Positions 1 through 54,079 of a DNA stretch of 54,079 nt are shown here, one piece after another. This DNA is from a bacterium (GTDB lineage: Bacteria > Cyanobacteriota > Vampirovibrionia > Gastranaerophilales > UBA9971). The notes below the pieces were generated by a model. The model was not told the origin of the DNA. It saw only the letters and a program-made list of their open reading frames with translations, and did not search any database. Where the stretch lies: NCBI GenBank assembly GCA_037147175.1, contig JBAWVS010000012.1, positions 1-54,079 on the forward strand, read 5' to 3'. Each line of letters begins with the position of its first letter. The first letter of the stretch is position 1. The position numbers were made by a program, and so were the translations under genes.

Positions 1-64
1 AAGAAGCACAAGGTTAATCACCCTGTCATCCTTTGCAAAAGGCAGAGGAATTAAGTCAGCATAA
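1..64 (+). CDS. possible 3' end of rplJ (ribosomal protein L10), partial
   Basis: An open frame enters from the left edge and ends with TAA at 62-64; the last residues read RSTRLITLSSFAKGRGIKSA. The position directly upstream of rplL (49 bases between the stop and the rplL start) is where rplJ lies in almost all bacteria, and L10 C-termini often contain an R-S-T-like turn followed by a small hydrophobic helix. Only about 20 residues are visible, so the identity comes from gene order, not from a motif. Confidence 0.4.
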   Translation, partial: RSTRLITLSSFAKGRGIKSA

Positions 65-112
65 ATAAAAGTAATGAAGTTAAGTAATAGTAATAGAAAA
101 AAGGAGAACAAA

Positions 113-484
113 ATGAGCGTAGTAGCAGAAATTTTAGAAAAAATAGAAGGTTTAACATTATTAGAAGCTTCCGAATTAGTAAAATTAATGGAAGAAAAAT
201 TCGGCGTTTCAGCTGCTGCTCCTGTAGCTGCTGTTGCAGTTGCTGCTGCACCTGCTGAAGCTGTTGAAGAAGTTACAGAATTCAATGTAATTCTTGAAAG
301 CGCAGGCGCTAACAAAATTAACGTTCTTAAAGAAGTTAGAACAATAACCGGTCTTGGCTTAAAAGAAGCAAAAGATCTTGTTGATTCAGCTCCAAAACCT
401 GTTAAAGAAGGCGTTAAAAAAGAAGAAGCTGCTGAAATCAAAGCTAAACTCGAAGCAGTGGGAGCTACAGTTTCCGTTAAATAG
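113..484 (+). CDS. rplL: 50S ribosomal protein L7/L12
   Basis: This is the stalk protein of the large subunit, which forms dimers on L10 and recruits translational GTPases. The 123 residues show the standard plan: an N-terminal dimerisation helix (about 1-35), an Ala/Val/Pro-rich flexible hinge (about 36-55), and the globular C-terminal domain with the conserved stretch [16 protein letters not shown]. The frame extends upstream to an ATG at 74, but AAGGAG at 101-106 sits at ideal distance from the ATG at 113, and the protein from 113 starts like family members ([15 protein letters not shown]). It precedes rpoB, as in the L10-L12-beta operon, but with a long gap of 432 bases. Confidence 0.96.
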
Positions 485-916
485 TCCGAGCCTTTTTCAA
501 CTGCGATAGCAGGAGTTAAAACAAAAATGGAAATGACAAATTTTTATTTTTATTAACTCATTCAATTTGAATACATTATTGTATAAAGTTACAATTTGAA
601 TGAAGGGCAAAGATAATTTATTTTGGAAATAGATATAAAAAATAAAACAAAATAAATTTTAGTTAAGAACTTAGGACATACGGCTTGAATTCGTTTTCTT
701 AAAAAGGTCGATTAATAACAACAAAAGACCGCAAATTTTTTGAAAGCTGAAGTCAAAAATATAAGAAAGCCGATATAAAACCTGAGTTCTTGACTATCAT
801 ATTTTTTGCTATACGATATTATAGGAAAAATATAATAATGTATAGGAATAATAATTAAATTTTTATAATTTAAATAATTATTATGGGTGCAACACACATA
901 TTAGGCGAGGTTAATA
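485..916. other. rplL-rpoB intergenic region, no gene seen
   Basis: These 432 AT-rich bases hold no convincing coding frame on either strand. I see the direct repeat CAATTTGAAT (around 564 and 592), a small dyad ATTGTA-N6-TACAAT between them, and a promoter-like TTGACT at 790-795, although the best -10 match (TATTAT) is more than 20 bases away. A gap here commonly hosts an attenuator or RNA-processing site, but I cannot identify one, and there is no GC-rich terminator hairpin. Confidence 0.4.
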
Positions 917-3900
917 ATGGCAATTAAGTATGTTGAACGCGTTATACCAGACGGAATGAAAGCTTCCAGTCTGGATCAAATGCCTGATTTGACAGAGATA
1001 CAGAAAAAATCTTTTGAATGGTTTTTGAAAGAAGGATTAAAAGAAGAACTTTTGTCTTTTTCTCCTATAAAAGATTATACGGGCAGATTAGAATTACATT
1101 TTTTACCGAATTACACATTCGATAATCCAAAATATACTGTTGAAGAAGCAAGAATTCATGATGCAAGCTATACAAAACAGCTAAGAATTATGATGAGGCT
1201 TGTAAACAGAGATACCGGTGAAATAAAAGAACAGGAAGTCTATATTGGTGATATTCCAATGATGACTGACAGAGGTACTTTTATTATTAACGGTGCAGAA
1301 AGAGTAATCGTCAGCCAAATAGTAAGATCCCCCGGTATTTATTACAAAAGAGAAATTGCAACAACCGGAAAACGTATATATAATGCGACTTTGATTCCTA
1401 ACAGAGGAGCATGGCTAAAAATTGAAACTGATATTAATGATGTTATATATGTAAAAATTGATAAAAACAGAAAAATTCTGGCTACCACATTCCTTAAAGC
1501 TCTCGGCATAGGAATAAATGATATGGATTCAGTATTTAGACATAGTGATTTCTTGAAGAAAACTATGGATAAAGATACTACCAATACAAATGATGAAGCT
1601 TTAATTGAAGTTTACAAAAAATTAAGACCGGGTGATCCTGCAAGCGCAAGCGGCGGAAAGTCAATCATAGAAAGCAGATTCTTTGATGATAAGAGATATG
1701 ATCTCGGTAAAGTTGGTCGTTATAAGTTAAACAAAAAACTTGGACTTAATCTTGCCGAAACACAAAGAACATTAACTGTTCAGGATATTGTTGCTTCAAT
1801 AGAATACCTCGTAAACCTTACATATGATGAAGGTGTAGTCGATGATATTGACCATTTAGGCAACAGACGTATCAGATCAGTTGGAGAATTGTTACAGAAT
1901 CAGTTCAGAATCGGTCTTACAAGGCTTGAAAGAATTGTAAGAGAGAGAATGACACTTCAGGATGCTGAAACTTTAACTCCTCTTAATTTATTAAATACAA
2001 AACCTTTAATTGCTGCTATTAAGGAATTTTTCGGTTCATCACAGTTATCTCAGTTTATGGACCAGACAAACCCGTTAGCGGAATTAACACATAAAAGAAG
2101 ATTATCAGCTCTTGGACCGGGTGGTTTGGCTAGGGAGAGAGCAGGCTTTGCCGTAAGGGATATTCACCCTTCACATTACGGAAGAATCTGTCCTGTAGAA
2201 ACACCTGAAGGCCCGAACGCCGGGCTTATCGGAAGTTTGGCAACTTATGCAAGAGTTAACGAGTACGGTTTCATTGAAACACCTTATTATGTCGTAAAAG
2301 ACGGAATAGTTACAGATGAAATCAACTACTTGAGTGCGGACGAAGAAGAAACCTCCCGTGTTGCGCCCGGCGATATTCCTATAAAAGAAGATGGTACAAT
2401 CGCAACAGATATGGTTCCTGTTCGTTACAGAAGTGAATTTACAATGGGCGAGTCAATTAAAGTTGACTATGTCGGTGTTTCCCCAATTCAGATTATATCT
2501 GTAGGTACATCCTTGATACCGTTTGTTGAACACAACGATGCTAACAGAGCTTTGATGGGTTCAAACATGCAACGTCAGGCAGTTCCTCTTTATAAAGCAC
2601 AAAGACCGGTTGTTGGTACAGGGCTTGAAAAAAGAGCCGCTTGTGATTCAGGAATGGTAGTTCTTTCTGAACATGAAGGTGTCGTTGATTATGTGACCAG
2701 CGATGAAGTAAGAATAAAAGACAATTTCGGAAAAATTCATAAATATCAGTTGATGAAGTTTGTAAGAAGCAACCAGGACACATGTCTTAATCAGAAACCG
2801 ATTGTGTCAGCAGGAATGCCTGTCAAAAAAGGTACTCCTCTTGCAGATGGAGCTTCAACAGATGGCGGAGAACTTTCTCTGGGTAAAAACGTGCTTGTCG
2901 CATTTATGCCTTGGGAAGGCTACAACTATGAAGATGCTATCCTGATAAGCGACAGGTTATCTCATGACGATGTTTATACAAGTATTCACATCGAAAAACT
3001 TGAAATTGATGCAAGAACAACAAAGTTAGGACCTGAAGAAATTACAAGAGAAATTCCTAACGTTAGCGAAGACAGCTTAAGACACCTTGATGAAAGAGGT
3101 ATCGTGCGTGTCGGAGCTATGGTTCAAGCTGATGACATTTTAGTAGGCAAAATCACACCTAAAGGCGAGTCCGAGCATCCGCCGGAAGAAAAGCTTTTAA
3201 GAGCTATTTTTGCCGAAAAAGCAAGAGATGTAAAAGATAACAGTTTAAGAGTACCTCACGGTGAGGGCGGAAGAGTCGTTGACGTAAAAGTATTCGACAG
3301 AGAAAAAGGCGATGAGCTTCCACCGGGTGCTAACACTGTTATTAGAGTTTATATTGCACAAAAACGTAAAATCAGAGTAGGCGATAAAATGGCAGGAAGA
3401 CACGGAAACAAAGGTATTATTTCCAAAATTCTTCCTAAAGAAGACATGCCTTTCCTACCTGACGGTACAGCAGTTGATATAGTCCTCAATCCACTTGGCG
3501 TACCTAGTAGGATGAACGTAGGACAAACTTATGAAACCCTTTTGGGACTTGCAGCTTATCTGACAGGAAATTACTATGAAGTTCCTGCTTTTGATGAAAG
3601 ATGCGGTATTACAGAGGCTTCTCTTATTGCAACATCTACGGAAGTTCAAAAAGGAATAGATAAAAACGGGTATGATTGGGTAAATCCAAACGGTAAAGTA
3701 TTGCTTTACGACGGAAGAACGGGAGAACCATTTGATAACCCTGTTTCTGTCGGTCTTGCATATATATTGAAACTTGTTCACCTTGTAGATGACAAGATTC
3801 ACGCAAGAAGTACAGGACCATACAGTCTTGTAACGCAACAACCGCTCGGTGGTAAAGCTCAATTTGGCGGACAACGTTTCGGAGAGATGGAAGTATGGGC

Positions 3901-4231
3901 ATTAGAAGCATACGGTGCTGCTTATACACTTCAAGAAATGTTAACAATCAAATCTGATGACGTTAATGGAAGAAGTAGGGCTTATGAAGCCATTGTAAAA
4001 GGTGAAAATCTACAAAGACCGGGTATTCCAGAATCATTTAAAGTATTGGTTCGCGAACTTCAAAGTATCGGTCTTGATATTACAGTAGCCAAACGCGGTG
4101 GATTCGAAGTTGACCTTATGAGTGATACTGACGAAATGAAAAGAGCCGTTCCCAAAAGAACACTCAGCGATATAGATTCAGAATTACTTAATATTAATTT
4201 CTTTCAAACACCCGGAAGTGTCTCAGATTAA
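917..4231 (+). CDS. rpoB: DNA-directed RNA polymerase subunit beta
   Basis: This is the beta subunit, which forms one pincer of the RNA polymerase clamp and part of the active site. At 1104 residues it has the short cyanobacterial-type length and lacks the large lineage insertions of the E. coli protein (1342 residues). Landmarks are the fork region [20 protein letters not shown] near residue 430, [16 protein letters not shown] near 663, and [12 protein letters not shown] near 825. The C-terminal part has the switch-region [20 protein letters not shown]. The ATG at 917 follows GGCGAGG. rpoC1 starts 43 bases downstream, so beta and the split beta-prime genes form one operon. Confidence 0.98.
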
Positions 4232-4274
4232 GTAATATAGTGATATACATACAATAGATCAAGGGAGAAAAACA

Positions 4275-5993
4275 TTGTCTACCAGTATTGATTATTTTGA
4301 TTATATAAGAATAGGCATAGCATCACCGGAAAGAATTTTAAAATGGTCTTTCGGCGAAGTTACAAAGCCTGAAACTATCAATTATCGTACATTAAAGCCG
4401 GAAAGAGACGGTTTGTTCTGTGAAAGAACTTTTGGACCGTCTAAAGACTGGGAATGTTATTGCGGTAAATACAAAAGAGTCCGCCATAAAGGCATTATCT
4501 GCGAAAGATGCGGAGTAGAAGTTACAGACAGCAAAGTTAGACGCCACAGAATGGGGCATATTAAACTTGCGGCGCCTGTTTCACATATTTGGTTCCTGAA
4601 AGGTATTCCAAGTTATCTTGGTTTATTGTTGGATATGACCCTAAGAGATTTAGAGCAGGTAATTTACTTTAATAATTATATTGTTCTTAATCCGGGGGAT
4701 TCTGAATACAAAAAAACTCAGCTTTTATCCGAAGAAGAATATGAAAATTATGTCAATGAGCATGAAACAACGACTTTAAAAGTCGGAATCGGTGCTGAAG
4801 CCATAAAAGAATTACTCGCTGAAATAAGTATTTCCGATATGATTGAAGAATTGAGAGAAGAACTTTCAAACGCAGGCGGTTCAGTACAAAAACGTTCAAA
4901 AATTATAAAAAGACTCCGTCTGGTAGAATCTTTAACTTCCAGTAATACAGATCCTACATGGATGATTATGGATGTTTTACCTGTAACACCTCCTGATTTA
5001 AGACCAATGGTTCAGCTTGATGGCGGAAGATTCGCTACCAGCGACTTAAATGACTTATATAGAAGGGTTATTAACAGAAATAACCGTCTAATAAGATTAA
5101 TAGAAATGGGCGCTCCCGAAATTATTATCAGAAACGAAAAAAGAATGCTTCAAGAAGCAGTAGACGCTTTAATCGATAACGGTAGAAGAGGAAGAACCGT
5201 AATAGGTCCTAATAATAGACCTCTTAAATCCTTAAGCAACATTATTGAAGGTAAGCAAGGTCGTTTCAGACAGAACCTTTTAGGAAAAAGGGTTGATTAT
5301 TCAGGAAGAAGCGTTATCGTAGTCGGTCCACAGCTTAAACTTCATCAGTGCGGTTTGCCGAAAGAAATGGCTGTTGAGCTATTCAAGCCTTTCGTTGTAA
5401 ACAAACTCATTGAAAGAGGCATTGTTCAAAATATTAAATCAGCTAAAAAGAAAATAGAACGTTCCGAAAACGTTGTTTGGGACGTGTTGGAAGAAGTAAT
5501 TGAAGGACACCCGGTGATGTTAAACCGTGCTCCTACACTGCACAGATTAGGTATTCAAGCATTTGAACCTGTTCTTGTAGAAGGAAGAGCTATTCAATTA
5601 CATCCGTTAGTTTGCGCAGCATTCAACGCTGACTTTGACGGTGACCAAATGGCTGTACACGTACCGCTTTCCATCGAAGCGCAAACAGAAGCAAGAATGC
5701 TTATGCTTTCTGCCAATAACGTTCTGTTGCCGGCAACAGGAAAGCCTTGTATTACTCCAACACAGGATATGATTCTTGGTATTTATTATTTAACACTTGA
5801 TACAAACTTAACGGAAGAAGATGTGCAAAGATCCTTCCTTAATTTTGAAGATGCTATAACAGCTCTTGACGCAGGAGTGATTAAATTACACTCAAAAATC
5901 TGTGTAAGAGATGAATCCGGTGAAAAAATCATAACATCTCCCGGAAGAATTATATTTAATCAAACGGTAAGAACTGCAGTTTTAACCTCATAA
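4275..5993 (+). CDS. rpoC1: RNA polymerase subunit gamma (beta-prime N-terminal part), RpoC1
   Basis: This is the N-terminal part of the split beta-prime subunit and contains the catalytic magnesium site. Residues C61, C63, C76 and C79 form the zinc-ribbon of the clamp. The bridge to the active centre has the invariant [12 protein letters not shown] near residue 450. The 572 residues end just after the region where cyanobacterial gamma also stops, so the stop is the lineage-typical split and not damage. Translation starts at TTG (4275), preceded by AAGGGAG at good distance. rpoC2 follows after 156 bases that contain a repeat. Confidence 0.97.
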
Positions 5994-6024
5994 TATAGCT
6001 TTATTAGTTTCTTCGCTTTCTTTT

Positions 6025-6101
6025 GCCATTCTTAGCGAAGCGAAAAATCTATTCAAAAGCAAACTTAACCGAATTGTTCGGGCTAAAAAGTTCAGAATGG
6101 C
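6025..6101. repeat. REP-like palindromic repeat between rpoC1 and rpoC2
   Basis: The ends GCCATTCT and AGAATGGC are complementary, and the inside holds AGCGAAGCGAAAAATCT and TTCGGGCTAAA. These words recur in the TGTCATTCTGAG repeat family elsewhere in this window (11809, 26323, 36104, 40898). It lies inside the rpoC1-rpoC2 gap, so any transcript of both genes must carry it as a hairpin. Confidence 0.7.
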
Positions 6102-6149
6102 ATTATTAGGGAAACTGATCAATAATTCATAAGAGGAAAATATAAAACA

Positions 6150-9100
6150 ATGAGTACAATTCTTTCTAAAAATCAAAAAAAATCACTTGATTTTATAAAT
6201 AAAGTTATGGATAAAAAAGCTTTAAATAATTTGTTTTCTCAAATATATTTGGATTATGGCACTTCTAAGACAGCTTTTTTGGCAGATCAATTAAAAAATC
6301 TTGGTTTTAAATTTGCAACCCAGGCAGGTACAACAATTTCAATCGAAGATTTGACAATTCCGGAAGCTAAAAAACAACTTATTAAGAATGCTGAAGATGA
6401 AATCGACAGAGCAACTTATCGTTATTTGAAAGGTGAAATTACCGAAGTTGAAAGATACACAAAAGTAATCGATACCTGGAGCGAAACAACAGAAAAATTA
6501 ACAAACAGTGTGGTAGAAAATTTCAGTAGAACAAACCCTGTTTATATGATGGCATTTTCCGGTGCTAGAGGTAACCTTTCTCAGGTAAGCCAGTTAGTCG
6601 GAATGCGTGGATTGATGGCAGATGCGCAGGGGCAAATCATCGATCTTCCGATTAAATCAAACTTTAAAGAAGGATTAAGCGTAACAGAGTACATTATTTC
6701 CAGTTACGGTGCAAGAAAAGGTCTTGTAGATACAGCGCTTAAAACAGCTGACTCGGGATACCTTACAAGAAGGCTGGTTGACGTTGCTCAAGACGTTATT
6801 ATCAGGGAAGAAGACTGTAAAACAGAAAAATTCATTGAAATTGAATCCATCAGAGATGCTGAAAAAGAATATGTTTCCCTTCACGACAGACTTTTAGGAA
6901 GAACTGTTCTTGAAGATATTGTTGATGAAGAAGGAAATGTTTTAATAACAAAAACTACAACTTTAAATAATGAAGACATAAGAAAAATTTCAGGATTAAA
7001 GTTGAAAAAAATTAAAATCCGCTCTCCTTTAACATGTGAATCAGAGTATGGGATTTGTCAAAAATGTTATGGATGGGCGTTAACCAAAAATAACCCTGTT
7101 GATATCGGTGAAGCCATTGGTATTATCGCTGCACAGAGTATCGGGGAACCCGGAACACAGCTTACTATGAGAACATTCCACACAGGCGGTGTATTCAGAG
7201 GTTCTTCAAGTATGCGTAAAATTAATACAAAAGTAGCAGGTAAAATTGTTACAGGTCTTAATACAAAAGATTTGAGAACCAGACATGGTGATGACGTTCA
7301 GGTAAGCACCAGAGAAGGCAAACTTGAAATCGAAGATGCAAAAGGCAAAAAACATTCTTATGTTATTCCTTACGGAGCAACAATTTTTTATAATACAGGA
7401 GATGTTGTTAAAGCAGGTGAAGCTATTGCCGAGTATGAACCCGGTGCAGGTGCGGACGGCGGTCGTCTGACAGAAAGAGCAACAAAAGATATAACTACTG
7501 ATATTGGCGGAAAAATCCATTTTGACGGATTTAGCGTTGATGAAAAACGCGACAGACAAGGAAACATCAGCAGAACTGCAAACAGAAGCGGAAAAATCTG
7601 GATTCTTTCAGGTGATGTATATAATCTTCCGGGTGGTTCAGAAATTCTTGTTAAAAATAATCAACTTATAAAGCAGGGAGATGTCCTCGCTGAAACTATC
7701 ACTTTAAGCGAACATGGAGGAGAAGTCAGACTTTCTTCCGAGTTGGAACTTGAAGAAATTACAAAAAACGGTAAAAAAATCAAAAAAATTGTAAACGGTA
7801 AAGAAATTACTATCGTTATTGCATCTATAACTCCTAAGAACGCTGAATTAGAGTCAACCAAAAAAGAACAGCTCTGGAAAGTTCAGGGATGTGATGAAAA
7901 TTACGTTATAAAATCACCTATTGATACTCTTGTAGAAAACGGAATGGTAATTGCGGAACTTATTGATGAAGAAAATACAGTTACATCAAGCGGTGAAATC
8001 CGTTATGCAGGTGTAGAAACTGATGAAAACCAGATAGTAACTAATCCGGGAAAAGTCGTTTTCATTCCTGAAGAAATTCATCAGGTCAATAAAGATTCAA
8101 CATTAAAAATGGTTGAGTCTGGTACATTTGTTGTTGCCGGAACAGAAGTCGTAAAAGATGTAAGAACTCATATTGACGGCGTTGTTGAAATTAAAGAATA
8201 CAACGATATCATTCATGAAGTTATTGTAAGACCAGGTAAACTTGTAAAACTAGATGATGTTAATCTTTTAAAAGTTGAAGATGGTGAAATAGTCGATGCA
8301 GGAACAGAAATTGCTGTCGGCATTAAAGCTAAAGAAAAAAGCATGGTCAGCATTATTTCAGGATTGACTGCTGAAGTCGGTGCTATTGATATAACTGACG
8401 ATGATGTCGAAGTTGAAATTGAAGAAGATATTGAACTTTCTTCAAAATCAATAGAATTGCTTATAAGACCTGTTCAGGAATATGATATAACTCCAAAAGA
8501 AGTTAATATTGCTTTCAATACAACTGAAGATTTGATTGAAATTGTTCCTGTAACTCAACTTCAATATAGAGATGGAGCAAGAATTCGTCAATTAGAAGGT
8601 GCAAGCTTGACAAGAGTTAGCCTTGTTCTTCAAATGAGCGGATATTTAAGCCACTTAAAAGGGCTTGTTGAACTTACATCAAAAGATAGCGAAGAGCAAA
8701 ACCTTAAAATCGTTGTTCTTGATAACTTAATAGTTAGAAGAGAAACAGAAACAGGCTCAAGAGAAAAAGCTTCACTTCAGACAGAACTTCTTGTGAAATC
8801 AGGACAGATAATCGAAGCGAAGACGCCGGTTTCTAAAACACAGGTACTTGCAAGAAACGATGCAAAAGTGAGTTTGGGCGCAGCAGAAAAAGCAGAAATG
8901 AGAAGATTGCTTCTGATTTCTCCTGAATCAAAAGAAATTATTAATTTAAAAACAGCTCCTGTAGTTAAAGAAGGCGATTTAGTAAGTCTTGATCAGATAA
9001 TTTCTGAAAGCGGAGAAAAATCTCAAATTGCAGGTCAAATTCTTGAAGTTAATAAAAACGAAATTGTTATTCATAAATCAAGACCGTACTTAATCAGTCA

Positions 9101-10097
9101 GGGCGCACAGCTTCAGGTTGATAATGAAAGTCTTGTACAGCGCGGTGATTTCCTTGCAACTTTAGTATTTGAACGTCAGAAAACCGGAGATATTGTACAG
9201 GGTCTTCCTAGAGTTGAAGAACTTTTAGAAGGAAGAAAACCGAAAGAAAGTGCTATTCTTGCAGAAGAAAACGGAGAAGCTGTTCTTGAATATGAAGAAG
9301 ATGCGGTAAGACTTTTCCTCGCAGGAGAAACTGGTCGTCAGGAAATCAAAGTTCCTATCGATTCAAGTATTATTGTAACTGACAAACAGAAAATCAAGCA
9401 GGGACAACCTCTTACCAGCGGGCCTCTTAATCCGCATGACGTTGTAAGGCTTAGTGGTGTTGAAGCTGTTCAGCAATACCTTCTTGATGAAGTTCAAAGA
9501 GTATACCGTTCGCAAGGTGTAGAAATTGCTGATAAGCACGTTGAAGTTATTGTTCGTCAGATGTCTAAAAAAGTTAAAGTTGATGAATCAGGTGATACAA
9601 AACTTTTACCGGGCGAACTTACAGAAATGTACACTGTAGAAGTTGAAAATAAAGCAGTAGCCGAACTGGGCGGGGAACTTGCAACATGGCATCCTGTACT
9701 TCTCGGTATTACAAAAGCAAGTTTAAACACAGAAAGCTTTATATCAGCGGCAAGTTTCCAGGAAACCACAAGAGTTCTGACAGAAGCTGCTGTCGAAGGT
9801 AAAAAAGACATGTTAAGAGGTTTGAAAGAGAACGTAATTATTGGTAGATTGATTCCTGCAGGTACAGGCTACTACCATCTTACACATTCTTCCGAAGATC
9901 TTGAAGAAGAAGAAAGAAAAAGAAGAAACAGAAACAGCGCAAGAAAACCTTCAGCGATTCTTGAAGAAATCGAAGGGTTGTTCGGAGCTCCTGATTTTTC
10001 AATAGAAGAAGCAATGGGTGCAGTAATTCAGGAAGATGTTGAAGATTTAGAAGATCTCTCTGAAGAAACTGAAACTGTTGAAGAAACCGAAGAATAA
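6150..10097 (+). CDS. rpoC2: RNA polymerase subunit beta-prime (C-terminal part), RpoC2
   Basis: This is the C-terminal part of the split beta-prime subunit (1315 residues). It starts at ATG 6150 after AAGAGG. The rim/bridge-helix part shows AFSGARGNLSQVSQLVGMRG, followed by the second zinc site (Cys in EEDC, then C-x6-C-x2-C in CESEYGICQKC). The trigger loop begins with IGEPGTQLTMRTFHTGG near residue 340 and resumes with QGLPRVEELLEGRKPKE near 1012. The roughly 650 residues between are a repetitive, Val/Ile/Gly-rich domain that matches the position of the very large cyanobacterial SI3 insertion. The C-terminal VLTEAAVEGKKDMLRGLKEN and an acidic tail complete the protein. Confidence 0.97.
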   Translation: MSTILSKNQKKSLDFINKVMDKKALNNLFSQIYLDYGTSKTAFLADQLKNLGFKFATQAGTTISIEDLTIPEAKKQLIKNAEDEIDRATYRYLKGEITEVERYTKVIDTWSETTEKLTNSVVENFSRTNPVYMMAFSGARGNLSQVSQLVGMRGLMADAQGQIIDLPIKSNFKEGLSVTEYIISSYGARKGLVDTALKTADSGYLTRRLVDVAQDVIIREEDCKTEKFIEIESIRDAEKEYVSLHDRLLGRTVLEDIVDEEGNVLITKTTTLNNEDIRKISGLKLKKIKIRSPLTCESEYGICQKCYGWALTKNNPVDIGEAIGIIAAQSIGEPGTQLTMRTFHTGGVFRGSSSMRKINTKVAGKIVTGLNTKDLRTRHGDDVQVSTREGKLEIEDAKGKKHSYVIPYGATIFYNTGDVVKAGEAIAEYEPGAGADGGRLTERATKDITTDIGGKIHFDGFSVDEKRDRQGNISRTANRSGKIWILSGDVYNLPGGSEILVKNNQLIKQGDVLAETITLSEHGGEVRLSSELELEEITKNGKKIKKIVNGKEITIVIASITPKNAELESTKKEQLWKVQGCDENYVIKSPIDTLVENGMVIAELIDEENTVTSSGEIRYAGVETDENQIVTNPGKVVFIPEEIHQVNKDSTLKMVESGTFVVAGTEVVKDVRTHIDGVVEIKEYNDIIHEVIVRPGKLVKLDDVNLLKVEDGEIVDAGTEIAVGIKAKEKSMVSIISGLTAEVGAIDITDDDVEVEIEEDIELSSKSIELLIRPVQEYDITPKEVNIAFNTTEDLIEIVPVTQLQYRDGARIRQLEGASLTRVSLVLQMSGYLSHLKGLVELTSKDSEEQNLKIVVLDNLIVRRETETGSREKASLQTELLVKSGQIIEAKTPVSKTQVLARNDAKVSLGAAEKAEMRRLLLISPESKEIINLKTAPVVKEGDLVSLDQIISESGEKSQIAGQILEVNKNEIVIHKSRPYLISQGAQLQVDNESLVQRGDFLATLVFERQKTGDIVQGLPRVEELLEGRKPKESAILAEENGEAVLEYEEDAVRLFLAGETGRQEIKVPIDSSIIVTDKQKIKQGQPLTSGPLNPHDVVRLSGVEAVQQYLLDEVQRVYRSQGVEIADKHVEVIVRQMSKKVKVDESGDTKLLPGELTEMYTVEVENKAVAELGGELATWHPVLLGITKASLNTESFISAASFQETTRVLTEAAVEGKKDMLRGLKENVIIGRLIPAGTGYYHLTHSSEDLEEEERKRRNRNSARKPSAILEEIEGLFGAPDFSIEEAMGAVIQEDVEDLEDLSEETETVEETEE

Positions 10098-10121
10098 ATT
10101 TAATTTCTTTCTATAGATACA

Positions 10122-10157
10122 AAAAAGACTTACTTTTTAAAAAGTAAGTCTTTTTTA
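10122..10157. terminator. bidirectional Rho-independent terminator, rpoC2 / argH
   Basis: A perfect hairpin has the stem AAGACTTACTTTTT and its complement, with A-runs before and T-runs after. It can therefore end both the rpoBC1C2 transcript (plus) and the argH transcript (minus). Confidence 0.9.
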
Positions 10158-10174
10158 TTTAGCAATTCGAGTTA

Positions 10175-11551
10175 TTAAAAACTCAGATATTCTTCATTTA
10201 TTTGTATAACTTTTTCCATCATTTCTTTTGAAGGTCCGCCAATGACATTGCGTTTGTTCACGCATTCTTCAAGGGATATAGCCTTAAAAACATCTTCTTC
10301 TATAAACGGAGAAATTTGTTTGTACTCCTCAAGTGTCATATCATCAAGCCCAATATTTCGCTGGATGCAGGAAAAAACAATTTTCCCCACGATGCCATGC
10401 GCATCTCTGAAAGCGATGCCTTTTTTAACCAGATAATCAGCCAAATCTGTTGCGTTGGTAAATCCGCCTTTCGCGCCTTCGTACATCCTGTCTTTTTTTA
10501 TTTTCATAGTTTTAACCATATCCGTAAACACGGGAAGGCACATTTTAACGTTGTCTATAGCATCAAAAACCGGTTCTTTGTCTTCCTGCATGTCTTTGTT
10601 GTAAGCAAGAGGGAGCGACTTCATTGTTGCAAGAAGAGCCATAAGGCTGCCGTAGATTCTGCCTGTTTTTCCTCTCACCAGCTCGGCAATATCAGGATTT
10701 TTTTTCTGCGGCATAATAGAACTTCCGGTAGAAAAAGCATCATCAAGTTCTATAAACTGAAATTCATGAGAACACCAGATAATAATTTCTTCTGAAAACC
10801 TGCTTAAATGCATCATGAGAATTGAAAGGCTGTTTAAAAGCTCAATGCAAAAATCTCTGTCAGAAACAGCATCGAGGCTGTTAAGAGAAACAGCTTCAAA
10901 ACCCAATTCTTCCGCTACAAATTCTCTGTCCAGCGGATAAGTAGTCGCAGCCAGAGCCCCTGAACCCAGAGGAAGGGAATTTGTTCTCTTGTATGTATCT
11001 TCAAGTCTTGATTTATCTCTTTTCAGCATTTCAAAATACGCCATAAAGTGGTGTGCCAGAGAAATTGGCTGTGCTTTTTGAAGGTGTGTGTATCCTGGAA
11101 GTATTGTCTCGAGATTTTCTTTTGCTATATCCAAAAGAACTTCTTGCAAATTGGAAATCATATCCTGAATAATCCTGATTTCATCTTTTACATACATTCT
11201 CATATCAAGAGCAACCTGATCATTTCGGCTTCTTCCGGTATGCAGCTTTTTTCCGATATCGCCGATTCTTGATATTAAAATTTGTTCAATATTCATATGA
11301 ATATCTTCTGCCGCAATATCAAATTCAACTTTGCATGCTTCTATATCTTGCAGAATTTCAATTAAAGTTTTTTCTATGAGCTGTGAATCAGCAACAGGAA
11401 TTATTTCTTGCTTTCCCAGCATTTTAACGTGGGCTATACTGCCTAAAATATCTTGTTTATAAAGCCTCCGGTCAAATCTGATAGAAGAATTAAAGTCGTC
11501 TACCAGCTTGTCTGTTGATTTTTGAAATCTTCCGCCCCAGAGTTTTGACAT
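10175..11551 (-). CDS. argH: argininosuccinate lyase
   Basis: This enzyme catalyses the last step of arginine synthesis, cleaving argininosuccinate to arginine and fumarate. The 458 residues have the family's usual length. The fumarase/aspartase signature [12 protein letters not shown] lies near residue 275, preceded by the substrate-binding [12 protein letters not shown] near 110 and by [12 protein letters not shown] near 155. The start (MSKLWGGRF) is the typical N-terminus and follows AAGGAG. It stands alone on the minus strand; its usual partner argG is not in the window. Confidence 0.97.
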
Positions 11552-11660
11552 TTTATTCTCCTTATATTCCTACTTTATCTACCGTTAAATATACACGAAA
11601 CACAATCGAATTGTCATGCAAAAGAGACTGACTAATTCAAATTGCTAAGTCGTTAAAATC

Positions 11661-11780
11661 GTCATTGCGAGCATAGCGAAGCAATCTATAGAAACAAAAT
11701 GGATTGCCGCGTCGAGTGCTTTGGCTGCCCCCTCCTTTTTTGATAATTAATCAAAAAAGCGGGTACCCTTCGCAATGACG
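11661..11780. repeat. dispersed repeat with GTCATTGCGAG ends
   Basis: The element opens with GTCATTGCGAGCATAGCGAA and closes with CGCAATGAC, so its termini are complementary. The inside holds a second dyad around TTTTTTGATAATTAATCAAAAAA. This type of intergenic palindrome is widespread in bacterial genomes. Together with the next repeat it fills most of the 513 bases between argH and the TPR gene, where I see no coding sequence. Confidence 0.75.
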
Positions 11781-11808
11781 CATGAATTTAATTAATCCCG
11801 GTCACCTA

Positions 11809-11980
11809 TTAATTTATTTTTACAAATTGTCATTCTGAGGGCTAAAGCCCGAATAATCTGTCCGGTAAGCATTTTTAGCTAAAATAATAAATTGGACAGA
11901 TCCTTCGCTTTGCTCAGGATGACATTCTCGAAAATCAATATTTGCAATAATTTTAGCTAATTGGCGATTTGAGTTGAATA
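11809..11980. repeat. dispersed TGTCATTCTGAG repeat, long form (copy 1)
   Basis: The palindromic core runs from TGTCATTCTGAGG (11828) to CAGGATGACA (ending 11924), with an inner dyad AATCTGTCC / GGACAGAT. About 150 bases, including AT-rich flanks on both sides (AATTTATTT upstream, TTTGCAA and TTTTAGCTAATTGG downstream), are nearly identical to 26323-26492. The repeated unit is therefore larger than the hairpin itself. Confidence 0.8.
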
Positions 11981-12064
11981 ATTTCTGTTAATACATTACA
12001 AAATTGATGTCAGAAAAAAATAATTTATTACAATATAAATGTAGAGCTATGCAAAGATAAAATT

Positions 12065-13879
12065 ATGCACTTGAAGTTTAAAAAAATAATAATAGCAGCC
12101 ATTACAATTTTTTTCGCGGGAAATTGCTTCTCTTGCGGTGCTTCGAGTTGGAATACTAATCGGTCAGGTGTTTTGGTTAAAGAAAGAGCTTTAACTTCAG
12201 CTATAAATAAGAATCCGCAAAATACAGATGCTTCTATTCAGCTTATAAACTTGTATCTTGATAGTAATCAAGAGGCAAAAGCCATGATAGAGCTTAATAG
12301 AATACAAAAAAGGGTCAATAATAGCCCAAGGTTTTTTATTTCTGCGGCAAATTCACTATTGAGCAGGGGGATGTACAAAGAAGCTGAAAATATGGCCAAA
12401 AAAGCCGTAAAAATTTCTTATAACAATATTGACGCTTTTATTTCACTTGGAAATATTTATTTTAAAAAAGCTAATTCTCTTGGAAATACACCGGAGGAAT
12501 TGGAATTAAAAAAACTTTGCCTGATAAAGGCTTTTGATAATTTTTATACCGCATATAAGTATAATCCTTCTTCTCCTTTTGCACATATTGGTCTTGCAGA
12601 TGTTTATTATATAAATGGTCAGAGCGCTCTGGCCCTTGATGAAATATTAAAAGCAAAAGAACTCAGTACAAATAATGCACAGGCACTGTATTTAATCGGA
12701 GAATATTTGTATAAAACTAAAGAATTTGCCAAATCAAAAATTTATCTCCAAAAGTCCATTTCAGCAGGTTTAACTTCCAATTATAAAACTTATTATATGT
12801 TGGCAAAGCTTTCCGAGCAGGAAGGCAATAATGAAAACGCACAAAAAAATTATATTAAATCGCTTAAATTAAAACCTGAGCATCAACAATCACAGCAAAA
12901 TTTAGACAGGTTAATAAAAATTTCTTATAACGATTCAGAAATGCTTTCAACTAAAGAAAAATCAACAACTGATCTGTTTAACAATATAAATGATGAATTA
13001 AATACAATAATGCAGGCAGATTTATATCTTGTTGCAGATGAATTTACAAAAGCAAGAGAGTCCTATATAAGTGTTCTTAATAAAAATCCCAAGAATATCA
13101 ATGCAATAACGGGACTGGCAGAATTATATTATGCAAAATGGATTGAAGGTTTTGCAAGTTCAGCGGATTTTGTAAATGATTCAAAATATATTTTGAAAAC
13201 AAAAGAAAATTCAAGAGTAGTTATTCCTCTTACAAAATTCAAACTGATTAATGAAGACCAAATGCCTGAAGAGGTCAGACAAAAATTTATTAATCTTTCC
13301 ATAAGCGAAACTTTTGATTTTTATGACCTGTTAAACGAAGTAAGAGCAGAATTTTTTCTGGGAAATTTTGAAGATAGCCATGAAAAACTTGAAAAATTAT
13401 TAACATTTAAGCTCTCAAATTATGAAAAATTCAAAGTCCTAAAAAGCTTATGTTATGACCATAACTATGATGAAGCGTTAAACCTTGTAGAAGAGCTGAA
13501 AAAAACTTCTTATCATAATGAAGAGCTTGTCCCTATAGTAAATCGAATAGCTGTTAAATTTTCTGTCGCTGATGAAAAACTAAATCAGTCGATAAGTCTT
13601 TATAGTAATAAAAAAAATAAGAAAAATGATTATGTAACTTCGGAAGCTATAATAAAACAGGTTTTGATATATTATCCTACAGACAAAAAAGCTTACCTGA
13701 ATTATATTTATTTGCTTGAAAAACAAAAAAAATATACAGAAGCTTTAGAGAAGACAAATATTTATCAGAAATTATATAAACTTTATCCTGATTCAAATTC
13801 TGAGATAAAAGATGAAGATGTTGATAAGCTCATTCTAAGACTAAATCAGAAATTATTAGAATCAGAAATAAAAAAATAA
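12065..13879 (+). CDS. secreted tetratricopeptide-repeat protein, function unknown
   Basis: This 604-residue protein has an N-terminal signal sequence: positive residues, then hydrophobic IIIAAITIFFAG, then a Cys/Ser-rich cut region that could be a non-standard lipoprotein site. The mature part is a chain of helical TPR-like units with recurring Ala/Tyr/Gly spacing, for example near 85-115 (ANSLLSRGMYKEAENMAKKA), 170-190 and 310-345. It is likely an exported scaffold or assembly protein. The neighbours do not reveal its partner; it is flanked by repeats on both sides and looks monocistronic. Confidence 0.75.
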   Translation: MHLKFKKIIIAAITIFFAGNCFSCGASSWNTNRSGVLVKERALTSAINKNPQNTDASIQLINLYLDSNQEAKAMIELNRIQKRVNNSPRFFISAANSLLSRGMYKEAENMAKKAVKISYNNIDAFISLGNIYFKKANSLGNTPEELELKKLCLIKAFDNFYTAYKYNPSSPFAHIGLADVYYINGQSALALDEILKAKELSTNNAQALYLIGEYLYKTKEFAKSKIYLQKSISAGLTSNYKTYYMLAKLSEQEGNNENAQKNYIKSLKLKPEHQQSQQNLDRLIKISYNDSEMLSTKEKSTTDLFNNINDELNTIMQADLYLVADEFTKARESYISVLNKNPKNINAITGLAELYYAKWIEGFASSADFVNDSKYILKTKENSRVVIPLTKFKLINEDQMPEEVRQKFINLSISETFDFYDLLNEVRAEFFLGNFEDSHEKLEKLLTFKLSNYEKFKVLKSLCYDHNYDEALNLVEELKKTSYHNEELVPIVNRIAVKFSVADEKLNQSISLYSNKKNKKNDYVTSEAIIKQVLIYYPTDKKAYLNYIYLLEKQKKYTEALEKTNIYQKLYKLYPDSNSEIKDEDVDKLILRLNQKLLESEIKK

Positions 13880-13911
13880 TTTATAATTCTAATTGCCGGT
13901 TAATTTTTTTC

Positions 13912-14010
13912 TTGTCATGTTGAGCAAAGCGAAATATCGAGCCCTTTTGGGTTTTAAGCTTAAATACTTTTTTGGACAGATTCTTCGAACTTTAGCCCTC
14001 AGAGTGACAA
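13912..14010. repeat. dispersed TTGTCAT repeat, inverted relative to 40898-40996
   Basis: The termini TTGTCATGTTGAGC and AGAGTGACAA are imperfectly complementary. Read on the minus strand it closely resembles 40898-40996, sharing the interior TTAAGCTTAAAACCC followed by AAAAGGG. It lies in the 453-base gap after the TPR gene; the rest of the gap holds the structured element at 14081 and an AT-rich leader. Confidence 0.75.
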
Positions 14011-14080
14011 TACCAATATTTATGGGGATTTTGACTATCTGGCAATCCAAGTTTATATGCTTTGGAAATACAAAAAGATT

Positions 14081-14209
14081 TATACTGAAACGCTTTTGTT
14101 TTCAGGAAAACCGGCAAAGCTGGATTTTCCCGAAAAGCATCACTCCTAAAAGCTATAGTGCTTTCGCAAAAAATATTTCATTTCTTAATTACTTTTTCAG
14201 AACACTATA
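14081..14209 (-). repeat. 129-bp two-hairpin structured element, copy 1
   Basis: Read on the minus strand it begins TATAGTGTT and ends GTTTCAGTATA. Hairpin I pairs TATAGTGTT with AGCACTATA (one G-U) around an AT-rich loop. Then comes TTTTAGGAGTGATG, then hairpin II, pairing TTTTCGGGAAAA with TTTTCCTGAAAA (one G-U). It has exactly the same length as copy 2 at 15909-16037, which lies in opposite orientation on the other side of one gene. Confidence 0.85.
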
Positions 14210-14332
14210 GCATGCAGAGGCAATAATTGGTTTCTGTAAAGATTGTGTAATATTTATTAAAAATTCTATCAATTTATTTTTTTAGGAGCATTATCTTAGT
14301 AGGACTGTTTAAATTTAAAGAGGTTTACTGAG

Positions 14333-15913
14333 GTGAGTTTAAGCACAAAAAATCATTATGAATTTAATATTAATCTTAATAAATCATTATCAGCAAAAAA
14401 TTCTGTAGCTGCGAATAATAATATTAAATTTGGCTCAAAACCTGATATTTATAAAGTTATAAAAAAAGATAATCTTGCTTTGCCGATTATTGCGCTTGCC
14501 TCCTCGGTATTAGGCGCAGTTGGCTATATAATAGGAAGCTCAGGGCTTTATTATGATACTTATAAAAAAAGTAACGGGAAAATAAAAAACATATTTTTTC
14601 CTGAAAATGTGGATAAAAAAAATGAAATAAACCATGAAGGAGTCAAAACTATTGTCCCTGAAACCGAATTTGCGAAGTTCGGATTAAATGCCGCAAAAGT
14701 AGGTATTGCCGCAACAACAATAGCAGGGATGACAACAGGCTTGACGGCAGGAATGCCTATGATGACCATAGGAGAAACAATAAATCTGGGAGCTGCTCCA
14801 TGTATAGAAACGCCTCTGGGGACAGGGCTTTTTGGTGTGGGTATCGCTTCTATTTTTGCGGGCTTGGCTTTAGAAAGCAATCCTGAACTGCTTCTTGATA
14901 AAAATAAACTTAGAACTGAAAAAACACTCGCAGGAAAAACAAAAATAATTTTAGGCAATGTAAAAAGCAGCATTGTTGAAATAGGTAAATCCTGTTCAGA
15001 TTTGGCGAAAAATACTTTTAAATTGTTTACACCAAAAAATGCTGAGGCTGTAAAATTTTTCAGAGAAAACATTTTCTTTTTAACACCAAAGTCTGTGATT
15101 ATTCAAGAAAGTATTAATAAAGACGGTAAAGTGTTTATAGATAAGGTTTTAAAACAGCCTAAAAACTATTTAATGCAAGTTGCTTCCGCAGTTCTTACGG
15201 TTGGAGGACTCGGTGTGGTTTTATTTTCTTTGATTGACAACAAAAAAGCTCAAAAAAGTAGTCTTAAAGTTGAAGAAGGCGGATTTTTTACTGATAATAT
15301 CGGAATGACCAAGTTTGGAATAGATAAAGTGTCAGTCGCCAGAAATTTAAAAGATGCTGCCGGTGGAGCAGGCTTTTTAACAGGCGGAATCTTTAATGGA
15401 ATCAGCCAGCTTGTTGGAATTGACAGCAAACAGGGCAGAGCTGCTCAATGGCTGGGCTGTGGTCTTGTGTTTGTCGGATTTGTTTTTGACAGAGGGAAAC
15501 ATCTGGCAAAAACTATTGATAATAACAAAGTCCGCAACGAAATAACAAAAGTAGCCAGAAAATGGGAAATTGATTTAACAAAAATATTCAATATTAAAAA
15601 TAAAGAAGAAAAAATATTATTTAATAAAACTCTTAATGCTTTGAAAAAAGGGATAGATTTGCCGGAATCTGATTTTAAAAAGATATTGGAATCGTTCAAT
15701 TCTCTTTCAGGCGAAAAATATATTCCTGAAACAACTAAAGTTAAAAAAGAATTGAACAAAACATTATCGCAAAAGATCCTATCTATCTTTGATGTTCTTG
15801 AAAAAGACGGTAAAAAGGCAGAAATTACAACTCCTGTTGAAGTTGAAAATATTTTAAATGATATAAAAGCTCAAACAAAAGCAATCTTTGGAGAAAATCC
15901 TGTTATTGTATAG
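14333..15913 (+). CDS. uncharacterised multi-pass membrane protein
   Basis: I do not recognise this 526-residue protein. It starts at GTG 14333 with AGAGG upstream. The N-terminus is Asn/Ser/Lys-rich and contains NIKFGSK (about 27-33), a short motif shared with two other window proteins. Gly/Ala-rich hydrophobic stretches that could cross or insert into the membrane lie near 46-72, 115-148, 160-182, 278-302 and 370-385; lysine-rich soluble segments separate them. No enzyme motif is visible. The gene is bracketed by inverted copies of the 129-bp element, and its stop codon TAG (15911) lies inside the first bases of the right copy, so its native C-terminus may have been lost. Confidence 0.6.
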   Translation: MSLSTKNHYEFNINLNKSLSAKNSVAANNNIKFGSKPDIYKVIKKDNLALPIIALASSVLGAVGYIIGSSGLYYDTYKKSNGKIKNIFFPENVDKKNEINHEGVKTIVPETEFAKFGLNAAKVGIAATTIAGMTTGLTAGMPMMTIGETINLGAAPCIETPLGTGLFGVGIASIFAGLALESNPELLLDKNKLRTEKTLAGKTKIILGNVKSSIVEIGKSCSDLAKNTFKLFTPKNAEAVKFFRENIFFLTPKSVIIQESINKDGKVFIDKVLKQPKNYLMQVASAVLTVGGLGVVLFSLIDNKKAQKSSLKVEEGGFFTDNIGMTKFGIDKVSVARNLKDAAGGAGFLTGGIFNGISQLVGIDSKQGRAAQWLGCGLVFVGFVFDRGKHLAKTIDNNKVRNEITKVARKWEIDLTKIFNIKNKEEKILFNKTLNALKKGIDLPESDFKKILESFNSLSGEKYIPETTKVKKELNKTLSQKILSIFDVLEKDGKKAEITTPVEVENILNDIKAQTKAIFGENPVIV

Positions 15914-16037
15914 TGCTCTGAAAAAGTAATTAAGAAATGAAATATTTTTTGCGAAAGCACTAAAGCTTTTAGGAGTGATGCTTTTCAGGAAAATGCGGCT
16001 TTGTCGGTTTTCCTGAAAACAAACTCGTTTCAGTATA
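15909..16037 (+). repeat. 129-bp two-hairpin structured element, copy 2
   Basis: It begins TATAGTGCT and ends with AAACTCGTTTCAGTATA. Hairpin I pairs TAGTGCT with AGCACTA. The linker is TTTTAGGAGTGATG. Hairpin II pairs TTTTCAGGAAAA with TTTTCCTGAAAA perfectly. Its left end supplies the stop codon of the membrane-protein gene, and its right end interrupts an IS30-type transposase frame. Confidence 0.85.
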
Positions 16038-16207
16038 GATCGATGTCTGCCGATAATTTTACCAATTTGTGCAGGACTTTTTCCTTCTGCATGCAGGATA
16101 GAGATTTCATCTCTTTCTTTTCCTGTCAGATGTTTTACTCTTCCCGTTTTAACACCTGATCTTTCTACATATCTATAATATATGTTTGTTCTGATAACGT
16201 GTTGCAA
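16038..16207 (-). pseudogene. IS30-family transposase, N-terminal remnant
   Basis: The minus-strand frame reads KHLTGKERDEISILHAEGK, then SPAQIGKIIGRHRS, which is the N-terminal helix-turn-helix of IS30-type transposases. The frame then runs directly into the structured element at 16037 and loses all similarity; the DDE catalytic domain is absent. The first codon of the open frame is TTG at 16207, and the true start cannot be fixed. No IS30 terminal repeats were found. This is a dead fragment truncated at the element junction. Confidence 0.75.
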
Positions 16208-16279
16208 TTAAAAATTGAACTCAAGCAACCAGATATTGTTAAAGTTTGTAACAAAAAGCCTTATTATTGATTTTAGGCT

Positions 16280-16306
16280 ACCTGTATATACTTTATATAT
16301 ACAGGT
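16280..16306. promoter_or_regulatory. perfect 11-bp inverted repeat upstream of the EF-hand gene
   Basis: ACCTGTATATA and TATATACAGGT flank a 5-base spacer. Directly downstream the word AGGTAAGGTAAT is repeated (about 16303 and 16321), followed by AGAGGTAAAAG before the ATG at 16350. The lack of a T-run argues against a terminator. It could be an operator dyad or a 5' UTR hairpin. Confidence 0.5.
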
Positions 16307-16349
16307 AAGGTAATTATTTATAGGTAAGGTAATAAGATAGAGGTAAAAG

Positions 16350-17171
16350 ATGATTAATGCGGTAAATTCTAGTAATTTGTATGTAAATGTTCAGCAATAC
16401 AATTTGAATGTAAATTCTACTCAAAATACGAATGGTATTTGGGCCGGTACAATTAATCAAACCAACTTAGCAGTTCAGACAGACTATAATGTTGGGTGGT
16501 ATGATAATTTTAACAAACTCTATGGAAACGTTATTAATATAATAAATCAACAAGCAGCCGAAGCCGCAGCTAAAAAAGCGGCAGCTGAGGCAGCAGCTGT
16601 AGCAGCACAACAAGCGGCAGCGCAAAAAGCTGCAGATGCGGCAGCAGCAGCGGCAAAAACTCCGCAACAGATGTCTGATGCAGAACTCCGAGCTGCATGG
16701 GTAGCTGCAGGTTCAATTCCGAATGATAAGTATGGTACCGAATTGCATAATAGAGGACTGTGGGATCCATATGAAGTGAATATAGACGGAAAGAACTATA
16801 TATTTACGCGGGATACAAACGGAAACAATAAAGTAGATGGAAAACAAGAAATATTAGGTATAAATGATACAAAAGATAATTTATTTGCAGATATGAAATC
16901 ACTGGATACAAATAAAGACGGAAAAGTCAGCACGGATGAATTAACAGCAGCAGGTGTTTCCTTGAATGAAGTACTTGACGGTAAAATTTCAAACAGGAAA
17001 TATGATCTAAATAAAATAAGCGGTGTTGATTTGAGATCTTTTAGTGCAATAGATAATACAAATTCAACAGGAATATTCGGAACATTCACCTTAAATCTTA
17101 AAAATGGAAGTACAGCCCGGGGTAAAGAAACTTTCGAAGATCAAGACTATTTTAATAAATTATTCGCATAA
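16350..17171 (+). CDS. Ala-rich coiled-coil protein with EF-hand calcium-binding loops
   Basis: The 273 residues fall into three parts. The N-terminus (1-60) is Asn/Gln-rich with aromatic residues. The segment at about 70-107 is almost only Ala, Gln, Lys and Glu and predicts a long helix or coiled coil. The C-terminal domain carries a canonical EF-hand loop, DTNKDGKVSTDEL, and a degenerate one, DTNGNNKVDGKQE, about 30 residues before it. There is no obvious signal peptide. The function is unknown; the loops suggest calcium binding, as in dockerin- or calmodulin-like modules. It starts at ATG 16350 behind AGAGGTAAAAG and ends at a strong terminator. Confidence 0.7.
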   Translation: MINAVNSSNLYVNVQQYNLNVNSTQNTNGIWAGTINQTNLAVQTDYNVGWYDNFNKLYGNVINIINQQAAEAAAKKAAAEAAAVAAQQAAAQKAADAAAAAAKTPQQMSDAELRAAWVAAGSIPNDKYGTELHNRGLWDPYEVNIDGKNYIFTRDTNGNNKVDGKQEILGINDTKDNLFADMKSLDTNKDGKVSTDELTAAGVSLNEVLDGKISNRKYDLNKISGVDLRSFSAIDNTNSTGIFGTFTLNLKNGSTARGKETFEDQDYFNKLFA

Positions 17172-17192
17172 ATCAAAATATATAATTAAAAC

Positions 17193-17223
17193 AAAAAGCC
17201 GCCCTTGAAAAGGCGGCTTTTTA
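17193..17223. terminator. bidirectional terminator, EF-hand gene / HU gene
   Basis: The hairpin AAAAAGCCGCC - loop - GGCGGCTTTTT has an A-run before and a T-run after. It serves the plus-strand gene ending at 17171 and the minus-strand HU gene ending at 17239. Confidence 0.9.
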
Positions 17224-17238
17224 TTACTGACTTGGGTT

Positions 17239-17535
17239 TTAAGCTTTTGCAGTTGCTTTTACAGGATTGACGATTTCTTTGAATTTTTTGCCGGCTGAGA
17301 AAGCAGGAACAGTTTTAGCAGAGATCTGAAGTGCTGCGCCTGTTTGAGGGTTTCTACCGGTTCTTGCAGCTCTTTTGCGAGCTTCAAAAGTACCAAATCC
17401 AACTAGAGTAACTTTTTTGCCTTTTGAAACTGTTTTAGTAATTATGTCAACTGTAGTACTAACAATTTCAGTAACTTCTTTTTGTGATAATTTAGTTTTT
17501 TTAGCGATTTCTTTTACTAATTCTTCTTTGTTCAT
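17239..17535 (-). CDS. hup: DNA-binding protein HU
   Basis: This is a histone-like nucleoid protein that bends DNA and acts as a dimer. The 98 residues contain the N-terminal helical dimer core (MNKEELVKEIAKKTKLSQKEV), the beta-saddle GFGTFEARKRAARTGRNPQTG, and the arm tip with proline between ARTGRNPQTG and AAKTVPAFSAGK-like residues. A short Lys/Ala tail (NPVKATAKA) follows. Its start follows GAGAGG. It is monocistronic, with its own terminator. Confidence 0.97.
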   Translation of the reverse strand: MNKEELVKEIAKKTKLSQKEVTEIVSTTVDIITKTVSKGKKVTLVGFGTFEARKRAARTGRNPQTGAALQISAKTVPAFSAGKKFKEIVNPVKATAKA

Positions 17536-17594
17536 GACAAACCTCTCATTTATTTACAACAGAGATATCTTACCTTTTAATTCAGATAATTACA

Positions 17595-17624
17595 ATGATA
17601 TTTTAACAATTATTACAATAACAA
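17595..17624 (-). promoter_or_regulatory. candidate sigma-70 promoter of the HU gene
   Basis: On the minus strand TTGTTA (17624-17619) and TATCAT (17600-17595) are 18 bases apart, about 60 bases upstream of the HU start. The rest of the 17536-17861 gap is AT-rich and shows no gene. Confidence 0.4.
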
Positions 17625-17861
17625 CTGTAAATATAATTAAATAGTTTAATTTATAGAGGAATAAAATACTCTTTTGATATTTATTGCGATCTTAGACCAA
17701 ATTATTTTGCGAGCACAGTATAGAATAATACCCACATGACTATCACCTGACCATTCGGGTTAATTATGAATAACGGCTATATCAATTTAATTATTACACT
17801 GTTATGCTTAGAAAGTTGGAATAAATATTTGTATTTAATAGATACATGGTTATTATAATAA

Positions 17862-18554
17862 TTGGAGGAAATAGAAATCGATACTTTAGAAACAAAAATC
17901 ATTCAAGTTGTTTTAATTGAAGATTATAAACTTAGCAGAATTGGCTTAAAATGCGCTCTGCAAGAATATAAGTGGCTTAAGATAACAGGTGAAGCCGCAA
18001 CAGGTGAAGAAGGCATAAAAATAATTAAAGAAATCCGACCCGATGTCGTTCTTGTAGATCTCGGATTACCGGAGATGAACGGCATTGAGCTGACTCAGCA
18101 AATAAAAGCTTTTAATGAAAATATTAAAGTAGTAATTTTGACTTCTCACAACAGAACAGAAGAAGTCCTTGCGGCTCTGGGTTCAGGAGCAAATGCTTAT
18201 TGTTTAAAAGACATAGACGCCGAGACCCTTGTGAACGTCATCAAAGATGTAAGCAACGGAGCGGCATGGTTTGACCCCTTAATTGCTGAAGTAATATTAA
18301 AAACTTATCCTAAGCCTGAAACTAGAAAAAGTTTCAATCCTCCTGAACATTCAGTTATAAAATCCCAATTATCAGCAAGAGAATTTGAAGTGCTTGGTTT
18401 GGTTGTAAAAGGAAAAAGCAACACAGAAATAGGCAAAGAACTCTTTATAAGCGTTCATACCTCAAAAGCCCATGTTTGCAGTATTTTACAGAAACTTTGT
18501 GTAAATGACAGAGTACAGGCAGCCGTTAAAGCCGTAAAAGAAAATTTAGTCTGA
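17862..18554 (+). CDS. LuxR/NarL-type response regulator
   Basis: The N-terminal receiver domain has the acidic pair E20-D21, the phospho-acceptor D66 in VDLGLPEMNG, the switch Thr in VVILTS, and the Lys in CLKD. The C-terminal LuxR helix-turn-helix reads LSAREFEVLGLVVKGKSNTE through SKAHVCSILQKL. It is therefore a transcription factor controlled by a histidine kinase, which is not adjacent. The start is unclear. The frame opens at TTG 17862 without upstream ribosome-binding site, while a good GGAGG (17864-17868) lies inside it and points at AUC 17877. The receiver fold begins at about residue 13, so either start is compatible. Confidence 0.9.
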   Translation: MEEIEIDTLETKIIQVVLIEDYKLSRIGLKCALQEYKWLKITGEAATGEEGIKIIKEIRPDVVLVDLGLPEMNGIELTQQIKAFNENIKVVILTSHNRTEEVLAALGSGANAYCLKDIDAETLVNVIKDVSNGAAWFDPLIAEVILKTYPKPETRKSFNPPEHSVIKSQLSAREFEVLGLVVKGKSNTEIGKELFISVHTSKAHVCSILQKLCVNDRVQAAVKAVKENLV

Positions 18555-18582
18555 TAAAATGGGCTTCTGCGCTGTTTGTTAA

Positions 18583-18942
<360 letters not shown>

Positions 18943-18964
18943 TTATAATACATAGACAATTATA

Positions 18965-20368
18965 TTACAGTGAATAAGCTCTTTCACCATGTTCACTCAA
19001 GTCAAGACCTGTATTTTCTTCTTCTTCACTGACTCTAAGTCCCATAGTTACATCAAGTACTTTAAGAAGTATGATTGTAACAACGAAAGAGAATGCCCAT
19101 GCAGTTATGACACTGATTATTTGTGGATTTAACAGACCTGCGCTTCCGTAGAACAAACCTGTTTTTCCGTTAATAGCGGCACAAGCGAATAAACCTGTTG
19201 CTATCGCGCCCCATGTTCCGCCAACACCGTGAACACCCACTGCATCAAGAGAATCATCATAACCAAATACAGATTTAAGATTTACGGCAATATAGCAAAC
19301 TAATCCGCCTATTAAGCCTATTATTAATGAACCGAATGGAGTAACAAATCCGGCGGCAGGTGTAATTGCAACAAGACCTGCAACCGCTCCTGATGCAGCA
19401 CCAAGTGCTGTAGGTTTATGCTGGTGAATCCATTCCGCGAACATCCATGATAAAACAGCTGCGGCAGTTGCAATATGAGTTGTTACAAAAGCGGTAGCGG
19501 CAAGCCCGTTAGCGACTAAAGCGCTTCCTGCATTGAATCCGTACCATCCAAACCAGAGCAGTGATGCGCCCAACAACGTTAAAACAAGATTGTGAGGAGG
19601 AATCGCTTTTACTCCGTAGTCTCTTCTTCTTCCGACAATAATCGCAGCCGCAAGAGCAGATGCACCTGAAGAAATATGAACAACAAGACCGCCTGCAAAG
19701 TCGATAGCTCCGAGTTTAGAGCCTATCCATCCGCCGCCCCAAACCCAGTGGGCAAGCGGGCAGTAAACAAGAGTTACCCATAATACTAAAAACACAAGAT
19801 ATGTTTTGAATTTAAATCTTTCAGCAAAAGCACCTGTTATAAGAGCAGGTGTAATAATGGCAAACATTAACTGAAATGCCATAAATGCAATATGAGGAAC
19901 AGTTGCGGCAAATGGCCCGGGATCCATTCCGACACCTTTTAGTCCGATATAGTCTAGTCCTCCGATTAGTGACCACTTGTCAGGCCCGAATGCAAGACTG
20001 TATCCGTATAAAAACCATATTATTGTTACTACGGCAAGAGAAATAAAACTCTGCATAACTGTGCCGAGTATGTTTTTTGACCTGACCATACCCCCGTAAA
20101 ACAGAGCCAATCCGGGAGTCATAAGCATAACAAGAGCAGTAGAAATCAACAGCCATGCAGTATCGCCTTTGTCAATGGGCGCAGGTTGTGAAGGCTGGAC
20201 TATAACGGCAGGAGGAACAGTTGCCTGTTCTTGTTTTATAACCTCAACTGTAGTCGAAGCAGCTGTTTCTTTTGCAAAAATCGGTGTGCTGTGAATGAAT
20301 GACAGGCTCAAAACCATTATCATTCCCAAAATGAACAGTTTCAGATGTTTTTCCAAAAATTTTCTCAT
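18965..20368 (-). CDS. amt: ammonium transporter, Amt family
   Basis: This inner-membrane ammonium channel has 467 residues. A cleavable-looking signal peptide (about 1-32, ending HSTPIFA) and a Pro-rich spacer precede the first transmembrane helix, WLLISTALVMLMTPGLALFYGG. Eleven hydrophobic helices follow. The pore histidines sit in GGLVVHISSGASAL and AVGVHGVGGTWG. The cytoplasmic tail is short. The amt-glnB order is the reverse of the usual glnK-amtB order but keeps the functional pairing. The 682-base upstream gap contains the probable promoter. Confidence 0.96.
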   Translation of the reverse strand: MRKFLEKHLKLFILGMIMVLSLSFIHSTPIFAKETAASTTVEVIKQEQATVPPAVIVQPSQPAPIDKGDTAWLLISTALVMLMTPGLALFYGGMVRSKNILGTVMQSFISLAVVTIIWFLYGYSLAFGPDKWSLIGGLDYIGLKGVGMDPGPFAATVPHIAFMAFQLMFAIITPALITGAFAERFKFKTYLVFLVLWVTLVYCPLAHWVWGGGWIGSKLGAIDFAGGLVVHISSGASALAAAIIVGRRRDYGVKAIPPHNLVLTLLGASLLWFGWYGFNAGSALVANGLAATAFVTTHIATAAAVLSWMFAEWIHQHKPTALGAASGAVAGLVAITPAAGFVTPFGSLIIGLIGGLVCYIAVNLKSVFGYDDSLDAVGVHGVGGTWGAIATGLFACAAINGKTGLFYGSAGLLNPQIISVITAWAFSFVVTIILLKVLDVTMGLRVSEEEENTGLDLSEHGERAYSL

Positions 20369-20692
20369 TTTTTTACCTTTTACCCTTTCTGAATTTTTAT
20401 GAATACTAAATTTTAACTGCTTAATTTTAATAATTTTAAAAAAATAAACATTGCAGGGTTTTTTTCAAACTTCTTCGCTGCAATGTTGGTAGTGAGTGAG
20501 TTTAAATTTTTTATGCACTAAAATAAAGCCTTTACAGGCCAATCTTTGCCTCAATATGCACATATATCCCTCTAAGATTAAATGTTTCTTTTAGGCTTAA
20601 TATATAACATGAACTTCTTTCTGTTAAGAGGCAGGGCTGTATTGTAAAATTTGCTTAATATTCTAAGAAAACATAAATTATAAGCATTTTTT

Positions 20693-20706
20693 GTAAAATT
20701 TTTTAC
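20693..20706. promoter_or_regulatory. NtcA-like palindrome GTA-N8-TAC in the amt-mfd intergenic gap
   Basis: TGTAAAATTTTTTACA fits the cyanobacterial NtcA consensus GTA-N8-TAC and lies about 325 bases before the amt start. On the minus strand TATAAT follows after 10 bases and TAGAAT after 27, neither at the standard 22-base spacing, and such an AT-rich motif can arise by chance. The remaining gap (20369-21050) holds only AT-rich DNA, a dyad ATTGTTA-N7-TAACAAT (about 20816) and no gene. Confidence 0.25.
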
Positions 20707-21050
20707 AATATTCGTTAAAATTTTAGTTAAAATTTATTAAAATTCGGTTTATAAAACTCAAAAAGTATAATTTTTTCTCCAAAATTACGATTTATAGTAA
20801 TAAAACACAAAAATATTGTTACAATACTTAACAATAAGTAAATGGCTAAAATATAATCACAGAAAGCTTATTTGGCTATTTTTGTTGTTTTTAAGTAAAT
20901 ACAATTCGGCTTCAAATATTCTGAAGGACTAATCCTTTTTGCTAATAAGCAAAATTGCGATTTAATTCTTCAGTTTTAATCAATCTTATTTTTCTCTGTC
21001 TATGCTAAGATTTAGTTGATTTTCATTCTTTATATAGTCGGGTCTAAAAA

Positions 21051-24000
21051 TTGTACAATCAGGAAATTTATAATATATTTAGCGATTTAGCTTCGCAATC
21101 TGCAAAAATCAGGAAAATTTTAAGAAATCTGGATCATCATCAAACAACTTGCCTGACAGGACTTACGGGTTCGGCAAGAAGTTTTCTCGTTTCATATATA
21201 GTTAATAACCTGCAACATCCTGTTTTGCTTGTTACTCCCGATATTTCAACAGCTTTGAAATATCATAACGAAATAAAACTTTTTACGAATAAAATAACCA
21301 ATTTTTTGTTTTCGCAGGAAACTTCTCCGTATGAGCAGGTTTGGAGTGATCCGTCAATTACGGAAGAACAGCTTAAGGCGCTGAAATCTTTTCGTACAGG
21401 AGAAGCCGATATTCTCATCACTCCTGCAAAAAACCTTTTAAATACTTACTTAGAAAGACTTAAAACAGAGAATAATTCAGTCTGTTTAAAGTTAAAAGCC
21501 CCTGCTGATCCGCAAGAAACTGCAAAATTTCTTACAGATATCGGTTACAAAAGGGTTGTAACTGTTGTTGACCCGGGAGAATTTAGTTTGCGCGGAGATA
21601 TAATGGATGTTTATCCTATTTCAAACGAGCCTGTAAGAATTGAATTTTTCTGTGAAGAAGTAGAAAGCATCAGGGTTTTTAATATAGATAACCAGCGTTC
21701 TATCAGAAGAATTGAAGAAATTATCATAGAACCCAGATATAATATCTTGATTTCAGAAGAAAAAAAACAGCTTTTTATTCGCAAAATCAACGAGATTAAG
21801 GATAAACAGATTGAAAAACTTTCGGAAAATGCAAAATATACTCTTGAAACAACAGTTGAAAGTTTTATTATGTCTTTTGAAGCTGATACTTATACAGAAG
21901 GTATAGAGTACCTTGCGCCTCTTCTTGATGATAATTTCAGCGATATATTTGATTATTTGCCTGAAGATACAGTAATAATTACGCATGAATCAATAGAATT
22001 ACAGCAAAAACTCTATGTGCAAGACGAAAAATACTTAAAAGAGTATGAAAAAAACATAAATGAAGGTTTAGCTCTCGAACTTCCCTGCTTATTGCACAAA
22101 AAACCCGATGAAGTGATTGAACATATCGGCAAATTCGCGGCTTTAAACCTGACAAGTTTTATCAATGACGAGGCAGACGCTGTTGAAGAAATGGAAAATA
22201 TATCCGTACCAAAGTTTTTGGCTGATATTAATAAAGCTGCCTATTATATGACCGACCTCAGAAATAAGGGCTACAGCGTATTTGTAACGACAGAATATCC
22301 TCAAAGGCTTGTAGAAGCGCTTAAAGAGTTTGATTGTCATTCAATAGATATAGATTTAAATACACCGCAGTTTTTTGATATAAAATCAAGAGAAATCATT
22401 ATTTCAAGGGCAGGATTTACCGAAGGGTTTGTTCTTCCCGAAATAAACCTTGCAGTTATCACTGATACAGAGCTTTTTAATAAAAAAATCAAAAAACCTA
22501 CTTTAGGGAAAAAACTTTCTAAAAAAGAGAATATAGATTATTTGACATCTGTGAATGACTTAAAAGAAGGCGATTTTGTTGTCCATGCAAAACACGGGAT
22601 AGGAAAATTTATAGGGCTTTGTAAGCAGGAAATTGACGGGCAGGAAAAAGATTATTTGACGATTGAATACGCTCAGAGCGACAAACTCCACATGCCGGCA
22701 GAGCAAATAAACATGCTTTCTCGCTATAGAGGTGCAGGCAGCGCTCCAAAGCTTACCAGAATGGGCGGAGTCGAATGGACTAAGGTCAAAAACAGAGTTA
22801 AAGGCGCTATTGCGGATATTGCAGATCAATTATTAAGACTTTACGCACAGAGAGCCAAAACTAAGGGTTTTATGTTTGAAGCAGACAGCCCGTGGCAGCT
22901 TGAAATGGAAAATGCATTCCCTTATAATGAGACTCCTGACCAACTTCAGTCTATTAATGAAACTAAAACCGATATGGAATCAGAAAAAGTAATGGACAGG
23001 TTAATCTGCGGAGATGTCGGATTCGGTAAAACAGAAGTTGCCTTAAGAGCAACGTTTAAAGCTGTTTTATCGGGTAAGCAGGTGGCGATTTTAGTTCCGA
23101 CAACTATTCTTGCACAGCAGCATTATTTGACGTTTTTGGAAAGATTCAGGGCTTATCCCGTCAGGGTTGAGCTTTTGTCAAGATTTAGAAGCGCAAAAGA
23201 GCAGAAAATTACTGTAAATAAGCTGCTTATAGGAGATTGCGACCTTGTGGTCGGTACGCATCGCCTTTTGCAAAAAGACATACAGTTCAAAAATCTGGGA
23301 CTTCTCGTTGTTGATGAAGAACATAGATTTGGTGTAACGCATAAAGAAAAAATCAAGGAATTTAAATCAGAAGTCGATGTTTTGACCATGTCAGCCACTC
23401 CGATTCCAAGAACGCTTAATATGGCTTTATCAGGGTTAAGAGAAATGAGTATTATTAATACACCGCCTGTAAACAGAACTCCTATAAAGACTTATGTCGG
23501 GCATTTTAACGAATCTCTCCTGAGAACGGCCATAAATCACGAACTGGAAAGAGAAGGGCAGGTTTATTTTCTGCATAACAGGGTGCAATCAATATATAAA
23601 ACAGAAGAAGACCTTCAAAAGCTTGTGCCAAAGGCAAGAATTGCAGTTGCTCACGGGCAAATGAACGAAAAAGTCCTCGAAAAAATCATGTACGAATTCG
23701 GGGCGCATGAGTATGATATTTTGATTTGTACCACTATAATTGAATCCGGCCTTGATATTCCGAATGCTAACACCATAATAATTGATGATGCGGATAAATT
23801 TGGTCTGGCACAACTCTACCAGATAAGAGGAAGGGTAGGAAGAAGCGAAACACAGGCTTATGCGTACTGTTTTTACAGAGACGGAAAAGTTTTATCAGCA
23901 GAAGCAAAAGACAGGCTTAAGGCTATAAAAGATTTTACTACACTGGGGAGCGGTTATCAGATTGCGCTGAGGGATTTAGAAATAAGAGGTGTGGGGAATA

Positions 24001-24581
24001 TTCTCGGTCAACAGCAACATGGGCATATGGTTTCTGTCGGATTTGATTTGTATTGCCAGATGCTTGAAGAGTCAATAAAAGAATTAAAAGGAGAAAAACT
24101 TGATAAGAAAGAGCCTACAATCATTGATATTAACATAACGGCCTTTATACCTGATGAATGGGTGGGTGATAAAGAGCAAAAAATGGTAGAATACAAACGC
24201 CTTGCGGATGTAAAAAGTTATAAAGAGCTGGAAGTGCTGGAAGATGAGTGGATTGACAGATTCGGGAAAATCCCCGAAGAAGTTAAAAGACTTATAAAAG
24301 TCATCAGGCTAAGGCTTATAGCAACAGATATCGGAATTTCTCTCGTAAGGGAAGCCTTTGAAAGCATCAGGATTTTTAGTAATATTTCATTAGCAGAATT
24401 CAGGCTTCTTCAAAATAAATTTCGACCTGAACTTTCAAAAAAAGTTAAATGGACTCAATCACCAAAAAGCTCTGAGAACTTTAATTCTATTATTTTAATA
24501 AATAATCTTGCTCTTTCTAATGAAGAAAAACTCGATATTCTGGAAGAAATTTTTAATTCTATTATTAACTTTAAAATGTAA
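21051..24581 (+). CDS. mfd: transcription-repair coupling factor
   Basis: This ATP-dependent translocase removes stalled RNA polymerase and recruits UvrA. The 1176 residues include: the UvrB-like N-terminal part (about 1-330); the CarD-like polymerase-interaction domain beginning LKEGDFVVHAKHGIGKF near 504; the helicase lobe with Walker A GDVGFGKTE near 655, the DEEH box (VVDEEHRFGV) near 752 and MSATPIPRTL; the second lobe with GRVGRSETQAYAY; and the C-terminal TRCF domain near 1020-1130. The start is TTG 21051 with only a weak GGGT upstream; the following residues MYNQEIYNIF are a plausible family N-terminus. Confidence 0.97.
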   Translation: MYNQEIYNIFSDLASQSAKIRKILRNLDHHQTTCLTGLTGSARSFLVSYIVNNLQHPVLLVTPDISTALKYHNEIKLFTNKITNFLFSQETSPYEQVWSDPSITEEQLKALKSFRTGEADILITPAKNLLNTYLERLKTENNSVCLKLKAPADPQETAKFLTDIGYKRVVTVVDPGEFSLRGDIMDVYPISNEPVRIEFFCEEVESIRVFNIDNQRSIRRIEEIIIEPRYNILISEEKKQLFIRKINEIKDKQIEKLSENAKYTLETTVESFIMSFEADTYTEGIEYLAPLLDDNFSDIFDYLPEDTVIITHESIELQQKLYVQDEKYLKEYEKNINEGLALELPCLLHKKPDEVIEHIGKFAALNLTSFINDEADAVEEMENISVPKFLADINKAAYYMTDLRNKGYSVFVTTEYPQRLVEALKEFDCHSIDIDLNTPQFFDIKSREIIISRAGFTEGFVLPEINLAVITDTELFNKKIKKPTLGKKLSKKENIDYLTSVNDLKEGDFVVHAKHGIGKFIGLCKQEIDGQEKDYLTIEYAQSDKLHMPAEQINMLSRYRGAGSAPKLTRMGGVEWTKVKNRVKGAIADIADQLLRLYAQRAKTKGFMFEADSPWQLEMENAFPYNETPDQLQSINETKTDMESEKVMDRLICGDVGFGKTEVALRATFKAVLSGKQVAILVPTTILAQQHYLTFLERFRAYPVRVELLSRFRSAKEQKITVNKLLIGDCDLVVGTHRLLQKDIQFKNLGLLVVDEEHRFGVTHKEKIKEFKSEVDVLTMSATPIPRTLNMALSGLREMSIINTPPVNRTPIKTYVGHFNESLLRTAINHELEREGQVYFLHNRVQSIYKTEEDLQKLVPKARIAVAHGQMNEKVLEKIMYEFGAHEYDILICTTIIESGLDIPNANTIIIDDADKFGLAQLYQIRGRVGRSETQAYAYCFYRDGKVLSAEAKDRLKAIKDFTTLGSGYQIALRDLEIRGVGNILGQQQHGHMVSVGFDLYCQMLEESIKELKGEKLDKKEPTIIDINITAFIPDEWVGDKEQKMVEYKRLADVKSYKELEVLEDEWIDRFGKIPEEVKRLIKVIRLRLIATDIGISLVREAFESIRIFSNISLAEFRLLQNKFRPELSKKVKWTQSPKSSENFNSIILINNLALSNEEKLDILEEIFNSIINFKM

Positions 24582-24661
24582 TTTTTTAATCAACAGCACG
24601 AGTTTTTTAAATTGTTTGAATTATAATTTTAAAGAAACAGACAGAAAATTAAGGGTAAGTC

Positions 24662-25030
24662 ATGCTAATTGAAATGCTTTTTTCAAAAATTCACAGAGCA
24701 ACGGTAACTGATGCAAACATTAATTATGTAGGCTCAATAACAATAGATGAGCTTCTTTTAAAAGCTTCCGGCATTCGGGAAAATCAAAAAGTTGATATCT
24801 ATAACATTAATAATGGAGAAAGATTTTCTACTTACGTTATATTAGGCAGGTCAGGAAGCGGTGATATATGCTTAAACGGGGCTGCCGCAAGAAAAGTATC
24901 TATAGGCGATAAAATAATTATTTGTGCCTATGCGCATCTTTCTAAAGACGAATTGAACTCATATAAACCTGCAATTATCCACGTGGATGCGCAGAACAAA
25001 ATTGTTAATGAAGTATTTTGTAACAAATAA
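24662..25030 (+). CDS. panD: aspartate 1-decarboxylase proenzyme
   Basis: It makes beta-alanine from aspartate for pantothenate and coenzyme A. The enzyme is self-processed between G24 and S25 (NYVGSITID) to give a pyruvoyl group on the new N-terminus. These positions match E. coli numbering, which supports the start at ATG 24662 over the ATG at codon 5. The downstream NGAAARKV is the conserved active-site loop. The length (122 residues) is normal. Other pan genes are not in the window. Confidence 0.96.
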
Positions 25031-25109
25031 CCCAAAATAATTTTAATATTGTATAATTTTATGAGATTAAAGAAATTGATAATTCTACAGATATAGGTGA
25101 GGAAAAAAT

Positions 25110-26225
25110 ATGAAAAAAATAGCACTGACGGTAATGGCAGCTTCGATGATTTTTTTGAGCGGCTGCGGACAAAAAGAAAAAAACGCTACAGGTCCTGCGG
25201 TTATAAAGATTAATGATTCTGTTATAACAAAAGGAATGGTTGATGCATCTTTTAAAACAGGTCCTTTAAACATTGATGTAAACAAACCTGAAAACAAATT
25301 TATTTATCTTATTTATAAAAATAAAACAGTAAATGACCTTATAGTTAAAGAATTATTGACGCAGGAAGCAAATAAAAGAAAAATCTCTGTTTCTCCTGAA
25401 GAAATTAAAGCTAAATTAGACGAAATAACAAATAAAGTTGGCGGAAAAAAACGATTCGAAGAATCTCTTGCACAAAATAATCTGGATAAAGATACTTTTA
25501 GCGATATGGTAGGTTTTGATATGTTAAAAGAAAAACTTGTCAATAGCCTCTCAGGCGTACAAATTGTCAGTGAAGGTACAGCAAAAGATTTTTATGTAAA
25601 AAACCAGAATCAATATTTCAAGCATCCCGAGCAAGTTAGAGCAAGCCATATTCTAATCAGTGCATCAGAATCAGATATCAGGTCAAAAATTGAAGCTGAA
25701 GGCAAAAAATTATCAACAGGCGAGTTAAGTAATAAAGTTAAATCTGAAATTAATGCAGCCAAAGAAAAAGCTGAAAAAATTCTCGCAGAAGTTAAAGCAA
25801 ATCCTAATAAATTCGAAGAACTGGCAAGAAAAGAATCTCAAGACCCTTCAAGTGCAACTAAAGGCGGCGATTTAGGGTTTTTCGACAATAAACAAATGGT
25901 ACCCGCGTTTTCAAAAGTTGCATTTTCTACAAAACCGGGAGAAATTAGCGACATAGTAAAAACAGAATTCGGCTTCCATATTATAAAAGTTGTTGACCGT
26001 AAAAAATCCGGTTCAGTGCCTTTTGATGAAGTAAAACCTCAAATCCAAAAATATCTTGAGCAACAGGCTAAAATGCAAGTTATACAAAAATTCATAGAAA
26101 GTTCAAGAAATACCGCAAAAATCGTATTTTTGGATAAAGAATACGATCCTAAAAACATTGAATCAGAAATTAAAGAACTTGCAAAAAAACAAAAAGCTCC
26201 TCAACAAGTACCTGTGAAAAAATAA
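25110..26225 (+). CDS. PpiC-type peptidyl-prolyl isomerase lipoprotein (PrsA/SurA-like foldase)
   Basis: This is an exported folding helper of 371 residues. The signal peptide ends in the lipobox LSGC (Cys at about 20), so it is predicted to be anchored to a membrane by lipid. A SurA-like N-terminal helical domain (about 30-160) is followed by one parvulin domain (about 172-295) with VRASHILI, GGDLGFF, MVPAFSKVAF and FGFHIIKV. The C-terminal tail is helical and Lys/Gln-rich. It starts at ATG 25110 behind GTGAGG and ends at a strong terminator. Confidence 0.93.
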   Translation: MKKIALTVMAASMIFLSGCGQKEKNATGPAVIKINDSVITKGMVDASFKTGPLNIDVNKPENKFIYLIYKNKTVNDLIVKELLTQEANKRKISVSPEEIKAKLDEITNKVGGKKRFEESLAQNNLDKDTFSDMVGFDMLKEKLVNSLSGVQIVSEGTAKDFYVKNQNQYFKHPEQVRASHILISASESDIRSKIEAEGKKLSTGELSNKVKSEINAAKEKAEKILAEVKANPNKFEELARKESQDPSSATKGGDLGFFDNKQMVPAFSKVAFSTKPGEISDIVKTEFGFHIIKVVDRKKSGSVPFDEVKPQIQKYLEQQAKMQVIQKFIESSRNTAKIVFLDKEYDPKNIESEIKELAKKQKAPQQVPVKK

Positions 26226-26241
26226 AAATACAGTTTGTTAT

Positions 26242-26275
26242 AAAAAGCCCGTAGACTAAATCTACGGGCTTTTTG
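26242..26275 (+). terminator. Rho-independent terminator after the PpiC gene
   Basis: A perfect hairpin AAAAAGCCCGTAGA - ctaaa - TCTACGGGCTTTTT lies 16 bases after the stop codon. Confidence 0.93.
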
Positions 26276-26322
26276 GTATTTTATTGCAGCAACAATAATT
26301 TTGTATATTTTCACTCAACACT

Positions 26323-26492
26323 AATAATTTATTTATACAAATTGTCATTCTGAGGGTTTTAACCCGAAAAATCTGTCCAGTAAGCATTTTTAGCCAAAAT
26401 AATAAATTGGACAGATCCTTCGATTTGCTCAGGATGACATTCTCAAAAATCAATATTTGCAACAGTTTTAGCTAATTGGTGCCCCGAGTTAT
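26323..26492. repeat. dispersed TGTCATTCTGAG repeat, long form (copy 2)
   Basis: It has the same order of words as 11809-11980: TGTCATTCTGAGGG, AATCTGTCC, GTAAGCATTTTTAGC, AAAATAATAAATTGGACAG, CAGGATGACATTCTC, TTTTAGCTAATTGG. I estimate about 90 percent identity over roughly 150 bases. It fills the gap between the PpiC terminator and rpe. Confidence 0.8.
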
Positions 26493-26505
26493 TTAACAAT
26501 TCTGT

Positions 26506-27177
26506 TTAATCGATAGAATTTGGTCGCAAAGCAGCTATAGCTGTTGGCATATTTTTGGCACTGTAGACATAATTTCCTGCGACAAGCGCATTTGCCCCTG
26601 CGGCTGTTGCAAGTTTTGCGGTCTCTGCATTAATTCCGCCGTCAACTTCAATAAAAATATGTTTTAAATTCTCTTGTTCTATCAGCTCTCTGACTTCTGA
26701 AATCTTTGGCAGGCATTCCGTTATAAAAGATTGACCTCCAAATCCCGGTTCTACCGTCATTATCAAAACTAAATCAAGCTTGTGAATTATTTTTTTCAGG
26801 ACTTCAACAGGAGTTTTGGGTTTTATAGAAACTCCTGCTTTGACCCCGAAACTTTTTATCAGGTCGATGGTTTCTTCAAGATTGTCTTCGCAGGCTTCTG
26901 CGTGGATTGTTATGTAGTCAGAACCTGCTTTTGCGAAGTCTTCTATGTATTTAGCAGGCTCAACAATCATTAAATGCACATCAAATGGCATTTTTGTCGT
27001 TTTTCTGATAGATTTAACGACAGGTGCGCCTATAGTAATGTTCGGGACAAACCTTCCGTCCATTACATCAACATGAACCCAGTCAGCTCCTGCTTTTTCG
27101 ATTTTATTAATATCTCTTTCGAGGTTTGCAAAGTCGGCAGACAAAATTGACGGTGCAACTATTATATTTTTCTTCAT
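26506..27177 (-). CDS. rpe: ribulose-phosphate 3-epimerase
   Basis: It interconverts ribulose 5-phosphate and xylulose 5-phosphate in the pentose phosphate pathway. The 223-residue TIM barrel shows APSILSADFANL at the start, the metal-site VHVDVMDGRFVPN, MPFDVHLMI, MTVEPGFGGQSF and the phosphate-binding EVDGGINAETA and ALVAGNYVY. Its ATG overlaps the rnc stop by one base (TAATG), so the two genes are translationally coupled. Confidence 0.97.
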   Translation of the reverse strand: MKKNIIVAPSILSADFANLERDINKIEKAGADWVHVDVMDGRFVPNITIGAPVVKSIRKTTKMPFDVHLMIVEPAKYIEDFAKAGSDYITIHAEACEDNLEETIDLIKSFGVKAGVSIKPKTPVEVLKKIIHKLDLVLIMTVEPGFGGQSFITECLPKISEVRELIEQENLKHIFIEVDGGINAETAKLATAAGANALVAGNYVYSAKNMPTAIAALRPNSID

Positions 27178-27902
27178 TATTTTTCATGCCCTTCCAATAA
27201 ACCTAAAGCAACAGCAGCAATTCTTGCAGCAATTTGATGTGCTTCTTTTTTTGAGTTTCCTTCTCCAAAACCCATTTTATCTCCGTTTACCCAAACTTCA
27301 ACAGCAAAGACTTTGCTATGGGCAGGTCCTTTTTCTTCAACAACTTTGTATTCGGGGATTTTCATTCCGTTAGACTGGGCATATTCTTGAAGCATCGCTT
27401 TAAAATTATACTTTGAAGCAGAGTTGTCGATTTCTGTAACATCATCCTTCAGTAGATTAACCAGAAAGTCGTAAAGAATGTCAATTTTTCCGTCAAGGTA
27501 AAACGCACCTAATACTGACTCAAACGCGCATGCAAGAGTTGATAATCGTGTCCTGCCGCCAAGTTTTGCTTCGTGATAGCCAATTTTGAGGAATTTATCA
27601 AGATTTATTTTAGCGGCAATATGAGCAAGAGTATTGTCGCTTACGAGAACAGCCCGTATTTTTGTAAGATCACCTTCGGGATATTCAGGAAATCTTTCGT
27701 ATAAATACCTGCTTGCCAGCAATTTAAGCACCGCATCGCCAAGAAATTCAAGTCTTTCATTGTCTTCTATCTCGGCAAGTTTGTTTTCAAAATTATATGA
27801 ACTGTGAGTCAGGGCAACATCAAGCAAAGAATAATCATCTATGCTTAAATTTATGTTATTTAGCAGCTCGTCAAGTTCAGTTTTTCTTTTGTCATTCAAC
27901 AT
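27177..27902 (-). CDS. rnc: ribonuclease III
   Basis: This double-strand-specific endoribonuclease processes rRNA precursors and structured mRNAs. The catalytic signature NERLEFLGDAVLKLL lies near residue 43, the second acidic site (ACAFESVLGAFYLDG) near 125, and the double-stranded RNA-binding domain (KAMLQEYAQSNG to KKEAHQIAARIAAVAL) covers about 165-235. The length of 241 residues is typical. It is upstream of and coupled to rpe, and 3 bases separate it from the DUF2283 gene above it, so all lie in one minus-strand transcription unit. Confidence 0.96.
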   Translation of the reverse strand: MLNDKRKTELDELLNNINLSIDDYSLLDVALTHSSYNFENKLAEIEDNERLEFLGDAVLKLLASRYLYERFPEYPEGDLTKIRAVLVSDNTLAHIAAKINLDKFLKIGYHEAKLGGRTRLSTLACAFESVLGAFYLDGKIDILYDFLVNLLKDDVTEIDNSASKYNFKAMLQEYAQSNGMKIPEYKVVEEKGPAHSKVFAVEVWVNGDKMGFGEGNSKKEAHQIAARIAAVALGLLEGHEK

Positions 27903-27905
27903 TAT

Positions 27906-28124
27906 TTATGCAGTCATAGATATATTTTCTAAAGGCAGTGAATGGGTTTCAAGGCGGGATATATTAACTTTTTTGCTTGCCTGATTTATATCAATGCCAA
28001 CTATACTACCATTTTTATCGTAGTCAATAACTATTCCTTCTGATACTTCAACAGATTCAACGCTTGATTTCTCTGATAAATCTATATACAGGGAATCAGT
28101 TTCGAGATAATAATTGAATTTCAT
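27906..28124 (-). CDS. DUF2283 family small protein
   Basis: The 72 residues follow the DUF2283 pattern: YYLETDSLYIDLS, then EGIVIDYDKNGSIVGIDI. This is a beta-rich fold of unknown function found widely in cyanobacteria and other bacteria, often next to another tiny gene. AAGGAG lies upstream of ATG 28124, inside the end of the preceding small frame (stop at 28128-28130). The gene continues into rnc after 3 bases. No biochemical role can be assigned from sequence. Confidence 0.85.
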   Translation of the reverse strand: MKFNYYLETDSLYIDLSEKSSVESVEVSEGIVIDYDKNGSIVGIDINQASKKVNISRLETHSLPLENISMTA

Positions 28125-28127
28125 AGT

Positions 28128-28280
28128 TTATTTCTCCTTAAAATTTCTGTCGAAGAAAGCATTATGCAAAGTCCCGTCTTCTAATGTTATAACTCGTAAA
28201 TATTTATTTTCTTCTGTAATATATCCCCAATATCTTATTCTATCGTCTGCTTGTAGGGTTTTATGCAGTTTTTTATTTAT
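28128..28280 (-). pseudogene. small gene upstream of DUF2283, 5' end missing
   Basis: The minus-strand frame reads LHKTLQADDRIRYWGYITEE, then NKYLRVITLEDGTLHNAFFDRNFKEK, and stops at 28128-28130. It is compositionally protein-like and ends 3 bases before the DUF2283 ATG. No ATG, GTG or TTG exists at its 5' end; only CTG at 28268 or ATA codons are available, and the frame runs straight into the structured element that begins at 28281. I infer that the element removed the start codon and perhaps a few residues. The family is unknown to me; the position suggests a partner of DUF2283. Confidence 0.6.
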
Positions 28281-28398
28281 TATACCGCTTCAAAAATAAA
28301 TTTGGGATTTTAACTATAGATAAAAAGCGGTATTCGATAGTAGGAGCGTTATTTTCGGAAACGATGAGTTTTCGAAAATATAAACTCGTTTTAGTATA
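28281..28398 (+). repeat. two-hairpin structured element, copy 3 (118 bp, diverged)
   Basis: It begins TATACCGCT and ends AAACTCGTTTTAGTATA. Hairpin I pairs ATACCGCT with AGCGGTAT. The linker TAGTAGGAGCGTT corresponds to TTTTAGGAGTGATG of the other copies. Hairpin II pairs ATTTTCGGAAAC with GTTTTCGAAAAT (one G-U). Both stems have changed in sequence on both sides yet still pair. The 3' tail is almost identical to copy 2. The rest of the gap up to 28705 is AT-rich without a gene. Confidence 0.75.
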
Positions 28399-28628
28399 TA
28401 TTGATACACCATTCAATTTTCAAATAGGGTCTTTTTTTTAAACCCTGTTCCTGAAAATATGCAGTTGTTTTTATTGAGTCTTTATTCACTTTAATATTGC
28501 CGTAATTTTAGTTCCTAAGAAAATTCTACCAATAACCTGACAAATTTAAAATGATTTTTTAAATATTAAGAAATATTAATATATATAAAAATCAAAAAAA
28601 CGTTAACGGTATTTGATTTTCAGACAGA

Positions 28629-28656
28629 TTGAAAAAATTCTTATATTTTTTATAGC
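28629..28656 (+). promoter_or_regulatory. candidate promoter before the unknown gene at 28730/28760
   Basis: TTGAAA (28629-28634) and TATAGC (28651-28656) are 16 bases apart, in front of a good ribosome-binding site AAGGAG at 28710-28715. Confidence 0.3.
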
Positions 28657-28759
28657 AATTATTTTTATTCACACGCTTTATAAAAATATCAAATAAATGC
28701 GTTAAATCGAAGGAGTTGATACTTATAGAATTTTAATTCCCAAAGGTAAAGAACTTTTA

Positions 28760-29221
28760 TTGGGTCGGAATAAACAACCTGTTATAGATGTCTTCCATAA
28801 AGAGGCTGTAACAAAAGCAACTCATCTTTATCGATTTATTGTGGATACTTTAGACCAAGCCGGTCTTCGTCTTCATAATAGTGCCTCAAAAGATTGTTCT
28901 GTAAGATTGCTGGCAGATACAGATCATCCATTTGCAAAAGAAGGAAATAGTGTTTTAACTTTTTTTACTGATTCATCGGAAATTAAGCAACTTGATAAAG
29001 CTAGAAGAAATAAAGATATTAAAAAAGTTGATGAATTATTTGAGGATGTGCCTGAGCAGAATGTTTTTAAAGTAGACTCTATCGAAGATGCGATGAAGCT
29101 TTTAAATGATAAGCTGCTTCCTAAAACAAATGGTGTTAAATGGGGTGATTATCAGGTGAAAAATCTAATGAACAGCTGGAATAGACGTATGGAAATAATT
29201 TTAAACTCTAATCTGTGGTAA
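28760..29221 (+). CDS. uncharacterised protein, start uncertain
   Basis: I do not recognise this protein. The conventional start is TTG 28760 (153 residues). However, the frame is open back to 28706 and reads TYRILIPKGKELLLGRNKQP across that TTG, and the only strong ribosome-binding site (AAGGAG, 28710-28715) lies before the extra codons. AUU at 28730 or 28736 would then be the start. The body is mixed alpha/beta and highly charged, with KEAVTKATHLYRFIVDTLDQ as an amphipathic helix. There are no membrane segments or signal peptide. It stands alone between the structured element and the convergent cdsA. Confidence 0.65.
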   Translation: MGRNKQPVIDVFHKEAVTKATHLYRFIVDTLDQAGLRLHNSASKDCSVRLLADTDHPFAKEGNSVLTFFTDSSEIKQLDKARRNKDIKKVDELFEDVPEQNVFKVDSIEDAMKLLNDKLLPKTNGVKWGDYQVKNLMNSWNRRMEIILNSNLW

Positions 29222-29241
29222 ATTTAAAAAAATTTAGCAAA

Positions 29242-30114
29242 TCAAAATGGCATAAATGTTGATAACAATGAACCATTATTAACAAAAATACTGAAATAAT
29301 AATAAGCTATAGCACCTGTAAAGACATAGCTGTCTGCTCTATCAAGCATACCCCCGTGACCGGGAAGTAAATTGCCTGAATCTTTGAAACCTGCATCTCT
29401 TTTTATCATTGATTCCGCCAAATCACCAAACTGTGCGGCTAAAGATAATAATAAACCTGATATTATCGAATGAACAAGAGATAAATCAATAAAATGTCCG
29501 ATTAATACAGCGCCTAAAACACTAACAACAGTTCCTCCAACTGAGCCTTCAATAGTTTTTTTCGGGCTGATTTCAGGCCATAAAGGTGTTTTCCCGAGTT
29601 TAGTTCCGACATAAAACGCCGCAATATCGCATAACGAAATTACTACGAACATCAAAACAATATATCCGATACCGAGATCAAAATGCCTGCCGAATAATAA
29701 GATGTCAGGGCCTTTAATATCTCTCAAAAATATAATGTGTATCGGCAAAAAGCCGCCGTACAAGATTGCAAGAAACGATGCACCTATATCGTTTATGGAA
29801 GCTTTTGCGCCTCTGAATAAAATCACAAGAAATATAACTATTGTTGAAATTGCTAAAATAGGAACAACGTAATTATATTGTTTTAAAGTGGCGCAAATTA
29901 TAAGAATAGCATCTATAAAAAGAATCAAAGCTAAAGGAGGGTTCATTCCCTTTGCTTTTAGCATATTAACAAGTTCAACCTGACCAAAATATATTAATAC
30001 AGAAAGGAAGACAGCCAGTGGGAATCCCCCATATATTAATGATACAAGGCAAATTAACAAAAAGATGGTTGCTACATAAACCCGTGCTTTAGAAAAAAAT
30101 TTGATTAAGCCCAC
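29242..30114 (-). CDS. cdsA: phosphatidate cytidylyltransferase
   Basis: This integral membrane enzyme makes CDP-diacylglycerol, the precursor of bacterial phospholipids. The 290 residues have about eight hydrophobic helices. The C-terminal family signature is complete, SMIKRDAGFKD followed by LLPGHGGMLDRADS near residue 245-270. It is the last gene of pyrH-frr-cdsA; the uppS gene that often lies between frr and cdsA is absent here. Confidence 0.95.
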   Translation of the reverse strand: MGLIKFFSKARVYVATIFLLICLVSLIYGGFPLAVFLSVLIYFGQVELVNMLKAKGMNPPLALILFIDAILIICATLKQYNYVVPILAISTIVIFLVILFRGAKASINDIGASFLAILYGGFLPIHIIFLRDIKGPDILLFGRHFDLGIGYIVLMFVVISLCDIAAFYVGTKLGKTPLWPEISPKKTIEGSVGGTVVSVLGAVLIGHFIDLSLVHSIISGLLLSLAAQFGDLAESMIKRDAGFKDSGNLLPGHGGMLDRADSYVFTGAIAYYYFSIFVNNGSLLSTFMPF

Positions 30115-30156
30115 CGAACACCTATATTTCTTTATTTATACTAATACTTCCGAAAT

Positions 30157-30717
30157 TTAAATTGATAAGACTTCTCTTTCTTTTTCTGCAACTACATCAT
30201 CCATTTCCCTGATATATTTGTCAGTAATTTTTTGTATTTTATCCTGAGCTTTTTTTACTTCATCTTCAGGAATGTTTTCGGATTTTTCCAATTTTTTAAG
30301 CGTATCAGTCGAATCTCTTCGGATGTTTCTGATAGCAACTTTTCCTTCTTCGCCAACCTTTTTGACAGTTTTAACAAGTTCTTTTCTTCTTTCTTCTGTC
30401 GGCTGAGGGAAAGTTAGTCTTATGCAAACACCGTCACTGTTAGGAGTTACACCCAGATCTGACTTCATAATAGCTTTTTCGATAACATTTATTATTGTTT
30501 TGTCATACGGTGTAATAACTAGTGTTTGACCGTCCTGAACGCTCACAGTTGCTATTTGTCTAAGAGATGTCGGTGATCCGTAATATTCAATCGTTATTTT
30601 ATCAAGAACCAGCGGATTTGCTCTGCCTGTTCTTATAGCGGAATATTCTTTTTTAGTTCCGGCGATGGTTTTATTCATTTTTTCTTCAGCTTGTTCAAAT
30701 AATTGATTAACAGGCAT
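30157..30717 (-). CDS. frr: ribosome recycling factor
   Basis: Together with EF-G it splits post-termination ribosomes. The 186 residues have the standard length and the three-helix bundle signatures: the early stretch AIRTGRANPLVLDKI, then the small domain (ISL-type beta segment IEYYGSPTSLRQIATVSVQDG), then LTEERRKELVKTVKKVGEEG-like helices, here PTEERRKELVKTVKK. Its start overlaps the end of pyrH by 11 bases, which indicates coupled translation. Confidence 0.97.
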   Translation of the reverse strand: MPVNQLFEQAEEKMNKTIAGTKKEYSAIRTGRANPLVLDKITIEYYGSPTSLRQIATVSVQDGQTLVITPYDKTIINVIEKAIMKSDLGVTPNSDGVCIRLTFPQPTEERRKELVKTVKKVGEEGKVAIRNIRRDSTDTLKKLEKSENIPEDEVKKAQDKIQKITDKYIREMDDVVAEKEREVLSI

Positions 30718-31447
30718 GATTACTTAATCCTCCTACTAATGTTCCTTCTTTTTCACCTTTTACAATTTTTTCCATACTTTCTGTATTGGCAAAATCAAAA
30801 ACCACAATAGGAATGTTGTTGTTTTTGCATAAAGCAATAGCGGCAGTATCTATAACTTTTAAATCCTTAATAATCATATCATCATAGGAAATATAATCAA
30901 ATTTTTCAGCATCGTTGTGTTTTCTGGGGTCTTTGCTGTAAACGCCGTTGACTTTGTTTTTTGCCATAAGCATTGCGTCAGCATTGATTTCAGAAGCTCT
31001 TAATGCGGCAGCAGTGTCTGTTGTAAAGAAAGGATTTCCTGTTCCGCCTGCAAAAATCACTACACGACCTTTCTCAAGGTGTCTTATCGCTCTAAGCCTG
31101 ATATAAGGTTCTGCTATCTGGTTCATAGTGATAGCATTCAAGACTCTTGTCTGAACATTCAATTTTTTGAATACACCTTGCAAAACAAGAGCGTTCATTG
31201 TAGTAGCAAGCATACCTACATAATCCGCAGAAGCCTGATCCATTCCGAGTTTTGCACTGTTTTGCACGCCCCTGAAAATATTTCCGCCACCTACGACTAT
31301 TGCTACTTCAACGCCGAGTTCTTTGAGTTTTATTATTTGTACAGCGACTTTATTGATTGTTTCAGGGTCTATTCCAAATCCCTGATCTGCCATAAGCGCT
31401 TCGCCGCTGATTTTAAGCAGAATTCTTTTGTATTTAAGATTACTCAT
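30707..31447 (-). CDS. pyrH: uridylate kinase
   Basis: It phosphorylates UMP to UDP in pyrimidine synthesis and forms hexamers. The 246 residues have the bacterial UMP kinase landmarks: RILLKISGEAL at the start, VAIVVGGGNIFRG, the DYVGMLATTMNALVLQ helix, FAGGTGNPFFTTDTAAALRA and the ATP-site KNKVNGVYSKDP. It heads the pyrH-frr-cdsA operon; tsf, often upstream, is not present in the 452-base gap that separates it from the divergent sigma-factor gene. Confidence 0.97.
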   Translation of the reverse strand: MSNLKYKRILLKISGEALMADQGFGIDPETINKVAVQIIKLKELGVEVAIVVGGGNIFRGVQNSAKLGMDQASADYVGMLATTMNALVLQGVFKKLNVQTRVLNAITMNQIAEPYIRLRAIRHLEKGRVVIFAGGTGNPFFTTDTAAALRASEINADAMLMAKNKVNGVYSKDPRKHNDAEKFDYISYDDMIIKDLKVIDTAAIALCKNNNIPIVVFDFANTESMEKIVKGEKEGTLVGGLSNHAC

Positions 31448-31588
31448 TGCTTTAGCCCATTCAAAAACTAATATACTAAAATCATTTTACTAAAAAAGTT
31501 ATTTAAAATAAATCTAATTAATTTATTAAGAAATATAAACAATTCGATTGTTTTTATAAACTTATCATTACATTTCTTCATAATAGAA

Positions 31589-31617
31589 TTGACGAATCAC
31601 ATTTGGTTTGTTATTAT
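31589..31617 (+). promoter_or_regulatory. candidate sigma-70 promoter of the sigma-factor gene
   Basis: TTGACG (31589-31594) and TATTAT (31612-31617) are separated by 17 bases, the best promoter match in the 31448-31899 gap. If used, it leaves a 5' UTR of about 275 bases before the gene at 31900. I see no gene in the gap; pyrH must also be transcribed from here on the other strand. Confidence 0.5.
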
Positions 31618-31899
31618 AAAAGTATATAAGAAGTATATATCGCTAAGAAAATTTTTGTACACTTTCCCCGTTAAATTTTGCGTTCATTATTAACAAAATC
31701 AACTAAGCAGGTAAAAATTTACTGTCTTTTTGCGTGAAGATTTGTCTGCTGTTGACCGTTCAGTGTTTGTTTAAACTTTTTTGAATTACTTTAAAATTTT
31801 AGACCGATAAAGAAGCCTGAGTTCAAATTCACTCTTGCTTAAAAGTCGGTTGCAGTTTAGAGAAAAAATCAGGGTTAGGATTGAAGGAGATTTTTGTTT

Positions 31900-32925
31900 A
31901 TGAAAGATACCATGTTTGAAAACAGGCGTTTTGAGCTGCGCGGCGAACGCAGAAGTGATTTGGCTTACAGTACTGTGCCGCTGGATTTGATGCCTTTGTC
32001 TGAGCAGAACAAGAACAGTAATGACTCTAAAGAAATAAATTCTTTCAAGTCATCAAATGCTTACTCACAAAAGAAAAATGCTGAAAGCATTGATGACAGT
32101 TACGGCAATTATCTTAAAAAAATCAATTTCCAGAAACTTTTAACCGCTCAGGAAGAACTGGAAATCGGCAAAAAAATCAAACAAGGAGACGAAAACGCCA
32201 GAAAAAAACTTATTCAGTCAAATTTAAGGCTTGTTGTCAGCATTGCAAAAAAATATACCAACTATGGTTTATCTTTTCAGGATTTAATTCAGGAAGGCAA
32301 TATGGGGCTAATGGTTGCAGCAGGAAAATATAATTACAAACTCGGATACAAATTCAGCACTTATGCGACATGGTGGATAAAACAATCAATTTACAAAGCA
32401 ATCGCAGAACAAACCTACAGTATGAAAATCCCTGTTTATGTTCAGGAAATAATTTCGAAATATACAAAAGTTAAAAGAGAAATGGAAAAAAATTCTGAGT
32501 GTAATGTTTCTGCAAAAGAAATTTCAGAGAAATTAAATATTCCTGAATCTAAAATTGATAATTATTTAGAAGCGTTCAGCCGCTCAATATCTCTTGATGC
32601 GGAATATCAGACAGGAGACGGCGGAACAGTAAAGCTTTCTGATTTTTTAGAAGATTCAAACTCTTATTCTGATAAAGATACAGAATTTAACCATTTAAAA
32701 ACGGATATAAAAAATATTTTAGGCAGATTAAAAGATAGGGAAAAACTGGTTTTAAGAATGAGATATGGTCTTGATTCGTCTGGTATTAAGCCTAAAACAC
32801 TGGAAGAAATCGGGAAAATATACGGTGTTACAAAAGAATGTATCAGACAGACCGAGTTAAGGGCTATTAAAAAAATACGTTCTCTCTGCGACAAAGAAAA
32901 TTTGCTTTTTGCATATCTGAACTAA
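31900..32925 (+). CDS. alternative RNA polymerase sigma factor (sigma-70 family, group 2/3)
   Basis: ATG 31900 lies 9 bases after GAAGGAGA; an in-frame TTG at 31894 is less well placed. The 341 residues lack region 1.1. They contain region 1.2 (about 68-100), region 2 with [25 protein letters not shown] and [20 protein letters not shown], region 3 (about 180-245), and region 4 with [20 protein letters not shown]. Against primary sigma factors, the -10 recognition helix has Tyr where Thr is usual (IKQSIYK), and the -35 helix reads KECIRQTEL where RERIRQIEA is usual. It is therefore an alternative factor with changed promoter preference. No anti-sigma gene is adjacent. Confidence 0.92.
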
Positions 32926-32933
32926 AATTCACC

Positions 32934-32962
32934 AAAAACTAACCGGTTGGTTAGTTTTTTTT
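32934..32962 (+). terminator. Rho-independent terminator after the sigma-factor gene
   Basis: AAAAACTAACC - ggtt - GGTTAGTTTTT is followed by a run of ten T. The 250 bases beyond it, before rpsA, are extremely AT-rich with a second small dyad GTAACTTTT / AAAAGTTAC (about 32990-33012). Confidence 0.92.
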
Positions 32963-33211
32963 TTGCCTATATTAATGAGATAAAAAAGTAAGTAACTTTT
33001 AAAAAAGTTACAAATATTAATATATTGAAAATTGTTTTTATATGATTAAATTTAATTTAATTACTGTAACTTATATTTATATATTGATAAAAATATGTTA
33101 ATAAATTTAATGTTTAATATTTTAGTACATTTTATTATTAACTTTTGATATAATAGAAAAGTATGTATATACAAAAAGACTACAATTTTTGTTTGCGGAG
33201 GTTAAATTTTA

Positions 33212-34348
33212 ATGACGACCGAAGATATTATCAAAAATAAGGAAAGTGCAGAATTGTCAGAGTTTGAAAAACTGCTGTTGCAATTCGACTATAGTTTCAA
33301 AAAAGGTGATATCGTCAAAGGTAGAGTTATCGGATATGATTCAAATAACGTTTTAGTTGATATTGGCGCTAAAACGACAGCAAGAGTTCCGCAAAAAGAA
33401 TTGTTAGGTCCTCAATCCAAAACTCCTCAAGAAACTTTACCTGTTGATAACACAGAAAAAGAATTTCTCATTATAAGAGAAGAAGATGAAGACGGTCAGC
33501 TTACTATTTCTTACAAAAAAGTTGCCCTTGCTTATGCCTGGAAAGAACTTGAAAAAATTCAGGCAGAAGATGAAGCTGTCGAAGCAGAAGTTACTGCATC
33601 GGTAAAAGGCGGTATGCTGGTTGATGTTATGGGCTTAAGAGGCTTTGTTCCTTCAAGTCATATCAGGGCAAGAGATCCTGAAGAACTTGTAGGCAAAAAA
33701 GTCCAGTTAAAAATACTTTCGGTTGATTCTAAACAGAACAACCTCATAATGTCACACCGAAAAGTCGTATCAGAACAGCAAGCAGAACAAAGAAAAGACC
33801 TGTTTGAAAATATCCAGATCGGTCAAATTGTAACAGGCGATGTTGTAAGATTGGCTGATTTCGGTGCTTTTATCGATATAGGCGGTATAGACGGACTTCT
33901 TCCTTTATCGCAAATTTCTTGGCGATGGGTTGATCATCCTGCCGATGTGCTAAAAGTCGGAGACAAAATAAAAGTTGAAATTATCGGTGTCGATGAAGAA
34001 AAACAAAGAGTTAGCCTGAGTCTTAAGAGCCAACAGCCTGATCCGTGGATTGAAGCTTCAAAAATCATAAAAGAAGGAGAAAAAATAAACGGCAAGGTAA
34101 TAAGAATTAAGCATTTCGGTGCATTTATTGAAGTTTATCCGGGTGTGGAAGCTTTATTGCCTTATAAAGAAATTCTTGACCATCAGAATAAAACAGGTAA
34201 AACCCTGCAACAAGGCGATGAAATAGAAACTACAGTTATAAGATTCTTCCCCGAAGACAGAAGAATAAGCCTTAGTCTTTCTGACAGACCTCATTTTGAA
34301 CATCAGCAGGAAAGACAAGAACCTAAAACTCCGGAAATTAAAGAATAA
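33212..34348 (+). CDS. rpsA: 30S ribosomal protein S1
   Basis: This mRNA-binding protein assists translation initiation. The 378 residues carry four S1 (OB-fold) domains. The first starts at about 34 (KKGDIVKGRVIGYDSNNVLV) and the second at about 118. The third, at about 205, is the most canonical (GQIVTGDVVRLADFGAFIDI). The fourth starts at about 288 (GEKINGKVIRIKHFGAFIEV). The length resembles the short cyanobacterial S1 rather than the six-domain enterobacterial protein. A Gln/Glu-rich tail follows. ATG 33212 follows GGAGG. It is monocistronic, between two terminators. Confidence 0.93.
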   Translation: MTTEDIIKNKESAELSEFEKLLLQFDYSFKKGDIVKGRVIGYDSNNVLVDIGAKTTARVPQKELLGPQSKTPQETLPVDNTEKEFLIIREEDEDGQLTISYKKVALAYAWKELEKIQAEDEAVEAEVTASVKGGMLVDVMGLRGFVPSSHIRARDPEELVGKKVQLKILSVDSKQNNLIMSHRKVVSEQQAEQRKDLFENIQIGQIVTGDVVRLADFGAFIDIGGIDGLLPLSQISWRWVDHPADVLKVGDKIKVEIIGVDEEKQRVSLSLKSQQPDPWIEASKIIKEGEKINGKVIRIKHFGAFIEVYPGVEALLPYKEILDHQNKTGKTLQQGDEIETTVIRFFPEDRRISLSLSDRPHFEHQQERQEPKTPEIKE

Positions 34349-34363
34349 GTTCTATATACATTA

Positions 34364-34397
34364 AAAAAGGCGGTGATAAAATAATCACCGCCTTTTT
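34364..34397. terminator. bidirectional terminator, rpsA / small minus-strand gene
   Basis: AAAAAGGCGGTGAT - aaaata - ATCACCGCCTTTTT is a perfect 14-bp stem between convergent genes. Confidence 0.93.
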
Positions 34398-34412
34398 GTC
34401 AGTTATTAATTA

Positions 34413-34763
34413 TTAAAATATATCCGAGATTTTTTGGGCTAATTTTTTTAATCCTGCGGGAATATGTTCCAGAACTAATTTGCCTGTATTTAATTCACTC
34501 AGGTATCTAGATGGATTCTGCAGTACTCTATACGTGCCGATGTTATCTAAAAACAATTTAGAAGCTGTCCCCAGAGCAACTGCTCCCGGCACCTGTCCTA
34601 TTGTAAAACCCAGAGTAGCAGCGGGTGCAACTTTAAGAGTTTCTCTGACAAAAGTCTTGAAAACACGCGCTCCTGTACTTACTTCGCCTCCTTGAAAAGA
34701 AACATTTTGTCTTTTTTGAAGCGGTAACTTATAAACCGATGAACTTGAATTTATACTGCTCAT
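34413..34763 (-). CDS. small uncharacterised protein with N-terminal NVSFQGG motif
   Basis: These 116 residues match no family I know. The N-terminus is Ser/Asn/Gln-rich and holds NVSFQGG (about 19-25), like NIKFGSK at the start of the 14333 protein and NIQFSKK in the TPR protein at 49576. The middle is amphipathic to hydrophobic (APAATLGFTIGQVPGAVALG) and may associate with a membrane. There is no classical signal peptide. The start at ATG 34763 follows AAGGAG. It is monocistronic and convergent with rpsA. Confidence 0.6.
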   Translation of the reverse strand: MSSINSSSSVYKLPLQKRQNVSFQGGEVSTGARVFKTFVRETLKVAPAATLGFTIGQVPGAVALGTASKLFLDNIGTYRVLQNPSRYLSELNTGKLVLEHIPAGLKKLAQKISDIF

Positions 34764-34985
34764 TTTTAGAAACTCCTTATTTAACTAACTGCTTTTAAAA
34801 GAATCCTGAACAATTTAAATTGCTTTTTGAAAAGATAAAATTTACAAATCTTAATAATTAATTAATATTTTTATACCAACAAATATAAATTCTTGATTAT
34901 TGATTATCTTTTTTGTTTATTATTAAATAGTCTTATTCGAAATGAAATGATTAGTAGAAATATATAAAAAGAGAGGCTTAAATCA

Positions 34986-35537
34986 GTGGAAGAACAAGTA
35001 AAACGCGGTCGCCGCAAACCTGAAGAACCAAAAGAAGAATTTGCCGGAGCCAAAGCCGGAAGCGAATGGCGCGAAAGAGTTATTCAAATAAGCAGAGTAA
35101 CAAAAGTAGTAAAAGGCGGAAAAAAATTAAGTTTTAGAGCTGTTGTTGTTGTCGGTGACGGTAATGGCAGTGTTGGAATAGGATGCGGCAAATCAAGTGA
35201 AGTTATCGGCGCTATCCAAAAAGCAGTTATTGAAGCAAGAAAAAACCTTGTAGTAGTGCCTATTTTCAAAAAATCAATTCCACATCCGATAAGCGCAAAA
35301 GCAGGAGCAGGAAAAGTATTATTAAAACCGGCTGCTGAAGGTACAGGAGTAATTGCAGGCGGTTCTGCAAGATCTGTATTGGAATTGGCGGGAATAGAAA
35401 ATATTTTGTGTAAATCTTTAGGCTCAGACTCACCTTTAAATGCTGCAAGAGCAACAATAAAAGCTCTTTCAGAATTAAGATTATTCGGTGATGTCGCAAA
35501 AGAAAGAGGCTTAACCTTACACGAGATGTTAAACTGA
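34986..35537 (+). CDS. rpsE: 30S ribosomal protein S5
   Basis: This protein contributes to decoding accuracy and mRNA unwinding at the entry site. The 183 residues have the S5 N-terminal dsRNA-binding fold ([20 protein letters not shown] through [15 protein letters not shown]) and the C-terminal domain ([23 protein letters not shown]). Translation starts at GTG 34986 after GAGAGG. It opens the ribosomal cluster of this window; the genes that normally precede it (rplR, rplF, rpsH and others) are not here, so the spc operon is broken at this point. Confidence 0.97.
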
Positions 35538-35552
35538 TATAGCTTTTGATAA

Positions 35553-35590
35553 TTCGATTGCTTTTTTGAGCAAAGCGAAGAATTGCAATA
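35553..35590. repeat. short REP-like palindrome between rpsE and rplO
   Basis: ATTGCTTTTTTGAGC followed by AAAGCGAAGAATTGCAAT has complementary outer ends (ATTGC.. / GCAAT) and the GAGCAAAGCGAAG core of the dispersed repeat family. It occupies the place where rpmD stands in many other bacteria; no L30 frame is visible. Confidence 0.6.
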
Positions 35591-35642
35591 TTTGAATAAT
35601 TTCTAAATAAAAAACGCAAGAATTAAATATAAGGTGATAAAA

Positions 35643-36098
35643 ATGGAAACTAAAGAAATTAGAATAGAAGACTTAAGACCTGCAAAAGGCGCTACAAAAA
35701 AGAAAAAACGTGTAGGTCGCGGACGCAGTTCAGGACACGGTAAAACTTCCACAAGAGGTCATAACGGTGAAGGTCAGCGTTCAGGATGCAGCAGAAAAAT
35801 CGGTTTTGAAGGCGGACAGATGCCAGGTTACAGAAAAACCCCTAAATTAGACGGTTTTTCTTCACTTAGCAGAATTGTTTATGCAGAAATTAATATATCC
35901 AAAATTGCCAATATGGAAGAAGAAACTATCGATTTGGATGTATTAAAAGCAAAAGGTCTGTACGGCAAAAAATATGATGAATTAAGAATACTTGGCAATG
36001 GTGAATTGACAAGAGCCATAACGGTTAAAGCCAGACACTTTACCAAATCAGCTAAAGAAAAAATTGAAGCTGCGGGCGGTAAAGCTCTTTTAGTATAA
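35643..36098 (+). CDS. rplO: 50S ribosomal protein L15
   Basis: This is a large-subunit assembly protein. The N-terminal part is the typical basic, glycine-rich extension (RVGRGRSSGHGKTSTRGHNG), followed by GFEGGQMPGYRKTPKLDGF and the C-terminal globular domain ending in ARHFTKSAKEKIEAAGG. The start is ATG 35643: AAGGTG lies at correct distance, while the in-frame GTG at 35634 overlaps that site. The length is 151 residues. rpsE lies upstream and secY downstream, both separated by repeats. Confidence 0.96.
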   Translation: METKEIRIEDLRPAKGATKKKKRVGRGRSSGHGKTSTRGHNGEGQRSGCSRKIGFEGGQMPGYRKTPKLDGFSSLSRIVYAEINISKIANMEEETIDLDVLKAKGLYGKKYDELRILGNGELTRAITVKARHFTKSAKEKIEAAGGKALLV

Positions 36099-36103
36099 TA
36101 CTA

Positions 36104-36191
36104 TTGTCATTCTGAATATTTTGATTCGCTCAGCGAAGATATTTCTAAAATTGAAGTATCAGTGCTAAAGTCCTCAAAAGCAGAATGACAT
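36104..36191. repeat. REP-like palindromic repeat between rplO and secY
   Basis: TTGTCATTCTGA at the left and CAGAATGACA at the right are complementary, with TTCGCTCAGCGAAGA inside. It belongs to the family seen at 11809, 26323 and 40898 and is inserted within the ribosomal protein operon. Confidence 0.75.
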
Positions 36192-36233
36192 TCTTATTTT
36201 TAAAAAAGCATGGGGTATTTTGAGGAGTAATTT

Positions 36234-37559
36234 ATGGCTAAAATAAAAATGCCTACACCTGATGAATTGACAGGAATGTGGCAAGCATCGGGATTAAAAG
36301 AAAAATTACTGTTTACATTTGCTATGATAGCAATTTTTAGATTTGGCGTATATATTCCCATTTTTGGAATAAACAATACAGAATTGTTAACTTCAGGCAA
36401 AATGGGCGAACTTGTAGGATTTCTTGATATATTTACCGGCGGTGCGCTGGGAAAAATTTCTGTATTCGCACTCGGCATAGGGCCTTATATTACAGCTTCA
36501 ATTATTTTTCAGCTACTTTCGGCGGCTATACCTTCTTTAGAAAAACTCCAGAAGGAAGAAGGCGAAGCGGGCAGAAGAAAAATTTCCCAGTATACAAGGT
36601 ATTTCACGGTATTTTTATGCCTGTTTCAGGGAACAGTTTTTATAACTTATTTGCATAAAATGGGCATGCTCTCACCCGAAGGCATTCCTGCTTTGAATTT
36701 TATAGGATCAGTTTTAACGCTTACCGCAGGCACGATGCTAATTATGTGGATAGCAGAACTTATTACAGAAAACGGTATCGGAAACGGAGCATCTATATTG
36801 ATTTTTATAGGTATTATTTCCAGAATGCCAATGTATTTCGGGGGAACGGCAAAACTTATCGGCGGTAACAGCGGAATGGCGTTTTCTTTATTTATGGTAA
36901 TTGCAATTTTCCTAGCGACACTTGTATTGATAGTCATAATGCAGGAAGCTATGAGAAAAGTGGTTATTGTTAATGCCAGAAGGCAGGTCGGCAATAAAGT
37001 TTACGGCGGAGTAAATACTCACATCCCATTCAAGCTTAACCCAGGTGGTGTAATGCCAATAATCTTCGCAGTAGCTATTCTTCTTTTCCCTACTACTATT
37101 TTAGGTATTCTAAACAAAGGAAACCTGCCTGAAACTGTAAAAAACATTATTGACTTTATCACTAACGATTTGTTATCAGGTTATTCATATTACATAATTT
37201 ATTTCTTTTTAATAGTCGCTTTAACTTTCTTTTACGCTTCGATTATGCCAAATATGCAGCCAAAAGAAATAGCTAATAATTTAAAAAAATACGGAAGTTC
37301 CATTCCGGGTATTAAACCGGGCAAGCCGACAGCGGATGCACTGGAAAAAATTCTCAGCAGAGTTACTTTTATAGGAGCTCTCGGACTTGGAATAATCGCG
37401 CTGGTTCCAGGAATAGCAACACAGGTTACTCATTTTACAACTTTAAAAGGAATAGGCTCAACCTCATTAATCATTATGGTCGGGGTTGCACTTGATTTCA
37501 TAAACCAAATAAAGACACATCTATTAGCCAGGCAATATGAAGGATTTTTAAAACAATGA
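36234..37559 (+). CDS. secY: protein translocase subunit SecY
   Basis: This is the channel-forming subunit of the Sec translocon in the inner membrane. The 441 residues show about ten transmembrane helices. Conserved landmarks are RFGVYIPIFGI in TM1, GIGPYITASIIFQLL in TM2 (plug/gate region), GNGASILIFIGI, and the cytoplasmic loop KYGSSIPGIKPGKPTADALE before TM9. It starts at ATG 36234 behind GAGGAG. Its stop overlaps the adk start in ATGA, so adk is translationally coupled. Confidence 0.97.
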   Translation: MAKIKMPTPDELTGMWQASGLKEKLLFTFAMIAIFRFGVYIPIFGINNTELLTSGKMGELVGFLDIFTGGALGKISVFALGIGPYITASIIFQLLSAAIPSLEKLQKEEGEAGRRKISQYTRYFTVFLCLFQGTVFITYLHKMGMLSPEGIPALNFIGSVLTLTAGTMLIMWIAELITENGIGNGASILIFIGIISRMPMYFGGTAKLIGGNSGMAFSLFMVIAIFLATLVLIVIMQEAMRKVVIVNARRQVGNKVYGGVNTHIPFKLNPGGVMPIIFAVAILLFPTTILGILNKGNLPETVKNIIDFITNDLLSGYSYYIIYFFLIVALTFFYASIMPNMQPKEIANNLKKYGSSIPGIKPGKPTADALEKILSRVTFIGALGLGIIALVPGIATQVTHFTTLKGIGSTSLIIMVGVALDFINQIKTHLLARQYEGFLKQ

Positions 37560-38215
37560 AAACAAGAGTAATTTTTTTAGGCGCGCCCGGATGCGGAAAA
37601 GGCACACAGGCAAACAAATTAGCAAAACTTCTTAATATACCTCACATTGATACAGGAAGCATGCTTAGAGAAGAAATCGCATTGCAATCTGAAGAAGGCA
37701 AACTTGCTGAATCTTTTATGAATCAAGGTCAGCTCGCACCTGCAACACTTGTTGTAAGGATTATTAAAAACAGGTTGTTGAGAGATGACGCTAAAAACGG
37801 CTTTATCCTCGATGGTTTCCCGAGAAGTCCCGAGCAAGCTCAAATGTTTGAAGATATAGTCAAAGAAGCAGGCATCGAAATCGAGCATGTGTTAAACATT
37901 GAAGTTGACGAAAATATTCTTGTCGACAGAATGGCTTACAGAAAATCATGCGCTTGCGGCGAAAAATACAATACAAAATTCAAAGCTCCAAAAGTTGACA
38001 ACGTTTGCGACAAATGCGGCGCAACTTTAACTCAAAGAGCTGATGACAATGTTGAGACTGCCGCAAAAAGAATTGAAACTTACAGAAGAGAAACTGAACC
38101 GTTAATTAATTACTACACTCAGAAAAATCTCGTAAGAAATATCAACGGAAATCAGGATATCGAAATAATTCTTTCTGATATTTTAGAAGTACTGGGCGTT
38201 TCAGTAGCAAAGTAA
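37556..38215 (+). CDS. adk: adenylate kinase, zinc-lid type
   Basis: It balances AMP, ADP and ATP. The 219 residues include the P-loop GAPGCGKGTQANKLA, the AMP-binding DTGSMLREEI, the DGFPRSPEQA hinge, and a long LID domain. The LID carries four cysteines (CACG at about 129-131 and CDKCG near 148-151), consistent with a structural zinc, as in Gram-positive adenylate kinases. The gene position after secY is the classic one. Confidence 0.97.
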   Translation: MKTRVIFLGAPGCGKGTQANKLAKLLNIPHIDTGSMLREEIALQSEEGKLAESFMNQGQLAPATLVVRIIKNRLLRDDAKNGFILDGFPRSPEQAQMFEDIVKEAGIEIEHVLNIEVDENILVDRMAYRKSCACGEKYNTKFKAPKVDNVCDKCGATLTQRADDNVETAAKRIETYRRETEPLINYYTQKNLVRNINGNQDIEIILSDILEVLGVSVAK

Positions 38216-38232
38216 ATGCATTAAATTGAATT

Positions 38233-38274
38233 AACTGTCATTTTTTGCAAAAAAGCGAAAAATGACAGTTTTTA
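38233..38274 (+). terminator. terminator-like hairpin after adk
   Basis: AACTGTCATTTTT and AAAAATGACAGTT pair around a 12-base loop, followed by a short T-run. It may end or reduce transcription of the rpsE-adk part before the small genes and map. Confidence 0.7.
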
Positions 38275-38323
38275 ATAAAAAATGCTATAATTTATGTGTA
38301 AAAATTTTAGTGAAATTTAAAAA

Positions 38324-38574
38324 ATGGATAAAGATTACTTAAAAGAACTTTTAAATACTTACAGGGCTGATAAGGGGCATCTCTGGACTGCGCTTATTGT
38401 GGTACTATAGGACTTATAATTAGAGCATTCTATATTAAACATAATATTGCTGAAATATTTCTTATATTAACAGGTGTTGTATTTATAATTTTAATTGTTA
38501 ATTTTATAAATGAATTTAATTATAAAATTAGTGCTACATTAGATAAATTAAAAAGAGGAGATAATTTTAAATGA
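38324..38574 (+). pseudogene. small membrane protein gene with a frameshift
   Basis: From ATG 38324 the first frame reads MDKDYLKELLNTYRADKGHL, then WTALIV, and stops at TAG 38408. Shifting frame at 38399-38400 restores GTIGLIIRAFYIKHNIAEIF, then LILTGVVFIILIVNFINEF and a basic tail ending at TGA 38572. The joined product would be about 83 residues with two transmembrane helices. The simplest reading is loss of one base (GTN-GGT-ACT expected). A sequencing error or a recoding event remains possible. Its end overlaps the next ATG (ATGA), as in an intact operon. Confidence 0.65.
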
Positions 38575-38675
38575 GTATTTATATAGCAGGAGCTTTAGTA
38601 TTATTCATTTTGGGTTTGGTTACGCATAGTTTATATAAAAATATGAAACTGTATGATAAGCTTGATATGAAATAA
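38571..38675 (+). CDS. 34-residue single-helix membrane peptide
   Basis: MSIYIAGALVLFILGLVTHS begins a tiny protein with one clear transmembrane helix followed by a basic tail (LYKNMKLYDKLDMK). The ATG overlaps the stop of the frameshifted gene (ATGA), GAGGAG stands upstream, and it ends 3 bases before map. The tight spacing argues that it is translated. The role is unknown. Confidence 0.6.
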   Translation: MSIYIAGALVLFILGLVTHSLYKNMKLYDKLDMK

Positions 38676-38678
38676 AAA

Positions 38679-39428
38679 ATGATTACACGCAAATCAAGAT
38701 ACGAAATAAATTTGATGAAGTCAGCCGGCAGTATTGTGGCTGAAGTTCATAATGTGTTAAAAGAACTGATAGTTCCGGGGATTTCGACATACGAACTTGA
38801 CGAAGTTGCGGAAAAAACAATTCTGAAAAACAAAGCAATACCTGCCTTTAAAGGCTATCATGGATACCCTGCAACAATATGCGCTTCGATAAATGAGCAA
38901 GTGGTTCACGGTATTCCTTCCAAAGAAGTTTTTTTGAAGGAAGGTGATGTCATAAGCATTGATGTCGGTGCGGTTTATAAAGGCATGGTCGGTGATTCAG
39001 CAGTTACTCATCCTGTGGGAAACATAACAGACGAGCTTAAAAATCTTCTTGAAGTAACTAATCAGGCACTTTTTGACGGAATTGAAAAGATGGTTGCAGG
39101 AAACAGGCTTTACGAAACCGTATCAGGAGCTATAGAAGACAGAGCCAATCTGCATGGCTACGGTGTAGTTAAGCAATATGGCGGACACGGTATCGGCAAA
39201 GCGATGCATGAAGACCCGTTCCTTTATAATTTCAGAACAGGCGAGCCCGGACCCATGCTAAAAACTGGCATGGTAATTGCAATAGAACCGATGTTTAATT
39301 TAGGAGTGCCTGATGTTCACGTACTTACGGATAACTGGACGGTAGTTACCGATGACGGCAAACATTCAGCGCATTTTGAACATACTGTCCTTGTTACAAG
39401 CGAAGGTCCTGAGATTTTGACTTTATAA
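38679..39428 (+). CDS. map: methionine aminopeptidase, type I
   Basis: It removes the initiator methionine from nascent proteins and uses two metal ions. The 249 residues show the pita-bread fold landmarks: NEQVVHGIP, the metal ligands in ISIDVGAVYKGMVGDSAVT, GHGIGKAMHEDP, and the Glu in AIEPMFNLG and the final HFEHTVLVT. It stands in the usual place between adk and infA. The last 68 codons are duplicated about 1.3 kb downstream (40548-40757), with mainly synonymous differences. Confidence 0.97.
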   Translation: MITRKSRYEINLMKSAGSIVAEVHNVLKELIVPGISTYELDEVAEKTILKNKAIPAFKGYHGYPATICASINEQVVHGIPSKEVFLKEGDVISIDVGAVYKGMVGDSAVTHPVGNITDELKNLLEVTNQALFDGIEKMVAGNRLYETVSGAIEDRANLHGYGVVKQYGGHGIGKAMHEDPFLYNFRTGEPGPMLKTGMVIAIEPMFNLGVPDVHVLTDNWTVVTDDGKHSAHFEHTVLVTSEGPEILTL

Positions 39429-39510
39429 CAAAAGATCAACCGGAAATGCCGGTCAATCTTTGATAGAAATTTTTCATTCACTAATTATGATTTCTTTTTG
39501 TTTATCATGT

Positions 39511-39556
39511 AAAAAACCTCCGTTTTCTACTATAAGTATTTTCGGAGGTTTTTTAT
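39511..39556. terminator. bidirectional terminator between map and the inserted gene
   Basis: AAAAAACCTCCG and CGGAGGTTTTTT form a 12-bp stem around a 20-base loop. A weaker hairpin around ACCGGAAATGCCGGT lies at 39441-39465. Genes on both sides converge here, so the hairpin can serve both. Confidence 0.85.
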
Positions 39557-39594
39557 AAAATTATTTATGGATTCTTTATTTTTAATATTTTAAA

Positions 39595-40380
39595 TTACTT
39601 TGCTAACTCCTGTTCATAATAAAACCTAAAATCGAACTGCGAAGGAGTACCATTTCCGCCAGCTTTCAAATTGTCTTCTTGCGCCTTATCAAACGCTACT
39701 TTGGACGCTTTTTGGGATCTTTCTGCTAGTATCGCATCCCTTTCTTTCAAATCAGCAGGTTTAAGACGATTGAGATAAGAATAAGGGTTATCACAGCTCC
39801 GTGCTTCACCTTCAATTATTCGCGGTCGTGATGAAGGGGCACTGGCTTTAACGGGCTGTTGTGCCTGTGCTGGCGGTTGTGTCTGCGCTTGCGGCTGAGG
39901 TTGTGTTGAAGATTCACTGGCTTCACCTGATGCTACTTTCGGTGCTCCGAATCCAAAGACTTTAGAAATAGCAGATCCTATTTTCGAACCGCCCCAACCT
40001 CCGGCAATACCTGCAACGGTATTTGTTATTCCTTGACCAGCTGAATGACCTGCCTCTGTTGCACCTTTGATATTACCTTTTTCGACCAGCTGTTGGTGTT
40101 GTTCAAATTTATCATAACCTTCTTTAATTAAAAAACCTGTTCCTACAACAGCCGCTCCTGCAACAACAGCTGTTCCCCATATAGGTGCGCTTGCTACTAC
40201 TGCCGTTGCTGCTAAACCTGTTCCAACACCTATAGCAGCGCTTGTTGCAGTTTGCTTTAAGCCTTCAACAGTTGTAACAGAATCAACTAAACCTTTGACG
40301 ACTCCAGAGTTATAGGCGTCGCTGGCTTTCTTTTGTGCTTGAACCGATGCAAAACTTTGTTTTTGTCCAATAACTGTCAT
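39595..40380 (-). CDS. uncharacterised protein with Gly/Ala-rich (glycine-zipper-like) core
   Basis: I do not recognise this protein. The start is ATG 40380 (MTVIGQKQSFASVQAQKKAS), because GAGGAGAG lies just upstream; a longer frame to 40422 has no such signal. Residues about 45-85 are rich in Gly, Ala and Val with small-residue spacing (GVGTGLAATAVVASAPIWG), suggesting membrane insertion. A second Gly-rich stretch lies near 115-135. Then come a Pro/Gln linker (about 155-180) and a charged C-terminal domain ending FDFRFYYEQELAK. It lies alone between the two copies of the map 3' end and is probably part of an insertion. Confidence 0.65.
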   Translation of the reverse strand: MTVIGQKQSFASVQAQKKASDAYNSGVVKGLVDSVTTVEGLKQTATSAAIGVGTGLAATAVVASAPIWGTAVVAGAAVVGTGFLIKEGYDKFEQHQQLVEKGNIKGATEAGHSAGQGITNTVAGIAGGWGGSKIGSAISKVFGFGAPKVASGEASESSTQPQPQAQTQPPAQAQQPVKASAPSSRPRIIEGEARSCDNPYSYLNRLKPADLKERDAILAERSQKASKVAFDKAQEDNLKAGGNGTPSQFDFRFYYEQELAK

Positions 40381-40525
40381 AATCTCTCTCTCCTCTTTCT
40401 TTCTCTCTACCTTAAAATACACTTTCTTAATACTTGTATTTATATAAAAACAAGTATTAAATTAATTGTCTTTTTGTTACATAACTTCATCTTTTTAATT
40501 TGTCGTGTAATAGATCAGTAATTAG

Positions 40526-40553
40526 TAAAAACTTGTAAAATAATATGTTCATT
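40526..40553 (+). repeat. 28-bp direct repeat, left copy (partner at 41061-41088)
   Basis: TAAAAACTTGT, one variable base, then AAATAATATGTTCATT occurs here and at 41061-41088 with a single mismatch (A versus C). The left copy abuts the duplicated map end; the right copy contains the probable infA promoter. The pair brackets about 535 bases and looks like a recombination footprint. Confidence 0.8.
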
Positions 40554-40757
40554 TATAATTTCAGAACAGGCGAGCCCGGACCCATGCTAAAAACTGGCAT
40601 GGTAATTGCAATAGAACCGATGTTTAATTTAGGAGTTCCTGAGGTTCACGTACTTACGGATAATTGGACGGTAGTTACCGATGATGGCAAGCATTCAGCG
40701 CATTTTGAACATACTGTCCTTGTTACAAACGAAGGACCTGAGATTTTGACGCTATAA
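40548..40757 (+). pseudogene. duplicated 3' end of map (partial)
   Basis: It encodes [20 protein letters not shown] through EGPEILTL and stop, equal to the last 68 codons of map (39222-39428) with about nine base differences. Most are synonymous; the visible amino-acid changes are Leu to Ile, Asp to Glu and Ser to Asn. It lacks the catalytic N-terminal part and cannot be an aminopeptidase. A fortuitous ATG at 40545 makes a 70-codon frame. It was either displaced by an insertion into map or carried in with one. Confidence 0.9.
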
Positions 40758-40897
40758 CTTTTGTCATTCCACCGCTACAGGTGCTGGAAGTTATAAAAAG
40801 TTTGTTAATACCAAAAATCGAATATTCAAAATTGTTTCAAAAAAAATTAATATTAAATCCGAGTTGTTAATTAGGCAAAACACCTATTAATATTGAG

Positions 40898-40996
40898 TTG
40901 TCATTCTGAGGACTTTAGTCCGAAGAATCTGTCCCAAAAAGAATTGAAGCTTAAAACCCAAAAGGGATAGATGTTTCGCTTCGCTCAACATGACAA
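40898..40996. repeat. dispersed TTGTCATTCTGAG repeat upstream of infA
   Basis: The termini TTGTCATTCTGAGG and CAACATGACAA are imperfectly complementary; inside are AAGAATCTGTCC, GAAGCTTAAAACCC and TTCGCTTCGCTC. It is the inverted counterpart of 13912-14010. A further small palindrome fragment (CATTCCACCGC - GGTGCTGGAA, about 40764-40788) lies before it. The gap 40758-41140 holds no gene. Confidence 0.8.
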
Positions 40997-41067
40997 TTCA
41001 AAAATTATTTAGCGACTAGAGTTATTAAACGAAAAATGTTTTACAATTTTTAACATGCCTTAAAAAC

Positions 41068-41095
41068 TTGTCAAATAATATGTTCATTGTAAAAT
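41068..41095 (+). promoter_or_regulatory. candidate promoter of infA-rpmJ
   Basis: TTGTCA (41068-41073) and TAAAAT (41090-41095) are 16 bases apart, 45 bases before infA, and lie within the right copy of the 28-bp repeat. After the insertion upstream, infA would need its own promoter. Confidence 0.4.
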
Positions 41096-41140
41096 CAAGT
41101 TTAGAGTGTAAAATTGTGAATAAAATATTCCGAGGTATTA

Positions 41141-41356
41141 ATGTCAAAAGAAACAATAGAATTTGAAGGAACGATAATTGAATCCTTGCCAAATGCTATG
41201 TTTAAGGTAAAACTTGAAAATGATCATATGGTATTGGCTCATATTTCCGGCAAAATCAGAAAGAACTTCATAAGAATTCTGCCCGGGGATAAAGTTAAAG
41301 TCGAGTTGACCCCTTATGACTTAACCAGAGGAAGAATTACATATAGATTAAAATAA
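41141..41356 (+). CDS. infA: translation initiation factor IF-1
   Basis: This single OB-fold protein occupies the ribosomal A site during initiation. The 71 residues read [20 protein letters not shown], then [19 protein letters not shown] and end [12 protein letters not shown], all typical. It lies 41 bases upstream of rpmJ in the conserved order. Confidence 0.97.
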
Positions 41357-41396
41357 ATAAAAACCGAAAATATAATAAATCGAAAGGATAATAATC

Positions 41397-41510
41397 GTGA
41401 AAGTCAGAACATCTGTTAAGAAAATTTGTGAAAAATGCAAATCAATTAGAAGAAAAGGAAGAGTAGCAGTTATTTGCGAAAACCCAAAACATAAACAAAG
41501 ACAGGGATAA
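41397..41510 (+). CDS. rpmJ: 50S ribosomal protein L36
   Basis: A short zinc-binding protein of 37 residues, starting at GTG 41397 behind GAAAGGA. It reads [20 protein letters not shown] and ends KHKQRQG. The C11, C14, C27 and H32 ligands are intact, so it is the zinc-containing (C+) form. Confidence 0.95.
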
Positions 41511-41675
41511 AAGCAAATTGACCCGGGAAAATCAAATAAATTAACAATAAATGCAAATTTATATATAAATTTATTTATTTACTTGAATGTTTTTTATGTT
41601 TTTATTAACTTATAATTTAAACCTGTGTAAAAAATCAGCGTTAAAAATAAACAAGAGGAAACAAAGGAGAAATTA

Positions 41676-42041
41676 ATGGCCAGAATAGCTGGAGTTGATC
41701 TTCCGCGTAATAAAAGAATGGTAGTAGCCTTAACCTATATTTATGGGGTAGGACCTACCAGAGCCAGTGAAATATTGGCTAATTGCGGCATATCTGAGGA
41801 CACCAGAAGCGACAATTTAACTGAAGAAGAAATTAACAGTTTAAGAATTGAAATAGGAAAATATCAGGTCGAAGGTGATCTAAAAAGATTTGAAGCATTA
41901 AATATCAAAAGATTAAGTGAAATCAATTCATATAGAGGAATGAGACACCGTAGAGGTCTTCCTGTTCGTGGACAAAGAACAAAAACTAATGCCAGAACAA
42001 GAAGAGGCAAGAAAACAGGACCTGTTTCAAAGAAAAAATAA
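41676..42041 (+). CDS. rpsM: 30S ribosomal protein S13
   Basis: This head protein contacts the large subunit and tRNAs. The 121 residues show [20 protein letters not shown] at the start, [13 protein letters not shown], and the basic tail [20 protein letters not shown] followed by [18 protein letters not shown] 41676 follows AAAGGAG. The 165-base gap after rpmJ is AT-rich and contains TATAAT at 41611-41616, possibly a promoter for the alpha operon. Confidence 0.97.
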
Positions 42042-42070
42042 TTTAAATATAATGGAGAATATAGTTAATC

Positions 42071-42460
42071 ATGGCTAAACCAAAGGCTAGAGTTAAGAAA
42101 AAAGAAAAGAAAAATGTACTTCAGGGCAGAGTGCATATCCAATCAACATTTAACAATACAATCGTAACTTCGACAGATATGCTCGGAAATGCAATAGCAT
42201 GGGCAAGTGCAGGTACAAGCGGATTTAAGGGCGCAAGAAAAGGCACCCCGTTTGCTTCACAATCAGCGGCTGAATTAGTTGCAAAAAAATCCATGGAACA
42301 AGGCATGAAATCTGTAGAAGTTTATGTAAAAGGACCCGGATCAGGCAGAGAAACAGCCATCAGGTCAATACAGTCAGCAGGGCTTGAAATTACATTAATT
42401 AAAGATGTAACTCCAATACCTCATAATGGTTGCAGACCACCAAAGAAAAGAAGAGTCTAA
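42071..42460 (+). CDS. rpsK: 30S ribosomal protein S11
   Basis: This platform protein at the mRNA exit has 129 residues. It shows [50 protein letters not shown] and the basic end [18 protein letters not shown]. It starts 29 bases after rpsM and precedes rpsD, as in the alpha operon. Confidence 0.97.
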
Positions 42461-42495
42461 GTAATTACCGATAATAAAACAAGGAGTCAAGGAAA

Positions 42496-43116
42496 TTGGC
42501 ACGACATACAGAAGCAGTTTGTAAAATATGCAGAAACGAAGGCAAAAAGCTCTTTTTAAAAGGAGATCGTTGCAACTCGGCTAAATGTTCTGCAACAAAA
42601 AGACCTTATGGTTCAGGACAACACGGTCAGAGCAGAAAAAAATTATCCGAATATGCGGTGCATTTAAGAGAAAAACAAAAATGCCGTTTTTCATATCTGG
42701 TTTCAGAAAAACAATTCTCCAGATATTTCAAAATAGCAGCAGGCAAATCAGGCGTTACAGGTACTGTATTATTACAGTTGCTTGAATCAAGATTTGATAA
42801 TGTTGTGGCTAAAGCAGGATTCACTGCCGGAAGAAAACAATCAAGGCAGCTTATTAGACACAGACACTTTTTAATTAATGATAGAACAGTCGATATCCCT
42901 TCATACAGATTAAAAGCCGGTGATAAAATTTCTGTCAAAAAAGGCAGCGAAGAATTAATTAAATCAATTATTGATTCATTAACACCGATTGAAGGCGTAA
43001 ATTGGCTGGAATATGATAAATCAAGTTTAAAAATAACAGTAAAATCTTTACCTGAAAGAGAAGAAATTGATCCTACAGTTAAAGAACAGCTTATCGTTGA
43101 ATACTATTCTAAGTAG
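42496..43116 (+). CDS. rpsD: 30S ribosomal protein S4
   Basis: This primary 16S rRNA-binding protein nucleates assembly of the body. The 206 residues start at TTG 42496 behind AAGGAG. N-terminal cysteines (CKIC at 9-12, C26, C31) form a zinc knuckle, the C+ type. The S4 domain lies near 95-155 (LESRFDNVVAKAGFTAGRKQ and RQLIRHRHFLIN). In many bacteria S4 represses its own operon through the rpsM leader; nothing specific is visible here. Confidence 0.97.
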   Translation: MARHTEAVCKICRNEGKKLFLKGDRCNSAKCSATKRPYGSGQHGQSRKKLSEYAVHLREKQKCRFSYLVSEKQFSRYFKIAAGKSGVTGTVLLQLLESRFDNVVAKAGFTAGRKQSRQLIRHRHFLINDRTVDIPSYRLKAGDKISVKKGSEELIKSIIDSLTPIEGVNWLEYDKSSLKITVKSLPEREEIDPTVKEQLIVEYYSK

Positions 43117-43140
43117 GTCTAGGAGGTTATAATACCCGTC

Positions 43141-44112
43141 ATGGATTTAAAAATAAAATGCGTAAATACAACAACTGATTCTGATGGCTCAATATACGGC
43201 AAGTTCGTAATTGAACCCTTAGAAAGAGGTTATGGCACAACAATAGGTAATGCTTTAAGAAGAGTTCTTTTATCAAGCCTTGAGGGTGCTGCTGTTACTT
43301 CAGTAAGAATTGAAGGAATAACACACGAATACACTTCAATGCCGGGCGTTGTTGAAGATGTAACAGATATTCTTCTCAACATTAAAGGTCTCGTTGTTAA
43401 AATCGAAGACAATGATGTTTATAATTTAAGATTAGACATAGACAGATCAGGTCCTATTTTGGCAAGCGATATTCAATTACCGGCAGGCGTTAAAGTTATT
43501 AACCCTGATTGGTTGATTTGTACAGTAGCAGAAGGCGGAAGCTTCCATGCCGATATAGTTGTCGAAACAGGAAAAGGATATGTTCCGACTGATATGCTTC
43601 CTCAAGGTAAATATGCTCAAGCAGTTGATGTATTGCCTCTGGATGCAGTGTATATGCCTATCAAAAAAGTCAGCTACACAGTAGAAAATACCAGAGTAGG
43701 AAATGTAACTGATTTTGATAAAGTTATAATTGAAGTTTGGTCAAACGGAAGTATCGAAGTTAATGCTGCGCTTAGTAAAGCTGCTAATCTCTTAATAGAG
43801 CATTTCCTCCCGATTGCTTCTTTAACCGGACAAACAACAGTTATAGGAACTCAACCTGTTATTGAAGAAGAACCGGAACCGGAAGCAAAAGCTCCTTCAA
43901 TAGGCATAGAAGAGCTTGATCTTTCTGTAAGAGCTTATAATTGTTTAAAAAGAGCAAGTATTAATTCTCTTGAAGAATTATTATTAAAATCAGAACATGA
44001 TTTGTTAAATATCAAAAACTTTGGTAAAAAATCTTCTGATGAAGTTATAGAAAGACTTCACGCGTTTAATTTAAAACTTAAACCGAATCCGGAAAATCTT
44101 GACGAAGAATAA
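43141..44112 (+). CDS. rpoA: DNA-directed RNA polymerase subunit alpha
   Basis: The alpha dimer is the assembly platform for polymerase. The N-terminal domain shows KFVIEPLERGYGTTIGNALR, then RVLLSSLEGAAVTSVRIEG. An acidic linker (about 237-250, EEEPEPEAK) leads to the C-terminal domain, LDLSVRAYNCLKRASINSLE and NFGKKSSDEVIERL, used for upstream elements and activators. The length of 323 residues is normal. ATG 43141 follows AGGAGG. Confidence 0.98.
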   Translation: MDLKIKCVNTTTDSDGSIYGKFVIEPLERGYGTTIGNALRRVLLSSLEGAAVTSVRIEGITHEYTSMPGVVEDVTDILLNIKGLVVKIEDNDVYNLRLDIDRSGPILASDIQLPAGVKVINPDWLICTVAEGGSFHADIVVETGKGYVPTDMLPQGKYAQAVDVLPLDAVYMPIKKVSYTVENTRVGNVTDFDKVIIEVWSNGSIEVNAALSKAANLLIEHFLPIASLTGQTTVIGTQPVIEEEPEPEAKAPSIGIEELDLSVRAYNCLKRASINSLEELLLKSEHDLLNIKNFGKKSSDEVIERLHAFNLKLKPNPENLDEE

Positions 44113-44147
44113 TTAGTAATTCAAATAAAACATAAAGGAACAGAACA

Positions 44148-44594
44148 ATGCGGCACCAGTGCAAAAGACATACTTTATCAAAACCTGCAGATCAGAGAAA
44201 AGCGCTTTTAAGAACATTAGCTACTTCTTTATTTGCTTATGGTGAAATACAAACCACCATGCCAAGAGCTAAAGCTTTAAGACCTTATGCAGAAAAAGTT
44301 ATTTCTCTCGGTAAAAAAGGTGATTTGCATTCAAGAAGACAAGCCGCTGCTTTCATATATGATCAAAGTCTTGATGGTGTAGTTTGTTCGGATTGCAAAA
44401 CATTCAAACCATCCGCTGAAGACGCAAAAAAATGTGAATGTGGTGGTAAAGCTACAGAGAAAACAATTTTAAGAAAATTGTTTTCTGAAGTTGCTCCAAA
44501 TTACACCGAAAGAAACGGTGGATACCTCAGAATTCTTAGAATGCCGCCAAGAAGAGGCGATAATGCTGAAATGGCTCTTATACAATTTGTATAG
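44148..44594 (+). CDS. rplQ: 50S ribosomal protein L17 with an inserted cysteine motif
   Basis: The protein sits near the exit tunnel. The start (MRHQCKRHTLSKPADQRKAL) and the end (NYTERNGGYLRILRMPPRRG, then DNAEMALIQFV) are typical L17. Between AAFIYDQ and LRKLFSEVAP, where the family normally continues directly, about 30 extra residues carry C-x2-C and C-x-C (VVCSDC ... KKCECGGKA). This has the look of a small zinc ribbon. The protein is therefore 148 residues, against about 116 in cyanobacteria. The reading frame is intact on both sides, so this is a real insertion and not an error. Confidence 0.95.
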   Translation: MRHQCKRHTLSKPADQRKALLRTLATSLFAYGEIQTTMPRAKALRPYAEKVISLGKKGDLHSRRQAAAFIYDQSLDGVVCSDCKTFKPSAEDAKKCECGGKATEKTILRKLFSEVAPNYTERNGGYLRILRMPPRRGDNAEMALIQFV

Positions 44595-44624
44595 CGAATC
44601 ATCAGGCGATAATCGGAATAAATA

Positions 44625-45485
44625 ATGCAGAAAAACACTCTGACAATTGAAAATAATAAATTTATATCTGAAGAAATTAATTTCTTCAGATATAGTTTAG
44701 TTGTGGAGTATGCAGGCTGGGCGTTTTTCGGCAGTCAAAAACAACCCGGAGTGAAAACAGTTCAGTCCGAGCTTGAAAATGCATTAAAAAAATTACTGCA
44801 ATGCGACATAAAAATTATTTTTTCAGGAAGAACCGACAAAGGAGTGCATGCCAAAAATCAGGTAGCGCACTTTAATGTTCCCTTTGAACTGAACTTAAAC
44901 AGATTTTTATACTCATTAAATGCGATTTTATCAGAGTATTTGAGTGTAAAAAATGTGCAAAAGGTGGATAAAACCTTTCACAGCCAAATAAGCGCAAATT
45001 ACAGATGGTACAGATACACAATAAACAACAGACCACAGCGTTCAGTGTGGTTAAATAAGACCAGCAGTCATATTTATGAAAAACTGAATATTGAATCAAT
45101 GCAAAAAGCTCTTGATTATCTGATCGGAAAGCATGACTTTACCAGCTTCAAAAAGGTAAATTCTCCTAATCCCGTTAAGGAGTGCGTTATGTATTACGTT
45201 GGACTCAGTGAAAAAGCAGGAGTTATCAATATTGATTTGATTGCAAACAGATTTTTGTATAATATGGTAAGAATAATAGCAGGAACATTAATTGAAATCG
45301 GCAAAGGCATTTATCCTCCGGAACATATGCTGGAAGTTCTCGAGGCTAAAGACAGAACCTGTGCAGGACCAACTGCAGAAGCTTGCGGATTGACATTTAT
45401 GCTTGTCGGCTATGATGAACAGTACAATAGAAAAGCAATTATGGAGATTAACGATAATGAAGACCTACTCTGCAAAGCCTCTTGA
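44625..45485 (+). CDS. truA: tRNA pseudouridine synthase A
   Basis: It converts uridines 38-40 of tRNA anticodon arms to pseudouridine. The 286 residues contain the catalytic Asp in [18 protein letters not shown] (near residue 70), [17 protein letters not shown] and [15 protein letters not shown]. It lies between rplQ and rplM, a common arrangement, and overlaps rplM by 29 bases in another frame. Confidence 0.96.
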
Positions 45486-45900
45486 AGTAGAAGCTAAGTG
45501 GTATGTTATAGATGCTTCAAACTATACACTAGGAAGATTGGCATCTTTGGCAGCGAATATTTTACGCGGAAAACTTAAACCGGAATACACACCACATATT
45601 GATATGGGTGATTTTGTAATTGTTATTAACGCTGAAAAAGTTAAAATAACAGGAAAAAAAGAAACCGATAAAATTTATTATCACCACACAGGCTTTCCGG
45701 GTGGTTTAAGACAAATAAGTTTCAGAGATCAAATGAAAAAAGATCCTACAGTGCCTATTGAAAAAGCTGTTAAAGGCATGCTTCCTCACAATACTTTGGG
45801 GCAGGTACAATTTAATAAATTAAAAGTATATGCAGGATCGGAACATCCTCATGAAGCTCAACAACCGACAGAATATAAAGAACCGGAGGTTATTAAATAA
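45457..45900 (+). CDS. rplM: 50S ribosomal protein L13
   Basis: This early assembly protein of the large subunit has 147 residues from ATG 45457 ([20 protein letters not shown]). An upstream in-frame ATG at 45403 would add 18 residues foreign to the family, so it is rejected. Landmarks are [15 protein letters not shown], the [10 protein letters not shown] loop and [11 protein letters not shown]. It overlaps truA upstream and shares one base with rpsI downstream (TAATG). Confidence 0.96.
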
Positions 45901-46295
45901 TGGCAGACGCTGAAATCAGAGGCACCGGACGCAGAAAATGCGCAATAGCAAGTGTTAAACTAGTTCCCGGCAAAGGAAAAGTCATAATCAATAATAAAAC
46001 AGCTAAAGAATATTTTGGCGGAAGAGCAGCTCTTGAAATGATGGTATATCAACCGTTAGTTCTTACCGAAAAACAGGATAATTTCGATGTAAGAGTAAAA
46101 GTAGTCGGCGGCGGCGTTAGTTCTCAAGCCGGTGCAATCAGACACGGAATTTCCAGAGCTTTATTGGTTGTAAACGAAGAAAACAAACCGATTTTGCGTT
46201 CACAAGGTCTTTTAACAAGAGATCCAAGGGTTAAAGAACGTAAAAAATTCGGTCGCAAAAAAGCAAGAAAAAGATTCCAATTCTCAAAACGTTAA
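45900..46295 (+). CDS. rpsI: 30S ribosomal protein S9
   Basis: Its basic C-terminal tail reaches the P-site tRNA. The 131 residues contain [40 protein letters not shown] and the tail [20 protein letters not shown], ending QFSKR. The final Arg before the stop is preceded by Lys, as usual. It is the last gene of the cluster and is followed by a terminator. Confidence 0.97.
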
Positions 46296-46302
46296 TATCA
46301 TT

Positions 46303-46330
46303 AATAAAAGGGGCTTATGCCCCTTTTATT
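46303..46330 (+). terminator. Rho-independent terminator after rpsI
   Basis: AATAAAAGGGG - cttatg - CCCCTTTTATT lies 8 bases after the rpsI stop and closes the ribosomal cluster. Confidence 0.9.
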
Positions 46331-46368
46331 ATGCTCTATTAGGTGAATTTTTATACATTAAAAATATT

Positions 46369-46456
46369 AGGCGAGCGAGTCGCCGAAGGCGACGAAAAGC
46401 GAGCCAAAAAATAACTCTAGCCCCCTCCCTTAAGGGAGGGGGTTGGGGGTGGGTGT
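46369..46456. repeat. GC-rich intergenic repeat pair
   Basis: GGCGAGCGAGTCGCC-gaa-GGCGAC with GCGAGCC is a branched palindrome, followed at 46421-46442 by a perfect 22-base palindrome (CCCCCTCCC-TTAA-GGGAGGGGG) and a G/T-rich tail. Its GC content stands out from the surrounding DNA. The same words occur in intergenic repeats of many bacteria; no other copy is in this window. Confidence 0.65.
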
Positions 46457-46493
46457 AAAGAACTGAATAAAAAAATACTTATTTTAAAATGAC

Positions 46494-46531
46494 TAAAGCC
46501 CCTCTTTCTATTTCAGAAAGAGGGGCTTTAA
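46494..46531 (-). terminator. Rho-independent terminator of glnS
   Basis: AAAGCCCCTCTTTCT - atttc - AGAAAGAGGGGCTTT is a perfect 15-bp stem 14 bases past the glnS stop, with T-rich flank on the minus strand. Confidence 0.9.
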
Positions 46532-46544
46532 TTTAATTATTTTT

Positions 46545-48857
46545 TTACTTTAATTTTTCTAAAATAAGATCACTGACCAGTTTTGGGTTTGCTTTGCCGC
46601 CGGTTTCCTTGATTACCTGACCAACAAAGAATCCCAGCAAATTGGTTCTGCCTTCTTTAAATTTAGAAACGTTATCAGGATTGTTTTTGATTATTTTATC
46701 AATAATAGGCTCGAGTTGAGCAGAATCATTTATCTGGATAAGCCCTTTTGCTTCAACTATGTCTATCGGATTGCCGCCTTTTTCAAGCATTTGCGCAAAT
46801 ATTTCTTTTGCTATTTTGCCTGAAATAGTGCCTTTGTCAATTAACTTAATAAGTTCCGCTAATTGACTTGCATCAAACAAAAGCTCATCAAACTTTTTGT
46901 CTTTTAATTCACGTGAAAGCTCGTTAGCTATCCAGTTCCCAACGCTGTTAGGGTTGTTATAAACAGCGAGAACGGACTCAAATAAGTTTGATAAATCGTC
47001 ATCTTTTGTGAGGATAGCTGCTACTTCTGCATTAAGCCCCAGTTCGCTTTGAAAGCGGTTTAATCTGGCTTCTGCTTCCTGAGTTAGTGCGGAAACTTCT
47101 TGCTTAGAAGCTGGAGGTTTTTTAACTACAGGTTTTTTAGCCTGTTCATTTTGAGGTGTTGCTTTTGGGGCAGCCGTTTTAGAGGTTTTAGACCACGAAT
47201 CTTTAAGAGGAACAATTCTGTTAAAGACAAGTTTTCCGTCAACCGAGTCTATCGGGTCAACATAGAAGTAGCCCTGTCTTTCGAACTGGTATCTTTCATC
47301 GGGTTTTTCTTCTGCAACAGCAGGTTCTATGTAACAATTAGTAAGAGTTTCCAGAGAGTCAGGGTTCAAATCTTCTGGTCCGTCAGGATTTTCTATGAGG
47401 TAAAGCCTGTCATAAATGCGCACTTCAACCTGTTTTGCGTGATTTGCGGAAACCCATTGAATAGTGCCTTTTATTTTCTTACCGCTGGTATCTTCACCGC
47501 TCTTGGTTGTTGGGTCATATGAACAGCGAAGTTCTGTTATTTTACCTGTTTTTTCGTCTTTTATTACCTGCTCGCACTTGATAACATAAGCGTGTCGCAG
47601 TCTGACTTCCTGTCCTGGGGCTAAGCGGTAGTATCCTTTGGACGGAGTTTCCATAAAATCGTCCTGCTCAATGTAAATAACTTTCGAGAAAGGAACTTTT
47701 CTTGAGCCTTCTTTAGGGACATCATGCGGAAAATACGGCGCATCAAGCATTTCTGTCAGGTCTTCAGGGTAGTTTTCAATAACTATTTTAAGCGGTTTTA
47801 ATACGCAAAGTACACGGGGGACTTTCAGGTTCAGGTCGTCACGAATGCAAAATTCAAGCTGCGCAAAGTCAACCGTGCTGTTAGATTTCGCAATTCCAAT
47901 GGATTCGCAAAAAGCTCTTATTGATTCAGGTGTGTAGCCTCTTCTGCGAATACCGGAAAGGGTCGGAAGACGAGGATCGTCCCAATCGCTCACGTATTTC
48001 TTTTCGACAAGTTCAAGCAGTCTGCGCTTGCTCATTACCGTATAATTCAGATTTAGCCGTGCAAACTCATACTGGTAAGGGCGAGGAGGTTCTAATTCCA
48101 TCTCATCGAGTATCCAGTCATAAAGTTCACGATTATTTTCAAATTCAAGTGTACAAATTGAATGAGTAATGCCTTCTATATAGTCAGAAAGGCAGTGTGC
48201 AAAGTCATACATAGGATATATGCACCATTCATCACCAAGTCTGTAGTGATGAGCGTGTTTAATCCTGTAAAGAAGAGGATCTCTCATCTTCATATTCGGA
48301 TTCGCCATATCTATTTTGGCTCTGAGAACGTGTTCTCCGTTTTTAAATTCTCCTGCTTTCATTCTGGCTAATATATCTAAATTTTCTTCGATTGATCTGG
48401 TTCTATAAGGGCTTTCTTTGCCTGCTTGCGTTATTGTGCCGCGATATTCTCTGATTTCTTCTTCGCTAAGGCTGCAAACATAGGCTTTACCTAACTTTAT
48501 AAGCCTTACCGCATAATCATAGATCTGTCCGAAATAATCTGAGGCAAAAAATAATTTGTCATCCCAGTCAAATCCCAGCCATCTGATGTTATCTTTAATA
48601 GCTTCAACATAGGACATGTCTTCTGTTGTCGGGTTTGTATCGTCCATGCGAAGGTGGCAGACGCCATTATAGTCTTTTGCAATGCCAAAATTCAAGCATA
48701 TAGATTTTGCATGCCCAATATGAGGAAATCCGTTCGGTTCAGGAGGAAATCTTGTAATAACTTTCCCGTTGTATTTGCCTGTTTTCAGGTGTTCTTCAAC
48801 TATTGTCCGTAAAAAATCCTTTTTATCCCGATTTTCATTAATGTTTTTTTCTTGCAT
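46545..48857 (-). CDS. glnS: glutaminyl-tRNA synthetase with C-terminal YqeY domain
   Basis: It charges tRNA-Gln. The class I core (about 1-555) has HIGH at 46-49 (PHIGHAKS), the KMSKS-like MSKRR near 275, and the GlnRS discriminator RFPPEPNG. A Lys/Pro/Ala linker (about 565-595) joins it to a helical domain (about 600-770) resembling YqeY and the GatB tail, with SNWIANELSRELK-like GNWIANELSRELKDK and KGLIQI. Such a fusion is known from Deinococcus, where the domain helps bind tRNA-Gln. At 770 residues it is much longer than E. coli GlnRS (about 550). It is monocistronic, with its own terminator. Confidence 0.95.
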   Translation of the reverse strand: MQEKNINENRDKKDFLRTIVEEHLKTGKYNGKVITRFPPEPNGFPHIGHAKSICLNFGIAKDYNGVCHLRMDDTNPTTEDMSYVEAIKDNIRWLGFDWDDKLFFASDYFGQIYDYAVRLIKLGKAYVCSLSEEEIREYRGTITQAGKESPYRTRSIEENLDILARMKAGEFKNGEHVLRAKIDMANPNMKMRDPLLYRIKHAHHYRLGDEWCIYPMYDFAHCLSDYIEGITHSICTLEFENNRELYDWILDEMELEPPRPYQYEFARLNLNYTVMSKRRLLELVEKKYVSDWDDPRLPTLSGIRRRGYTPESIRAFCESIGIAKSNSTVDFAQLEFCIRDDLNLKVPRVLCVLKPLKIVIENYPEDLTEMLDAPYFPHDVPKEGSRKVPFSKVIYIEQDDFMETPSKGYYRLAPGQEVRLRHAYVIKCEQVIKDEKTGKITELRCSYDPTTKSGEDTSGKKIKGTIQWVSANHAKQVEVRIYDRLYLIENPDGPEDLNPDSLETLTNCYIEPAVAEEKPDERYQFERQGYFYVDPIDSVDGKLVFNRIVPLKDSWSKTSKTAAPKATPQNEQAKKPVVKKPPASKQEVSALTQEAEARLNRFQSELGLNAEVAAILTKDDDLSNLFESVLAVYNNPNSVGNWIANELSRELKDKKFDELLFDASQLAELIKLIDKGTISGKIAKEIFAQMLEKGGNPIDIVEAKGLIQINDSAQLEPIIDKIIKNNPDNVSKFKEGRTNLLGFFVGQVIKETGGKANPKLVSDLILEKLK

Positions 48858-49110
48858 TTAAATAGCCCTTTTAGAATGCCTAACTCTCTACAATAGTCTA
48901 ACATATTAGAGGGTTTTGGGCTATTACAAAATATATTTCAAAAGTGCTTCTTAAAAACTCTGGCCGTTTGGCTATAAACTATAGCCACATGGATATAAAA
49001 AAATATGTTATAGTGAATAATAAAAACGTTTTTATGTCAAGAAAGCAATTATATACCCTCTTTTGCAGGAGGAGGAGTTTGGTGTGGTTACTTATGTGCG
49101 TTTAGTCAGA

Positions 49111-49190
49111 GTATAAACTTAGTTTAAACAGGGTATAAACTGTGTTTATAGAATAAATTTATTAAACATAGTTTAATACAGAGTTTATAC
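49111..49190. promoter_or_regulatory. array of three TAAAC-N3-GTTTA palindromes with outer half-sites
   Basis: Site 1 is TAAAC-TTA-GTTTA (49114-49126), site 2 ATAAAC-TGT-GTTTAT (49135-49149), and site 3 ATTAAAC-ATA-GTTTAAT (49161-49177). Centres are 22 and 27 bases apart. The array opens with GTATAAAC and ends with GTTTATAC. It lies 38 bases before the start at 49229. The pattern fits a multi-site operator or iteron-like cluster. The rest of the 48858-49228 gap has GGCTATA-AAC-TATAGCC (48973) and no gene. Confidence 0.7.
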
Positions 49191-49228
49191 AGGATGATTG
49201 AACAAAAAAATTACGGGTATGAGAAAAG

Positions 49229-49579
49229 TTGAATAAGTTTTATTTTGATCCTGAAAAAATGGAAAATTCGCCGCTAAGGCAGCATGTTAAAGAAAAAATG
49301 AAGAGTTTAGACAAAGAAGAGTCGCAGGAAAAGGATAACACAGAGAAAATTACAGAAGTTTCTTTAATTAACGGGTTTTATCCGATAGAAAAACCGGAAT
49401 TTCATCGCATAGCGAATCAGTTGACTTTGTGGGGCGTAAGTTCTTCAGGGGCGGTAATTAAACGGGAAGGGCCGTCTTTTGTTCGGATGGCGGTTGATAT
49501 TACGCTGAACAATCTCGATAAGGCAAAATCGCCAAAAGCTTATTTCAGGGGTGTGCTTAAAAAATTACAACTATCTTAG
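49229..49579 (+). CDS. small uncharacterised protein downstream of the palindrome array
   Basis: The 116 residues start at TTG 49229 with weak GAGAAAAG upstream. The N-terminal half is charged and probably flexible (KMENSPLRQHVKEKMKSLDK). The C-terminal half looks folded, and its end, LDKAKSPKAYFRGVLKKLQL, resembles the C-terminal helix of DnaD- or plasmid-replication-type proteins (pattern NPKAYF-x-x-x-L), but I cannot assign a family. No membrane segment is seen. It is convergent with the TPR gene and overlaps it by 4 bases. The array upstream suggests that it is regulated, possibly by its own product. Confidence 0.6.
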   Translation: MNKFYFDPEKMENSPLRQHVKEKMKSLDKEESQEKDNTEKITEVSLINGFYPIEKPEFHRIANQLTLWGVSSSGAVIKREGPSFVRMAVDITLNNLDKAKSPKAYFRGVLKKLQLS

Positions 49580-50946
49580 TAAGAAAAGGAATTTAGTTGA
49601 AGTTTGTCGAGAATTTTTGCTGACCAACTGTGATCACCTACTTTTTGAGCGGCAAAAAGTGATTTTCTGTACAAATTCTGGGCTTTTTCCTTATAATCAT
49701 TTCTAAGCATTATGTCGCCAGCTTGTTCAAAGCTTTTGGCATAGCCTTCAACGTTGCCTATCTTTGTGTCAATCTTGATAGAATCTTTATAGTACTTAAT
49801 AGCTTTGTCATCATAGCCTAAATCCCTGAAAACGCCTGCTGTGTTGCTCAAAATGCAAGCTTGCCCTTTGCTGTCGCCGATTTCTTTTGTGAGAGAAAAT
49901 CCTACTTTGAAATAGCCGAGAGCTTCTTTATACTCATATTTGCTTACATAGACGTTTCCTACGTCATTTAACGTGATACTTTGCCCTTTTAGGTTATCAA
50001 CCTGCCCGTCAAGGGAAATCGACTCGTAATAGTGCGAGAGTGCCGCGTCAAGCTTTCCGAAATCATCATAGATTGATGCCATATTGTAATGCGCCTTTGA
50101 CTGAATCTCTTGATTTCCTGTATTAAAAGCAATATTTGCAGCTTTATTATAACTTTCCAATGCTTTTATATAATCGCCGCTTTCATCGTGAATATAGGCT
50201 TTATCCATATACAACTTTGTTTCAACTTCTGTGTTATTGAACTTTTGAGAGAGAGGAATTAGTTTTTCATAGACAGAGAGTGCTTCTTCAAAATTTCCGG
50301 AATCGACAATCTGTTCTGTTTTTTTGTAAAGTTCTTCTAATTTGGTGTCTTCAGGTCTGTTTGCTTTGGTTATATTGTCATTTTTTACCGGTGCGGAAGA
50401 ATCTATCTGCTGTGATACAGGTGTAGTTAAAATTTGAGAGGGTTTTTCAATATTATTTATAAAATTATTGTCTGTAGTTACGGGTTTGTCTGATTTATAG
50501 TCAACTTTTTGCAGTAAAATCGCATCTATCCAGTTTTTTACAACTTCAGATGGTTTATTAAGAGTTTCTGTGATGTATCCGTCAAGAAGCGCTGCTGCAT
50601 TGGTCAAATTTGATTTAATAATCTTTTGGGAAGGATTTTCTTTAGCAGATTGAAGTTCTACCAGCTTTAGATAGGTTTCAACCTCCTCATTGACGTCTTT
50701 TGACGCCCCGATAGCCGTGAGGGTGTTTTTAAAATCATTAACAATCTGGCTGATATTAACTTTGCCGACAGAATAATCAATAGTTTGCTTGTATCCGGAA
50801 GATTGCTTGTTGTCGCTAAACTCAGCATTATCAGAGGGGGTCTGTTTTCCTTCAGCTTCGGGTGACACCTTTTTGACAGGCGTTTTTTTACTAAACTGAA
50901 TGTTATACGGGTATAAATTTACCGGATATATGCCATTTAAACCCAA
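49576..50946 (-). CDS. tetratricopeptide-repeat protein, cytoplasmic or non-classically exported
   Basis: The 456 residues start at TTG 50946 after AAGAAGG. The N-terminus MGLNGIYPVNLYPYNIQFSK contains NIQFSKK (14-20), the motif shared with the 14333 and 34413 proteins. A low-complexity Lys/Ser/Asn/Thr region runs to about 205. The C-terminal half (about 207-450) has at least five regular TPR units, for example SGDYIKALESYNKAANIAFN, FGKLDAALSHYYESISLDGQ and YDDKAIKYYKDSIKIDTKIG, of the Rapsyn/LGN-like type. No signal peptide is visible. The function is unknown; it is probably a protein-interaction scaffold. Confidence 0.75.
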   Translation of the reverse strand: MGLNGIYPVNLYPYNIQFSKKTPVKKVSPEAEGKQTPSDNAEFSDNKQSSGYKQTIDYSVGKVNISQIVNDFKNTLTAIGASKDVNEEVETYLKLVELQSAKENPSQKIIKSNLTNAAALLDGYITETLNKPSEVVKNWIDAILLQKVDYKSDKPVTTDNNFINNIEKPSQILTTPVSQQIDSSAPVKNDNITKANRPEDTKLEELYKKTEQIVDSGNFEEALSVYEKLIPLSQKFNNTEVETKLYMDKAYIHDESGDYIKALESYNKAANIAFNTGNQEIQSKAHYNMASIYDDFGKLDAALSHYYESISLDGQVDNLKGQSITLNDVGNVYVSKYEYKEALGYFKVGFSLTKEIGDSKGQACILSNTAGVFRDLGYDDKAIKYYKDSIKIDTKIGNVEGYAKSFEQAGDIMLRNDYKEKAQNLYRKSLFAAQKVGDHSWSAKILDKLQLNSFSY

Positions 50947-50979
50947 AACTTTTGCCTTCTTTCTCTCTGTGCGAAGCGG

Positions 50980-51022
50980 GAGCGATAAAAACTGAAACGG
51001 TCAGTTTTAGTTTTTATCGCTC
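50980..51022. repeat. near-perfect 19-bp inverted repeat upstream of the TPR gene
   Basis: GAGCGATAAAAACTGAAAC and its partner pair with a single G-U/mismatch around GGTCA. No T-run follows in either direction. It lies between the eno terminator and the TPR start, so it could be an RNA hairpin of the TPR leader or a repeat. The remaining gap to 51134 is AT-rich and empty. Confidence 0.6.
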
Positions 51023-51134
51023 GTTCTCTCTAAAAAATTCCCCAATATAGTTTATATATCGATAAAAACGGGGAAAAACTTTGTAGTCTATTTAGTTGAT
51101 TTTAATAATTTTTTCGAAAAAGTAAATAATCTTA

Positions 51135-51176
51135 AAAACAAAGAGAGCTGACTTTTCAGTCGGCTCTCTTTGTTTT
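51135..51176 (-). terminator. Rho-independent terminator of eno
   Basis: AACAAAGAGAGCTGACT - tttc - AGTCGGCTCTCTTTGTT is a long stem with one G-U, flanked by A- and T-runs, 29 bases beyond the eno stop. Confidence 0.88.
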
Positions 51177-51204
51177 AGTTTTAGTGATTTCGCTTTTTAA
51201 AGAA

Positions 51205-52527
<1,323 letters not shown>

Positions 52528-52800
52528 CTATTCTTTTTCCTGTAATTTAGTTATCTCGTCTGTTATTTCGTACAATGTTTTTGATTCTTGTATAGACACG
52601 TTCCCTGTCGGAACTTTTAAAATATTGGCGATTAGCGTTTTATTAAAGTATTCCAGCCTCAAAACATCTCCCTCTTTTACTTCTGTAGAGGGTTTTGCGG
52701 CTTTGTTATTAATAAAAACCCTTCCTGCTGAAGTTACTTCGTTTGCAACTGTTCTTCTTTTTATTAATCTGGAGACTTTTAAGTATTTATCTAATCGCAT
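52528..52800 (-). CDS. rqcP: S4-domain RNA-binding protein RqcP (YabO/Hsp15 type)
   Basis: These 90 residues are almost entirely an S4 domain: MRLDKYLKVSRLIKRRTVAN, then AGRVFINNKAAKPSTEVKEG. The N-terminal MRLDK-LKVSRLIKRRT pattern matches Bacillus RqcP (YabO). RqcP works with RqcH to add alanine tails to nascent chains on split 50S subunits. RqcH is not in the window, so the specific role is an inference; a general Hsp15-like rRNA-binding role is the alternative. The neighbour is eno. Confidence 0.85.
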   Translation of the reverse strand: MRLDKYLKVSRLIKRRTVANEVTSAGRVFINNKAAKPSTEVKEGDVLRLEYFNKTLIANILKVPTGNVSIQESKTLYEITDEITKLQEKE

Positions 52801-52979
52801 AGTATTTTTTACATTTCTAATTGAATTTAATTTACTACAAAGAAAATGTAATTTAAACCCTGCAAAATGTAATTCTTGTTTTATATTATATTTTTTTTCT
52901 TACTAGCAATTTTTGCAAATAATAATTGTTTAATTACATATAGGGAATAAAAAAATATGGTAATAGTGTAGGAGGAAAA

Positions 52980-53564
52980 ATGGCAGGGAATATTAGAATT
53001 TTTGAAACAAAAAATCCAACGGTAACTACTAAGTCATTAAAGCTGTCACAAGAAGAACTCAAAGAACATTCTTCTCATATGGCTGAGGATATAAAGATTT
53101 TTAACAGTAAACATGGTGCGCCTTCGCCTGAACTGGTGATTAAAAATACAAATGTCTTGGCGCAGGCTGTAGTTGATAGAAAAGCCCATAAAACATTTAT
53201 ATACAATGAAGAAGGCAAATTTATTAAAGTATTTCCTGACGCTGTGGGTGCGCCAACTACACCTACCCCGGCAGGTGTAAGATATATAACGAGAATAGGC
53301 AGTGCGCCTTATAAAACTTCTGATGATACACCAACACCAAAGAAAAGTCCAAACGCATTTGGCCCGCATATTCTATATGACAGGGTTATAGATACTAAGT
53401 CAGGTGATACAAAGCCGACAGGTATATTTTTCCATGGTACAAATCATCCCGAGTCAATGGGAAAAGACGCATCTCATGGCTGTGTTCGTCATAAGAATAA
53501 TGATATAAATGAAATCGTAGATAATGGATATATTACGCCCGGTAATTTTATTAATATTATGTAG
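52980..53564 (+). CDS. L,D-transpeptidase (YkuD) family protein without signal peptide
   Basis: The C-terminal half carries the YkuD catalytic signature, FFHGTNHPESMGKDASHGCV followed by R, with the nucleophilic Cys near residue 168 and the conserved His near 152 and 166. Such enzymes make 3-3 peptidoglycan cross-links or attach proteins to the wall. The substrate-side segment KAHKTFIYNEEGKFIKVFPD, then GAPTTPTPAGVRYI, is also typical. Residues 1-70 are hydrophilic and hold no Sec signal or membrane helix, which is unusual for a periplasmic enzyme. ATG 52980 follows GGAGG. The gene is convergent with ribH. Confidence 0.85.
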   Translation: MAGNIRIFETKNPTVTTKSLKLSQEELKEHSSHMAEDIKIFNSKHGAPSPELVIKNTNVLAQAVVDRKAHKTFIYNEEGKFIKVFPDAVGAPTTPTPAGVRYITRIGSAPYKTSDDTPTPKKSPNAFGPHILYDRVIDTKSGDTKPTGIFFHGTNHPESMGKDASHGCVRHKNNDINEIVDNGYITPGNFINIM

Positions 53565-53593
53565 TGAAAAAATAATAATACTTTATAAATTAC

Positions 53594-54067
53594 TTACTTC
53601 TTATCGATGGCGGCAATTAGGTTTACCATTTCGATAGCGGTTTTGGCGGCTTCTGAACCTTTGTTGCCTGACTTTGTTCCTGCTCTTTCGATAGCTTGTT
53701 CTATAGAATCCACAGTCAAAACGCCGAATATTACAGGAATAGAGGAACTTAATCCAACCTGTGCCACGCCTTTAGAAACCTCGGAGGCTACATAATCAAA
53801 ATGCGGTGTATTTCCCCTGATGACAGCACCAAGGGTAATTACAGCGTCATAATTTTTAGAATCAGCCATTTTCCTGGCAATAAAAGGAATTTCAAAAGCA
53901 CCGGGAACCCATGCAATATCAATGTTTTCTTCAGGCAAACCATGTCTTTTTAGTGCGTCAATCGCTCCGTCAAGAAGTTTTGACCCGATAAACTCGTTAA
54001 AACGACCTATTACTATGCCGTATCTTCCTTCTTTTGCCGTCAAATTGCCTTCGTATACGTTAACCAT
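53594..54067 (-). CDS. ribH: 6,7-dimethyl-8-ribityllumazine synthase
   Basis: It catalyses the penultimate step of riboflavin synthesis and forms 60-mer or pentameric shells. The 157 residues contain [35 protein letters not shown], the phosphate- and substrate-binding [20 protein letters not shown] and [18 protein letters not shown]. The gene is complete: ATG 54067 is preceded by GGAGAA within the last bases of the window. Other rib genes, if linked, lie beyond the right edge. Confidence 0.97.
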
Positions 54068-54079
54068 TCTCTTTTCTCC

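Follow-up and report, generated by a model that had tools for sequence, protein, structure and literature searches.

The window, a 54,079-nucleotide stretch of DNA from the Gastranaerophilales genome G000, which belongs to a non-photosynthetic relative of the cyanobacteria, contains a small gene, X, among chromosomal housekeeping genes. The DNA before X carries three exact copies of a TAAAC-N3-GTTTA dyad (start-to-start spacing 22 and 27 bp), as reported in the first-pass annotation; the copies, their positions and both outer half-sites were verified. Two further features, neither noticed earlier, lie 5' of the array: a 62-bp promoter, R1, about 100-200 bp upstream of the dyads, and a mini-ORF with an SD (Table 1).

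Table 1. Features of gene X and its upstream region (positions in the window)
Feature	Position	Strand	Sequence	Remarks
Promoter R1	48954-49015	+		Boxes 1 and 2 in tandem plus the extended -10; nine copies aligned from three genomes
Box 1	48961-48974	+	TGGCCGTTTGGCTA	
Box 2	48982-48995	+	TAGCCACATGGATA	21 bp after box 1
Extended -10	49006-49014	+	TGTTATAGT	Conserved among copies
Palindrome	49020-49035		ATAAAAACGTTTTTAT	Perfect; at the putative start; both G028 leaders retain the ACGT core
SD and mini-ORF	49067-49105	+		Strong SD, 49067-49075; 7 codons (MWLLMCV), 49082-49105
Whole array	49111-49190		GTATAAAC; GTTTATAC	Outer half-sites at 49111-49118 and 49183-49190
Dyad 1	49114-49126		TAAACTTAGTTTA	Exact; identical 13-mer present twice in a G028 leader
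Dyad 2, core	49136-49148		TAAACTGTGTTTA	
Dyad 2, extended	49134-49150		TATAAACTGTGTTTATA	7-bp arms
Dyad 3, core	49163-49175		TAAACATAGTTTA	
Dyad 3, extended	49160-49178		TATTAAACATAGTTTAATA	8-bp arms
Gene X	49229-49579	+		116 aa; disordered N-terminus, helical C-terminal domain

The earlier claim that the repetition exceeds chance holds locally. Across the whole window, 0.11 dyads are expected by chance and three are seen, and the triple appeared in none of 100 shuffles. Shuffling of the AT-rich 371-bp intergene produced three same-arm dyads at P = 0.0008, and shuffling of the local 105 bp produced them in 0 of 5000 trials. Repeated dyads built from a single half-site beyond chance expectation, one of the properties looked for in an operator array, are present.

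Beyond the window, the motif shows no general enrichment. A genome-wide search, proposed in the first-pass annotation as a check, returned counts below those of the reversed control motif in G000 (9 versus 22) and G026 (5 versus 14) and slightly above it in G028 (9 versus 6), which is Melainabacteria GWA2_34_9, another species of the same genus. A genome-wide regulon was rejected on these counts, which lie at or near control level and point to a local array rather than a global regulon signal. Three of the nine G000 sites make up the array, and the others lie mostly inside ORFs by eye. One of them, TATAAACAATGTTTA (L014:1833-1862), is immediately 5' of a gene for a WYL regulator that adjoins a type I-like DNA methyltransferase gene; this regulator was rejected as the dyad binder since the genus yielded no full-length orthologue of it. 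Elsewhere in the order, G193, G184 and G305 also have double-dyad loci, which are unrelated to the window locus in both sequence and genes. In f2 genomes, dyads of the TTTAAAC-N3-GTTTAAA type lie beside small conserved unknown genes (L008:1025; L017, L019:1501-1546), again at loci unrelated to that of the window.

A second array occurs in G028, where the leader of a laccase-domain gene is homologous to that of X in the window and has three dyads, two of them built on the TAAAC half-site. The order is TAAACTTAGTTTA, then GTATATACTTAGTATATAC, then TAAACTTAGTTTA again, and the middle dyad (TATAC/GTATA) is changed on both arms relative to TAAAC/GTTTA with its pairing kept. The orthologous X leader in G028 falls within a run of 152 N.

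R1 was recognised as a dispersed element by a DNA search with the region upstream of the dyads. Its nine-copy consensus is AAAACTTTAGCCRTTTGGATGTAA-WCTTTAGCCACATGGATGTAA-N3-ATATGTTATAAT, with boxes of the form TAGCC-N4-GGMTR placed 21-22 bp apart. In a leave-one-out matrix that excluded the window copy, R1 scored 78.7 bits against 1.4 bits for the next-best place in the window, which is R1's own 21-bp shift. The -10 element at 49009-49014 would set the transcription start near 49021, which would place the dyads inside the 5' leader, about 95-170 nt into it. A separate perfect dyad, TGGCTATA-AAC-TATAGCCA (48969-48987), spans both promoter boxes.

An R1 profile run against ten genomes of the family found four strong copies in G000, two in G026 and three in G028, the last also with a single-box copy, as well as three in G024, one of them partial; a fifth, weak G000 match is the reverse overlap of a strong copy. 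In G000, the targets are a terminase-portal cluster, X, a GIY-YIG gene and an MNT-HEPN pair, the last with R1 about 370 bp away and a degenerate -10. In G000, G028 and G026, three genomes of one genus, R1 precedes an orthologous cluster that begins with a 141-aa-type protein and a TerS-like protein; terminase and portal follow where the contig reaches, and a major head protein is present in G026. The remaining targets are dispersed: in G028, the X orthologue (R1 with one box), IetAS and the laccase-domain gene; in G026, SspC-like/SspD; and in G024, which belongs to another genus, an endolysin-type amidase with DUF1353 and a tail-fibre-like gene. Loci of the defence and TA-type targets are L086:1-2510, L088:906-2450 and L083:5967-7100. 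The G024 copies and the copy with one box before the X orthologue lie outside the set from which the model was built and therefore give independent support for R1, and the sharing of this promoter across the regulon is well supported. Six of the ten family genomes have neither a strong R1 nor a terminase. Two results count against the explanation favoured below: some R1 targets have no phage link, and G024 carries R1 copies with no terminase match. The R1 pattern was absent from the viral contigs.

The cluster behind R1 is one version of an element that is widespread in the order. Terminase was found in 230 of the 383 sampled genomes, nearly always as one match; identity outside the genus is 60-73%, and gene order varies between families. 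The loci that were read (L111:1301-11218; L171:10181-19674; L146) sit among housekeeping genes, with no integrase or replication genes seen by eye, part of the flanking ORFs having been searched. In two f2 genomes, the operon encodes an amidase, a virion protein, a major head protein, a terminase small subunit, a portal and a terminase (family matches from G079 only), with housekeeping genes on both sides and a small LuxR-family HTH gene directly 5'. A small HTH gene also lies 5' of the cluster in G000, G028, G026 and G004, and the f1 and f4 proteins match sigma-region-4/GerE weakly; in BLASTP, the two HTH types do not align, the small HTH of another family having no match to the 80-aa HTH protein. 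In f4, the promoter of the cluster is placed as in the window's family and likewise combines tandem boxes with an extended -10, here three copies of GTGGCC-N4-GG followed by TATGTGCTATAAT. Apart from the cluster promoter, no GGCC-N4-GG pairs were found in G004 and four other genomes, so dispersal of the R1 type is confined, as far as seen, to the family of the window. Matches to terminase, portal and major head protein show that the chromosome holds head and packaging genes of phage origin. Compact, mostly single-copy and placed among housekeeping genes, the cluster is GTA-like in form and makes Gastranaerophilales a candidate host of a gene transfer agent. The literature on Melainabacteria, Vampirovibrionia and Gastranaerophilales was searched for GTAs, with preprints and most subscription journals outside the scope, and nothing relevant was returned.

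The modelled C-terminal domain of the X protein is related to phage lysis-neighbourhood proteins, whose genes adjoin holin-like and amidase/endolysin genes in prophage and phage loci of Gastranaerophilales: in G158 the neighbour is an amidase, and in an IMG/VR phage the neighbours are a peptidase-like gene and a weak match to BhlA holin. The sole close orthologue of X found, in G028, stands behind a promoter of like kind with different neighbours; weak order-wide matches (L007-L011) proved spurious. In the phage contig with an X-domain gene, a tail-fibre gene, a repeated segment that looks variable and a reverse-transcriptase gene (L169:3709-6991) together resemble a diversity-generating retroelement.

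Taken together, the best single explanation, to which we give slightly less than an even chance, is that the dyads are operators arrayed in tandem within the 5' leader of X, and that X is an outlying member of a small regulon run by the phage-derived, GTA-like element. In such an arrangement, the R1 boxes, centred near -32 and -53, would be occupied by an activator, for which the small LuxR/sigma-region-4-like HTH protein encoded immediately 5' of the structural cluster is the probable candidate, and transcription would begin near 49021. Some 95 nt downstream of that start, the TAAAC-N3-GTTTA dyads would be bound by a dimeric regulator that blocks or tunes elongation, placing X under dual control. 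The dyads thus probably give a dispersed gene of phage origin its second level of control. The recurrence of an identical 13-mer at non-alignable places, together with the weakness of the single stems, favours a sequence-specific dimeric DNA binder. Of the two ideas in the first-pass annotation, regulator binding is the one that gains from the same-half-site dyads in the homologous G028 leader. Against an operator array, dyad arrays are known from these two leaders only, the other R1 copies have no such array by eye, and no regulator gene adjoins X.

The array might instead act as RNA, as a leader-peptide or hairpin attenuation element controlling translation or elongation of X; this is less likely than an operator array, and on its own terms we consider it unlikely. 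The transcript could fold into one 81-nt hairpin, an option likewise overlooked earlier, or into small stems, and the folding score of 49105-49195 is strong (z = -4.8). However, palindromic operators fold as well; the G028 leader reaches only -1.7, single stems have little stability (0 to -5.1 kcal/mol), and there is no U-run terminator 3' of the array. In favour of attenuation, the mini-ORF ends just 5' of the array, and the G028 leader has an SD and seven codons (MRLLTWL) at the equivalent place. Retained pairing in the middle dyad of G028 is likewise in its favour, whereas the recurrent 13-mer is not needed for pairing alone.

It is improbable that the dyads are now functionless, a product of chance or a decaying repeat in an AT-rich leader. 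The lack of genome-wide enrichment and the sporadic distribution of X, which is missing from the corresponding G026 locus, would fit such a history; the rarity of the triple under local shuffling argues against it, as does the presence of same-half-site dyads in the homologous leader of a different gene. Iterons or a plasmid or phage origin initiated by the X protein, suggested earlier because the array lies beside a gene whose C-terminus was felt to resemble some replication proteins loosely, are very improbable, as X has no Rep family match in Pfam, PHROGs or PDB sequences, its model matches no PDB fold at E<=0.001, no plasmid or phage record searched contains it, its surroundings are chromosomal, and a regulon promoter precedes it.

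An extension of the operator-array explanation is possible, and we regard it as doubtful: the R1 regulon of the GTA-like element may join anti-phage genes (IetAS, SspC/D, MNT-HEPN) to head, lysis and tail genes, with the dyad leader as a second checkpoint on members such as X. If so, defence genes would be switched on alongside particle production. If the operator-array explanation is true, the promoter would serve as a signature with which to search for a phage-derived element present in most of the order's sampled species, and would tie this element to accessory and defence genes at scattered loci. It would also become directly testable what turns such elements on and which other genes they turn on.

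Phage control regions of the lambda OR type use multiple operators. The window array resembles them in having three dyads of about 13-19 bp, 22-27 bp apart, beside a gene. Unlike lambda OR, the dyads lie past the putative start rather than around the promoter, and no repressor gene was seen beside them. The likeness to WYL defence-island regulators is confined to the G000 dyad before the WYL gene, a single site within chance expectation. The closest parallel is RcGTA, whose head-spike, tail-fibre and lysis loci are dispersed and controlled by GafA (PMC9638019). Here too, a chromosomal phage-derived head cluster is accompanied by separate lysis-type and tail-fibre-like loci with a common promoter, and a gene for a dedicated DNA-binding regulator lies nearby. 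The two differ in that the present system, known from its genes alone, counts defence genes among its R1 targets, and has an SU10-like portal, a phrog_267 head protein and, in place of GafA, a small HTH protein.
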